Shown: in pieces, positions 1-44,036 of the stretch
How the letters are laid out: every line of letters starts with the position of its first letter
Position numbering within the stretch: the stretch's first letter is position 1
Source: Bacteroidota bacterium
GTDB taxonomy: Bacteria; Bacteroidota; Bacteroidia; Chitinophagales; Chitinophagaceae
Length of the DNA stretch: 44,036 nt
Reading direction: 5' to 3'
Assembly (NCBI GenBank): GCA_013285595.1
Contig: JABDHF010000016.1
Span: 1-44,036, forward strand
Position numbers and translations under genes: made by a program
Notes under the pieces: model-generated
What the model was told of the DNA's origin: nothing
What the model saw: only the letters and a program-made list of their open reading frames with translations
The model's database searches: none

Positions 1-387
1 GTTTGCGGCCACTATAATTGCGGTGGCGTAAAAGCCGCTATGATACCAAAGGACATGGGCCTGCTCAACCCCTGGCTGCGCACCATACGCGATGTATACC
101 GTATGCACCACGCTGAGCTTGATGCCATAGAAGATGAAAAACTGCGCTACAACCGTCTTGTGGAACTTAACGTAATAGAGCAGGCTACCAACGTGATAAA
201 AACGGCAGGTGTGCAAAAACGCTATCAGCAAAAGGGATTTCCCATAGTACACGGTTGGGTATTCGACCTTCATTCAGGCATTCTTATAGACCTGAATATC
301 GATTTTAAGGCTATTCTTAAAGAGATACAAAAGATATACGACCTTACAGGCCTGGCCTCTGCTTACAATGAAGATGAGGACGATTGA
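1..387 (+). CDS. Beta-carbonic anhydrase, 3' part (5' end outside window)
   Basis: The frame is open from base 1, so this is the C-terminal 128 codons of a gene that starts upstream; an ATG at 40 is internal. The first residues, VCGHYNCGGVKAA, hold the H-x2-C zinc-ligand pair that closes the active site of beta-class carbonic anhydrases (reversible hydration of CO2 to bicarbonate, cytosolic). The remainder, including IVHGWVFDLHSGILIDL, fits the last strand and helix of the family. The N-terminal half with the other zinc Cys and the Asp/Arg dyad cannot be seen. The family call is strong; the physiological role is not deducible from this fragment. A gamma-class-like protein is encoded separately at 18058-18570. 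Confidence 0.9.
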   Translation, partial: VCGHYNCGGVKAAMIPKDMGLLNPWLRTIRDVYRMHHAELDAIEDEKLRYNRLVELNVIEQATNVIKTAGVQKRYQQKGFPIVHGWVFDLHSGILIDLNIDFKAILKEIQKIYDLTGLASAYNEDEDD

Positions 388-407
388 TCCGGTACTCACA
401 GTTGCTT

Positions 408-2897
408 TCATTTCCTCATATAGTCACGCAGGTAAGAGCAGGTATTATAGGCAACATCGTAGAAGCCTGTCTTGCCGTATTTGCCCGTAAGCTCTTTAAA
501 ATAAGGGTTCTTCAAAGAGTTCTGGTAATAAGGATTGTTTGATGAGTAGTCATAATAACTGTCTTTGGAATAAGGACATCTTTTCTGCCAGCATTTAGCC
601 GCCATAAACAAACATTTTGCCTTAAGCCCCTTGCTTTGGGTTACTTTATACGCGGCCACAAAGTAAGCCTCAGGCTCAACCGCATCATAATAAGCCTTGC
701 GAAATGATGGCAGCTTCTTCCTGTCCGGTGATGCATACCACCCACATTCATCAGTAGACCTACGGTAATATTCACAAGCAGACCATGCCTTACCATAATA
801 AGCAATGTTATACAAGCCTGTTGCATATTTATACATAGCATCAGCATCCTTAGGGTGCGCGGCTATAGTCTTTTGCAATTCATTCATTTTTTTGGCAAAC
901 AGGTATTTGTTGCTGCCTTTTTTAGGCTCTTCCCATCCCATAGTGTCCAACAAGCATTCTGCAAATGGATCGGGCAAACCTTTTTCATTTAATATCTGCT
1001 TAGGCACTTTTGCCAATACTGCCGCTGCTTTTCCAAATTCATGCTGGCGGATATATTTTGTGCCATCCAGCTCATTTAGCTCATCGACAGTATAATAGGA
1101 AGACTGCGTAAGCCACTGCTCATACGCCGTTTTGTTCTTCTTTAGAATGAATGTCTTTATGGTATCAAGGCGCATGTGCTGCAAAAGATGCCCCGGCGCA
1201 TCATCAAACCCATGGTCCACATCAAGCCCGCTATACCAGTCGTCTGTCTTCTTTCCATTTTCTGTGCAAAAGTTTTTTTGTGACCTCGACAAACAATAGA
1301 TAGCCTTCACCGTATCTTTTTGATGCAGGTATGCTGCGGCCAGGATGGCTTCCATCATGTCATGATGCACCTCATTGAAAGGGCCAGAAGTCAGCGCCCT
1401 ATGTTCAATATATTTTAGATAAGGCAGCAGTTCCTCTTCTGTTCTTTCCGTTATCAGCTGATTGCTGTTAGCTATTCGCAAAGCCTCAATTACATTGTAT
1501 TCATCAGTTTCTGCGGTGGTCATTTTATATTTTGTAGCCAGCCTTAGTTGCTTTTCAGCATCAGCAGTATTCAGCAGCATCATATTCAGGTACGCGCTAG
1601 TCATACACCAATATGCCTTATGAACATTTTTATCATCGCTGATCACTTTCCTGGCAAATTCGTCGAGTCCTCTCATGTATTTTTCATACTGTTCTTTTGC
1701 CGTATCCAAGCCGGCAAAAAATTCCGGGTACCGCATAAATATTGCGGCATCAAGCTTTTCTTTTTTCAGCAACTTTTTGGGGTACACACGTTCTTCAAGT
1801 TTGTTTAGCTCGCGTGTCATCACTACATCAAGCCCCCTTAGGTTCGGGTCCAGCTTATATGCCTTTTGCATTAGTGCCAGCCCTTCCCTTTCTTCACCTG
1901 CATGCTCATACAAAGCATTCATCAGGTATACCACCGCTTTTTCATGGTCGTTTTTGCAAAACTTCAGCGCGCCGTTTATGCTTTTCTCTCCGCACCATTC
2001 AAAGCTTATATACGCTTTCTCCTTCATCTCGTCGCTCCTTTCAAACACACGGCTATACAGGTATGCGGCATATCCTATTTGCGAGCTATCACCAGATCTG
2101 AATATTGCACCAGCCTTTAACCCCAGGCACCTGTTATACATAATGCCGTCATACACTTTGTTGCCAATAAGCTGATCGAACATGCGTATTGTCTGCTGCC
2201 CGCGGCCGTTATACAACGTGAGCCGTAACAGCTGATAAGTGTACCTGAGTTTTAAAAATGAGCTCCCTGTTTTCGATCGCAATTGCAGCCCTTCATTTAC
2301 CAATTCATCAAACTTGCTGGTATCGCGCTTTACCGATCTCCAGCCTCCATTTTCGATGCTATAGTAGTCATTGTCTGTAACCAGCGGCTCACATTTCTTA
2401 GCATATACAAGATAGTTTATTGCACCCACCTCTTTATTTTTTATCAGCCATTTGGTAAACTGGTTTTGTTTTACTCTAAGAGTGGCGGGTGATGAAGACT
2501 CATCTTTTAAATGAAAAATACAAGCGGCGATCTCTTTATTAGAAAATTTGTAAACAAAGGAGTCAATATCTGCCCTGCTTACCTTTTGCTTTGTATACGC
2601 AAACCATTCACTAATGTTCGGATCTTCAACATAGTCTTCAGTCTTGCAGTTGAGATATTGGCCCATCCATTTACCACCATACGCAGACCCCATACCCCAG
2701 CCGGCATAGTCGTAGTAAGGCGCCGAGCTTGTAAAGTAAAAGCTGCTAAATGCAGGATCGTTATTAATATCATTCAAAAAGAATGAAGTAGAATAATCGT
2801 AAGGCTCAAAAAAATCTCCGCATGCATGCAGTATCTTCCGTCCATACAGCAGCATGAGCAGGCTAATTGAATATATCGTAAACCTTTTCCAGCTCAC
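408..2897 (-). CDS. Large exported protein of unknown function, TPR-like helical repeats
   Basis: An 829-residue protein I do not recognise. The N-terminus has a short hydrophobic stretch (residues 8-17, IYSISLLMLL) followed by GRKILHACGDFFEPYDY. It is probably exported, and Cys26 could be a lipidation site although ILHAC is a poor lipobox. The rest is rich in Tyr, Ala and Lys and has helical segments that resemble tetratricopeptide units, for instance around AHPKDADAMYKYATGLYNIAYYGKAW near residues 685-710, shown here only as a motif location. It overlaps the upstream gene by 35 bases (2863-2897), so the two are very likely one transcription unit with coupled translation. A start at Met15 would shorten but not remove the overlap. 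Function unknown; a scaffold or envelope role is only a guess. Confidence 0.75.
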   Translation of the reverse strand: MSWKRFTIYSISLLMLLYGRKILHACGDFFEPYDYSTSFFLNDINNDPAFSSFYFTSSAPYYDYAGWGMGSAYGGKWMGQYLNCKTEDYVEDPNISEWFAYTKQKVSRADIDSFVYKFSNKEIAACIFHLKDESSSPATLRVKQNQFTKWLIKNKEVGAINYLVYAKKCEPLVTDNDYYSIENGGWRSVKRDTSKFDELVNEGLQLRSKTGSSFLKLRYTYQLLRLTLYNGRGQQTIRMFDQLIGNKVYDGIMYNRCLGLKAGAIFRSGDSSQIGYAAYLYSRVFERSDEMKEKAYISFEWCGEKSINGALKFCKNDHEKAVVYLMNALYEHAGEEREGLALMQKAYKLDPNLRGLDVVMTRELNKLEERVYPKKLLKKEKLDAAIFMRYPEFFAGLDTAKEQYEKYMRGLDEFARKVISDDKNVHKAYWCMTSAYLNMMLLNTADAEKQLRLATKYKMTTAETDEYNVIEALRIANSNQLITERTEEELLPYLKYIEHRALTSGPFNEVHHDMMEAILAAAYLHQKDTVKAIYCLSRSQKNFCTENGKKTDDWYSGLDVDHGFDDAPGHLLQHMRLDTIKTFILKKNKTAYEQWLTQSSYYTVDELNELDGTKYIRQHEFGKAAAVLAKVPKQILNEKGLPDPFAECLLDTMGWEEPKKGSNKYLFAKKMNELQKTIAAHPKDADAMYKYATGLYNIAYYGKAWSACEYYRRSTDECGWYASPDRKKLPSFRKAYYDAVEPEAYFVAAYKVTQSKGLKAKCLFMAAKCWQKRCPYSKDSYYDYSSNNPYYQNSLKNPYFKELTGKYGKTGFYDVAYNTCSYLRDYMRK

Positions 2898-3909
2898 TGT
2901 AGGAGAATTTATTTAAAGTTAGGCTGTCGCAATGAAAAAAGACAACGCTCATCGCTGAATTTTTAATTAACGATGAGGTGTAAGAGGCTATTGCGCTAAG
3001 GTCCTTTACAGAGGGGCCTTCTACGCGAATGATATCATTTGCCTTTAAATGATAACCGTCCCATAAAGTATCTTTCAGGCAGCCATATAAGTTACCTTTT
3101 GTGTGCCTGAAAGCCGTGGAGTGCATGATGCTTTCAGGCGGTACATTTCTCAATATCCCTTTAAACTGTTCACCTTCAAATATCAAACACCAGTTAAAAA
3201 GAGGTAGTGCGATATCCAGGGGTAATGGATAGCTATTTAAGTTCCCAAAGTATTCTTCTGCTTCGTCCACGTCTAATATAGAATTACTCACCCCGGCCTT
3301 TTTCAGGTTGCCCATGTTATAGCACATCAGCAGGCCCTTATCTACTGGTGGTATACCGTTCGATACGGTATACTTCACCTGGTGCAGCCGTATAGTGCAG
3401 GAGATGGCTTTGCCTTTAAAAAATAGCTGCTGCCTCAGATTCCTGAGCAATTGAAAGTAGACATCCCTGCTGCCTGCTGCCCAGTCGCAGTCTATCTGTA
3501 TCTCTGCCGGCACAATACCCGCATTCAGGCACATATCATTTAATAGGGATGCAATGTTATTTCCGGCCTTTGCTATTGCAGGTGTGTCTGTGATATTTGC
3601 CAGTACTTTTTGAGTAATAAAAACAACGGGTATATAACTGAAACTGGTGTCCATACACGATGGCAAGGCCGCAGGAGCTATAGGCATCAGCTGTTTATTG
3701 GCATTGTCCCAGTCCACATCAAACATGCGGATATACATATTACGCACCTGTAGCTGGCCAAGTCTTTTTATTTCGTAGCCGGTAGGTTTGTAAGCGGTCT
3801 TCCAGTAATAAAAGCCCCTGGTTACGGTATGGTGAGCTTTGCTGCAGGAAATATATAAGCACCATACGCAAATCAAACAGCCGATCGCATATGCTTTCCC
3901 TAAATGCAT
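2863..3909 (-). CDS. Putative lipoprotein, possibly a TIM-barrel glycosidase-like protein
   Basis: The frame opens at 3957, but I prefer Met17 of that frame (3909) because it begins a clean lipoprotein signal: MHLGKAYAIGCLICVWCLYI followed by SC, with Cys as the likely first mature residue. The product is then 348 residues, anchored in the outer membrane or periplasm. The segment around IQIDCDWAAGSRDVYFQLL followed by a strand ending KAISCTIRLHQVK resembles the strand-helix rhythm of TIM-barrel glycoside-hydrolase-like families (such as DUF3142), but I cannot confirm a catalytic pair. It overlaps the downstream 829-residue gene by 35 bases and is divergent from the TPR gene at 4043. Family assignment is tentative. 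Confidence 0.7.
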   Translation of the reverse strand: MHLGKAYAIGCLICVWCLYISCSKAHHTVTRGFYYWKTAYKPTGYEIKRLGQLQVRNMYIRMFDVDWDNANKQLMPIAPAALPSCMDTSFSYIPVVFITQKVLANITDTPAIAKAGNNIASLLNDMCLNAGIVPAEIQIDCDWAAGSRDVYFQLLRNLRQQLFFKGKAISCTIRLHQVKYTVSNGIPPVDKGLLMCYNMGNLKKAGVSNSILDVDEAEEYFGNLNSYPLPLDIALPLFNWCLIFEGEQFKGILRNVPPESIMHSTAFRHTKGNLYGCLKDTLWDGYHLKANDIIRVEGPSVKDLSAIASYTSSLIKNSAMSVVFFHCDSLTLNKFSYSELEKVYDIFN

Positions 3910-4008
3910 GATAGGGCTAAGGTACATAACTTTTATACCAGGCCCCTTTTTAAGCATTTTTAAGCGTTAATTATGTTTTTGATAAGAATAATAAATAATA
4001 ATTAGCGT

Positions 4009-4016
4009 TACATTTG
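4009..4016 (+). promoter_or_regulatory. Candidate -7 box for the TPR gene
   Basis: TACATTTG matches the Bacteroidota -7 consensus TAnnTTTG and lies 26 bases before the ATG at 4043. No TTG at the expected 19-21 base distance is present (nearest at 3979-3981), so the -33 half is weak. Confidence 0.45.
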
Positions 4017-4042
4017 AATCTTTAATATTACACGATAAAAGA

Positions 4043-5914
4043 ATGAACAATGTGAAGCGGGGTTTACTGGCAACTCTATTAATATTCATTACCTATATTG
4101 GTTTTGCGCAAAGTACTATCATATCCCCCCAGTTTACTGAGGATAAAAAAAATGATAAGTCTGAAACTGGCCCTGCACCCAAAACTATAGCGACCGCCAG
4201 GCAATATGTAGTAGATAAAAACTATGACAAAGCCCTCGACATATACAGCGATCTATACAATACTTCACCTGATTCCGTATATGCGGAATACCTTGCTTCC
4301 CTCTTAGCTGCCAAAAAATATAAGGTCGCGGAAAAAGTGGTGACTAAGCAAATGTCTGTTAAAGAAAATACGTTCCTGCATATCGACATGGGAAGGGTGT
4401 ATGAAGCAGAAGGGAAGCAGGATAAAGCCAAAGAAGAATATGACCTTGTACTAAAGCTGGTGAATGGCGATGATATGCTTACTCAGCGCATTGCTACCGC
4501 ATTCACTGAGGCTGGCAAAGACAACTATGCCATACTGGTGTATGAAAAAGCAATACAGCTTTTAGGCAACTCATATATGTATAGCAGCCCGCTAGCTTTG
4601 CTGTATGCCAAAACAGGCGCGCTGGATAAGGCGCTGGAGCTGCTTGTAGGTGGCGCGCCAGGGCAATACGTGAATGTAGAAAATGCGAAAACATTGCTCC
4701 TGGAACTTTTGGGTACCGATGCCGACAAACTGCAACAAGCACAGAAGGCGCTAGTAAAGAAGATAAACGACCAGCCAGATAATATTTATTATGCAGAGCT
4801 GCTCACCTGGATATACACACAAAAAAACGACTGGGATGGCGCACTGATACAGATAGAAGCTATTGACGAACGCAGCAAGGAAAATGGGCATCGCCTCATG
4901 GATCTGGCTCGCCTGGCAACAAACGCAAAGCAATATGAGACAGCCGTAAAGGCTTATGATGATGTGATAGCAAAAGGCAAAGAGAATGCAAACTATGTCC
5001 CCGCTAAAAGCGAAAAACTAAGTACTTCGCTCAATCATTTAAAAAACAATTTCGCTTACACCCCTGAAGAAGTAAGCAGCCTGGAAAATCAATATGATAG
5101 CTTCCTCGTAGAGTTTCCCGCGTATTACGGCACACCCACGGCTGCAGACTTTGCTTTGCTCGAGGCGCAATACGGCAATAACGTACCTAAGGCTATCGAA
5201 ATATTAAAAAAGGGGCTTGACGAATCTAATACACGCCGCAGTATGAACGGCATTTTCAAATTACAGCTTGCAGATTATTATGTGCTGATAGGGCAACTAT
5301 GGGAAGCATCTCTTTCCTATAGCCAGGTAGATAAAGAATTTAAGCAGGATGCGCTGGGCGAGGAGGCACGTTTTAAAAATGCGAAGTTGGCTTATTACCG
5401 TGGAGATTTTGAGTGGGCGCAACGCCAGCTTACCGTGTTGAAATCTGCAACATCTGAGCTTATTGCCAATGACGCAATAGACCTTTCTGTACAGATCACC
5501 GAAAATGTGGAAGACACTGTTATCCTGCCTTTGCAACGCTTTGCATATGCCGGCTTACTACTGTTCCAGAACAAAGATAAAGAAGCCGAAGACCTGCTGG
5601 ATAGCATTAATAAAGCATTTCCTAAACACCCGCTCAATGACGATATAATAATGATGCGGGCAGAAGTAGCTATAAAGCACCGCGATTATAATAAAGCGCT
5701 TGGCTACCTGGAAAAGATCTATAAAGAATATGGCACCGATGTATTAGGAGACGATGCCGTATATAAAATGGCAGAGATATATCTCGACGACCTGCACCAG
5801 AACGACCAGGCAAAACACTACTATGAGCAGCTGATCATAGACTATCCCGGCAGCACTTATGTGCAAACAGCAAGAAGAAAACTTGCAGCATTGAACAATG
5901 GTACAATGCCTTAG
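4043..5914 (+). CDS. Secreted tetratricopeptide-repeat protein
   Basis: A 623-residue protein with a classic signal peptide (MNNVKRGLLATLLIFITYIG then FAQS, cleavage after Gln or Ala near residue 22), so it acts in the periplasm or at the envelope. The mature part is nearly all helical repeat. TPR-type units are visible at roughly residues 45-80 (ARQYVVDKNYDKALDIYSDL), 95-140, 150-200, 290-320, and a C-terminal set at 500-615 with GYLEKIYKEYG and AKHYYEQLIIDYPGS, which resembles the YbgF/BamD-style tail. Such proteins scaffold envelope complexes; the partner is unknown. It is followed after 35 bases by purN on the same strand, probably without functional link. Confidence 0.85.
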   Translation: MNNVKRGLLATLLIFITYIGFAQSTIISPQFTEDKKNDKSETGPAPKTIATARQYVVDKNYDKALDIYSDLYNTSPDSVYAEYLASLLAAKKYKVAEKVVTKQMSVKENTFLHIDMGRVYEAEGKQDKAKEEYDLVLKLVNGDDMLTQRIATAFTEAGKDNYAILVYEKAIQLLGNSYMYSSPLALLYAKTGALDKALELLVGGAPGQYVNVENAKTLLLELLGTDADKLQQAQKALVKKINDQPDNIYYAELLTWIYTQKNDWDGALIQIEAIDERSKENGHRLMDLARLATNAKQYETAVKAYDDVIAKGKENANYVPAKSEKLSTSLNHLKNNFAYTPEEVSSLENQYDSFLVEFPAYYGTPTAADFALLEAQYGNNVPKAIEILKKGLDESNTRRSMNGIFKLQLADYYVLIGQLWEASLSYSQVDKEFKQDALGEEARFKNAKLAYYRGDFEWAQRQLTVLKSATSELIANDAIDLSVQITENVEDTVILPLQRFAYAGLLLFQNKDKEAEDLLDSINKAFPKHPLNDDIIMMRAEVAIKHRDYNKALGYLEKIYKEYGTDVLGDDAVYKMAEIYLDDLHQNDQAKHYYEQLIIDYPGSTYVQTARRKLAALNNGTMP

Positions 5915-5949
5915 TTTTCTTTGCCTATTTTTACCCTAGAAGAAATTTT

Positions 5950-6519
5950 ATGCAGTCACTAGTCATATTCGCATCGGGCGCGGGCTCTAATGCCGCCGCT
6001 ATCATATCTCATTTCAAAAATAATGGCAAGGCCAAAGTAGCGCTGATAGTAAGCAATAAAGCAGATGCTGGTGTGCTGGAAATTGCCAAAAAAGAAGAGA
6101 TCCCATTCCTGATCATCGATAAAAAAACTTTCCAGGAAACATTACTGCTCGAACAGCTAAAAGACACTAAGCCATCGCTCATTGTGCTTGCCGGTTTCCT
6201 GTGGAAGATACCAGCTGCTATCATACATGAATTCGGTCGGCGCATTATTAATATTCATCCGGCATTGCTGCCTTCTTATGGTGGTAAGGGCATGTATGGG
6301 CATCACGTGCATCATGCCGTACTTGTCGCAAAAGATGGCGAGTCAGGCATTACTATACACTATGTAAACGAAGTGTATGACGAGGGTAATATTATCTTAC
6401 AGGCAAGGTGCAAGGTAGATGCAAATGACAGCGCCGATGAGCTGGCAAAACGCATCCACAAGCTCGAGCACTTTTATTACCCAAGGGTGATAGAACATTT
6501 ACTATCAGACCAGGGTTAG
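5950..6519 (+). CDS. purN: Phosphoribosylglycinamide formyltransferase
   Basis: A 189-residue GART enzyme, third step of purine synthesis: transfer of a formyl group from 10-formyltetrahydrofolate to GAR. The N-terminal FASGAGSNAAAI is the phosphate-binding loop (GxGSN). INIHPALLPSYGGKGMYG carries the catalytic Asn and His of the N-I-H-P motif, and YDEGNII carries the catalytic Asp equivalent of E. coli Asp144. Length is close to the usual 190-215. It lies 35 bases after the TPR gene and ends at the bidirectional terminator 6556-6590. Its folate dependence links it loosely to thyA and folA in the same window, but they are 12 kb away. Confident call. Confidence 0.95.
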   Translation: MQSLVIFASGAGSNAAAIISHFKNNGKAKVALIVSNKADAGVLEIAKKEEIPFLIIDKKTFQETLLLEQLKDTKPSLIVLAGFLWKIPAAIIHEFGRRIINIHPALLPSYGGKGMYGHHVHHAVLVAKDGESGITIHYVNEVYDEGNIILQARCKVDANDSADELAKRIHKLEHFYYPRVIEHLLSDQG

Positions 6520-6555
6520 TAGCCTTACAAATGCCGGATAACCATTTTTTGCCAT

Positions 6556-6590
6556 AAAAAAAGAGACTGTGTGATACAGTCTCTTTTTTT
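6556..6590. terminator. Bidirectional intrinsic terminator between purN and the histone-like gene
   Basis: A near-perfect palindrome: AAAAAAGAGACTGT, a short loop GTGAT, then ACAGTCTCTTTTTTT. The stem is flanked by A and T runs on the two sides, so it can end transcription of purN (plus) and of the convergent minus-strand gene at 6610-6873. Confidence 0.9.
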
Positions 6591-6609
6591 AAGATCGCTA
6601 AAATAAGTC

Positions 6610-6873
6610 TTATTTTTTAGCGGCTGTCTTCTTAGGACCAGCATTCTTCTTAGCGGGAGCTGCCTTTTTAGGCGCTGCTGCCTTTTTAGGGGCTGCAGCT
6701 TTTTTCGGAGCTGCCGCTTTTTTCGGAGCTGCCTTTTTCGGAGCAGCTGCTTTTTTTGCAGGCGCTGCTTTCTTCGCAGGCGCTGCCTTCTTTACTGGTG
6801 CAGCCTTCTTAGGTGCTGCTTTTTTTGCAGGTGCTGCTTTTTTCGCAGGAGCTGCCTTCTTTGCTGTTGCCAT
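6610..6873 (-). CDS. Ala/Lys/Pro-rich histone H1-like protein
   Basis: An 87-residue very basic protein made almost entirely of KKAAP/KKAAA-type repeats after the start MATAKKAAPAK. This composition is that of eukaryotic H1 tails and of bacterial H1-like proteins (Hc1, BpH1, AlgP families), which bind and compact DNA without a folded domain. There are no acidic residues. It lies 54 bases after rpmA on the same strand and ends at a strong terminator, so it may share the rplU-rpmA transcript. Repeat number is likely variable between strains because the codons are repetitive (GCxGCxGCxAAAAAA patterns). Function as a nucleoid protein is inferred from composition only. Confidence 0.8.
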   Translation of the reverse strand: MATAKKAAPAKKAAPAKKAAPKKAAPVKKAAPAKKAAPAKKAAAPKKAAPKKAAAPKKAAAPKKAAAPKKAAPAKKNAGPKKTAAKK

Positions 6874-6927
6874 AACTGTGAATTTAAGGGTTAAACAAAA
6901 ATCTTTATGGCAAAATCGCCGTGGGGG

Positions 6928-7200
6928 TTAGGCCTCGGCGATTGCGGTATTAACTGCTTTTATAGATACTAACGTTTTTGTTCTTGTCTTTCTGAATTCT
7001 ACAAGGCCATCTGCCAAAGCGAAGATGGTAAAATCCTTGCCAAGGCCTACATTATCACCCGGGTGATAAACAGTGCCACGCTGACGAATTATAATATTTC
7101 CCGAGATAGCTGGCTGCCCTCCGAATATTTTTACTCCAAGCCTTTTGCTATGTGAGTCGCGGCCGTTCCTTACACTGCCTTCTCCTTTTTTATGTGCCAT
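6928..7200 (-). CDS. rpmA: 50S ribosomal protein L27
   Basis: A 90-residue protein starting [20 protein letters not shown], the diagnostic N-terminus of L27 whose tail reaches the peptidyl transferase centre. [20 protein letters not shown] is the conserved core. There is no N-terminal pro-extension of the type cleaved by Prp in Firmicutes. It follows rplU by 32 bases in the usual L21-L27 order. Confidence 0.97.
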
Positions 7201-7232
7201 TTTATATTGTAATTACTATTTACGAATTAAGA

Positions 7233-7532
7233 TTATGCGATCGCATTTATTTTGATCTTTGTCAGGCTCTGGCGATGGCCATTTTTCTTCTGGTAGCCTT
7301 TACGACGATTTTTCTTGAAGATGATAACTTTATCACCCTTCAAATGATCTACGATCTCAGCCTGAACTTTTTTAGAATTGCTACCTACGGTAATGCTGCC
7401 TTCATTGCTTACCATAAGGATATCAGAAAATTCAACCTTGTCTCCGGCATTGCCACCCAGGCGATGCACAAACAATTCATCATTCTGTTTTACCTTGAAT
7501 TGTTGCCCTGCTATTGTTACTATTGCAAACAT
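7233..7532 (-). CDS. rplU: 50S ribosomal protein L21
   Basis: The open frame begins at 7556, but the family start is MFAIVTIAGQQFKVKQND, so I place the start at 7532 (Met9 of the open frame), giving 99 residues. The C-terminal KKNRRKGYQKKNGHRQSLTK is the typical rRNA-binding end of L21. First gene of the rplU-rpmA operon. A very good Bacteroidota promoter (7554-7561 with TTG 20 bases further upstream) lies just before it, leaving a leader of about 15-20 bases. Confidence 0.95.
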   Translation of the reverse strand: MFAIVTIAGQQFKVKQNDELFVHRLGGNAGDKVEFSDILMVSNEGSITVGSNSKKVQAEIVDHLKGDKVIIFKKNRRKGYQKKNGHRQSLTKIKINAIA

Positions 7533-7553
7533 GATATACCTAAAATATTTTCG

Positions 7554-7584
7554 CAAAGATAATACAGTTTTTTATTTAAAACAA
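7554..7584 (-). promoter_or_regulatory. rplU promoter (Bacteroidota type)
   Basis: On the minus strand TATCTTTG (7554-7561) fits the -7 consensus TAnnTTTG, and a TTG lies exactly 20 bases upstream (7582-7584), the expected spacing to the -33 element. The start codon of rplU is 21 bases downstream. Best-formed promoter of the window. Confidence 0.75.
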
Positions 7585-7603
7585 TAAAAATTTATTACCC
7601 CTG

Positions 7604-8956
7604 TTATTTTTTTCTGCAAGCTATTTCTTCATTGTGAAATTTGCCCTGGTAATATGTTATTATCAGAATGGCGTTAGTGGCTGGTAGCAGCCAGAATATC
7701 CGGTTCTGAAACCTGTTTATCACCGTAGAAAATGTAGCGGTAACAAATGCATTGATCAAAAAAAATAAAAAAATACAGCCGTAAATAAAAAAGTATTTTC
7801 TATCTATTGATCTCGCATGAAACAATAACCATAAAGTAGATAGCACAAAAAACAGGTAGTAAAAATAATTGTTGTCTATCGCAGATACACCCACGTTGCA
7901 TTGCCTTGAGTTGCAGTATTCATTAAGCTCATCAGGAAAATAAATGCCAATGCGCTTTCCCGGGGAAGACCATATGCCCTGGAACGAAGTATGCTCTGAA
8001 GCCTGCACCTGGCATAGCTCTCTGAGCGTGGAAGTAGCGGCATTTACAGCAAACATCTTTATATACTTAGGAGTAGTGAATACACCATGAATAATATGAT
8101 CGTACTCTACCTTGTTACTATCCCATCCGCCGGTCTTATACAATGGGCTGGCATCGCCCCATAAAAAATCCCAGGAATAATAGGGTATCTGGTCGGCATA
8201 CTTACAGAGCTTCAGTTCTTCCTTGCCGCAGTTATCATTGAGATATGTTTTGAGGATACCTGTTTCTGCAAGTTTGGTTACCATAAATACATGCCTTCCG
8301 CGCGAGAAAGTAAAACCATTGCCATTTGCGAAGTTTATCATGCTGATTAAAAACCATCCTACCCCTGAAAGTAAGAGTAAGGCCACACCTCGTCTTAAAA
8401 TAACTTTATCTCTTTTCACTAAAGAACGGATGATCAGCGCAAATGCAAAAATACCCGTAATAAGAAAATGGGAGTTATGTATGATGATAGCCAAAAAGAT
8501 GATCAACGTATAGGCAATGAGTGGCACTAAATTACCTGGCCTTTCTTCCAGGTAAAGCAATATAGCCAGCAATAATATACCACCAAAAACATCTGGCATG
8601 ACGTAGCAAACCACCCAGGGTACACACGTAAAAGATACAATTGTAATAATAGCGAATAGTGAAAGAACAAACTGTCGTGGCCCACCACTCTGAAAGAAGT
8701 GAATATACCTGATCAGTAGCCATGATAATAGTAAGGATTGGGCAAAAAGACTAAGCCATAAAGTAGATTGCAGGCTGGTAAAGCGTATAAACCACCCATA
8801 AAAAGGCGATCTGTCGTTTGGAATAATGTTCCGGATCCCGTTTTCTATGTAGGCCCCCGTATCGCTTTCTACAAGGGCATATCCATTATACAGCGCCACC
8901 ACTAACATAGCAAGTGATGTTATTAACAACAGTAATACCCTTTCACTTCTGCTCAT
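7604..8956 (-). CDS. Polytopic membrane protein, GT-C glycosyltransferase-like (paralogue 1)
   Basis: A 450-residue protein with about ten to eleven hydrophobic segments. TM1 (VLLLLITSLAMLVVALYNGY) is followed by a loop with ALVESDTGAY, and then SPFYGWFIRFTSLQSTLW. The acidic pair in the first extracytoplasmic loop is the usual place for the catalytic Asp/Glu of GT-C lipid-sugar-dependent glycosyltransferases. Further conserved loops shared with the upstream neighbour include FTFSRGRHVF, AETGILKTYL and SPLYKTGGWDS. The start overlaps the end of the neighbour by 14 bases (8943-8956), so they form a translationally coupled pair born by tandem duplication. GT-C membership is inference from topology and motif position; a sugar donor or acceptor cannot be named. 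Confidence 0.75.
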   Translation of the reverse strand: MSRSERVLLLLITSLAMLVVALYNGYALVESDTGAYIENGIRNIIPNDRSPFYGWFIRFTSLQSTLWLSLFAQSLLLSWLLIRYIHFFQSGGPRQFVLSLFAIITIVSFTCVPWVVCYVMPDVFGGILLLAILLYLEERPGNLVPLIAYTLIIFLAIIIHNSHFLITGIFAFALIIRSLVKRDKVILRRGVALLLLSGVGWFLISMINFANGNGFTFSRGRHVFMVTKLAETGILKTYLNDNCGKEELKLCKYADQIPYYSWDFLWGDASPLYKTGGWDSNKVEYDHIIHGVFTTPKYIKMFAVNAATSTLRELCQVQASEHTSFQGIWSSPGKRIGIYFPDELNEYCNSRQCNVGVSAIDNNYFYYLFFVLSTLWLLFHARSIDRKYFFIYGCIFLFFLINAFVTATFSTVINRFQNRIFWLLPATNAILIITYYQGKFHNEEIACRKK

Positions 8957-10313
8957 AATTTCCCGTTAGCGGCGATATGGTTTTCTCCACTTTGTGGAGG
9001 TAGTATCTTATAATTATAATAAAATTTGTTGCCGGAAATATCCACCATACCCTATACTGCAACCTGTAAGATATACTTGAAAACATAGCGGCAACAAATG
9101 CGTTGACAACAAAAAACAAGAAGATACAATAATAAATAAACGCAATATCTTTAGTGATTACCCTATTGTAAAAAAGCAATATCCATAGCAATGACAGTAT
9201 AAAAAACAGGTTATATACCGTATTACAAGCCTCGGCGCTTAGTTGATTATTATTTTGCTGGGCTGTAGTATATGCAGGCAGCTCCTCTGAAAAATAATTT
9301 TTTATAGCAGTCCGGGTTTCTGAAGTTTTATCCTGCACAGGTATTTTGTCTGGTGGGCTTATTTGAGTAAGTTCTTCCAGGGTGCCTGTCATTAATTTTC
9401 GTGCAAACATCATAAAATACCTGGGCGTAGTAACTATGTTTATTACTACATCGTGGTATTCTGCCCTGCCACTATCCCAGCCGCCTGCTTTGTACAAAGG
9501 GCTTTGGCTTAGGGTTAAAAAGTCATTCACACTTTGTGGCATGCTGTCTTTATAATTGCATAGCATTGACGGTTGTTTATCGCAGTGTTCTTTCAGGTAA
9601 GCTGTGAGTATGCCATCTTCAGCAAGCTTGGCTGTAAGCACTATGTCCCGGCCCCTTGAAAAAGTAAATCCGTGTTTCTTCACTGCATTCATACTGCCCA
9701 TAAGCACCCACACAGCTACGCAGGTGCAGAGCAGTATAAAGCTTCTTTTTATTAGTAGTTTGCGTTTATGAATGATCCCTGTTATTAACAATATACAAGA
9801 GAACAACACAGTGACAGGAAAATGTGAGTTATGTATGGTAATAGCGATAAAAATGATGGCTGTGTAAATGATGTGCATCTTTTTAGAATTATCCTGCTCG
9901 GCAATAAAAAGAATAATTGCCAATAGAAGTACACCGGCAAAAATATCAGGAACAATGCTGGAAGCAACCCATGATACACAGGTGAAGGACGTGATCGTAA
10001 TAACGGATAAGAGCGCAAACCTGAATCCGCCTGCTTGTTTTGGTTGCCGAAACAGCCATATGTACCTCAGTAATAAATAAGCAAGAATACCTGATTGTGC
10101 AAAGATGGTAAACCAAAGGGACATAGATAAAGAAGAGACCCGAATGAAGATGCCATAAAAGGGTGTACGACCAGGTGGCAAATATGGATGTATGGCTTGT
10201 AGCAAATAACTTCCGGTATCGTGGTCTGCAAGCGGAAAGCCGTTGTATAGTGCCACCGCCACCAGTGATACAGAGGTTAGTAAAAAAAGCGCTATAAGCT
10301 TTTTATAGTTCAT
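8943..10313 (-). CDS. Polytopic membrane protein, GT-C glycosyltransferase-like (paralogue 2)
   Basis: A 456-residue protein clearly homologous along its length to the next gene: ALYNGFPLADHDTGSY, TPFYGIFIRVSSLSMSLW, FTFSRGRDIV, AEDGILTAYLKEHC, SPLYKAGGWDSGRAEY, and a C-terminal YRLQYRVWWIFPATNF matching RFQNRIFWLLPATNA. About eleven membrane segments. The DHDTGSY loop after TM1 is the candidate active-site acidic motif. A long soluble loop (about residues 280-370) holds the most divergent part between the two copies. It is the first gene of the pair, divergent from the GH3 gene at 10411. Substrate unknown. Confidence 0.75.
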   Translation of the reverse strand: MNYKKLIALFLLTSVSLVAVALYNGFPLADHDTGSYLLQAIHPYLPPGRTPFYGIFIRVSSLSMSLWFTIFAQSGILAYLLLRYIWLFRQPKQAGGFRFALLSVITITSFTCVSWVASSIVPDIFAGVLLLAIILFIAEQDNSKKMHIIYTAIIFIAITIHNSHFPVTVLFSCILLITGIIHKRKLLIKRSFILLCTCVAVWVLMGSMNAVKKHGFTFSRGRDIVLTAKLAEDGILTAYLKEHCDKQPSMLCNYKDSMPQSVNDFLTLSQSPLYKAGGWDSGRAEYHDVVINIVTTPRYFMMFARKLMTGTLEELTQISPPDKIPVQDKTSETRTAIKNYFSEELPAYTTAQQNNNQLSAEACNTVYNLFFILSLLWILLFYNRVITKDIAFIYYCIFLFFVVNAFVAAMFSSISYRLQYRVWWIFPATNFIIIIRYYLHKVEKTISPLTGNYEQK

Positions 10314-10382
10314 GAACCGGCAACTAAGAATATTATCAAATTCCCTAAAATAAAACTACAATAATAAGCATCTAATAATTAC

Positions 10383-10390
10383 TAACTTTG
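10383..10390 (+). promoter_or_regulatory. Candidate -7 box for the GH3 gene
   Basis: TAACTTTG fits TAnnTTTG and lies 20 bases before the ATG at 10411. A clear -33 TTG is not seen at the usual distance. Confidence 0.45.
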
Positions 10391-10410
10391 GAATTGAATT
10401 ATTGTAGTGA

Positions 10411-11907
10411 ATGAAAATTAAATCTTTCCTGGCAAAGCCTTATGCATCCATCATACACTCCAGGGTGCGCAAGGGTATGGTTACTGCGGTAGCAGATCAG
10501 CAGGCCATCTTGCAGCAGTTCGTTAAGCTGGGTGGGCGCACGCAATTCGGGATAGAACACGGGTTTGTGAATATTAAGACCTATGAAGATTTTAAAAAGG
10601 CGGTGCCAATAAGGGACTACGAAGCATTTGCACCCTACATAGAAAAAATAAAAAAAGGCGGCCAGAATATTTTGTGGAAAGGCAAGCCTATATACTTTGC
10701 AAAAACATCGGGCACCACTAGCGGCGTAAAATATATACCTATAACTACAGAATCTATATCTAACCACATAAATGGTGCCCGCGATGCACTGCTCTGCTAT
10801 ATGGCAGAGAGTGGCAATACGGCGTTTGCCGATGGCAGGATGATCTTTCTATCGGGCTCGCCAGAGCTGGAGCGTGTAGGTGGTATACCTACCGGGCGCC
10901 TCAGTGGCATAGTGAATCACTACATTCCACGCTACCTCAGGGGTAACCAGCTACCATCATACGAAACTAACTGCATAGAAGACTGGGAAGAGAAGCTGGA
11001 TAAGATAGTGAACGAGACAATGAAAGAAAACATGACGCTGATAAGTGGCATACCGCCATGGATGCAAATGTATTTCGACTGGCTGAGTGAGCGTAACGAA
11101 GGGAAGAAGATCAAAGAACTTTTTCCGGAGCTAAAAGTGATAGTGCATGGCGGGGTGAACTTTGAACCATACAAAGCAAGGCTGATGGATAGCCTGGGTG
11201 GTGATGTAGACATGATAGAGACCTTCCCGGCATCTGAAGGTTTTTTTGCGTTCCAGGATGTGCCAGGGCAAGAGGGCTTGTTATTGAATACAAACTCAGG
11301 CATCTTCTACGAGTTTGTTCCTGCAAATGAAATTGCTAACGAAAATCCCACGCGCCTTTCGCTGGCAGAGGTGAAGACAGGTGAGCAATACGCACTGATA
11401 GTAAGCACTAACGCCGGCCTGTGGGCCTACAACATAGGCGACACCGTGCGCTTTGTAAGCACCAACCCATACAGACTGGTAGTTACAGGCCGTACCAAAC
11501 ATTATATCTCCGCGTTTGGCGAGCATGTGATAGGCGAGGAAGTAGAGTATGCAATGCTGCAGGCATCGCGCGACTTTAATGTACACATCACTGAGTTCAC
11601 CATAGCGCCAGCTATACAGGTGAGCGAAGGATTACCGTATCACGAATGGTTCATAGAATTTGAAGTGCCGCCTACGGATATGGACGCCTTTGCAGCAGCA
11701 ATAGATGGCTACCTGGCCGGTAAAAATATTTATTACAACGACCTCATAACAGGCCATATTCTGCAGACACTGAAAATAAGGCCTATGAAAAAGAATGCCT
11801 TTATAGAATACATGAAGTCTATAGGCAGGCTTGGAGGGCAAAATAAAGTGCCGCGCCTGGGCAACGACCGCAAAGTGGCCGATGCTTTAACTCACTGGAT
11901 AGCTTAA
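10411..11907 (+). CDS. GH3 family acyl-adenylate enzyme (auxin-responsive GH3-like)
   Basis: A 498-residue member of the GH3 branch of the ANL adenylating superfamily, which in plants conjugates amino acids to jasmonate or auxin via an acyl-AMP. The ATP loop is FAKTSGTTSGVKYIPIT with TSGTTSG at residues 99-105. A second nucleotide motif follows at METFPASEGFFAF... (around 270-280, TFPASEG), and YNIGDTVRFVS with the conserved Asp sits near 345-355. The C-terminal lid contains FGEHVIGEEVEYA. Length is shorter than plant GH3 (about 600) but usual for bacterial ones. Bacterial substrates are generally not known; the neighbourhood gives no biosynthetic hint. Family call is confident, reaction specifics are not. 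Confidence 0.9.
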   Translation: MKIKSFLAKPYASIIHSRVRKGMVTAVADQQAILQQFVKLGGRTQFGIEHGFVNIKTYEDFKKAVPIRDYEAFAPYIEKIKKGGQNILWKGKPIYFAKTSGTTSGVKYIPITTESISNHINGARDALLCYMAESGNTAFADGRMIFLSGSPELERVGGIPTGRLSGIVNHYIPRYLRGNQLPSYETNCIEDWEEKLDKIVNETMKENMTLISGIPPWMQMYFDWLSERNEGKKIKELFPELKVIVHGGVNFEPYKARLMDSLGGDVDMIETFPASEGFFAFQDVPGQEGLLLNTNSGIFYEFVPANEIANENPTRLSLAEVKTGEQYALIVSTNAGLWAYNIGDTVRFVSTNPYRLVVTGRTKHYISAFGEHVIGEEVEYAMLQASRDFNVHITEFTIAPAIQVSEGLPYHEWFIEFEVPPTDMDAFAAAIDGYLAGKNIYYNDLITGHILQTLKIRPMKKNAFIEYMKSIGRLGGQNKVPRLGNDRKVADALTHWIA

Positions 11908-11920
11908 CAACGCAAACTGG

Positions 11921-12085
11921 CTAGTGTAAATTGTCGTGCATGTGGTCTTCCTGCAAGGTTTTCTGGGTGCTGTCCTCCTTTATCACGCGATATTTTTTAT
12001 GCTCATCGCTGTGATGCTTTTCAGAAGTGCAGGCCGCAACCCATGCGGATAAAATAAGAAAGGACAAGAAAAATTTGTATTTCAT
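11921..12085 (-). CDS. Small His-rich lipoprotein, 54 residues
   Basis: Found by direct translation: starts MKYKFFLSFLILSAWVAAC, a lipoprotein signal with lipobox VAAC (Cys19), then a short hydrophilic tail with many His, Asp, Glu and Lys (SEKHHSDEHKKYR, LQEDHMHDNLH) ending in TAG at 11921. It has its own promoter-like box at 12102-12109. It is the last of three consecutive minus-strand genes for small exported His-rich proteins. The tail suggests metal binding in the periplasm, but that is inference from composition. Confidence 0.7.
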   Translation of the reverse strand: MKYKFFLSFLILSAWVAACTSEKHHSDEHKKYRVIKEDSTQKTLQEDHMHDNLH

Positions 12086-12101
12086 AAGGCTAATGGATGG
12101 C

Positions 12102-12109
12102 CAAATTTA
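12102..12109 (-). promoter_or_regulatory. Candidate -7 box for the 54-residue lipoprotein
   Basis: On the minus strand TAAATTTG fits TAnnTTTG, 16 bases before the ATG at 12085. No convincing -33 element at the right spacing. Confidence 0.4.
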
Positions 12110-12137
12110 TTACAAAATCCCTTCCGCAGAAATTAAA

Positions 12138-12305
12138 CTATTGATGTAAAGGGTTATTATCACGCTCATGGTCCATCTCATTCCGATGATCGGCTGAAGC
12201 CTTGTCATTATTAAGGTTGTCTTTGCGATGGTGAGCTGTGCTGCATGCAGTAGCATTTACCAAAAGCACCGTGAGCGTAGCGAACAATATTATTTTCCTT
12301 TTCAT
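12138..12305 (-). CDS. Small His/Asp-rich lipoprotein, 55 residues
   Basis: Found by direct translation: MKRKIILFATLTVLLVNATA followed by Cys21, a clear lipoprotein signal, then a charged tail (STAHHRKDNLNNDK, ADHRNEMDHERDNN) ending LHQ and TAG at 12138. Size, layout and His content parallel the next gene at 11921-12085, so the two are probably diverged copies. It begins 33 bases after the end of the 146-residue gene at 12339 and has no promoter box of its own, so it is likely co-transcribed with that gene. Confidence 0.7.
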   Translation of the reverse strand: MKRKIILFATLTVLLVNATACSTAHHRKDNLNNDKASADHRNEMDHERDNNPLHQ

Positions 12306-12338
12306 TGCAGATCGTTTAGTGGCCTACGCCGTTATTAT

Positions 12339-12779
12339 TTAGTGTTTATGCCATTTACCATGTTCCGGGTGGTCGGGGTTTTCCCAGTACTTTTCTTCGT
12401 GGCTATCTCGTATTGCCTGCTGGTCGTGCTTGCCTAAATATACGGCATATTTGCTTTTATATTCATCATCATGCAGCCATGGCTCATTCGATTGGTTAAG
12501 CACCACCTTGTGCGCCGCAAACAGATCGAAATTTGCATAGCGTGCTGGCAGGGTATTTACAGTCGTCCACTTATTATCTTCCCAGTAGGTGTACTGGTGC
12601 GTGGGCACATTGTAATAGGCGCCAATATCGGGCAGGTAATAATAATCCACAAAATCGTAGCCAGTAGGTCCCCACACCGGTTGCTGGCTTACATTAAAGT
12701 TTACACTTACCTGCGCATAACTAGCATTGCCGCACATGGAGCATCCGAATATGACGGCTAAAAAGATCAGCTTTTTCAT
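12339..12779 (-). CDS. Secreted protein of unknown function with His-rich C-terminus
   Basis: A 146-residue protein with an N-terminal signal peptide (MKKLIFLAVIFGCSMCGNAS then YAQ, cleavage after Gln or Ala). The mature part begins VSVNFNVSQQPVWGPTGYDF and contains an aromatic-rich segment (YYYLPDIGAYYNVPTHQYTY). The C-terminus (ENPDHPEHGKWHKH) is rich in His. Proteins of this type occur widely in Bacteroidota as unnamed periplasmic proteins; I know no assigned function. It heads a run of three small exported His-rich genes on the minus strand. A periplasmic metal-binding role is plausible but unproven. Confidence 0.8.
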   Translation of the reverse strand: MKKLIFLAVIFGCSMCGNASYAQVSVNFNVSQQPVWGPTGYDFVDYYYLPDIGAYYNVPTHQYTYWEDNKWTTVNTLPARYANFDLFAAHKVVLNQSNEPWLHDDEYKSKYAVYLGKHDQQAIRDSHEEKYWENPDHPEHGKWHKH

Positions 12780-12871
12780 ATTAGGATTTATAATAAAAGT
12801 GTGCCAGTATAGGTTAAATGGATTAAAAAGGTAAACGGTTTTGTGTTGCCCTTTTTAACTTCATTAATCCT

Positions 12872-15800
12872 TTACATATTCCTCCTGTACTGCCCACCCA
12901 CCTCAAACAATGCCTTAGTGATTTGCCCAAGGGAACAATATTTAACCGTCTCCATTAGCTCCGCAAAAATGTTTTGATTGTGAATGGCTTTTTGCTGCAG
13001 GTCGTGGAGTATATCTTTGCTTTTATCGGCATTTCTCTTCGAAAGATTCTCCAGCGTTTGTATCTGAAACTCTTTTTCTTCGGTGGTAGAGCGGATTACT
13101 TCCGAGGGGATAACAGTAGGTGAGCCTTTTGAACTCAGGAAGGTATTCACGCCAATGATAGGAAATTCGCCCGTGTGCTTCAGTGTTTCATAATACAGGC
13201 TTTCTTCCTGTATCTTGCCGCGCTGGTACATAGTTTCCATAGCGCCCAGCACCCCGCCCCGCTCGGTGATCCTGTCGAACTCTGCCAATACAGATTCCTC
13301 TACCAGGTCCGTCAATTCTTCGATGATGAAAGAACCTTGTAAAGGGTTCTCATTTTTGGCAAGGCCCAGCTCTTTATTTATGATCAGTTGTATAGCCATC
13401 GCGCGGCGCACGCTCTCTTCTGTAGGTGTGGTTATAGCCTCGTCGTAGGCATTTGTATGCAGCGAGTTACAGTTGTCATAGATAGCATAGAGCGCCTGTA
13501 GCGTAGTGCGGATGTCGTTAAAGTCAATCTCCTGAGCATGTAGCGAACGGCCCGATGTCTGGATGTGGTATTTGAGCATCTGTGAGCGCTCATTGCCACC
13601 ATACTTCAGCTTCATAGCCTTGGCCCATATACGGCGTGCCACGCGGCCTATTACGCTGTATTCCGGGTCTATGCCATTGCTGAAAAAGAAAGAAAGGTTT
13701 GGCGCAAAGTCATCAATATGCATTCCTCGGCTCAGGTAGTACTCTACAAACGTAAACCCGTTGGAGATTGTAAACGCCAGCTGCGAAATAGGATTAGCTC
13801 CAGCCTCAGCAATATGATAACCGCTTATAGATACAGAATAGAAGTTGCGCACTTTATTGTCTATGAAATATTGCTGCACATCGCCCATTACCCGTAGCGA
13901 GAATTCAGTAGAGAAGATGCAGGTATTTTGCGCCTGGTCTTCTTTTAGTATATCGGCCTGTACGGTACCGCGCACTGCGCTTAGCGTATCTATTTTGATC
14001 TTTTCATACACTTCGCGGGGCAATACCTGGTCACCAGTAACACCGAGCAGCATAAGGCCAAGTCCATCGTTACCTTCGGGAAGGGAAACCTCTCCCCGGC
14101 CCTCTCCGAAGGAGAGGGAGGTGTTACCTGCTACTGTGTCTAAAGAAGTGTTATCTGCTGCATTTGAATTATAGTATGGCCTTTGCAGCCCTTTGTCCTT
14201 AAATATCGCGTCTATCTTTTTATTTACTTCTTTTTCCAGGCCATTGGCTTTTATGTAAAGCTCGCACTGCTGGTCTATGGCTGCATTCATAAAGAAGGCA
14301 GTAATAGTAGGCGCAGGGCCATTAATGGTCATGGATACCGATGTTTTAGGATCGGCAAGATTGAAGCCACTGTATAATTTTTTGGCGTCGTCGAGGCAGC
14401 AAACACTTACGCCCGAGTTCCCCACTTTACCATAGATATCCGGACGGTGATCCGGGTCTTGCCCATATAAAGTAACGCTATCGAAAGCCGTGCTTAGCCT
14501 TTTTGCAGGCAATCCTCTTGATACGTAATGAAAGCGCTTATTTGTGCGCTCAGGCCCACCCTCGCCGGCAAACATACGTGCCGGGTCTTCTCCCTCACGC
14601 TTGAAAGGATAGATGCCAGCGGCATAAGGAAACTCACCGGGGAAGTTCTCCATCAATGCCCATTGCAGTATTTCACCCCACGCTTCATAGCGCGGTATAG
14701 CCACCTTAGGTATCTGCAGGTGCGATAGCGATTCGGTATGCGTCTTTATCTTTATTTCCTTATCACGAACTTTAAATATGTAGTAGTCGCCGGTGTATTG
14801 CTGTTTCTTTTCTTCCCAATGCTCCAGCAGGTGTTTATTCTTAGGGTCAAGCTCTAACTCTACTTTAGCATAAACCTCCTGCAGTGTTTTTATAAGCCTG
14901 TCTTTATCTTCAACTTTCGTGGCTTTAAGCGTAGCGATGGTTTTATTAATGGAGAAGAGTTGCTGAGCAACATCACCCTGGGTTTTTGCCCATTTATCGT
15001 ACTTGCGGTTGTTCTCGGAGATCTCGCTCAGGTAGCGAACGCGCGATGGCGGAATGATGTATATCTTCTCGCTCATCTCATCTGTTATCTTGTATTCAGA
15101 GTGCAGTGGCGCGCCGGTCTTTGTTTCCAGCAGGTCCATCAGCGACTTGTACATGGTATTAGTACCCGGGTCATTGAACTGCGACGCTATAGTACCATAT
15201 ACCGGCATATCGTCCGATTTTTTATCAAACAGTTTATGATTGCGCTGGAATTGTTTTTTCACATCACGCAAGGCATCCATTGCGCCGCGCTTGTCAAATT
15301 TGTTGATCACCACGATATCTGCAAAGTCGAGCATGTCTATTTTTTCCAGCTGTGTAGCGGCGCCGTATTCCGGCGTCATCACATACATGTTCATGTCGGC
15401 ATACTCGGTTATCTGCGTATCGCTCTGGCCAATGCCCGATGTTTCGAGGATGATAATGTCGTATTTGGCTGCCTTCAAAATATTTACCGCGTCGTGTATG
15501 TATTTAGATACTGCAAGATTGCTCTGGCGGGTAGCCATAGAGCGCATATATACCCTGTCGTTGCGTATCGCATTCATACGAATACGGTCGCCGAGCAGTG
15601 CCCCACCGGTTTTGCGCTTGGTAGGGTCTACAGATATGATGCCTATGTATTTATCCTTAAAGTCAATAAGGAAACGGCGAACCAGCTCATCTACCAGCGA
15701 GCTTTTACCTGCACCACCTGTGCCGGTAATGCCCAGTACGGGTGTTTTAGAATTTGCGGCTTGTTCCTTTACTTTTTTTAGCGCTGCCTGTGTTTCCGGC

Positions 15801-16324
15801 AGGTCGTAATAATTCTCAGCCGCAGATATGAGGCGGGCTATAGACTTCGCATCTTTTTCCACCAGGTGGCCTGGCTCACCATTCAGTTGATTGCCTGTAG
15901 GGTAGTCGCTTTGCTCCAGCAGGTCATCTATCATGCCTTGCAATCCTAAAGAACGGCCATCATCGGGTGAATAGATACGGGTAATTCCGTAGTCTTCCAG
16001 TTCCTTAATTTCAGACGGCAGTATAACACCACCACCTCCGCCAAATATCTTTATATGCCCGCACCCTGCCTGTTGCAGCAGGTCGTACATGTACTTGAAA
16101 TACTCCACATGGCCGCCCTGGTAACTGGTAATGGCTATAGCATTAGCATCTTCCTGTATAGCACAGTCTACCACTTCCTGCACACTGCGGTCGTGGCCCA
16201 GGTGTATCACCTCGGCACCGCTTGCCTGCATAATGCGCCGCATGATGTTAATAGAAGCATCGTGGCCATCAAACAAAGAAGCCGCCGTAACAAGACGTAC
16301 TTTATTCTTTAAAGAATAAGACAT
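12872..16324 (-). CDS. icmF: Fused isobutyryl-CoA mutase (B12 domain, G-protein chaperone, mutase)
   Basis: A 1150-residue fusion that interconverts isobutyryl-CoA and butyryl-CoA with adenosylcobalamin. Domain order is diagnostic of IcmF: B12-binding domain at residues 1-135 with DGHDAS (His21 is the lower cobalt ligand) and FGGGGGV; a MeaB-type GTPase at 150-440 with P-loop GTGGAGKSS (201-209) and NKFDKRG; and the mutase barrel from about 540 to the end. In the substrate pocket the motif [19 protein letters not shown] has Phe where methylmalonyl-CoA mutase has the Tyr that recognises the carboxylate, favouring isobutyryl-type substrates. Residues 717-743 are an extra Gly/Glu-rich piece encoded by a repeat element (14089-14118) placed between YYNS and [10 protein letters not shown]. 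The frame is intact, so the enzyme is probably active. Confidence 0.95.
14089..14118. repeat. Dispersed-repeat-like GC palindrome inside icmF
   Basis: CCTCTCCCC GG CCCTCTCC GAA GGAGAGGG: two direct CCTCTCC units followed by a perfect 8-base inverted arm (14100-14107 with 14111-14118, loop GAA). Its minus-strand translation gives [12 protein letters not shown], a peptide typical of repeats read in frame. It falls at a domain linker and keeps the frame. No second copy was seen in the window. Confidence 0.65.
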
Positions 16325-16395
16325 ATATAGCGTATTGAATGTTTCGCGAAGTTACGAAAATGTGAGGCTATAAAGAATAGAAGAGATATCGATAA

Positions 16396-17037
16396 CTATT
16401 TCTCTCTTCGGAAAAACCTGCAGGCAAAGCCAATATTGAATATAGTATGCTGGTCGTACCCTATATCTCCAAAAATGCTGTAGACAGATGAGATATAATA
16501 GCTGGCGCCTACTTTCAGGTATGGTGTGATGGTATGGTCTATTTTAGTTACAGTGCTATCACCCTGTGGAAAGGCGCCGTAACGGATATTATTTAGCGAA
16601 AGCCCAACACCTATAACCGGATCGAGATGCTTAATGTGAATGGTTTTGCCTAAATGGTAAAAAGCAGTCAGGCCACCGCTAAGTATGCGGGTGTTATTGG
16701 CTATATAACGGGTAAACGGGCCGTTGTTCCCTGTGTAATCCTGCTTTACATTATATAGGAAGGCATCGTACCCAAAGGCTGCTGCAAGGCTTATGGAGTT
16801 AGAAAGCCCATACTCCAGCTTAAAGAAAACCGGAGCAAAGCCGGTAGTATTATTTTTCTCAAAACCGGTAGCTAGCGGGTAGCTATGGCGATAGGCGTCA
16901 ATAAACCCGACGGAAACACCGAGTGTAAGAGAATGCCGCTCGTAGGTAGCGTGTTTTACATAATTAGCAGCTGTATCTTTCTGTGCAAAGGCGCAGGAAG
17001 AGATCAATAGACATAAAATGGTAAAACACTGCTTCAT
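16396..17037 (-). CDS. Small outer-membrane beta-barrel protein
   Basis: A 213-residue protein with signal peptide (MKQCFTILCLLISSCAFA, then QKD) and alternating-residue beta strands ending in aromatic residues throughout, e.g. HSLTLGVSVGFIDAY, FKLEYGLSNSISLAAAFGY and YLKVGASYYISSVYSIFG. The C-terminus ends FNIGFACRFFRREK, the aromatic last strand typical of outer-membrane barrels. It looks like an eight-stranded OmpA/OmpW-size barrel, exported to the outer membrane. It follows, but is separated by a strong terminator (17130-17167) from, the next barrel gene on the same strand. Cargo or partner unknown. Confidence 0.8.
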   Translation of the reverse strand: MKQCFTILCLLISSCAFAQKDTAANYVKHATYERHSLTLGVSVGFIDAYRHSYPLATGFEKNNTTGFAPVFFKLEYGLSNSISLAAAFGYDAFLYNVKQDYTGNNGPFTRYIANNTRILSGGLTAFYHLGKTIHIKHLDPVIGVGLSLNNIRYGAFPQGDSTVTKIDHTITPYLKVGASYYISSVYSIFGDIGYDQHTIFNIGFACRFFRREK

Positions 17038-17129
17038 AAACGATTGCCAGGCTTGATAACGGTAAATTTCGGATAATATTACTATTGTTAGGTCAAAACT
17101 TAAAAGTTAAGCCCAAAAAGTTTGCCGTT

Positions 17130-17167
17130 AAATAAAAACGTCCCGCTATTGCGGGACGTTTTTATTT
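17130..17167. terminator. Intrinsic terminator after the 237-residue barrel gene
   Basis: Palindrome AAATAAAAACGTCCCGC, loop TATT, GCGGGACGTTTTTATTT. Stem of about 17 pairs with A and T runs on either side. It ends the minus-strand gene at 17190-17903 and isolates it from the gene at 16396-17037. Confidence 0.9.
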
Positions 17168-17189
17168 ATTTTTAGAGGACAGGATGATA

Positions 17190-17903
17190 TCACTCGTCAT
17201 CATCTCTGCTCCTTTGTTTTTTCTTTGGCTTTGGAGCTGCATCATCTTCGTCATCCATGCGGTCAGCTTTACGGCGGTGTACTTCGTCACCTGGCTCGTG
17301 GTTGCTGTGCATTTTATGACCACAGTTAAAATTACGGCTTACACCTACGTTAAACTGTGTACCCCATGTAAAGTTAAAAGTGTTAGTGCTGTTAGGAGCG
17401 CCCTGGATCTTATCAGTCATGTAGTTGATACCACCTACGTTGAAGTTAAGCGCCATGCCATGACCCACATTGATACCAATAGCAGGATAAAGACCTACGT
17501 AGATACCAGTGTGCTTGTTAGTAGCCGGGTTACCTTCGTTTGTATGATAGCCGCCCATATAGTCGAAATCCAACTGGTCATACCAGAAGAAAGTTTCGCT
17601 CTTGCCGATGTAGTGTGACCAACGCGCGAATGGACCTACAGAGTAGTTATTCTCCGTGTTCTTATCGCCGGTGATAGATTTAAAAGCATCCTGGCCCCAC
17701 ATAAGCTTTACGCCTAAAGTCCAGTTGTGATTAAATTGGTAACCAACGCCAATGTTAGCATGCCAGTCGGTAGTCTTAGCGAGGGTGTCGCTTCTTACTG
17801 TTTGTAAGCCCAGGTCTCCGTATAGCAGAATGCTATGAGGCTGCTGAGCGTTCGCTGTTGCTATACTTCCTGCTGCAATAAATGCGAGGATAAGTTTTTT
17901 CAT
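17190..17903 (-). CDS. Outer-membrane beta-barrel protein with charged C-terminal tail
   Basis: A 237-residue protein with signal peptide (MKKLILAFIAAGSIATANA, cleavage before QQPHS). Residues 25-195 alternate as barrel strands (HSILLYGDLGLQ, WHANIGVGYQF, WTLGVKLMWGQDAF, TGIYVGLYPAIGINVGHGMA, TFNFTWGTQFNVGVSRNF). Unlike normal barrels, which end in an aromatic residue, it continues for about 40 very charged residues (KADRMDDEDDAAPKPKKKQR, then SRDDDE). This tail would face the periplasm or cell surface and may be flexible. A TATATTTG box stands before the start and a strong terminator follows, so it is a single-gene unit. Confidence 0.8.
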   Translation of the reverse strand: MKKLILAFIAAGSIATANAQQPHSILLYGDLGLQTVRSDTLAKTTDWHANIGVGYQFNHNWTLGVKLMWGQDAFKSITGDKNTENNYSVGPFARWSHYIGKSETFFWYDQLDFDYMGGYHTNEGNPATNKHTGIYVGLYPAIGINVGHGMALNFNVGGINYMTDKIQGAPNSTNTFNFTWGTQFNVGVSRNFNCGHKMHSNHEPGDEVHRRKADRMDDEDDAAPKPKKKQRSRDDDE

Positions 17904-17928
17904 ACAGAGTGTGTTTTTATTTAGAGAA

Positions 17929-17936
17929 CAAATATA
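17929..17936 (-). promoter_or_regulatory. Candidate -7 box for the 237-residue barrel gene
   Basis: On the minus strand TATATTTG, a perfect TAnnTTTG match, 25 bases before the ATG at 17903. A -33 TTG at 20 bases is not evident. Confidence 0.5.
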
Positions 17937-18057
17937 ATCGGCTTTTCCAAAAAACCATAACTTTAAAAAAGAATTATTTTTATTATTTTATAGGCCGCAT
18001 AGTCTTTTGCGAGGATTTTCAGGAACAAAAATGCCTGGATTCCGTCTTTTAGCCACA

Positions 18058-18570
18058 TTATTTAAACCATGAGCTATACATCAGGTAATTGTTGGCTATC
18101 CGCTCTACCTCGCCTTTTTGCAGTTCCGGGCTTATATCTTTCACTTTTTTAGCGGGCACACCGGCATATATGCTACCCGCGGGCACCTGCGTACCTTCCA
18201 GCACCACAGCGCCGGCGGCTATAATACAGTTCTCACCTATTACGGCATTATCCATTACTATAGCGCCCATGCCTATCAGCACATTGTCGGCTACCGTGCA
18301 GCCGTGTACTAATGCATTGTGCCCTATAGATACATTGTTACCAATAATCGTCTTGGTTTTCTGATAGGTGCAATGGATGCAGGCGCCATCCTGTATGTTT
18401 ACCTTATTGCCTATTCTTATACTGTTCACATCGCCACGAACAACAGCATTGAACCATATGCTGCAATCTTCTCCCATTATCACATCGCCTACTACTGTGG
18501 CATTAGGAGCAATAAAGCAGCTATCTGGTATCTGGGGTGAAATTCCTTTTACTGGTAAAATGACTGGCAT
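18058..18570 (-). CDS. Gamma-carbonic-anhydrase-like hexapeptide-repeat protein
   Basis: A 170-residue left-handed beta-helix protein of the gamma-CA/YrdA/PaaY family. Hexapeptide turns run through most of the chain (FIAPNATVVGDVIMGEDCSI, IRIGNKVNIQDG, VLIGMGAIVMDNAVIGENC, IIAAGAVVLEG). The three metal-ligand histidines can be placed at ACIHCTY, SIGHNAL and LVHGCTV. C-terminal AGVPAKKVKD is the common helix start. Members bind Zn or Fe and some hydrate CO2; many have no proven activity, so the call stays at family level. Isolated gene, about 125 bases from thyA on the opposite strand, so the two starts are divergent. Confidence 0.92.
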   Translation of the reverse strand: MPVILPVKGISPQIPDSCFIAPNATVVGDVIMGEDCSIWFNAVVRGDVNSIRIGNKVNIQDGACIHCTYQKTKTIIGNNVSIGHNALVHGCTVADNVLIGMGAIVMDNAVIGENCIIAAGAVVLEGTQVPAGSIYAGVPAKKVKDISPELQKGEVERIANNYLMYSSWFK

Positions 18571-18671
18571 GGTATAAAGTTAAAAGTCAAAAGTGAGGCC
18601 TTTGGGTAAATTGTGTGTAAAAGTAAAGGCTTTGGGCGAGCTGTGATAGCGAGGCGTGCCGATAAATTCTT

Positions 18672-18679
18672 TAATTTTG
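18672..18679 (+). promoter_or_regulatory. Candidate -7 box for thyA-folA
   Basis: TAATTTTG fits TAnnTTTG and lies 16 bases before the thyA ATG at 18696, implying a very short leader. The -33 half is not clear. Confidence 0.5.
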
Positions 18680-18695
18680 GTAAATATTCCAGTTC

Positions 18696-19490
18696 ATGCA
18701 GGCTTATTTAGATCTTCTTCAGCATATTATAGATACAGGCGTAAAAAAGAACGACCGCACCGGCACCGGCACTACAAGCTGCTTTGGTTACCAGATGCGC
18801 TTCGACCTGCAGAAGGGTTTTCCGCTTGTGACTACCAAGAAGCTGCACGTGAAGTCTATTATTTACGAGTTGCTGTGGTTCCTTAAAGGTGATACTAATA
18901 TAGCTTACCTCAAAGAACATGGCGTGCGCATATGGGATGAATGGGCAGATGAAAACGGCGACCTGGGCCCAATATACGGCCACCAGTGGCGCAGCTGGAC
19001 GGGCGCTGATGGCAAAACCTATGACCAGGTAAAAGATGTGCTGCACCAGATAAAAACAAATCCCGACAGCCGCCGCATGATCATCAATGCCTGGAATGTA
19101 GCTGACCTGCCAAAGATGAAGCTTAGCCCCTGCCATGCACTGTTCCAGTTTTATGTGGCGAATGGCAAACTAAGCTGCCAGCTATACCAGCGCAGCGCTG
19201 ATGTATTTCTTGGTGTGCCTTTTAACATTGCATCATACGCGTTGCTTACTATGATGATGGCACAGGTATGCGGTCTTGAATCCGGAGAGTTTGTTCATAC
19301 ATTTGGAGATGTACACTTGTACAACAACCATATAGAGCAGGCCAGGCTGCAGCTTACCCGCACACCGTACCCATTGCCTACTATGCGGATAAACCCAGAG
19401 GTAAAAGACCTGTTTTCATTTACCTACGAAGATTTTACCCTGGAGCATTACGAGCATCATCCGGCAATAAGTGCGCCGGTAGCTGTTTAA
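18696..19490 (+). CDS. thyA: Thymidylate synthase
   Basis: A 264-residue ThyA, the same length as the E. coli enzyme, making dTMP from dUMP with methylene-tetrahydrofolate. The catalytic Cys is Cys146 in [11 protein letters not shown]. Other fixed motifs are RTGTGTTS (phosphate-binding Arg21), [31 protein letters not shown] (contains the dUMP-binding Arg, Ser and Asp) and [12 protein letters not shown]. It is followed by folA after 51 bases, the usual pairing because ThyA turns its cofactor into dihydrofolate, which DHFR reduces again. Confidence 0.98.
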
Positions 19491-19541
19491 GTTAAAGCCT
19501 GAAAGTTTCCCGGTTTCATAAAGCCACATACCAAAAGAATT

Positions 19542-20045
19542 ATGATACTATCTTTTATAGTTGCGGTTTCAGATAACAATGCTATTGGCAAACACAATAA
19601 GCTGCCGTGGCATTTGCCTGAAGACCTGAAGTTCTTTAAACGTACCACTATGGGCAAGCCGGTAATCATGGGCAGGAAAACATTTGAGTCGCTCGGCAAG
19701 CACTTGCCGGGCCGGCTGAATATCATATTGTCTGCCAGGAAGGATATGGTGTTGCCCGAAGGTGTTTTGTTGTATGACAATATAAACAGCGCCATAGAGC
19801 GCATGCAACAGGAAAATGTGAACGAGGGATTTATAATAGGCGGCGGACAAATATTTGAGGCTACAATGCCACTGGCAGACCGCATGTATATTACCAGGGT
19901 ACACACCATAATTGAGGGTGCTGATGCGTTCTTCCCCGCTATAGACCATACCCATTGGAAACTTACCGGCAAAGAAATTCATCATGTAGATGACCACCAT
20001 AAATATTCATTCGCCTTTGAACAATACGACCGGATGGAAATGTAG
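19542..20045 (+). CDS. folA: Dihydrofolate reductase
   Basis: A 167-residue type I DHFR, reducing dihydrofolate with NADPH. MILSFIVAVSDNNAIGKHNK and LPWHLPEDLKFFK hold the substrate site, with Asp28 matching the catalytic acid of E. coli Asp27. KPVIMGRKTFESLG and LPGRLNIILS are the NADPH motifs, and EGFIIGGGQIFEATMPLADR is the conserved GG loop. Second gene of the thyA-folA pair; a 170-residue gene follows 33 bases later on the same strand. Confidence 0.97.
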   Translation: MILSFIVAVSDNNAIGKHNKLPWHLPEDLKFFKRTTMGKPVIMGRKTFESLGKHLPGRLNIILSARKDMVLPEGVLLYDNINSAIERMQQENVNEGFIIGGGQIFEATMPLADRMYITRVHTIIEGADAFFPAIDHTHWKLTGKEIHHVDDHHKYSFAFEQYDRMEM

Positions 20046-20078
20046 ACTCATTAAACGCTTTCATACCCGCAGCTAATA

Positions 20079-20591
20079 ATGACCCTACATGCTTTTGCAG
20101 AATACCTGAAATACAAATGGCGCGCTAAAAACCGACATGGCATCCACTCACCATTTGTTTATGATCTTATAGACCATGTGCTGCTGGATAAAGGTGGGAT
20201 AGCTGCTGCCAGTATCATTAAATCTCCTGGCCTTGCGCTGGCTTATGAAAACCTGGTAAGCCGCATAGCCGCTTATTATCACTATAAAAGGATAGTAGTA
20301 TTACCGGTAGCAGATGAACAGCCCATGCCTCAACAAGCGGATCTTATATTGCTGGGCGAGGTTGCACCTGCTCAATGGCTGCAATTGATGGATAAGTACT
20401 GCGAGGTACTAACAAATGACGGTGCTGTAATAGTATCGCACATTCATAAAACTAAAGAACATTCCCTTGCGTGGAAAAAAATATGTGCACATAATAATGT
20501 GCGCATGAGTATTGACCTGTACGGGATAGGATTGTTGTTCTTTAAAAAGGAATTTAAAGAACAACAACATTTTATCCTAAAGTATTATTAA
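20079..20591 (+). CDS. Reduced methyltransferase-family protein lacking the SAM-binding core
   Basis: A 170-residue protein. Its N-terminus (AEYLKYKWRAKNRHGIHSPF, then VYDLIDHVL) and C-terminus (WKKICAHNNVRMSIDLYGIG, then LLFFKKEFKEQQHFIL) match the ends of a Bacteroidota class I SAM methyltransferase-like family that normally has about 250-270 residues and carries an ELGTSLG-type SAM loop in the middle. Here the middle is about 90 residues shorter and I find no GxGxG or DxxH core; instead there is RIVVLPVADEQPMPQQADLI. The product has probably lost methyl transfer. It may be co-transcribed with thyA-folA. Its TAA shares bases with the stop of the convergent gene at 20588-20767. Confidence 0.7.
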   Translation: MTLHAFAEYLKYKWRAKNRHGIHSPFVYDLIDHVLLDKGGIAAASIIKSPGLALAYENLVSRIAAYYHYKRIVVLPVADEQPMPQQADLILLGEVAPAQWLQLMDKYCEVLTNDGAVIVSHIHKTKEHSLAWKKICAHNNVRMSIDLYGIGLLFFKKEFKEQQHFILKYY

Positions 20592-20767
20592 GGCATGAAT
20601 GAGTTGCTGCTATCACTGTTGCCGCCGGAGAAGAAATTATCTACAAAGCCGCTGAACATTGGCGGCACCTTGGCAGAAATGAACTCTTTCATTACAGCTA
20701 TTGCTTTTGTGGCCTGCTCATCTGTAAGGCCAGCTCTTTCTTTTAGTTGTGCTATGATCTCTTCCAT
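20588..20767 (-). CDS. Small protein of unknown function, 59 residues
   Basis: Found by direct translation. It starts MEEIIAQLKERAGLTDEQAT with an amphipathic helix pattern, continues KAIAVMKEFISAKVPPMFSG and ends with a Gly/Ser/Asn-rich tail (FFSGGNSDSSNSFMP). The helix pair followed by a PPMFSGFVDNFF motif resembles small DUF937/DUF2780-type helical proteins of Bacteroidota, though I do not claim membership. It sits 20 bases downstream of clpX on the same strand and is likely cotranscribed with it. Its stop overlaps the convergent upstream gene. Confidence 0.65.
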   Translation of the reverse strand: MEEIIAQLKERAGLTDEQATKAIAVMKEFISAKVPPMFSGFVDNFFSGGNSDSSNSFMP

Positions 20768-20787
20768 ATAATAAAGTTTTAAGTATT

Positions 20788-22035
20788 TTATGCAGCTTTC
20801 ATGTGCTCCAGCTTGGCGTGCTCTACCATTTGCTGTGCATAATCGAGCGTTAAGTGGAAAGTACCGTCGTGTTTTTCAGATGGCAGGTCGAACATGGCAT
20901 CTGTGAGTATCATTTCACAGATCGCCCGTAGGCCTCTGCCGCCTAGTTTATACTGCACCGCTTTTTGCACCATATAATTGAGCGCTTCGTCTTCAACGGT
21001 TAACTTAATACCTTCGAATTCAAACAGCCTGGTGTACTGCTTTATAAGCGCATTCTTTGGCTCCGTGAGTATCAGTTTCAGTGAGGCTTCGTCGAGTGGG
21101 TTCAGGTAAGTAACCACTGGCAAACGGCCCAGCAATTCAGGTATCAGGCCAAAGGTGCGCAAGTCCTGTGCATTTACATATTGCAGCAGGTTAGCCCTAT
21201 CGAGGTCTTTGGTAGCTTTAATAGCATTGTAACCTATGGATGATGTTTGTATCCTGCGGGCTATCATTTTGTCTATTCCTTCAAAGGCGCCGCCACAGAT
21301 AAACAGTATATTCTGGGTGTTTACTTTTATCATCTTTTGCTCCGGATGCTTTCTGCCGCCTTGTGGTGGCACCATTACCTCAGAGCCTTCCAGTAGCTTC
21401 AGCATAGCCTGCTGCACGCCTTCGCCACTTACATCGCGGGTTATAGATGGGTTGTCGCTTTTACGGCCTATTTTATCCAGCTCGTCTATGTATACGATAC
21501 CACGCTCAGCAGCCGGCACATCGTAATTGCTAGCCTGCAATAAGCGCGATAATATGCTCTCCACATCTTCACCTACATAGCCAGCTTCGGTAAACACGGT
21601 AGCATCAACAATAGCAAATGGAACCTGCAATAAGCGGGCGATGGTCTTAGCCAGCAGGGTCTTGCCCGTACCGGTTTCGCCCACCATCATTATGTTCGAT
21701 TTTTCGATCTCCACATCGTCTTGCGGCGGCATGGTAAGGCGCTTGTAGTGGTTGTATATGGCTACAGACAGTACCTTCTTAGCATCGTTCTGGCCTATTA
21801 CGTACTGATCGAGAAATGCCTTGATCTCGCGCGGTTTGTAGTTCTTGTTTTTCTGAAGTTCAGGTTTGGGCTCTTCCTTTTTTTGCTTTTCTCCGCTCGT
21901 TGCTTCGGTAAGCAGCGAATGGGCATTTTCTATGCATTGGTCGCAAATATTACCTTTTATGCCTGTGAAAAGGATATTTACCTCACTCTCACTGCGGTCG
22001 CAAAAGGAACACTTCTTTTCAGATATTTTTGCCAT
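20788..22035 (-). CDS. clpX: ClpX, ATP-dependent Clp protease unfoldase subunit
   Basis: The frame is open from 22101, but [16 protein letters not shown] at 22035 is the family start, giving 415 residues. The zinc-binding domain has Cys9, Cys12, Cys31 and Cys34. The AAA+ domain has Walker A GETGTGKT (119-126), Walker [12 protein letters not shown], and the pore loop GYVGEDV. The ClpP-contacting IGF-type loop is not spelled out clearly here. ClpX unfolds and feeds tagged proteins, including those with the tmRNA tag encoded by ssrA at 37.3 kb. A TACCTTTG box precedes it. clpP is not next to it in this window. Confidence 0.97.
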
Positions 22036-22063
22036 TACTTTATTCCAAATATTATTTGAGCTG

Positions 22064-22071
22064 CAAAGGTA
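22064..22071 (-). promoter_or_regulatory. Candidate -7 box for clpX
   Basis: On the minus strand TACCTTTG fits TAnnTTTG, 28 bases before the chosen ATG at 22035. Its position inside the longer open frame also argues against a start at 22101. Confidence 0.5.
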
Positions 22072-22125
22072 CGGAAAACAAGCCGACCATTGCGTGAGCA
22101 AGGAGTAACCTAGAATACGAAATTT

Positions 22126-22920
22126 CTACTGGCCCATAGCCATAGTGCGCTGGCCTTCAGCGTGCCTGAAGAAGTAACCGGCCTGCAAGCCAACGCTGGT
22201 AGAGGTTATTTTACTGTTGTTGCTGTTGTCGGGGCTGAGGTTGGCCAGGCCTAGCTGGTACCTTGCCCTGAAAAACAAGCCATTTTTAAGCTGGTAGCCC
22301 ACGTTTGCGCCCACGCCATAGTCTAGTGGCGCTATAAAGTCGTTTTTGTTTGTTCCCACCTTTATATCTGTAGGATAGATGGATGATGTAGTATTGCTGT
22401 TACTGCCCGCGAAATTATACCCCAGGAAGCCGCCTAAACCAAAGAAGAACCTGTTGCCGCGTGCATTACCAAGTTTATACAGGATATTGATGGGTAGCTC
22501 GCCGGAATATACGTATACGTGCTCGGGGATGTAATTATTGTAAGTAAGATTAGTACCATTAACTACAGCAAAGAGGCCTGGCTCAAGAAACAAATGCCGT
22601 GATAGAGCTATATCCAGAACGCCACCAAACCTGCCCGCCACGGTAAACGTATTATCATAATTATAGCCAGGTTGAGAGAAATAATAGTTAGCGGCATTAG
22701 CGCCTATCTCCAGTGCAAAAAGGCAACCAGGGCCTTTATCGTTAGGCGACTTAGGCGTAGACTTTGTGCTGTCATCATCATAGTCGTCAGAGAAAATAGC
22801 CAAAGAGGTACTTTCCTGATCTGTGTGTTTATGCTTTTGCGCCATTGCAACATGCGAACAACCCAGGATCATTAACATAACCATTAGGCTACTTTTGCCA
22901 TAAATTATTAACTTCTTCAT
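22126..22920 (-). CDS. Outer-membrane beta-barrel (porin-family) protein
   Basis: A 264-residue protein with N-terminal signal (MKKLIIYGKSSLMVMLMILG, then CSHVAMAQ). It could be cleaved at AMA-Q by signal peptidase I, or lipidated at Cys21. Residues 30-70 are a hydrophilic linker with Asp/Ser repeats (FSDDYDDDSTKSTPKSPND). From 70 onward alternating barrel strands run to the C-terminus: LFALEIGANAANYYF, LFLEPGLFAVVNG, RFFFGLGGFLGYNF, YGVGANVGYQLKNGLFFRAR, STSVGLQAGYFF. This is the pattern of the PorT/outer-membrane beta-barrel families of Bacteroidota. Monocistronic between clpX and the ferritin-like genes. Function unknown. Confidence 0.8.
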   Translation of the reverse strand: MKKLIIYGKSSLMVMLMILGCSHVAMAQKHKHTDQESTSLAIFSDDYDDDSTKSTPKSPNDKGPGCLFALEIGANAANYYFSQPGYNYDNTFTVAGRFGGVLDIALSRHLFLEPGLFAVVNGTNLTYNNYIPEHVYVYSGELPINILYKLGNARGNRFFFGLGGFLGYNFAGSNSNTTSSIYPTDIKVGTNKNDFIAPLDYGVGANVGYQLKNGLFFRARYQLGLANLSPDNSNNSKITSTSVGLQAGYFFRHAEGQRTMAMGQ

Positions 22921-22990
22921 AACGATTGCAATAATATTGCTTTTTATTTAGTTTATCTAATTTATAGCTTAAAAACTGCTCTAAAAATGA

Positions 22991-23018
22991 AGAGGCCGCC
23001 TTATAAAAGGCAGCCTCT
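22991..23018 (-). terminator. Candidate terminator after the ferritin-like gene pair
   Basis: Hairpin with arms AGAGGCCGCCTT and AAGGCAGCCTCT (one mismatch) around a 4-base loop, 23 bases beyond the end of the minus-strand gene at 23042. The trailing T run on the minus strand is short (CATTTTTAG), so efficiency may be moderate. Confidence 0.55.
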
Positions 23019-23041
23019 CTATAAGAGAAACACACAAAATG

Positions 23042-23905
23042 CTATGGCCTGATGAACGGTGTAACTATCGTTACGATCTGATCTTTGGTCAATGGCTCGT
23101 CAAATGCTTCGGTAGCTGCATTTGTAGAAACATTACCGCTAACACCGCTAAGCGTAGTTATTACCACGCCGCCCTGGGTAGTGTTATCTTCCCCATTGTA
23201 GCTGCCTTGTGCCGGTGCAGCAGGCGCTGTGTTGCCGGTTATCCATGGCTTATTAGCCGTGGCTCCCGCCAGCCTGCGGATATTCCGCACATGAGCTGCG
23301 TGGCGTGCCTCAACAGAGTGTATCTGTAAGGCATCGGTAAGCACATCAAGGTTGCTTTGCAGGTTTGCCGCCTGGCCTTTGTATGCCCTGACGCCGGTAT
23401 CTTCAAATGTTTGTGATACAGCGAGGAATGTGGCATAGTTACTGGCAATATCAGCAAAAGTGCCGCCAGCCGTGAAGTCGTAAGACGCAGGGCTTATGGG
23501 ACTGCCGGTAACAGGGTCTCCACCCGAGTAATGCGTTGGCGTATAAACAGTACCGCCTGAAGCCTGTATGGCTTTACGCAGGAAGTTTACGTGCGCCAGC
23601 TCGTGCGCTTCAATAGTAGCAAATGCAGCGGCATCGCCGCCTGCTATAAGGCCTGATACAAGATTGTACTGGTGGTAGAAATTGAATTCGATATACTCCA
23701 ACTCTAACGCAAAGTTGAGCGTATCCAGTACTACGTCGGTTACCTTACCGTATGCTTTTTTGAACATAGAGCCCAGCGCCAGTGGCAGAGCAGCTACGGC
23801 AACCTTTGCACCAAAGCTTTTAAGTATCTCGCGGCGCGGGCTGAGCTTTTCATAAACTTCAGGGTCGGCCTTTTGTATTTCGTCTATTATGAATTTAAGA
23901 TCCAT
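23042..23905 (-). CDS. Ferritin-like domain protein (second of a pair)
   Basis: A 287-residue protein. Residues 23-45 (LSPRREILKSFGAKVAVAAL) look like an exported N-region with twin arginines, suggesting Tat export but not certain. The ferritin-like bundle follows: LNFALELEYIEFNFYHQYNL (helix with two Glu and a His), TIEAHELAHVNFLRKAI (the E-x2-H pattern typical of di-iron or degenerate sites), FEDTGVRAYKG and IHSVEARHAAHVRNI. This is the PF13668-type ferritin-like family often called desiccation-related. It follows its homologue by 27 bases, so the two form an operon. Iron binding is plausible from Glu/His, not shown. Confidence 0.85.
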   Translation of the reverse strand: MDLKFIIDEIQKADPEVYEKLSPRREILKSFGAKVAVAALPLALGSMFKKAYGKVTDVVLDTLNFALELEYIEFNFYHQYNLVSGLIAGGDAAAFATIEAHELAHVNFLRKAIQASGGTVYTPTHYSGGDPVTGSPISPASYDFTAGGTFADIASNYATFLAVSQTFEDTGVRAYKGQAANLQSNLDVLTDALQIHSVEARHAAHVRNIRRLAGATANKPWITGNTAPAAPAQGSYNGEDNTTQGGVVITTLSGVSGNVSTNAATEAFDEPLTKDQIVTIVTPFIRP

Positions 23906-23932
23906 GGTTTTTTAGTTTTTTAATAGTGAGGA

Positions 23933-24631
23933 TTATTTAGGCAGGTTGCTGGCGTCGATCTTGGTAGAAATGTAAGTGCCTGCAGTAGCCAGTACGGTAG
24001 CAGGGGATTTTTCCACATCGAGTCCGTCGTTATTGATAACATCGGAGCCTGCAAATGAATTACCTGTAAGCAAGTCCCGGATATAAGCAGCATGGCGGGC
24101 TTCTACCGAAACTATCTTACCGGCAAGCAGCAAATAATCAGGGCTTTTAATAAGGCGGCCTGCACCATTGTATGCAGCTACGCCCAGGTCTTCAAAAGCT
24201 TTAGCCGTGCCTAGTACACTTGCCCGGCTGCTGAAATCTATTGAGGAGAAGTTTACAGTGAGCGCACCTATAGCGCTTGTTCCCAGCGCTGTTTTAAAGA
24301 ATTCGCGATGCGCTACTTCATGGTCGCGGATGTCGGTAAGCAATGCTATTTCATCGCTGGTAATTCCGGTGTATTGCGAACTGATAACGTGCGTATAGAA
24401 CGCAGCTTCCAGCTGCTCAAGCGCATAAGCATAGTTAAGAATGCCTATATCGCCACTGCCCAGGTTTACACCAGCACTGGTATTATTGTTGTTATCTTTG
24501 TGGCAGGCCGAAAGTATCATACCTACGCCGGCAACACCACCCGCAAGCTTGAAAAACCGCCTGCGCGAAAGATTAGATACCGTTCCCTCCTCTGCTAAAA
24601 GAGAAGGCCCTGTTGCATTCTGTGTTTTCAT
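23933..24631 (-). CDS. Ferritin-like domain lipoprotein (first of a pair, Tat signal)
   Basis: The frame opens at 24715 but MKTQNATGPSLLAEEGTV at 24631 is the sensible start (232 residues), because the extra part would run through the hairpin at 24652-24697. The N-terminus has SRRRFFKLAGGVAGVGMILS followed by a Cys: a Tat motif joined to a lipobox. The domain has YALEQLEAAFYTHV, IRDHEVAHREFFK, FEDLGVAAYNGAG and VSVEARHAAYIRDLL, matching the downstream gene position by position. Both copies keep the Glu and His residues of the four-helix bundle. Periplasmic. Possibly iron storage or peroxide protection, by analogy only. Confidence 0.85.
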   Translation of the reverse strand: MKTQNATGPSLLAEEGTVSNLSRRRFFKLAGGVAGVGMILSACHKDNNNNTSAGVNLGSGDIGILNYAYALEQLEAAFYTHVISSQYTGITSDEIALLTDIRDHEVAHREFFKTALGTSAIGALTVNFSSIDFSSRASVLGTAKAFEDLGVAAYNGAGRLIKSPDYLLLAGKIVSVEARHAAYIRDLLTGNSFAGSDVINNDGLDVEKSPATVLATAGTYISTKIDASNLPK

Positions 24632-24651
24632 AATGATTGTTTTAAGTTTTA

Positions 24652-24697
24652 AAAAAAGAGCCTCGGTGCTTTGTACAAAAGCATGTACGAGCCTCTT
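24652..24697 (-). terminator. Hairpin with T run between mreD and the ferritin-like genes
   Basis: Read on the minus strand: AAAAGAGGCTCG, an inner stem with GTAC loop, then CGAGGCTCTTTTTTT. This has the form of an intrinsic terminator (one mismatch in the outer stem). It lies 223 bases after the mreD stop and only 21 bases before the ferritin start, so it either ends mreBCD transcription or sits in the ferritin leader as an attenuator. Confidence 0.6.
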
Positions 24698-24919
24698 TTG
24701 TAAAAAGATTGCCATTCAGGAAAATAAATTGAGGCGGGATTGGATTCCTTTTTTTAATAAATCAGGTACCATCTTTTACAGGATGGGTAATAGAATCACG
24801 CTCAGCAGGTTACGGCCAAACGGTGACAAATGATGCGGGCTCTAAAAATATTTTTCGATAGAAAAAAATATTTGGATGATAGCCGGTAACCCAGCTTTAC
24901 GTATGAAGATGAGGTGTAA

Positions 24920-25465
24920 TTATCCCCTGAACGACCCCTGCCTCGTAAACAGCAGCAGGTAAACGATGATGAACAGCATGGAGGTAACAGCTGATGCGGC
25001 TACCTTTAAGAGCAGGAACCCAATGTTGGACACGCTCCACAACTCTATAGAGAAGTACATGAGATGGTGCAGCAAGATCAGGAACAGGCTGTAGACGAGG
25101 AACGGCATCCAACCCATATTTTTAATAGAAGGGTTTTGCCCTGCATACTCTGATAAGTTGCGGGGCAGCAACGCGTTAAGCACGTTTGTGCGCAGGTAGG
25201 CTATAAGCACCGTGGCAAAAGCATGCATGCCAGCGGTATTCATAAATGAGTCGACAGTAAGGCCGGTGATGAACCCGAGAAAGAGGAGTGCCCACACCGG
25301 AGTTTCGAATGGCAAAAGCAGCACAAACAGCGGGTAAACATAAGGTATGAATATAGGGAAGCCGTTAGGCTCATTCCACCAGCGGAGCGTGATCTTATTT
25401 AAGATCAGCACCTGCAGCATGATAATGATACAGAACCGTAAGATATTTTTTATATAAACGTTCAT
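24920..25465 (-). CDS. mreD: Rod-shape-determining protein MreD
   Basis: A 181-residue membrane protein with five to six hydrophobic segments. It begins MNVYIKNILRFCIIIMLQVL, then LNKITLRWWNEPNGFPIFIP, the usual MreD N-terminus (a Leu/Ile-rich helix and a loop with aromatic residues). PFETPVWALLFLGFITGLTV followed by DSFMNTAGMHAF is the conserved D-x5-G-x-H-A-F segment of Bacteroidota MreD. Third gene of mreB-mreC-mreD; it starts 28 bases after mreC. Part of the elongasome that guides cell-wall synthesis. mrdA (PBP2) and rodA, often next in Bacteroidota, are not downstream here. Confidence 0.92.
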   Translation of the reverse strand: MNVYIKNILRFCIIIMLQVLILNKITLRWWNEPNGFPIFIPYVYPLFVLLLPFETPVWALLFLGFITGLTVDSFMNTAGMHAFATVLIAYLRTNVLNALLPRNLSEYAGQNPSIKNMGWMPFLVYSLFLILLHHLMYFSIELWSVSNIGFLLLKVAASAVTSMLFIIVYLLLFTRQGSFRG

Positions 25466-25493
25466 TGCTCTCTATAAATCTACTTCTTCAACT

Positions 25494-26354
25494 TTATTTT
25501 TTTGCTGATGAATCTTCAAGTTGCTTTTTTTCGCCGGCCATTTTGTTTTCTACCACATATACATACTGCAGGCTATGAAAATTTGTTGACGACCGCAGCA
25601 ATATCAGCTGCATGGCATTCTTCTTTATTATCTCTGTTTTTATCACAGTGCCTATCATCACATCTGGCGGAAAGTAAAGGGAATAGTTATTGGTATACAC
25701 GGTGTCACCTTTCTTCACGGTCACCTGCTGCGGCACATCTACAAGGGTAAGTATATCGGGGCTCTTTTCGTCCCAGACTACAAAGCCGTTGGTACCGCCT
25801 TTCAGTTTTGCGCTTACTTTAAGCTTTGTGCTAAGTATTGACAGCAGGCTTGAGAAATGGGCAGATACATGCTCTATGCGGCCTACTATACCGGTGCCTG
25901 ATATTACCGCCAGGCCTTTATAAATACCGTCACTTGAACCGCGGTTTATGGTAATATAATTGTCACTGGCGTTGGTAGAGTTATTAATAACGCGGGCGGT
26001 ACGATAAACGTAGTCCGCATACCTGACTATGTGCGATGTGGTATCAAGCGGGGCTATTTTCGCATGTACCAGGCTATCCTTGAGTGTGTCTACACTACTA
26101 TGCGCCAGGTCCAGCTTTTTCCGGAGCATTGCATTTTCATCTATCAGGCTGTCGTTCATTCTCCTCAGCCCGAAGTAGTAAACTACATCGCTCTGCTTTT
26201 TATAGATAATGCCTGACACGGTGTTTGCTGAGCTGATTATGTCATTGCCCTGCATAGTATTAGTGTGCTCAATAAGTATCACGCACACTATCTCTAACCC
26301 AAGAAAAAGGATAAGATTAAAAAAGCGGCGTATGAAAAATATGAAATTGCGCAC
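25494..26354 (-). CDS. mreC: Rod-shape-determining protein MreC
   Basis: A 286-residue bitopic protein: one N-terminal membrane helix (LILFLGLEIVCVILIEH), a coiled-coil region about residues 60-110 with LIDENAMLRKKLDLAHSSVD, and beta-barrel domains from about 125 with NYITINRGSSDGIYKGLAVI and GTGIVGRIEHVS, the hallmark of MreC. The extreme C-terminus is Lys/Ser rich. It forms a periplasmic scaffold between MreB and PBP2. It is separated from mreB by 167 bases that contain unusual repeats, rather than the tight spacing seen to mreD. Confidence 0.95.
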   Translation of the reverse strand: MRNFIFFIRRFFNLILFLGLEIVCVILIEHTNTMQGNDIISSANTVSGIIYKKQSDVVYYFGLRRMNDSLIDENAMLRKKLDLAHSSVDTLKDSLVHAKIAPLDTTSHIVRYADYVYRTARVINNSTNASDNYITINRGSSDGIYKGLAVISGTGIVGRIEHVSAHFSSLLSILSTKLKVSAKLKGGTNGFVVWDEKSPDILTLVDVPQQVTVKKGDTVYTNNYSLYFPPDVMIGTVIKTEIIKKNAMQLILLRSSTNFHSLQYVYVVENKMAGEKKQLEDSSAKK

Positions 26355-26360
26355 TTCTCA

Positions 26361-26397
26361 GGAATTAGTAATTTGGACTTGGTAATTGGGATTATTT
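26361..26397. repeat. GGAATTN heptamer repeats, arm A (mreB-mreC spacer)
   Basis: Five degenerate seven-base units (GGAATTA, GTAATTT, GGACTTG, GTAATTG, GGATTA) in the plus orientation. Together with arm B at 26484-26521 in the opposite orientation they form a long imperfect inverted repeat around about 86 bases. Confidence 0.7.
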
Positions 26398-26487
26398 TCC
26401 AGGAATATAAATCTCAATCATCTCGTGGTTCTCCATAATGGTTTTAAATAGGATTAACAATTTTTCGATTGGATCTGTTAACTTCCA
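26392..26487 (-). other. Unexplained peptide-like remnant between the heptamer arms
   Basis: On the minus strand an open stretch without an early start reads DWKLTDPIEKLLILFKTI, then MENHEMIEIYIPGK and TAA at 26392. The only ATG (26436) would give 14 residues. The helix-like sequence looks like the tail of a real protein, so this may be a decayed gene end carried with the repeats. I do not recognise it. Confidence 0.3.
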
Positions 26488-26521
26488 ATCCTAATTCCCA
26501 ATTCCTAATCCCAAATTCCAA
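26484..26521. repeat. GGAATTN heptamer repeats, arm B (mreB-mreC spacer)
   Basis: On the minus strand the units read GGAATTT, GGGATTA, GGAATTG, GGAATTA, GGATT: tandem seven-base repeats, better preserved than arm A and inverted relative to it. The arm directly follows the mreB stop codon. Confidence 0.75.
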
Positions 26522-27553
26522 CTACTTCATCAAAAACGGCATCCTGGCAATGTTTTTCAGTGCCATGCCAGTACCTCTTACCACCGCACGCAGCGGATCG
26601 TCTGCTACATGTACCGGTAATTTTATCTTGTGCGAAATACGCTTGTCCAGCCCGCGCAGCAATGCTCCACCACCGGTGAGGTACAAGCCGCGCCTGTAAA
26701 TATCGGCAGCAAGCTCAGGTGGCGTGCTCTCCAGGGCTTTCAGTATCGCCTCTTCTATTTTGAAGATAGATTTATCCAGCGCTTCTGCCACTTCCTGGTA
26801 AGTAACCATGATCTGCTTAGGTATGCCTGTTACCAGGTCACGGCCGTTTACAGCTATATCATCGGGTGGGTTATCCAGTTCTTTAAGCGCAGAGCCTACA
26901 TGTATCTTTATCTGCTCGGCAGTACGCTCACCTATCATAAGGCTGTGGTAGCGGCGCATGGCCTCCATAATATCACCGGTAAACTCATCGCCCGCAATAC
27001 GTATGGACTGGTCGCAAACTATACCTGCCAGCGCTATAACCGAGATGCCCGTGGTACCACCGCCTATATCTATGATCATGTTGCCCGTAGGCTCTTCTAC
27101 ATCTATACCTATACCCAGGGCTGCTGCCATTGGCTCATGTATCATGTACACTTCCTTGGCGCCAGCCTGCTCTGCTGAGTCGCGCACCGCACGTTTTTCC
27201 ACCTCCGTAATGCTCGATGGTATACATATTACCATGCGCCAGCTTGGCGGGAACATCGGCTTCTTAGGGTAAACGAGCTTTATCATTTCCCTCAGCATAC
27301 CTTCTGCGGCATTAAAGTCGGCTATTACACCATCTTTCAGTGGGCGAATGGTTTTGAGGTTCTCATGCGTTTTTTCGTGCATCATCATAGCCTTTTTACC
27401 TACAGCCACTATCTTATTTGTGGTGCGGTCTATAGCTACTATCGATGGTTCGTCCACTACTACCTGGTCGTTATGTATAATTAATGTATTGGCAGTGCCA
27501 AGATCTATTGCGATTTCCTGTGTCAGAAATTTAAAAAACCCTAAAAAACTCAT
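26522..27553 (-). CDS. mreB: Rod-shape-determining actin-like protein MreB
   Basis: A 343-residue MreB. EIAIDLGTANTLI is phosphate-binding loop 1, IVAIDRTTNKIVAVG follows, and GNMIIDIGGGTTGISVIAL is phosphate loop 2. LTGGGALLRGLDKRI is the adenosine motif. Filaments of MreB on the inner membrane guide lateral wall synthesis. The first gene of mreBCD and the most highly conserved. Upstream is a 397-base spacer shared with carB; the closest -7-like box (CACTTTTG on the minus strand, near 27583) deviates at the first base. Confidence 0.98.
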   Translation of the reverse strand: MSFLGFFKFLTQEIAIDLGTANTLIIHNDQVVVDEPSIVAIDRTTNKIVAVGKKAMMMHEKTHENLKTIRPLKDGVIADFNAAEGMLREMIKLVYPKKPMFPPSWRMVICIPSSITEVEKRAVRDSAEQAGAKEVYMIHEPMAAALGIGIDVEEPTGNMIIDIGGGTTGISVIALAGIVCDQSIRIAGDEFTGDIMEAMRRYHSLMIGERTAEQIKIHVGSALKELDNPPDDIAVNGRDLVTGIPKQIMVTYQEVAEALDKSIFKIEEAILKALESTPPELAADIYRRGLYLTGGGALLRGLDKRISHKIKLPVHVADDPLRAVVRGTGMALKNIARMPFLMK

Positions 27554-27870
27554 TATGGCAAATTATTTTTTTATAGTAACGCAAAAGTGCGAAAAAAGTA
27601 ATACAGTTAGGATAAGTTTTACCCTGAGGCGACAAAATTATGTAAATAATTATCCCCAAGCCTTAAATAATAACGCATGCTCATAAAATGTCAATTAACT
27701 GACTTTTCTCAAAAACTATTTTTAGCCTCTTTACGTGTGATAGGCACACAGTATCAATCACCTGTGATTTAAAAGGATATAATAAAAACAGATTTGGGCT
27801 GTATTGCAGGTATTAAGAATAATTAATGGCGTGGTTAAAATATTTCGTGTGCCCGAATTCCATTTTTCTT

Positions 27871-27878
27871 TACTTTTG
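27871..27878 (+). promoter_or_regulatory. Candidate -7 box for carB
   Basis: TACTTTTG fits TAnnTTTG. It lies 72 bases before the carB ATG and just before the leader hairpin, so the transcript would begin close to or at the hairpin. Confidence 0.45.
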
Positions 27879-27882
27879 CGCC

Positions 27883-27904
27883 TCGGGCGCGGAGCCCGAT
27901 TTTT
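27883..27904 (+). promoter_or_regulatory. Candidate transcription attenuator in the carB leader
   Basis: TCGGGC, loop GCGGA, GCCCGA, then TTTTT: an intrinsic-terminator shape inside the 5' leader, 46 bases before the start codon. A mutually exclusive antiterminator was not identified. Confidence 0.45.
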
Positions 27905-27950
27905 ACATCTGCTCATCGCGCCTCTTTTTTTACTTTTTTATTTCTTTTAG

Positions 27951-30878
27951 ATGCCGCGCGATCTTTCTATTAAAAGTGTTTTAATTATTGGTTCTGGCCC
28001 CATCGTTATAGGGCAGGCCTGCGAATTTGACTATTCCGGCTCACAAGCTGCCAGGAGTCTGAGGGAAGAAGGGGTGAAGGTGATCCTCATCAACTCTAAT
28101 CCTGCTACTATTATGACCGACCCTATAATGGCCGACAGGGTATACCTGCTGCCACTGACAGTGGAAAGCATAGAGCAGGTACTGGAAGAAAATGACATTG
28201 ATGCCGTATTACCAACCATGGGCGGCCAAACGGCGCTCAACCTTGCCAAAGAAGCCGATGAGCTGGGAGTATGGGAGCGTTTTAACGTGAGGCTTATAGG
28301 TGTAGACATCAAAGCTATAGACAAGGCCGAAGACCGCGAGCTGTTCCGTAAATGGATGATACAGCTGGGCGTGCCTGTGGCAAAAGCCAAAACAGCAAAC
28401 TCTTTGCTGGAAGGTAAAGAATTTGCACAAGAACTACAGACTATAGACACAACTGCACCTGTTGCCGGGGCACATGCTGCACCAAGCTCAAATGTTTCCT
28501 ACTCGGGTTTTCAGCCGGTGGTTATCCGCCCGTCTTTCACCCTTGGCGGAACCGGTGGAGGTATCGTATTTCATAAAGAAGATCTTGATGCGGCATTAGA
28601 ACGTGGCCTCCAGGCATCACCAATGCACGAAGTGCTGGTAGAGCAGGCGGTGATGGGCTGGAAAGAATTTGAGCTGGAACTGCTGCGGGATATGAATGAT
28701 AACGTAGTCATCATTTGTACTGTAGAGAACTTTGACCCGATGGGTATACATACTGGCGACAGCATTACTGTTGCGCCTGCTATGACACTGAGCGATACGG
28801 CATTCCAGCTGATGAGGAATACCGCCATTATGATGATGCGCGACCTGGGCAACTTTGCCGGGGGCTGTAATGTCCAGTTTGCTTTAAACCCCGAAACTGA
28901 AGAAATTATAGCTATTGAGATAAACCCCCGCGTAAGCCGCTCATCAGCCCTTGCATCTAAGGCTACCGGATACCCTATAGCCAAGATAGCCGCTAAGCTG
29001 GCTATAGGCTATGCGCTTGATGAACTGAAGAACCAGATCACCCAAACAACCTCTGCATACTTTGAACCGGCGCTCGACTATGTGATCGTAAAAATGCCAC
29101 GCTGGAACTTTGATAAATTCAAGGGCGCAGACGATACTTTAGGACTGCAAATGAAATCGGTAGGTGAGGTGATGGCCATAGGCCGTACGTTCCCTGAGGC
29201 ATTGCAAAAGGCTTGTCAGAGCCTGGAGAATAATGCTACGGGCTTATCCTTCATCAGTACCAGCCGTATGCGGCCTGAGGAGTTGATAGACTCGCTTAAA
29301 AGGCCTACCTGGGACCGCATTTTCCGCATTAAGGAAGCTATGGCTGCAGGCGTTTCTATAAAGACCATTCGTGAACTTACACAAATAGACCGTTGGTTCC
29401 TGTACCAGATACAGGACATAGTGAACCTGGAAGTAGAGATACGCAAATACAAGCATCTTAATAAAATACCTGCTGAACTGATGAGCCAGGCAAAGCAAAT
29501 GGGCTTTGGCGATGAGCAGATAGCAGATCTTGTCAATGACTGCACAGGCGAAGAGGTTTATGAATACAGGAAAGCGCTAGGAATAACCCGCGTATTTAAA
29601 ATGGTGGATACCTGCAGCGCAGAGTTTGCTGCTAAAACGCCGTATTACTACAGCACCTTTGAGCCATCTTCTTCGCAGGCATCAAAAGATGCCGGCGTAA
29701 TGTCGAACGAAAGCAGCAGATCGGGCAAGAAAAAGATCATTGTACTTGGTTCAGGCCCTAACCGCATCGGGCAGGGTATTGAGTTCGATTACTGCTGCAC
29801 TCATGGGTTGATCGCAATACGCGAAGCCGGCTATGAATCTATAATGGTGAACTGCAATCCGGAAACAGTATCTACCGACTTTGATATAGCAGACAAGCTG
29901 TACTTCGAACCCGTTTACTGGGAGCACCTGTGGGAGATCATAGAGCATGAACAGCCAGATGGCGTGATAGTGCAGCTGGGCGGACAAACCGCGCTGAAGC
30001 TTGCAAAGCGCCTGCACGAAAAGGGCATAAAAATAATAGGCACCTCGTTTGACAATATGGATATTGCCGAAGACCGTGGCCGCTTTAGCGATACGCTGAA
30101 AGAGCTCGGCATTCCTTATCCTAACTATGGAACTGCTTATACAACTGATGATGCTATAGAAGTGGCTAAACAGGTTGGCTATCCAGTGCTGGTTCGTCCT
30201 TCGTATGTACTAGGGGGGCAGCGCATGCGAATAGTGATCAATGACGAAGACCTGGAGAAAAGTGTGATCAGCCTGCTCAAACACCTGCCGGGTAATAAAA
30301 TACTCATAGACCACTTCCTGGACCGCTGCCAGGAAGCAGAGATAGATGCTATTTGCGATGGTGAAACAGTACACATTATGGGTATTATGGAGCACATAGA
30401 GCCGGCAGGTATTCATAGTGGCGACAGCCATGCGCTGCTGCCGGCTTTTAATCTGACTCCGCTGATAGTGGACGAGATGGCCGATATAGCCAAAAAGATA
30501 GCACTTCGCCTGAACGTAAGGGGCCTGATAAATATACAGTACGCCATAAAAGATGGCAAAGTGTTTGTGATAGAAGCCAACCCACGCGCCAGCCGCACTA
30601 CACCGTTTATTGCAAAGGCTTACGGCATACCTTACCTCAACATTGCTACCAAAGTAATGCTGGGCGAATTAAAACTAAAGGACTTGAAACTGGTACAAAA
30701 GCTCGATGGCTTTGCGGTGAAAGAACCAATATTCAGCTTCAATAAATTTCCGAATGTAAATAAAGAGCTCGGCCCGGAAATGAAGAGCACCGGCGAAGCC
30801 ATACGCTTTATAAAAAACCTGCGCGACCCATGGTTCAGGCAGCTTTATAAGGAGCGCAGCATGCACCTGAGCAAGTAA
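27951..30878 (+). CDS. carB: Carbamoyl-phosphate synthase large subunit (no C-terminal regulatory domain)
   Basis: A 975-residue CarB, which makes carbamoyl phosphate from bicarbonate, ammonia from the small subunit, and two ATP, feeding pyrimidine and arginine synthesis. The two homologous ATP-grasp halves are plain: first half [20 protein letters not shown] and [14 protein letters not shown]; second half [20 protein letters not shown] and [35 protein letters not shown] closes the second. The chain ends [11 protein letters not shown], so the MGS-like allosteric domain of about 130 residues found in E. coli (1073) is absent, as in many Bacteroidota. Two short linkers (near residues 168-190 and 573-595) look poorly conserved. 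carA is not adjacent. Confidence 0.97.
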
Positions 30879-30900
30879 AGGTTAAAATGTATTTTTTGAA

Positions 30901-30928
30901 GGCTGCCCATACCCGGCAGCCTTTTTTT
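30901..30928 (+). terminator. Intrinsic terminator after carB
   Basis: GGCTGCC, loop CATACCC, GGCAGCC followed by seven T. It begins 22 bases after the carB stop. Confidence 0.92.
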
Positions 30929-30962
30929 GCAGTATATTGTAGCAGATCATTTACTTTTACCT

Positions 30963-32399
30963 ATGCTGCCCGTGGATGCTAACCAGCGCCATTTAAAAAC
31001 GATCGCCTATGTGGCTTTTGCCGGTATGGGCGCTCTATTTATTTTAGGTATTATTTTCTATAAAGAGCGGGTTTTGTTTGCTGACGCCTCTTATGTAGTC
31101 TTCAATATCATCAATAGCAAAAGCATGATGATACAGGAGAAAAGGTATGGATCATTCATCACCCAAATGTTTCCCTACCTGGGCCAGAAATTTCATTTGC
31201 CTTTAAGGTCTATACTGGTGCTTTATGGTATCAGCTTCCACTTATTTTTCCTGTCTGTTTCCGCGACACTTGTGTTTGGGCTTAAACAATATTATATGGC
31301 GATACTCATGTCGCTGTATTATTTCCTGTTCTTTAGCGAATCGTTTATCTGGGTCAATGAAATAGCCCAGGGTACTGCCTGGATGTTTTTATTGCTAGCT
31401 GTCCTGCTCTACCTGGGAAAAAAGAAAGTAAACTTCTTCTTGCAGTTGCTGCTGTTGATACCGCTGTCTATTCTTACCATTTTCACTCATTTCATAGTAA
31501 TAATGCCATTAGGTTTTCTACTGGTATATCTTATCCTGGAAAAGAATATCTGGCCATTTTCTACAACGAAAACAATATTGCTTGGCAGCATTTTGATGCT
31601 TGTTATGATAATAAAATTTGCCAGTACAAATACATCATACGATACTGAACGGCTACAGTGGATTACCAATTTTTCGTTGCACGATGTTATCAATTCATTT
31701 CAAACACCGGTGGTGCAGACCTTTTTAGGCCGCTGTATTACTAATTACTGGCTGGGTATGTTAGTTTTCATTGTGAGCATTGCATCGCTCTTATTGAATA
31801 GAAAGAGAATACAAGCATTATGGACCCTTATATCCACGGTTGGGTACATAGTAATCATGGGGCTTGCTTACAGAGATCTTGATGCCAATGCCCAACTACT
31901 CCATATAGAAAGTGAATGGTCTTGCATTGCAATAATTATCGCAACCCCTTTTGTTCTTACATTCTTGCCGGGGCTAAAAGCGCTAATCGCAGCAGGCATC
32001 CTTTCTGTGATATTTATTATCCGCCTGGCATACATTATTACATTTATAATGCCCTTTAGGGTCCGCAATATTGTGGAAGAACAAATACTTACACAAATGA
32101 AAAATAAGGGGATCACAAAACTGGCTTTGTATAATGATCCGCATCTTATGACGCTCTTCCGGTTACCATGGGCTTTATCTTACGAAACAATAATGGCCTC
32201 TGCAATTGATGACTATAAACCGCAGCTTACGTTCTTCTTTATAAATCCTAACGATAAAGATTTAATGGAAAAGACAAAAGCCACAAAGGGGGTTTATGAT
32301 GCATGGAATATGGTACCGGCCAACAACCTGGATAAGGAATATTTCAGCATTGATACAGGGTCATACAGAATAATGTCCTACACGGATTTTTTGAAATAG
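30963..32399 (+). CDS. Polytopic membrane protein of unknown function
   Basis: The open frame extends back to a TTG at 30927, but that lies inside the carB terminator; I choose ATG 30963 (478 residues, MLPVDANQRHLKTIAYVAFA). About eleven hydrophobic segments, e.g. GALFILGIIFYKE, IPLSILTIFTHFIVIMPLGF, LLNRKRIQALWTLISTVGYI. The first loop after TM1 (VLFADASYVVFNI) has an Asp in the position used by GT-C transferases, so the fold may be shared with the genes at 7.6-10.3 kb, but sequence similarity is low. C-terminal soluble part (about 370-478) ends GSYRIMSYTDFLK. A TACTTTTA element just before the start may be its promoter. Single gene. Confidence 0.7.
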   Translation: MLPVDANQRHLKTIAYVAFAGMGALFILGIIFYKERVLFADASYVVFNIINSKSMMIQEKRYGSFITQMFPYLGQKFHLPLRSILVLYGISFHLFFLSVSATLVFGLKQYYMAILMSLYYFLFFSESFIWVNEIAQGTAWMFLLLAVLLYLGKKKVNFFLQLLLLIPLSILTIFTHFIVIMPLGFLLVYLILEKNIWPFSTTKTILLGSILMLVMIIKFASTNTSYDTERLQWITNFSLHDVINSFQTPVVQTFLGRCITNYWLGMLVFIVSIASLLLNRKRIQALWTLISTVGYIVIMGLAYRDLDANAQLLHIESEWSCIAIIIATPFVLTFLPGLKALIAAGILSVIFIIRLAYIITFIMPFRVRNIVEEQILTQMKNKGITKLALYNDPHLMTLFRLPWALSYETIMASAIDDYKPQLTFFFINPNDKDLMEKTKATKGVYDAWNMVPANNLDKEYFSIDTGSYRIMSYTDFLK

Positions 32400-32499
32400 A
32401 CTTTAGTAATTTATCGTTCGCATTGGCCTAAACATAACGATATTTCTTCCTGGTAATATCTATACTTCCATTGACAACATATGAAAAAATAGACGCTTT

Positions 32500-34902
32500 T
32501 TAATTCCTCAACGGCTTCCCCGTAGTCAATATACTCTGCAATCTTTCCAGCGTTTTCTTCTGCCCGCAGAGGCTCAGAAATGCTTCGCGCTCCAGGTCCA
32601 GCAGGTATTGCTCACTCACTAAGCTTTCGGCAGTGAGGTCACCGCCACACATTACGTGCGCCAGCTTTTCAGCTATCAGTTTATCATAGTCGGAGATGTA
32701 GTTGCCACGCCACATGCCATGTATGCCGGAGAGCAATCCGCCCATGCCGCCACGGCCCTGCACTTTAATATCATTCCGTGCCACGGGTTGTGTGTAGCCT
32801 CGTTCTGCCATCATCAGCACATTGCGCTTGGCATCGGCTATGCGCCTGTCGGGATTAATAGAGATATGGTCGTAGCCTTTCCTGAACACAAAATTATCAA
32901 ACGCCTCATGCGCAGAGGTAGATACCTTTGCCGTGCCTATATTGATAAATAGTTGCTGCAGATAGTTAACCTCAATGTCCTCTTTTATGTTACGGTCACC
33001 GGCGCGCAGGGCCATTTCTTTGCTGCCACCGCCGCCGGGTATCAGGCCTACGCCTACTTCTACCAGGCCTATATAAGTTTCTGCTGCCGCCTGTACAGCA
33101 TCGGCATGCAGGCACATTTCGCAGCCACCACCCAGTGTTAATCCATGTGGCGCTACTATTACCGGTATACTGCTATACCTGAGCCGCATGGTAGTTTGCT
33201 GAAACTGGCGCACGGCCATATCCAGCTCATCAAAATCCTGCTCGGCAGCAAACATGAATATCAAACCAACATTTGCCCCTGCGCTGAAGTTAGCGCCACC
33301 ATTAGCTATCACCAGCCCTTTATATTTTTCCTCTGCTATTGCTACAGACTTTTGTACGCCTTCCAGCACCTCGCCACCTACAGTATTCATTTTGGTATTC
33401 CAGCGTAGCGCTACCACATCGTCGCCTATATCATATAGTTTACACGCACTATTTTTCCATACTACCTTTTCGTCCAGGTGCTCCAGTAATATAAATGCGC
33501 CCATGCCGGGTATAGGCTGGTATATTTGTGTACGGATGTCGTAATACTTCCGTTGGCCATTCTCTGTTTTATAGAAGGTGGTAAACCCTTTTTCCAGCAT
33601 CTGCGCTACCCATGGCGCGGCTTCAAAGCCGTCGGCCTTCATTTGCTCCAGCACCTTCTGCACACCCAGTGCATCCCAGCTTTCAAAAGCCCCTATTTCC
33701 CAGCCAAAGCCTGCTTTGAGGCCATCGTCTATTTTATACAGTTCGTCAGCTATTTCCGGTATGCGGTGCGATACATACGCAAACAGCATGTGGTGGAAAA
33801 GCCTATAAAACTCACCGGCCTTATCGGTGCCGGCATACAATACTTTGAGTCGTTGTGTAAGGTCATCCACCGGTTTAGCAGCATCAATAGTTGCAAACTT
33901 AGTTTTGACCTTAGGGCCATACTCCATGGTCTCCAGATTAAGCGTCAGTATGTCCGACTTGCCTTTTTCATCCTTAATTTTTTTATAAAAGCCTTGCCCC
34001 GTCTTATCTCCCAGCCATTTATTTTCCACCATCTTCTCGAGGAATGGAGGTAGTTTAAAGATCTCTATAGCCTCATCATCAGTCACATTCGCAGGCAGGT
34101 CTTTAGCTACATGTACCAGCGTATCAAGCCCTACCACATCGCCCGTGCGGAAGGTTGCAGACTTGGGCCTGCCGAGTACCGGGCCGGTAAGTGTGTCCAC
34201 CTCATCGACATTAAGGCCCAGTTGCTGCATGGCTTTGAACACCGCCATAAAGCCAAACACACCAACACGATTTGCTATAAACGCAGGCGTGTCTTTGCAC
34301 AACACCGTTGTCTTCCCCAGGAACCTGTCGCCATAATCCATCAGGAAATCAATAACCTCAGGTTTCGTTTTAGGATCGGGTATTATTTCGAGTAAACGGA
34401 GGTAGCGCGGCGGGTTGAAAAAGTGAGTACCACAAAAGTTTTGCTGAAAATCTTCACTTCTACCTTCACTCATCAGGTGTATAGGTATGCCCGATGTGTT
34501 AGTAGTAACCAGTGTCCCCGGCTTGCGGTATTTCTCTACCTGGTCAAATATCTTTTGCTTTATATCCAGCCGCTCTACGACCACTTCTATTATCCAGTCT
34601 GCATCTTTTATCTTAGGCAGGTCGTCATCTATGTTGCCGGTCGTTATGTGGCTCACCACAGCCTTGGTGTATACTGCCGATGGTTTGCTTTTCAGGGTTG
34701 CCTGCATGGCATCGTTCACTATCCGGTTGCGTACCTGCTTGCTGTCCAGTGTCAGGCCTTTGGCCATTTCTGCATCATTAAGAGCAGGCGGCACAATATC
34801 GAGCAGCAATACCTGCACGCCAATGCCTGCAAAATGACACGCAATGCGCGAGCCCATAACACCAGACCCTATAACAGCAACTTTACGGATAGTTCTTTTC
34901 AT
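32500..34902 (-). CDS. 3-hydroxyacyl-CoA dehydrogenase / enoyl-CoA hydratase fusion
   Basis: An 800-residue beta-oxidation enzyme; I start at MKRTIRKVAVIGSGVMG (34902) rather than the longer frame. The N-terminal NAD domain has VIGSGVMGSRIACHFAG (GxGxxG), then the dehydrogenase C-domains with FCGTHFFNPPRYLRLLEIIP and GQGFYKK. The crotonase part is at about residues 480-690, with oxyanion-type motifs ANGGANFSAGANVGLI and GGGCEMCLHADAV, and IGLVEVGVGLIPGGGG carrying the catalytic Glu region. This order (dehydrogenase first) is the reverse of E. coli FadB/FadJ and is common in Bacteroidota and other phyla. It oxidises fatty acyl-CoA in two consecutive steps. The thiolase partner is not in the window. 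Confidence 0.95.
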   Translation of the reverse strand: MKRTIRKVAVIGSGVMGSRIACHFAGIGVQVLLLDIVPPALNDAEMAKGLTLDSKQVRNRIVNDAMQATLKSKPSAVYTKAVVSHITTGNIDDDLPKIKDADWIIEVVVERLDIKQKIFDQVEKYRKPGTLVTTNTSGIPIHLMSEGRSEDFQQNFCGTHFFNPPRYLRLLEIIPDPKTKPEVIDFLMDYGDRFLGKTTVLCKDTPAFIANRVGVFGFMAVFKAMQQLGLNVDEVDTLTGPVLGRPKSATFRTGDVVGLDTLVHVAKDLPANVTDDEAIEIFKLPPFLEKMVENKWLGDKTGQGFYKKIKDEKGKSDILTLNLETMEYGPKVKTKFATIDAAKPVDDLTQRLKVLYAGTDKAGEFYRLFHHMLFAYVSHRIPEIADELYKIDDGLKAGFGWEIGAFESWDALGVQKVLEQMKADGFEAAPWVAQMLEKGFTTFYKTENGQRKYYDIRTQIYQPIPGMGAFILLEHLDEKVVWKNSACKLYDIGDDVVALRWNTKMNTVGGEVLEGVQKSVAIAEEKYKGLVIANGGANFSAGANVGLIFMFAAEQDFDELDMAVRQFQQTTMRLRYSSIPVIVAPHGLTLGGGCEMCLHADAVQAAAETYIGLVEVGVGLIPGGGGSKEMALRAGDRNIKEDIEVNYLQQLFINIGTAKVSTSAHEAFDNFVFRKGYDHISINPDRRIADAKRNVLMMAERGYTQPVARNDIKVQGRGGMGGLLSGIHGMWRGNYISDYDKLIAEKLAHVMCGGDLTAESLVSEQYLLDLEREAFLSLCGQKKTLERLQSILTTGKPLRN

Positions 34903-34993
34903 ACAAAACAACTTTAGCCACACAATTTATTGAAAAATAAACCAGCAATCTTTATCAGCCGATAAATCTTAACAATAAACACACTGGGCAAAA

Positions 34994-35035
34994 AACAAAG
35001 CCCGGTCTTCGTCAATGCGAAAACCGGGCTTTGTT
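34994..35035 (-). terminator. Intrinsic terminator after the cytochrome c gene
   Basis: Long hairpin with arms AACAAAGCCCGGT and ACCGGGCTTTGTT extended by TTCG/CGAA pairs across one mismatch, loop about 6 bases. On the minus strand the stem is followed by TTTTTTG. It ends the gene at 35048-36043. Confidence 0.9.
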
Positions 35036-35047
35036 AAGGTATTAAAA

Positions 35048-36043
35048 CTACTTTTTTGCCACCTCACTCGTTGGGGTAAACTTCACCACAGAATTTTGTA
35101 TGGGTGGTATGCTGTGAATGTAGGCATATATGGCTATCAGGTCCTGGTCGGTCATATGCGCATAGCTTGTCCAGGGCATTATGGTGTTAAATTGTCCGCT
35201 GCTTATAGTGGGCGATTTGTAATTAGAATCCGCATAACTTTTAAAACGTGCCACAAACGCTTCCTGCGTCCAGCTACCGATACCGGTGGTTATATCAGAA
35301 GTGATATTTGCCGACCTGAGAATAGAACCATCAGGCATCTGAAACTCCCGCCCGCCGCTGAAAGCAAGCTCCGGAATTATCTGCCCGTGTTTGTCCTTGG
35401 TATGACATTCTATACATCCGGTCGCGTTTACCATGTAAGCGCCATACGCGCGGATGTTCGATGGTTCTGGCCGCTTGCCCGGTGTTGCCTTTACTGGTAT
35501 GGTGTTCATAATAATATTCATGGGGAACTCGGCAATTGACGGCTTTACTTCATTATGAATAGTGGGCAGTGTGCGTATGTAAGCAATGATGCTGTAAATA
35601 TCTTCGGGATCCATTTTGCCATAGTGGCTATAGATCATAATAGGGAAAATTGCCTTTCCTTCTTTATTCACCCCTGTAGTAATGATACGGTAAAGCTCCC
35701 CATCTGTATAGCGGGCTATACCTTCAGGGGTGATGTTTTTGGCATAGAACGCGCCAGGAAAGCCCACTTTCTGATCAAACTCTTCGCCACCTTTACCTAA
35801 AGACCCGTTTACTACCGGCCCGGCAAACTTAGTCCAGTCGCGCTCGGAGTGACAATTGAGACATAAAGTGACATTATTGGCCAGGTATTTTCCTCGCTCT
35901 ATACGCTCAGGGGTGCGCTCCACTTTAAGCTCCGAAGCTGGGCCTACATTTGGTAATGCCGTTTTCACATAGCCTATCAGCCCACCTACTATAACCACCA
36001 GGAAAATAACGATGTACCCTACTATCTTTAATGCTTTCTTCAT
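35048..36043 (-). CDS. Membrane-anchored dihaem cytochrome c
   Basis: A 331-residue protein with the start placed at MKKALKIVGYIVIFLVVIVG (36043); the longer frame adds an unlikely extension. The N-terminal helix anchors it to the inner membrane, facing the periplasm. Two haem c sites are visible: CLNCH (residues 61-65) and CIECH in ATGCIECHTKDKHG (around 205). Candidate axial Met residues follow in IFPIMIYSHYGKM and TIMPWTSYAHM. Two homologous cytochrome c halves with the DLIAIYAYIHSIPP end pattern fit the family of two-domain cytochromes related to sorbitol/alcohol dehydrogenase cytochrome subunits. The partner oxidoreductase is not nearby. It likely passes electrons to a terminal oxidase. 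Confidence 0.93.
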   Translation of the reverse strand: MKKALKIVGYIVIFLVVIVGGLIGYVKTALPNVGPASELKVERTPERIERGKYLANNVTLCLNCHSERDWTKFAGPVVNGSLGKGGEEFDQKVGFPGAFYAKNITPEGIARYTDGELYRIITTGVNKEGKAIFPIMIYSHYGKMDPEDIYSIIAYIRTLPTIHNEVKPSIAEFPMNIIMNTIPVKATPGKRPEPSNIRAYGAYMVNATGCIECHTKDKHGQIIPELAFSGGREFQMPDGSILRSANITSDITTGIGSWTQEAFVARFKSYADSNYKSPTISSGQFNTIMPWTSYAHMTDQDLIAIYAYIHSIPPIQNSVVKFTPTSEVAKK

Positions 36044-36132
36044 TTTGGGGATGTTTTGGTTAGAACGACTGAAAAATAGAAAAAACCCATATATAAAAAT
36101 AAGATTCCTGAACATTTTTTCAAGAAGGGACC

Positions 36133-36561
36133 CTAGCTGCTATGGTCACATACTATTACCCATGCGCCCTTTATTTTTTGCAACAGCAGGGTATAGCTGC
36201 CACCCACATCGCCCGCACTGCGTTTCAGAGCCCACGTGCCCACTATAAAATAGTAGTCGCCCGATAGTTTTTGCATGCTGGTTATGATGGATACTAACTC
36301 GCCCATATGCGCGGCATCGGGGTAGGCCTCTTTATATCTTTTAAGTGTGGCCTGGTAGCCATAGCGCGGCCCTTTAGAGCCTATGAATAGCAGGCTGTCG
36401 TTTTCCCAGTACCCCTTCATATAGCCATCTACGCTGCCTTTGTTCCACTCGGTTACCTGGGCTGCAAGCAAATGCTTTATAGCCTGCTCATCTTTATTTT
36501 GCGCAGTTACATAACGCGGGGCGAACAGGCTAATTAGCAGGATAAACAACGCCCCTTTCAT
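36133..36561 (-). CDS. Exported SnoaL/DUF4440-like protein
   Basis: A 142-residue protein with signal peptide (MKGALFILLISLFAPRYVTA, cleavage near AQN). The mature part has the NTF2-like fold pattern: a helix AIKHLLAAQVTEWNKGSVDG, then a strand-rich half YMKGYWENDSLLFIGS, ATLKRYKEAYPDAAHMG and GTWALKRSAGDVGGSYTLLL, ending IKGAWVIVCDHSS. The usual family role is a small enzyme or ligand-binding pocket; the activity cannot be deduced. It overlaps the preceding 67-residue gene by 32 bases and lies 89 bases upstream of the cytochrome c start. Confidence 0.85.
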   Translation of the reverse strand: MKGALFILLISLFAPRYVTAQNKDEQAIKHLLAAQVTEWNKGSVDGYMKGYWENDSLLFIGSKGPRYGYQATLKRYKEAYPDAAHMGELVSIITSMQKLSGDYYFIVGTWALKRSAGDVGGSYTLLLQKIKGAWVIVCDHSS

Positions 36562-36733
36562 AATAATAATGGCCTGAAGAGTAAAGAAGAACGGCTATAA
36601 TAAAGAGCAATACGGCTGCTACAATCATATACCAGCCAGCCATTCTGCCGCTGTGCCTGGATATATAAACAAGTATAAACCCGCTAGTAACAAGTATTAA
36701 AGATAAAAAAGCCAAAACAAGTATCAATGCCAT
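36530..36733 (-). CDS. Small two-helix membrane protein
   Basis: A 67-residue protein with two hydrophobic helices (ALILVLAFLSLILVTSGFIL and AGWYMIVAAVLLFIIAVLLY) separated by a short basic loop (SRHSGRM) and a C-terminal tail YYERGVVYPAN. No family is recognised. Its 3' end overlaps the start of the SnoaL-like gene by 32 bases, which supports real translation and coupling. Role unknown. Confidence 0.55.
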   Translation of the reverse strand: MALILVLAFLSLILVTSGFILVYISRHSGRMAGWYMIVAAVLLFIIAVLLYSSGHYYYERGVVYPAN

Positions 36734-36930
36734 GTGATCACAGTTTATAAGCGTATTATACTACCCGCAAGTAACCTGGGTTACAACCGGCATACTCAAT
36801 ACACGAAACGAAGATAATATTTCCACTATAATTTTTACCAAAGTACTATGTCTTTAACACAAATACGGTATATTAACAAATCAAAGCCAGTGGAGATCGC
36901 CGTCCCGGTCTTATTGACGCCCAATAGCCT

Positions 36931-37116
36931 ATGAAACGTATGCATGCTTTCTTTCTTCTATGTTTTTTTGCGCTCACTTTTATATTCAGTTTCCTGTTTT
37001 CATCGTCTCATTACGCTAAAGCGCTGAGTATCATTGGCCAGGCAGGTTTAGCGCTTAGCCTGCTCTTGTTTTTTATTTTACCAGCCGGGAAAAAGCCACC
37101 CAAAAGCATCCGCTAA
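36931..37116 (+). CDS. Small membrane protein, 61 residues
   Basis: Begins MKRMHAFFLLCFFALTFIFS, a hydrophobic helix, then a second helix (IIGQAGLALSLLLFFILP) and a basic end (AGKKPPKSIR). Two membrane segments, no recognised family. It stands alone between the minus-strand group ending at 36733 and ssrA. A 28-codon frame (36848-36934) overlaps its start by ATGA. Weak but plausible gene. Confidence 0.45.
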   Translation: MKRMHAFFLLCFFALTFIFSFLFSSSHYAKALSIIGQAGLALSLLLFFILPAGKKPPKSIR

Positions 37117-37170
37117 AAAAAACGGCAAATTGACTACCAAATTAACAAAGGCTATCCCCTTTAAATTCCG

Positions 37171-37178
37171 TAAATTTG
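37171..37178 (+). promoter_or_regulatory. Candidate -7 box for ssrA
   Basis: TAAATTTG fits TAnnTTTG, 20 bases before the mature tmRNA 5' end at 37199, leaving a short 5' leader for RNase P removal. Confidence 0.55.
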
Positions 37179-37198
37179 CATTCCTAGTTTTATGTATT

Positions 37199-37565
37199 GG
37201 GGCCGACTGGTTTTGACAGCATAGGGCAGGGTAAGTGTAAGCATGTCGTGCGTTGGATAATTAGCACGTAAATCTGAATACCCAAAATCTATACGGCGAA
37301 TATTCTTACGCCATGGCTGCCTAATCAGAGATTAGACACCCTTTATAGCCGCCGGGAAGGCTGCCAGTTGCCGTCCCCGCCGCCGAATCAACAAATAACC
37401 GGATAGGCCAGTGTTCGTTGCGCGCACAGGATGAAAATCAAAGCAAATAAGGAATGAGTTGGTTTGTTCTCCCCCGGCCCGTTCCCGACAATTAATGAAG
37501 AAATAAACATGTAGAAAGCTTATTGGGCATGTGTTTGGACGCGGGTTCGACTCCCGCCGGCTCCA
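37199..37565 (+). ncRNA. ssrA: tmRNA (transfer-messenger RNA)
   Basis: 367 bases from GGGGCCGACTGG to the discriminator A after GGCTCC. The 5' GGGGCC and 3' GGCTCC form the tRNA-like acceptor stem, and GCGGGTTCGACTCCCGC is the T arm. The tag frame is 37295-37324, reading GEYSYAMAA then TAA, with the resume codon GGC. Bases AAACATGTAG and the pseudoknot-rich GCCGCCGGGAAGG segments lie between. The CCA end is not encoded (CTT follows), so it must be added by nucleotidyltransferase. Rescues stalled ribosomes with SmpB (not in window); tagged products go to ClpXP. It is directly followed by a defence operon. Confidence 0.95.
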
Positions 37566-37581
37566 CTTAGTTGAGTATCAA

Positions 37582-37630
37582 AACATGAAAAAAGCCTTGA
37601 AATCGTTGATTTCAAGGCTTTTTTCATGTT
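37582..37630 (+). terminator. 23-pair perfect hairpin after ssrA
   Basis: Arms of 23 bases (37582-37604 and 37608-37630) pair without mismatch around loop GTT; the inner stem holds GAAATC/GATTTC and an AAAAAAG/CTTTTTT tract. This is the ssrA terminator, with the T run inside the stem. It is flanked by a nine-base direct repeat GTATCAAAA at 37575-37583 and 37637-37645. Confidence 0.8.
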
Positions 37631-37718
37631 GGCCATGTATCAAAATTTTCAAATTTGCTCAAATGCCAGGTGCGCCATTCGTTGCTTCAAAAGTTTTTTT
37701 AGAAAGGCCTACCTGGCT

Positions 37719-37726
37719 TATATTTG
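37719..37726 (+). promoter_or_regulatory. Candidate -7 box for the jet operon
   Basis: TATATTTG, a perfect TAnnTTTG, 11 bases before ATG 37738. A T-rich stretch at 37694-37700 lies at the right distance for the -33 half. The expected start of transcription falls only a few bases before the ATG, which supports 37738 as jetA start. Confidence 0.5.
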
Positions 37727-37737
37727 CCGCCCGCTTT

Positions 37738-38937
37738 ATGAAGACTTTCTCCTCAATACAACAGTTGCTGACCACGCTTACCCGTGAGCAAAAACTGTTG
37801 AGTGAACTGTTTGAAAAAAGAAAGATCCTTTCTTTTAACTACGACTATGCGCTGGAACTGGTAGACTACGATGCTGATAAGATAACCGCACTTATCGACT
37901 ACTCAGTAATAAGGCAAAACGGAAGCAACCTGGAGCTGGATGACTTGTTTCTACAGTTTTTTGAACAGGTGATGGAGGTGAATGAGGAGATCAATGTTTC
38001 TTATATCAATGAGCATATTCAAAACATAAAGCAAAGCATCATTTACTACTTGCAGGAAAACAATGAGACGCGGAAGTATGGCTACCTGCGCCAGGTGAAG
38101 CAGGCTCTGCGAAAAATAGGTGCCATAGCCCTGCGAAATGTTGTAGACCTAAACAGGAATATTGATAATACTTTTAAGAACGAACCAAACTACAAGATAA
38201 AGAAAACAAAGCTGGAGCACCTGGATGAGAAGCGAAATACGATCTACGCGCTCATCAACCATACAGATCATTTGGTTTCGGGAGAAGAGGAGCAAACGTT
38301 TTTTAAGGTGGCGTCTGATGAAGAGCTGAACCGGATCATCATCCTGCTAAAACTGCAGCTAAATGAATGCAGACATAATCTTATAGATATACAAAAGCAG
38401 ATAATAGACTACCTGAACCGGATAAAATACCAGAGTGGTGTAATAGAAAAGTTAAGACAGATAAAATACCTTAAAGACCAGTTTGAACTGAGAAGCAAAA
38501 CAAGTATCAGAGAGCTATTGGCTGATAACAAAGCGGTTATCTTCGAGTCTAATCCTGTTTACCCGCTCAATATTTCGTTAGATCAACTGCAAACAGATGA
38601 CGAAGCGAAAACAGTTATTGAGAAGGTGGCAAAAAGAATACGAACCAGCGTAAAGGTAACACAACCACTTGCAGGCAGCATTTCTGACGAATACCTGGAA
38701 ACGCAGGTGCAGGAAGAAATACAGATAAACCTCGATGAGGTAAAAAACAGTTTCCTTGCCGGTGGGAATAATCTCTTTGATTTCATCTGCGCCTACGACT
38801 TTGGTAAGGAAGTAAGCTTTGACGATTGCGTAACTATCTACTGCCAGATGATCTCCCAGTTTGATACTTTATTTAAAATTACCGATGTCTATAACAATAA
38901 GCAGGATGTGGAATTCGCTGTGGTTTATCCTAAATAA
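37738..38937 (+). CDS. jetA: Wadjet JetA (MukF/MksF-like kleisin subunit)
   Basis: A 399-residue mainly helical protein. The frame is open back into ssrA, so I start at MKTFSSIQQLLTTLTREQKL (37738), just after a promoter box. It has no catalytic motif: winged-helix-like N-terminal part, then long helices with coiled-coil pattern at about 190-290 (IKKTKLEHLDEKRNTIYALI, LNECRHNLIDIQKQIIDYLN), and a C-terminal domain ending DVYNNKQDVEFAVVYPK. Identification comes from position: first of four in the order JetA-JetB-JetC-JetD with the SMC ATPase and the Toprim protein. Its job in the family is to bridge the ATPase heads and hold the MukE-like subunit. Sequence-only assignment is moderate; operon context makes it strong. 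Confidence 0.8.
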   Translation: MKTFSSIQQLLTTLTREQKLLSELFEKRKILSFNYDYALELVDYDADKITALIDYSVIRQNGSNLELDDLFLQFFEQVMEVNEEINVSYINEHIQNIKQSIIYYLQENNETRKYGYLRQVKQALRKIGAIALRNVVDLNRNIDNTFKNEPNYKIKKTKLEHLDEKRNTIYALINHTDHLVSGEEEQTFFKVASDEELNRIIILLKLQLNECRHNLIDIQKQIIDYLNRIKYQSGVIEKLRQIKYLKDQFELRSKTSIRELLADNKAVIFESNPVYPLNISLDQLQTDDEAKTVIEKVAKRIRTSVKVTQPLAGSISDEYLETQVQEEIQINLDEVKNSFLAGGNNLFDFICAYDFGKEVSFDDCVTIYCQMISQFDTLFKITDVYNNKQDVEFAVVYPK

Positions 38938-38944
38938 TAAGTAA

Positions 38945-39514
38945 ATGAACGTACCCAAACATACTTCCGATATTTTTGAACTGCTAAGTAAGGGGCAATT
39001 CATTTGCTCTAACAGTGGTAAGGACTCTGTGCGGAAGCTATATAATATAATCGACGAGAATTTTGATGACCTGCACGACTATTTCAGCTCTATAAATTTT
39101 ATATTGGAAAGAGGCGATGAATACTTCATGTTTACGAGGGAAGAAAACAAGGCCGACCTGGAGCGCAAGCTGGAAGCAGCTTTTAAGTGGATAGACATAC
39201 TTGACTTTTTTAAGACAGTTGATCATTCATTTAGCGCAGGTTACCGTTTCACCCCGTCTGATATCCTGGTAAAGCTAACTGTAGATGTGAACATGAAGAA
39301 CAAATTAGAAGGCCTGAAAAAGTATTCCGGCGGTAAAGAAAAGCATGCCGAAATACTAGACAAAGTGCTGGACCAGCTGCGCCGCGATAATTTTATAGAG
39401 CTTGAAAACGAAATAACAAACAGCTATAAAACACTTGCGTCGTTTCACTACCTGGAACGACTGATATTATCCATAAACATTGCTGAATCCGTGAAAAATG
39501 AGATACCTGAATAG
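38945..39514 (+). CDS. jetB: Wadjet JetB (MukE/MksE-like, DUF4194 type)
   Basis: A 189-residue protein with the winged-helix character of the MukE/MksE family: SDIFELLSKGQFICSNSGKD (helix and an early basic loop), then FILERGDEYFMFTREENKAD, and a C-terminal helix FHYLERLILSINIAESVKNE. It starts 7 bases after jetA and its stop lies 17 bases inside the start of jetC. In the known complex JetB binds JetA and DNA and controls ring closure. The call is based on size, order and general fold; no catalytic motif is expected. Confidence 0.78.
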   Translation: MNVPKHTSDIFELLSKGQFICSNSGKDSVRKLYNIIDENFDDLHDYFSSINFILERGDEYFMFTREENKADLERKLEAAFKWIDILDFFKTVDHSFSAGYRFTPSDILVKLTVDVNMKNKLEGLKKYSGGKEKHAEILDKVLDQLRRDNFIELENEITNSYKTLASFHYLERLILSINIAESVKNEIPE

Positions 39515-42500
39515 AGTTTTTTTTATTAACAGCGCCAATGTGAAGTATGCTGAAGTAGCTATTGATGGCAATGTACATTTTATAGGCACACAGGGAGTAG
39601 GTAAAAGCACATTGCTGCGCGCCATTCTTTTCTTTTATAATGCAGATAAATTAAAGCTGGGCATAGAAAAAGGCAAGAAAACATTCGACGAATATTACTT
39701 CCCTTTTGCCAACTCTTATCTTATCTACGAAGTAGTTAAAGACTCCGGGCCATATTGTATCATGGCGTTTAAGGCGCAGGGGCGTGTTTGCTTCAGGTTC
39801 ATCAACAGCGCCTATAACCAGGAAAACTTTATCAGCGATGATGGTAAGGTGCGCACATGGGAAAGTATAAGAGAAACTTTTGGTAAGAAGACAAACTATA
39901 CCCGTAAGATAGACCGCTACGAAGAATACCGCGATATTCTCTACGGTAATAATATGGGCCTGGATAAAGAGTTTAGAAAGTATGCACTTATAGAAAGCCG
40001 GCAGTATCAGAATATACCAAGAACGATACAGAACGTATTTCTTAACTCAAAGCTGGACGCTGAATTTATTAAGCAGACCATTATTATGTCGCTCAATGAA
40101 GAGGACGTAAAGATTGAGCTTGAAAAATACGCCCTGCACCTAAAAGATTTTGACGTTCAGCTGGCGGATATCAACAAGTGGACAGAGGTAAACAAATCGG
40201 GCGAGATACCCGTGCGCAAGATGGCAGAGAACATAGCCAAAATACATGCGGCCATACAATCGCTCAACAGGGAAAAGCAGGAAACAGCAATCCAGCTTTT
40301 CCAGTCATACGATGTGGCAACTAAAGAACTGCCACAGGTAGAGAAAAAGCACGACCAGCGCCTGAGGCACCGCCAGGTGGCACAGGAAAAGTCTAACGAC
40401 CTGAAAGGGAAATTCCAGGCCAAAAGGGAAGATGTACAGAAACAGATAAACATACTGGATAACGACCTGAAAAGGATAAAAAGCAAAAGCGAATATTACG
40501 ATGGCATCAACATCAGCGCCATCATTCAAAGAGTAGATAAGAAAGATGATAACGAAGCCATGCGCGACAGGCTGCTCGCCGAAAAAGTACTACTCAATGC
40601 AAAATTTACCGAAATAAATAGCCGCTACCAGGCGCTGATACAGCAGCAGCAAAATGCATTTGCAGGGTTTGATAATGCACACCAGGCCCGTAGGAATAAA
40701 TTGAGAGAAGAGTTCCTGGTGTTTAAGAGCGATACAAACGAACAATACAACCGTGCATTCGCAGAAATAAGAAAGCAGCAGCAATCCGCCCTTGAAGTTG
40801 CCCGCAATGGTATAGCTCAGAAGAAAGATAGCATACACGAGCTAAAGCTCAAAAAACAAAAAGGACAGCTGCAGCGCTATTTTGAACAAGACATAGAAGC
40901 AGCGAAGTCAGAGATCGCTGTATTGCAGCAAAAAATAAAAAGCGCTGGCATAGAGATAGCAGATTTTAAAAAACAAGTGGAAACCCTGCAAAAGCAATGG
41001 GAGCTTGACCAGGAAAAAAGTGCCGCAGTATATGATAGGAAAGTAGAGAAAATGTGGGAAGATGGCAAGCAATACGCCGTAAATGTGACGGCTATTGATG
41101 AAAAATTGCAAAAGAATAAAGACTCACTGTATGGGTGGCTAAACGCAAATGTGCCGGGCTGGGAAAATAGTATAGGTAAAGTATTGGATGAAGAACAGGT
41201 ATTGTTTCACTCGGGCCTCGCGCCGCAATGGACCGAAGGCATAAATGATACTTTGTACGGCTTAAAAATAGATCTGAACGAGATCAATAAAACAGTAAAG
41301 ACCGTTGCAGATTATGAACGGGAAAAAGGAGAGTGGCTGCAAAAGGCAGATGTGAACCGGGCTAATACTAACAAGCTGATAGAGGAAAAGAACGAAGAAG
41401 CAGACAAACTAAAGACTCGTTACCAGGGGAAAATAAAAGAAATAAATAACAACAGGCGGCAGCTGGAATTCGAGCTGCAAAGATCGAACGGGCAATTGCA
41501 GGCAAATGAGGTTAAACGCGCAGACCTGGTAAGAAAAGCCGCGGAAGAGCAAGAACAGTTTTTGCAGCAGGTAAGCCGGGAAATTGAAGCAGCATCAGAA
41601 GAATTAATAAATGAAGAGAAAAACCTGGATGGCATAGAAGCCGGCATCCAGAAGCAAATAGATAATAAAGAGAAAGAAAAAAACAAGAAAATAAAAGCAG
41701 AAGATCAGAGGATAAAAGAATTGATAGCGACTTTTGACCAGGAACTGCAAGCGAGAAAACAAGAAACAGAAAACCGCATAGAGGAAATAAAGCAGCAGCA
41801 AACCAAAGATCTGAAAGTAGAAGGCGCTGATGTACTAAGGCTTTCCGGCATTGAAAAGGAGCTTTTGATTATCAGCAAAGAATTGAATTTTATAAATGAC
41901 AACCGGGATATTGTAGCAGAATACAATAAAGACAAACGAGAGCTCTTTGACCAGGCAGATGCTTTTAAAACAGATAAGCGGCTGAAAGAAAACCTGCTTG
42001 AAAATGAGCAGGAAAAATACAATCTGCAAAAGCAAAAGATAAACCAGGAAGTAGAACAGCTTACCGTTGCCATTAACGAACTAAACGCCCAGATAACAAG
42101 CATTAGTGAAGGTATAAACGCCTTCGAAAGCTTTAAAAAGGCAGACCACTATAGGCAGATTGCCGAGTACGAAGGGCAACAATCTACCGGTACGGGGAAT
42201 ACAGCCAACCTGAAGTTATTGATCGAGACATTGAATGGTAAGATGTATACCATACAGGAGCGTTATAACGATCTGCAAACGGCCATCAACAAATTTACTG
42301 GCAACTTCGACTCAAAAAACATCTTTAATTTTAAATCGAATCTCGTAGAGAAAGAAGAGTTTATAGAGTTTGCAGAAATGCTGTATGAATTCCTGGAAGA
42401 AAATAAGATAATGCAGTATGAAAAGCGGGTGAACGAGCGCTTTGCAACCCTCATACGCCAGATAGGCAAAGAAACTACAGAGCTTACCTCGAAAGGTGGC

Positions 42501-43172
42501 GAGATACAAAAAGTGATTGCCGAGATAAACCGCGACTTTGAGGAGCGTAATTTTGCTGGTGTTATCAAAAGCATCAGGCTGCAACTGTCTGGTAGCCAAA
42601 ACGCGATAGTGAACCTATTGCAGGAAATAAAGAAATTCAACGACCAGAATAGCATGGGGCTTGGCGCTGTAGACCTCTTCTCGTCTGGCGATAATGAAGG
42701 GCAAAACAAAAAGGCAATTTCTTTGCTAAAAGAATTTGCAAAAGAAATTAATGCGAGAAAGGAGAAAGAGATCAGCCTGCCCGATTCATTCGAATTGCAG
42801 TTCAGGATTGTAGAAAATGAAAATGATAGCGGCTGGGTAGAAAAACTAACTAATGTAGGCTCAGAGGGCACTGATATACTGGTGAAAGCAATGATCAATA
42901 TTATGCTGCTCAATGTGTTTAAAGACAGCGCATCTAAACGTTTTAAAGACTTCAGGCTGCACTGCATGATGGATGAAATAGGTAAACTGCACCCTAATAA
43001 CGTGAAGGGCATACTAAAATTTGCCAACGATAGGAATATACTTTTGATCAACAGCTCGCCTACATCTTATAATGCTACTGATTACCGGTATACTTACCTG
43101 CTGTCAAAAGACAGTAAGCATGTGACCACTGTGAAGCGATTAATAAAAAAAGGAGCTGAAGTATTGGTATGA
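39498..43172 (+). CDS. jetC: Wadjet JetC (SMC/MukB-like ATPase)
   Basis: A 1224-residue SMC-type ATPase. Walker A is GTQGVGKST at residues 30-38 (Lys36), near the N-terminus as in all SMC-like proteins. Then come long heptad-rich coiled coils about 230-520 and 620-900, separated by a hinge-like globular segment near 527-611 (LYGWLNANVPGWENSIGKVL). At the C-terminal head is the signature-like SEGT (1122-1125) and Walker B CMMDEIGKLHP with Asp1159 and Glu1160. The ATP cycle drives loop extrusion along DNA, used to recognise small circular plasmids. It overlaps jetB by 17 bases and jetD by 4. All motifs intact, so probably active. MksB of the MksBEFG condensin is the same family. Confidence 0.9.
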   Translation: MRYLNRVFFINSANVKYAEVAIDGNVHFIGTQGVGKSTLLRAILFFYNADKLKLGIEKGKKTFDEYYFPFANSYLIYEVVKDSGPYCIMAFKAQGRVCFRFINSAYNQENFISDDGKVRTWESIRETFGKKTNYTRKIDRYEEYRDILYGNNMGLDKEFRKYALIESRQYQNIPRTIQNVFLNSKLDAEFIKQTIIMSLNEEDVKIELEKYALHLKDFDVQLADINKWTEVNKSGEIPVRKMAENIAKIHAAIQSLNREKQETAIQLFQSYDVATKELPQVEKKHDQRLRHRQVAQEKSNDLKGKFQAKREDVQKQINILDNDLKRIKSKSEYYDGINISAIIQRVDKKDDNEAMRDRLLAEKVLLNAKFTEINSRYQALIQQQQNAFAGFDNAHQARRNKLREEFLVFKSDTNEQYNRAFAEIRKQQQSALEVARNGIAQKKDSIHELKLKKQKGQLQRYFEQDIEAAKSEIAVLQQKIKSAGIEIADFKKQVETLQKQWELDQEKSAAVYDRKVEKMWEDGKQYAVNVTAIDEKLQKNKDSLYGWLNANVPGWENSIGKVLDEEQVLFHSGLAPQWTEGINDTLYGLKIDLNEINKTVKTVADYEREKGEWLQKADVNRANTNKLIEEKNEEADKLKTRYQGKIKEINNNRRQLEFELQRSNGQLQANEVKRADLVRKAAEEQEQFLQQVSREIEAASEELINEEKNLDGIEAGIQKQIDNKEKEKNKKIKAEDQRIKELIATFDQELQARKQETENRIEEIKQQQTKDLKVEGADVLRLSGIEKELLIISKELNFINDNRDIVAEYNKDKRELFDQADAFKTDKRLKENLLENEQEKYNLQKQKINQEVEQLTVAINELNAQITSISEGINAFESFKKADHYRQIAEYEGQQSTGTGNTANLKLLIETLNGKMYTIQERYNDLQTAINKFTGNFDSKNIFNFKSNLVEKEEFIEFAEMLYEFLEENKIMQYEKRVNERFATLIRQIGKETTELTSKGGEIQKVIAEINRDFEERNFAGVIKSIRLQLSGSQNAIVNLLQEIKKFNDQNSMGLGAVDLFSSGDNEGQNKKAISLLKEFAKEINARKEKEISLPDSFELQFRIVENENDSGWVEKLTNVGSEGTDILVKAMINIMLLNVFKDSASKRFKDFRLHCMMDEIGKLHPNNVKGILKFANDRNILLINSSPTSYNATDYRYTYLLSKDSKHVTTVKRLIKKGAEVLV

Positions 43173-44020
43173 TCTCACGTTCTATTTCAGAAAAGTTGCT
43201 ACAGCTTGCAGCGGGGGAAAACCTTCCCGCAAGCCAGTTGCAACATGAAATTATACGGGAGCTTATCGGCGATGGCATCATTCTGGGGCGTGTATTGGGC
43301 CGCACAAAAAGCACTTTGTATATTCAAGATACAGTTGCGCTTAGCAACTGGTTGTTCAATAGGTTTTCCATCCGGGACCTCGCTGAATATGTCAATACGC
43401 TTAAGAATGAAGAAGCTACCCGCGCAGATCTCATACATGCCGGCAACGACTCTAAATTAGCGGCCAGGCGTACTTTCAAAGGTTTTTTAATAAACAGTTA
43501 TGTCCGCATTGAAGCCTTTCTTAATGGCAACCCTTTTACATTTATTCCCGTCGCTGGTACCTTTCAGTTTATTTACGATTTCGAAAGCTTTATACCTGCA
43601 CCGGATATAGTTATCGTGGGTATAGAGAATGCAGAGAATTTCCGTTGGGTAGAAAAGCTGCAATACCTGTTTAAAGATGTTCATCCACTTTTTGTTTGCC
43701 GTTATCCACAAGGTCAGGGGAAGGACCTGCTGAAATGGTTGTATTCTGTTCCAAATCGTTACCTTCATTTTGGCGATTATGACTTTGCTGGTATTAACAT
43801 ATACCAGCAGGAGTATAAAAAGCACTTGGGGGAGCAGGCAACTTTCTTTATCCCCGCAAATATAGAACACCTGATAGAAGAGTACGGAAACCGGAAACTC
43901 TATGATCAGCAGCAATTGAATACCGTAGACTTTCCTGAGGATGGTATACAACGCCTAGTATCGCTGCTTCATAAATACAAAAAAGGGCTGGAGCAGGAAG
44001 CTTTAATAGGGCCGAAATAA
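43169..44020 (+). CDS. jetD: Wadjet JetD (Toprim nuclease, compact form)
   Basis: A 283-residue protein with C-terminal Toprim domain (DUF2220 type). IVGIENAEN has the catalytic Glu153 in the VEN-x-E-like position, and HFGDYDFAGINIY carries Asp203 and Asp205 (GDxD, canonical GDIDTHG in other JetD). An N-terminal helical region with ARRTFKGFLINSYVRIEAFL precedes the Toprim. The start ATGA overlaps the jetC stop. In known systems JetD is the metal-dependent nuclease that cuts the plasmid trapped by JetABC. Usual JetD of type I has about 380-400 residues with an added DUF3322 N-part, so this one is shorter. Complete at the TAA 44018-44020. Confidence 0.85.
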   Translation: MISRSISEKLLQLAAGENLPASQLQHEIIRELIGDGIILGRVLGRTKSTLYIQDTVALSNWLFNRFSIRDLAEYVNTLKNEEATRADLIHAGNDSKLAARRTFKGFLINSYVRIEAFLNGNPFTFIPVAGTFQFIYDFESFIPAPDIVIVGIENAENFRWVEKLQYLFKDVHPLFVCRYPQGQGKDLLKWLYSVPNRYLHFGDYDFAGINIYQQEYKKHLGEQATFFIPANIEHLIEEYGNRKLYDQQQLNTVDFPEDGIQRLVSLLHKYKKGLEQEALIGPK

Positions 44021-44036
44021 GGTCTCTAAGATCACA

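Follow-up and report, generated by a model that had tools for sequence, protein, structure and literature searches.

The four-gene operon at positions 37738-44020 of the window (the whole stretch of DNA analysed, 44,036 nt) probably encodes a JetABCD/MksBEFG-type (Wadjet-like) plasmid-restriction complex of a lineage distinct from type I, a reading that we hold at roughly three in four and whose function is drawn by analogy. Wadjet systems couple a DNA-loop motor to a nuclease, and the known cases destroy small circular plasmids. The Wadjet-like identity proposed in a preliminary description of this DNA was upheld by Pfam for B and C, by fold for A, by profile and fold for D, and by conservation for the operon as a whole. 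All four open reading frames lie on the forward strand:

37738..38937, + strand: jetA/mksF-like gene for a predicted kleisin (A), 399 aa
38945..39514, + strand: jetB/mksE-like gene for a putative KITE subunit (B), 189 aa, matching PF21980
39498..43172, + strand: jetC/mksB-like gene for a putative SMC ATPase (C), 1224 aa, matching PF12128
43169..44020, + strand: jetD/mksG-like gene for a putative Toprim nuclease (D), 283 aa with a short N-terminal part, assigned by profile and fold

The gene order and the gaps of +7, -17 and -4 nt (A-B, B-C and C-D) that had been reported earlier were confirmed from the ORF coordinates. The start of A at ATG 37738 agrees with its homologues (M1 in 43 of 43 alignment rows); the mechanical ORF of this gene begins further upstream, at GTG 37531. 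The contig stops 16 nt past D, and the region downstream is thus not visible. Together with relatives in which C (L066) or A (L046) is broken into two pieces, this edge would fit a decayed or inactive Wadjet remnant, which we nevertheless consider very improbable given four intact reading frames with all motifs and invariant residues present.

Co-occurrence of the four genes is far beyond chance. Among 86 loci with C (the window included, once 12 loci that were duplicates, derived or spurious had been removed along with six of the sister lineage described below), 71 hold a complete A-B-C-D set on one strand, in the same order in every case. The exact 17-nt B-C overlap is kept in 57 of these 71 complete loci, and a C-D overlap of 4 nt in 35. 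One complete set belongs to Dyadobacter frigoris (L023), a carrier that can be cultivated.

The product of C matched Pfam PF12128 (DUF3584) over residues 18-1189 (187.4 bits, E = 4e-55) and carries the following elements:

39585..39611, + strand: Walker A GTQGVGKST, residues 30-38
41136..41261, + strand: conserved mid-protein block W547-G588, a putative hinge, which aligns in the sister lineage too
42861..42872, + strand: ABC signature-like SEGT, residues 1122-1125 (in VGSEGT)
42972..42977, + strand: Walker B DE, residues 1159-1160 (in HCMMDE)

Across 24 rows of JetC, a chosen subset of full-length sequences, G30, T31, G35, K36, S37, S1122, G1124, T1125, D1159 and E1160 are invariant, as are W547, W555, G560 and G588, and the signature reads S-E/D-G-T. 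The Walker A, SEGT and Walker B motifs named in the preliminary description are thus present and conserved, and C is assigned at sequence level as an SMC ATPase; a PDB sequence search with JetC returned no SMC chain.

B matched the MksE family PF21980 (155.7 bits, E = 1.8e-45, cut-off 27) and is assigned by this profile as the KITE (MukE/MksE-like) subunit. Its score against DUF4194 (14.5 bits) is under the cut-off of 32.7, its alignment to type I B was poor (3.2e-4), and any one JetB1 model matched at most three of the 44 aligned B members (best 0.0019), these being the 44 of 47 sequences remaining after an 82% cut once three with long N-terminal ends were removed. No kleisin profile matched A by sequence, no JetA profile (PADLOC JetA1 included) matched any of 43 family members (thinned from 70 by the 82% cut), and profile comparison with type I JetA gave no similarity (E = 0.24). 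The AF2 model of A (pLDDT 79.5, pTM 0.44) found MukF as its best fold matches in the PDB (9gm7_C at 4.6e-5, 7nz2, 3euh) and the E. coli JetABCD chain 8q72_E at rank 6 (3.4e-3); the six top matches are all MukF or JetA, at low TM-scores of about 0.2-0.3. By predicted fold alone, from a model with these low TM-scores, A is assigned as the kleisin subunit.

D matched PF23947 (DUF7281, 1.2e-8) and PADLOC JetD1 (7.2e-6), and JetD3 weakly (0.0029). Within the D alignment (63 of 72 sequences after the 82% cut), JetD1 was matched by all 63 members at E <= 0.1 (best 1.9e-9) and JetD3 weakly by 36 (best 3.4e-5), while the JetD2 and JetB2 models each matched two. The structure prediction earlier proposed for JetD returned fold matches to topo VI-A (5.3e-5), Spo11 and, at rank 6, JetD 7til (5.9e-3), with TM-scores of 0.27-0.42. 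The residues of interest are as follows:

43625..43627, + strand: Glu153 of D, candidate metal-site acid, 72 of 72
43775..43783, + strand: Asp203-x-Asp205 of D, 72 of 72
43994..43999, + strand: Gln276-Glu277 of D, aligned to the C-terminal LEQE of type I JetD, 72 of 72

E153, D203 and D205, the acids picked out in the preliminary description, are unchanged in all 72 full-length homologues, and sequence and model together assign D as a Toprim JetD-like protein in which the Glu and DxD are candidate metal-site residues. The earlier plan of a JetA-D profile search thus succeeded for B and C (Pfam) and for D (JetD1, DUF7281) and failed for A, which matches no kleisin profile. None of the outcomes named beforehand as speaking against a Wadjet (a RecN/SbcC-like JetC, a plain MukB without Toprim, or A and B left unmatched) arose, A being matched by fold only. 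Searches of PDB sequences with the A, B and D profiles returned no kleisin, KITE, JetD or other solved Wadjet chain.

Type I systems, also described as MksBEFG (C. glutamicum MksG, E. coli and P. aeruginosa JetABCD), likewise encode kleisin, KITE, SMC and Toprim subunits in A-B-C-D order. Nevertheless, the type I profiles for JetA (DUF3375/DUF5716), JetB (DUF4194) and JetC1 did not place A, B and C of the window in that type, and neither the N-terminal DUF3322 part nor PF09983 (JetD_C) matched D at E <= 1; PF09983 was also not found in the source genome as assembled (59.6% complete). Judged by E-value rather than by PADLOC's own calling thresholds, one JetC1 model matched all 24 JetC sequences weakly (best 5.9e-7) and the window's JetC at 1.9e-5 in two stretches, the better being residues 1-53, whereas genuine type I JetC reach E-values of 1e-205 or lower. 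Type I JetC align among themselves over about 1000 columns, unlike the JetC of the window's clade, whose similarity to them is confined to 39 columns around Walker A and 159 coiled-coil columns at 5e-5, or to 227 C-terminal columns (1.2e-6) for the type I operon L148. With 283 aa, D falls 80-130 aa short of the type I JetD (363-415 aa). Clade D alone aligned poorly to type I D (E = 5.3e-4; 0.0022), and D of the clade and sister lineage combined aligned to type I JetD through the IEN, DxD and LEQE blocks (E = 1.4e-7, 128 columns). With A and B missed by the Wadjet profiles and C recognised only weakly, the operon is not of type I.

No NCBIfam Wadjet model matched the window proteins, and the PADLOC JetA, JetB and JetC models of types II and III gave no match to them at E <= 1. 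The type II/III models encountered in our searches were JetB2, JetC2, JetD2 and JetD3; PADLOC presumably also contains JetA2/3, JetB3 and JetC3. Types II and III, compared through profiles only, have the Toprim partner in common with the operon, whose D matches JetD3 weakly, and the type II set (DUF2397/DUF2398/JetC2/JetD2) found no A, B or C. Two operons considered as type III-like (L147 and L148) were rejected, as PADLOC typed the scanned A, C and D of both as type I.

By sequence comparison, the nearest other lineage that we found is a group of unannotated systems on large proteobacterial plasmids, mostly in C-B-A-D order (Vibrio L140, Acinetobacter L142, Aromatoleum L144, Rhodoferax L146 and IncC L141). 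A Salinibacter locus (L145) grouped with them but has the order A-B-C-D, and was excluded from the alignments. JetC of this sister lineage aligned end to end with that of the clade (E = 4.2e-66, 1120 columns), D at 6e-13 over 273 columns, B at 4.7e-8 over 171 and A weakly (3.9e-4 over 243 columns, probability 36). DUF3584 was found in the one C scanned and DUF7281 in three of three D. The lineage differs from the clade in gene order and is diverse, with 17-35% identity among its own members; its genes are annotated as ATP-binding or hypothetical, with DUF2399 named in L142. Its JetC is also nearer to type I JetC (9.3e-11, 393 columns) than is the clade's. The divergence from type I stated in the preliminary description is therefore supported and was understated, with PADLOC and NCBIfam missing A and B and matching C weakly, and the nearest lineage found lying on plasmids.

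The nuclease gene is not universal. Eight loci lack D and any D remnant (six A-B-C, one B-C and one C alone), so the motor may be able to act without cleavage. These loci are spread across a provisional JetC tree (built by a fast method, with its long branches flagged), in which families and phyla are interleaved. D presence changes seven times on it, six of them forced, and the D label clusters no more than in shuffles (106-111 of 500 equally low); four sister-lineage rows were labelled as having D by hand from annotation because the clade D profile recovers D in only one of them, L140, and L079 was dropped. Such loci, one of which (L143) adjoins housekeeping genes, are what would be expected if A, B and C formed mainly a chromosome-organising, MksBEF-like condensin with D as an accessory topoisomerase-like or repair nuclease and no plasmid-restriction effector. 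The fold of A, best matched to MukF and not to JetA, points the same way, and the review PMC10586767 describes a contribution of P. aeruginosa MksBEF to chromosome organisation. PF21980 also has a match in E. coli. MukBEF of that species differs in its MukB, which aligned with clade JetC at E = 0.0068 over 194 columns, and in that the 13 kb inspected at mukFEB show no adjacent Toprim gene. Against the condensin reading, D follows C in 71 of the 86 loci, with invariant acids and, in 35 of the 71, the 4-nt overlap with C. Moreover, the source genome already encodes a separate housekeeping SMC (1019 bits), and the operon is patchy in its genus (16 of 35 genomes, source included). We therefore regard the condensin explanation as unlikely.

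Whether the clade and the plasmid sister systems form one Wadjet type outside types I-III is, in our judgement, evenly balanced. Such a type would combine a DUF3584 motor, its own putative hinge block, the S-E/D-G-T signature (in the clade) and a minimal JetD without the type I N-terminal extension; its detachable nuclease would have been gained or lost at least six times on the provisional JetC tree, leaving motor-only loci, some in Bacteroidales, that are possibly condensins. PMC10586767 proposes that motor-only MksBEF arose from JetABCD through nuclease loss, and L054 and L051, a pair of near neighbours of which the first carries D and the second lacks it, permit a direct test of that proposal.

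Under the plasmid-restriction reading, JetA, JetB and JetC would form a dimeric loop-extruding motor travelling along DNA. Where that DNA is a small circle, extrusion would go on to completion and the motors would stall on a bent segment, where the JetD Toprim dimer would make a double-strand cut and small plasmids would be lost. For type I Wadjet, PMC10123090, PMC10586767 and PMC13040014 describe the extrusion of loops, the sensing of size and shape, and the cutting of bent DNA; these activities are ascribed to the present operon from that work. From the shortness of JetD we predict that it is inhibited or recruited in a different way than in type I; at about 285 aa, it is also a more compact nuclease with which to work out the parts required for inhibition and activation.

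A scan of genome contigs found 188 relatives. The family survey found matches in six of 147 genomes, the source included; one match (G045, 29% over 127 residues, E = 7e-4) was treated as an artefact. Across 296 genomes of the phylum, DUF7281 matched the source genome only, DUF3584 matched nine with the source alone above the cut-off, and the clade alignment A13 matched three (the source and two at 1.9e-4 and 3.7e-4); the weak matches were read as coiled-coil artefacts, the samples overlap, and carriers are scarce or missed in them. A DUF2397 (type II JetA) survey gave 0 of 247 and was uninformative, as its controls also gave no match. The profiles behind plasmid-defence surveys recognise this lineage weakly if at all, so its occurrence in Bacteroidota and on large plasmids is possibly undercounted. 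D was found in no viral contig and had no match in a phage collection at E 1e-5. This absence from phages, a JetD-like nuclease, and kleisin and KITE partners in place of LmuA/LmuC make it quite improbable that the operon uses its SMC protein for defence in a Lamassu-like way, with phage DNA or some other element as the target and not small plasmids, an idea that draws on weak LmuB matches (window E = 0.14; four LmuB models, each matching one of 24 JetC) and on the residence of the sister lineage on large plasmids.

Upstream of the operon, and outside the system, the window holds the ssrA gene that the preliminary description had noted as its neighbour:

37199..37568, + strand: tmRNA (ssrA), Rfam RF00023, 127.6 bits
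37583..37629, + strand: inverted repeat with a T-run, read from the sequence, a likely ssrA terminator
37719..37726, + strand: TATATTTG, a putative promoter element by motif likeness

Among 55 loci scanned with ARAGORN, which reported no tmRNA in the window, only L020 and L054 have a tRNA as close to the operon as about 300 nt. No tmRNA was detected near the operon in 85 other clade loci (blastn, E 0.01, from which diverged copies can escape) or in seven near relatives (Rfam), so the ssrA neighbour looks incidental. The tmRNA as an integration site was dropped on the same grounds, the genes downstream of ssrA also differing in the three relatives fetched. We take the element at 37719..37726 to resemble the Bacteroidota -7 promoter motif TAnnTTTG.

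Four closely packed genes occupy positions 37738-44020 on the forward strand of the window and encode a jetA/mksF-like kleisin (A, 399 aa), a jetB/mksE-like KITE protein (B, 189 aa), the SMC ATPase JetC (C, 1224 aa) and a JetD-like Toprim nuclease (D, 283 aa), with intergenic gaps of +7 (A-B), -17 (B-C) and -4 (C-D). The contig ends at 44036, close behind D. The features of this region are:

37199-37568, tmRNA, upstream of A
37583-37629, terminator-like inverted repeat after the tmRNA
37719-37726, TATATTTG box immediately ahead of the A start, a putative promoter motif
37738-44020, forward strand, operon A-B-C-D

The tmRNA was missed by ARAGORN and matched Rfam at 127.6 bits. Elsewhere the window resembles ordinary chromosomal sequence, with what we presume, from translations judged by eye, to be thyA, mreB, carB and fadB-like genes. 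The fadB-like gene (32500-34923, ~3 kb upstream of A) shares 77% identity with one located after D in Taibaiella (L018:14681-16580), a hint of a common chromosomal neighbourhood. In one near relative, an RNase P RNA lies ~1 kb downstream of D (L014:10365-10721).

In Pfam, B is already within reach of the MksE model (155.7 bits against a cut-off of 27), while C matched DUF3584 (187.4 bits, cut-off 31) and D matched DUF7281 (35.2 bits, cut-off 27). No Pfam or PADLOC kleisin model matched A in any of 43 members. An AlphaFold2 model of A, built from the 43-row alignment, reached a pLDDT of 79.5 and a pTM of 0.44, and the six best PDB fold matches of this model were the MukF chains 9gm7, 7nz2, 3euh (twice) and 3rpu, followed by JetA of the E. 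coli JetABCD structure 8q72 (E of 4.6e-5 to 3.4e-3). Since the TM-scores were low, the overall shape of A is not fixed by this model, and the predicted kleisin identity rests on which folds match, namely MukF and JetA.

A profile search of genome contigs with the JetC alignment found 188 relatives, 80 of which were kept; by record titles, all belong to Bacteroidota except three (L026, L080 and L086). Once 12 loci judged duplicate, derived or spurious had been removed, along with six of the sister lineage, 86 C-containing loci were left, including the window. All four genes were present in 71 of these, invariably in the order A-B-C-D on one strand (71/71), and the 17-nt B-C overlap was kept in 57 of the 71. 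Two Bacteroidia genomes carry ~8 kb of passenger genes between B and C (L041:1644-10001 and L049:2009-10001), with A of L041 truncated at the start of the sequence stretch. A single unrelated gene separates A from B at L082:1779-2765 and at L040:1839-2210, by eye presumably RhuM-like and GxxExxY-like, respectively.

The sister lineage comprises unannotated systems arranged C-B-A-D and carried by plasmids of Vibrio, Acinetobacter, Aromatoleum and Rhodoferax and by an IncC plasmid, where the system (L141) lies downstream of Tn7-like transposition genes; its Salinibacter member (L145) has the order A-B-C-D. Sister-lineage B and D align with those of the window's clade and A does so weakly, and all three scanned sister-lineage D proteins matched DUF7281 at 68 to 107 bits. 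The SMC gene of L141 is interrupted by an IS256-like element.

The Wadjet models of PADLOC and NCBIfam missed A and B of the window; across the family, A had no Wadjet-model match and the best match of B was only 0.0019. C weakly matched JetC1 in 24/24 clade members (best 5.9e-7), compared with 1e-205 or better for true type I JetC. By hhalign, clade JetC aligned with sister-lineage JetC at 4.2e-66 over 1120 columns, whereas it aligned with type I JetC at 5.1e-5 over 159 columns and with MukB at 0.0068; sister-lineage and type I JetC aligned at 9.3e-11 over 393 columns. Against the JetC of two operons that PADLOC assigns to type I, L148 and L147, the clade gave 1.2e-6 over 227 columns and 1.2e-4 over 135, while both aligned with other type I JetC at ~1e-23 over ~1000 columns. 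JetC2 profiles were matched by all three type I JetC scanned (best per protein 7e-14 to 1.6e-7; 3.5e-11 for L125) and by 0/24 clade JetC at E<=0.1, and because of this difference the clade seems, by these profiles, to lie at a greater distance from type I than type II does.

A PADLOC JetD1 profile was matched by 63/63 members of the D alignment (E<=0.1), and the predicted D model (pLDDT 90.6) matched the folds of topoisomerase VI-A, Spo11 and then, at rank 6, P. aeruginosa JetD (5.9e-3). E153, R178, H200, D203, D205, Q276 and E277 are invariant in 72/72 D proteins, and R85 and K96 are each kept in 72/72. In profile alignments, clade and sister D combined matched type I D at E 1.4e-7 over 128 columns, with the IEN block, DxD and C-terminal LEQE paired, whereas clade D alone reached only 0.0022 or 5.3e-4; at 283 aa, D is also shorter than the compared type I proteins (363-415 aa). 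For C. glutamicum MksG, PMC10123090 gives E236 and D279 as metal-binding residues, E349 and E351 as proposed nucleophiles, and R156 and K166 as conserved DNA-contact candidates. Judged from spacing, R85 and K96 of D could correspond to the last pair.

Seven of the 15 incomplete loci are truncated by contig ends (L010, L025, L030, L053, L079, L087 and L089), and D is absent from the available sequence in eight: six with A, B and C (L037, L051, L057, L070, L143 and L154), one with B and C (L032) and one with C only (L062). A tblastn search with 72 D proteins found no D remnants in these eight loci or in L079 (E<=0.01). On a quick 83-row JetC tree, D absence maps to seven changes, six of them forced by well-supported branches; D-less L051, for example, is sister to D-containing L054 with 100% support. 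In Chitinophagaceae, L037:9451-14940 is a rearranged motor-only locus with B, C and then A on the opposite strand. L057, L070 and L143 are motor-only ABC loci in Bacteroidales. Homologues of known condensins were not found in two Bacteroidetes studied, according to PMC10197239, and the motor-only Bacteroidales members are possible, as yet unproven, candidate condensins for Bacteroidetes; phylum surveys suggest that they are rare.

Type I JetABC is described as a dimeric motor, and type I Wadjet as cutting circular DNA below about 50-100 kb with cleavage linked to bent DNA, in PMC10586767, PMC10123090 and PMC13040014. By analogy, JetABC of the window would act as a dimeric motor and the system would cut small circular DNA, with cleavage tied to bent DNA. 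Our literature search found no account of this lineage; the branch may be mentioned in the field's foundational studies (Petrushenko 2011, Deep 2022, Doron 2018), which lay outside that search.

JetC was found in 16/35 genomes of the window's genus, its own included (11/25 among good-quality genomes), and in 6/147 genomes of the family, again with its own included and one judged spurious. The window's own genome also encodes a canonical SMC. Type I JetD_C (PF09983) occurs in 39/296 Bacteroidota genomes, mostly of one genus, with at most four matches per genome; in one surveyed genome, three matches lie within 17 kb (G325:C33). The JetC tree intermixes families, and Nitrospirae and Melioribacter sequences adjoin. 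Very short JetC branches separate L086 and L026 (Nitrospirae and Melioribacter by record title), a closeness that reflects either recent transfer or a binning artefact.
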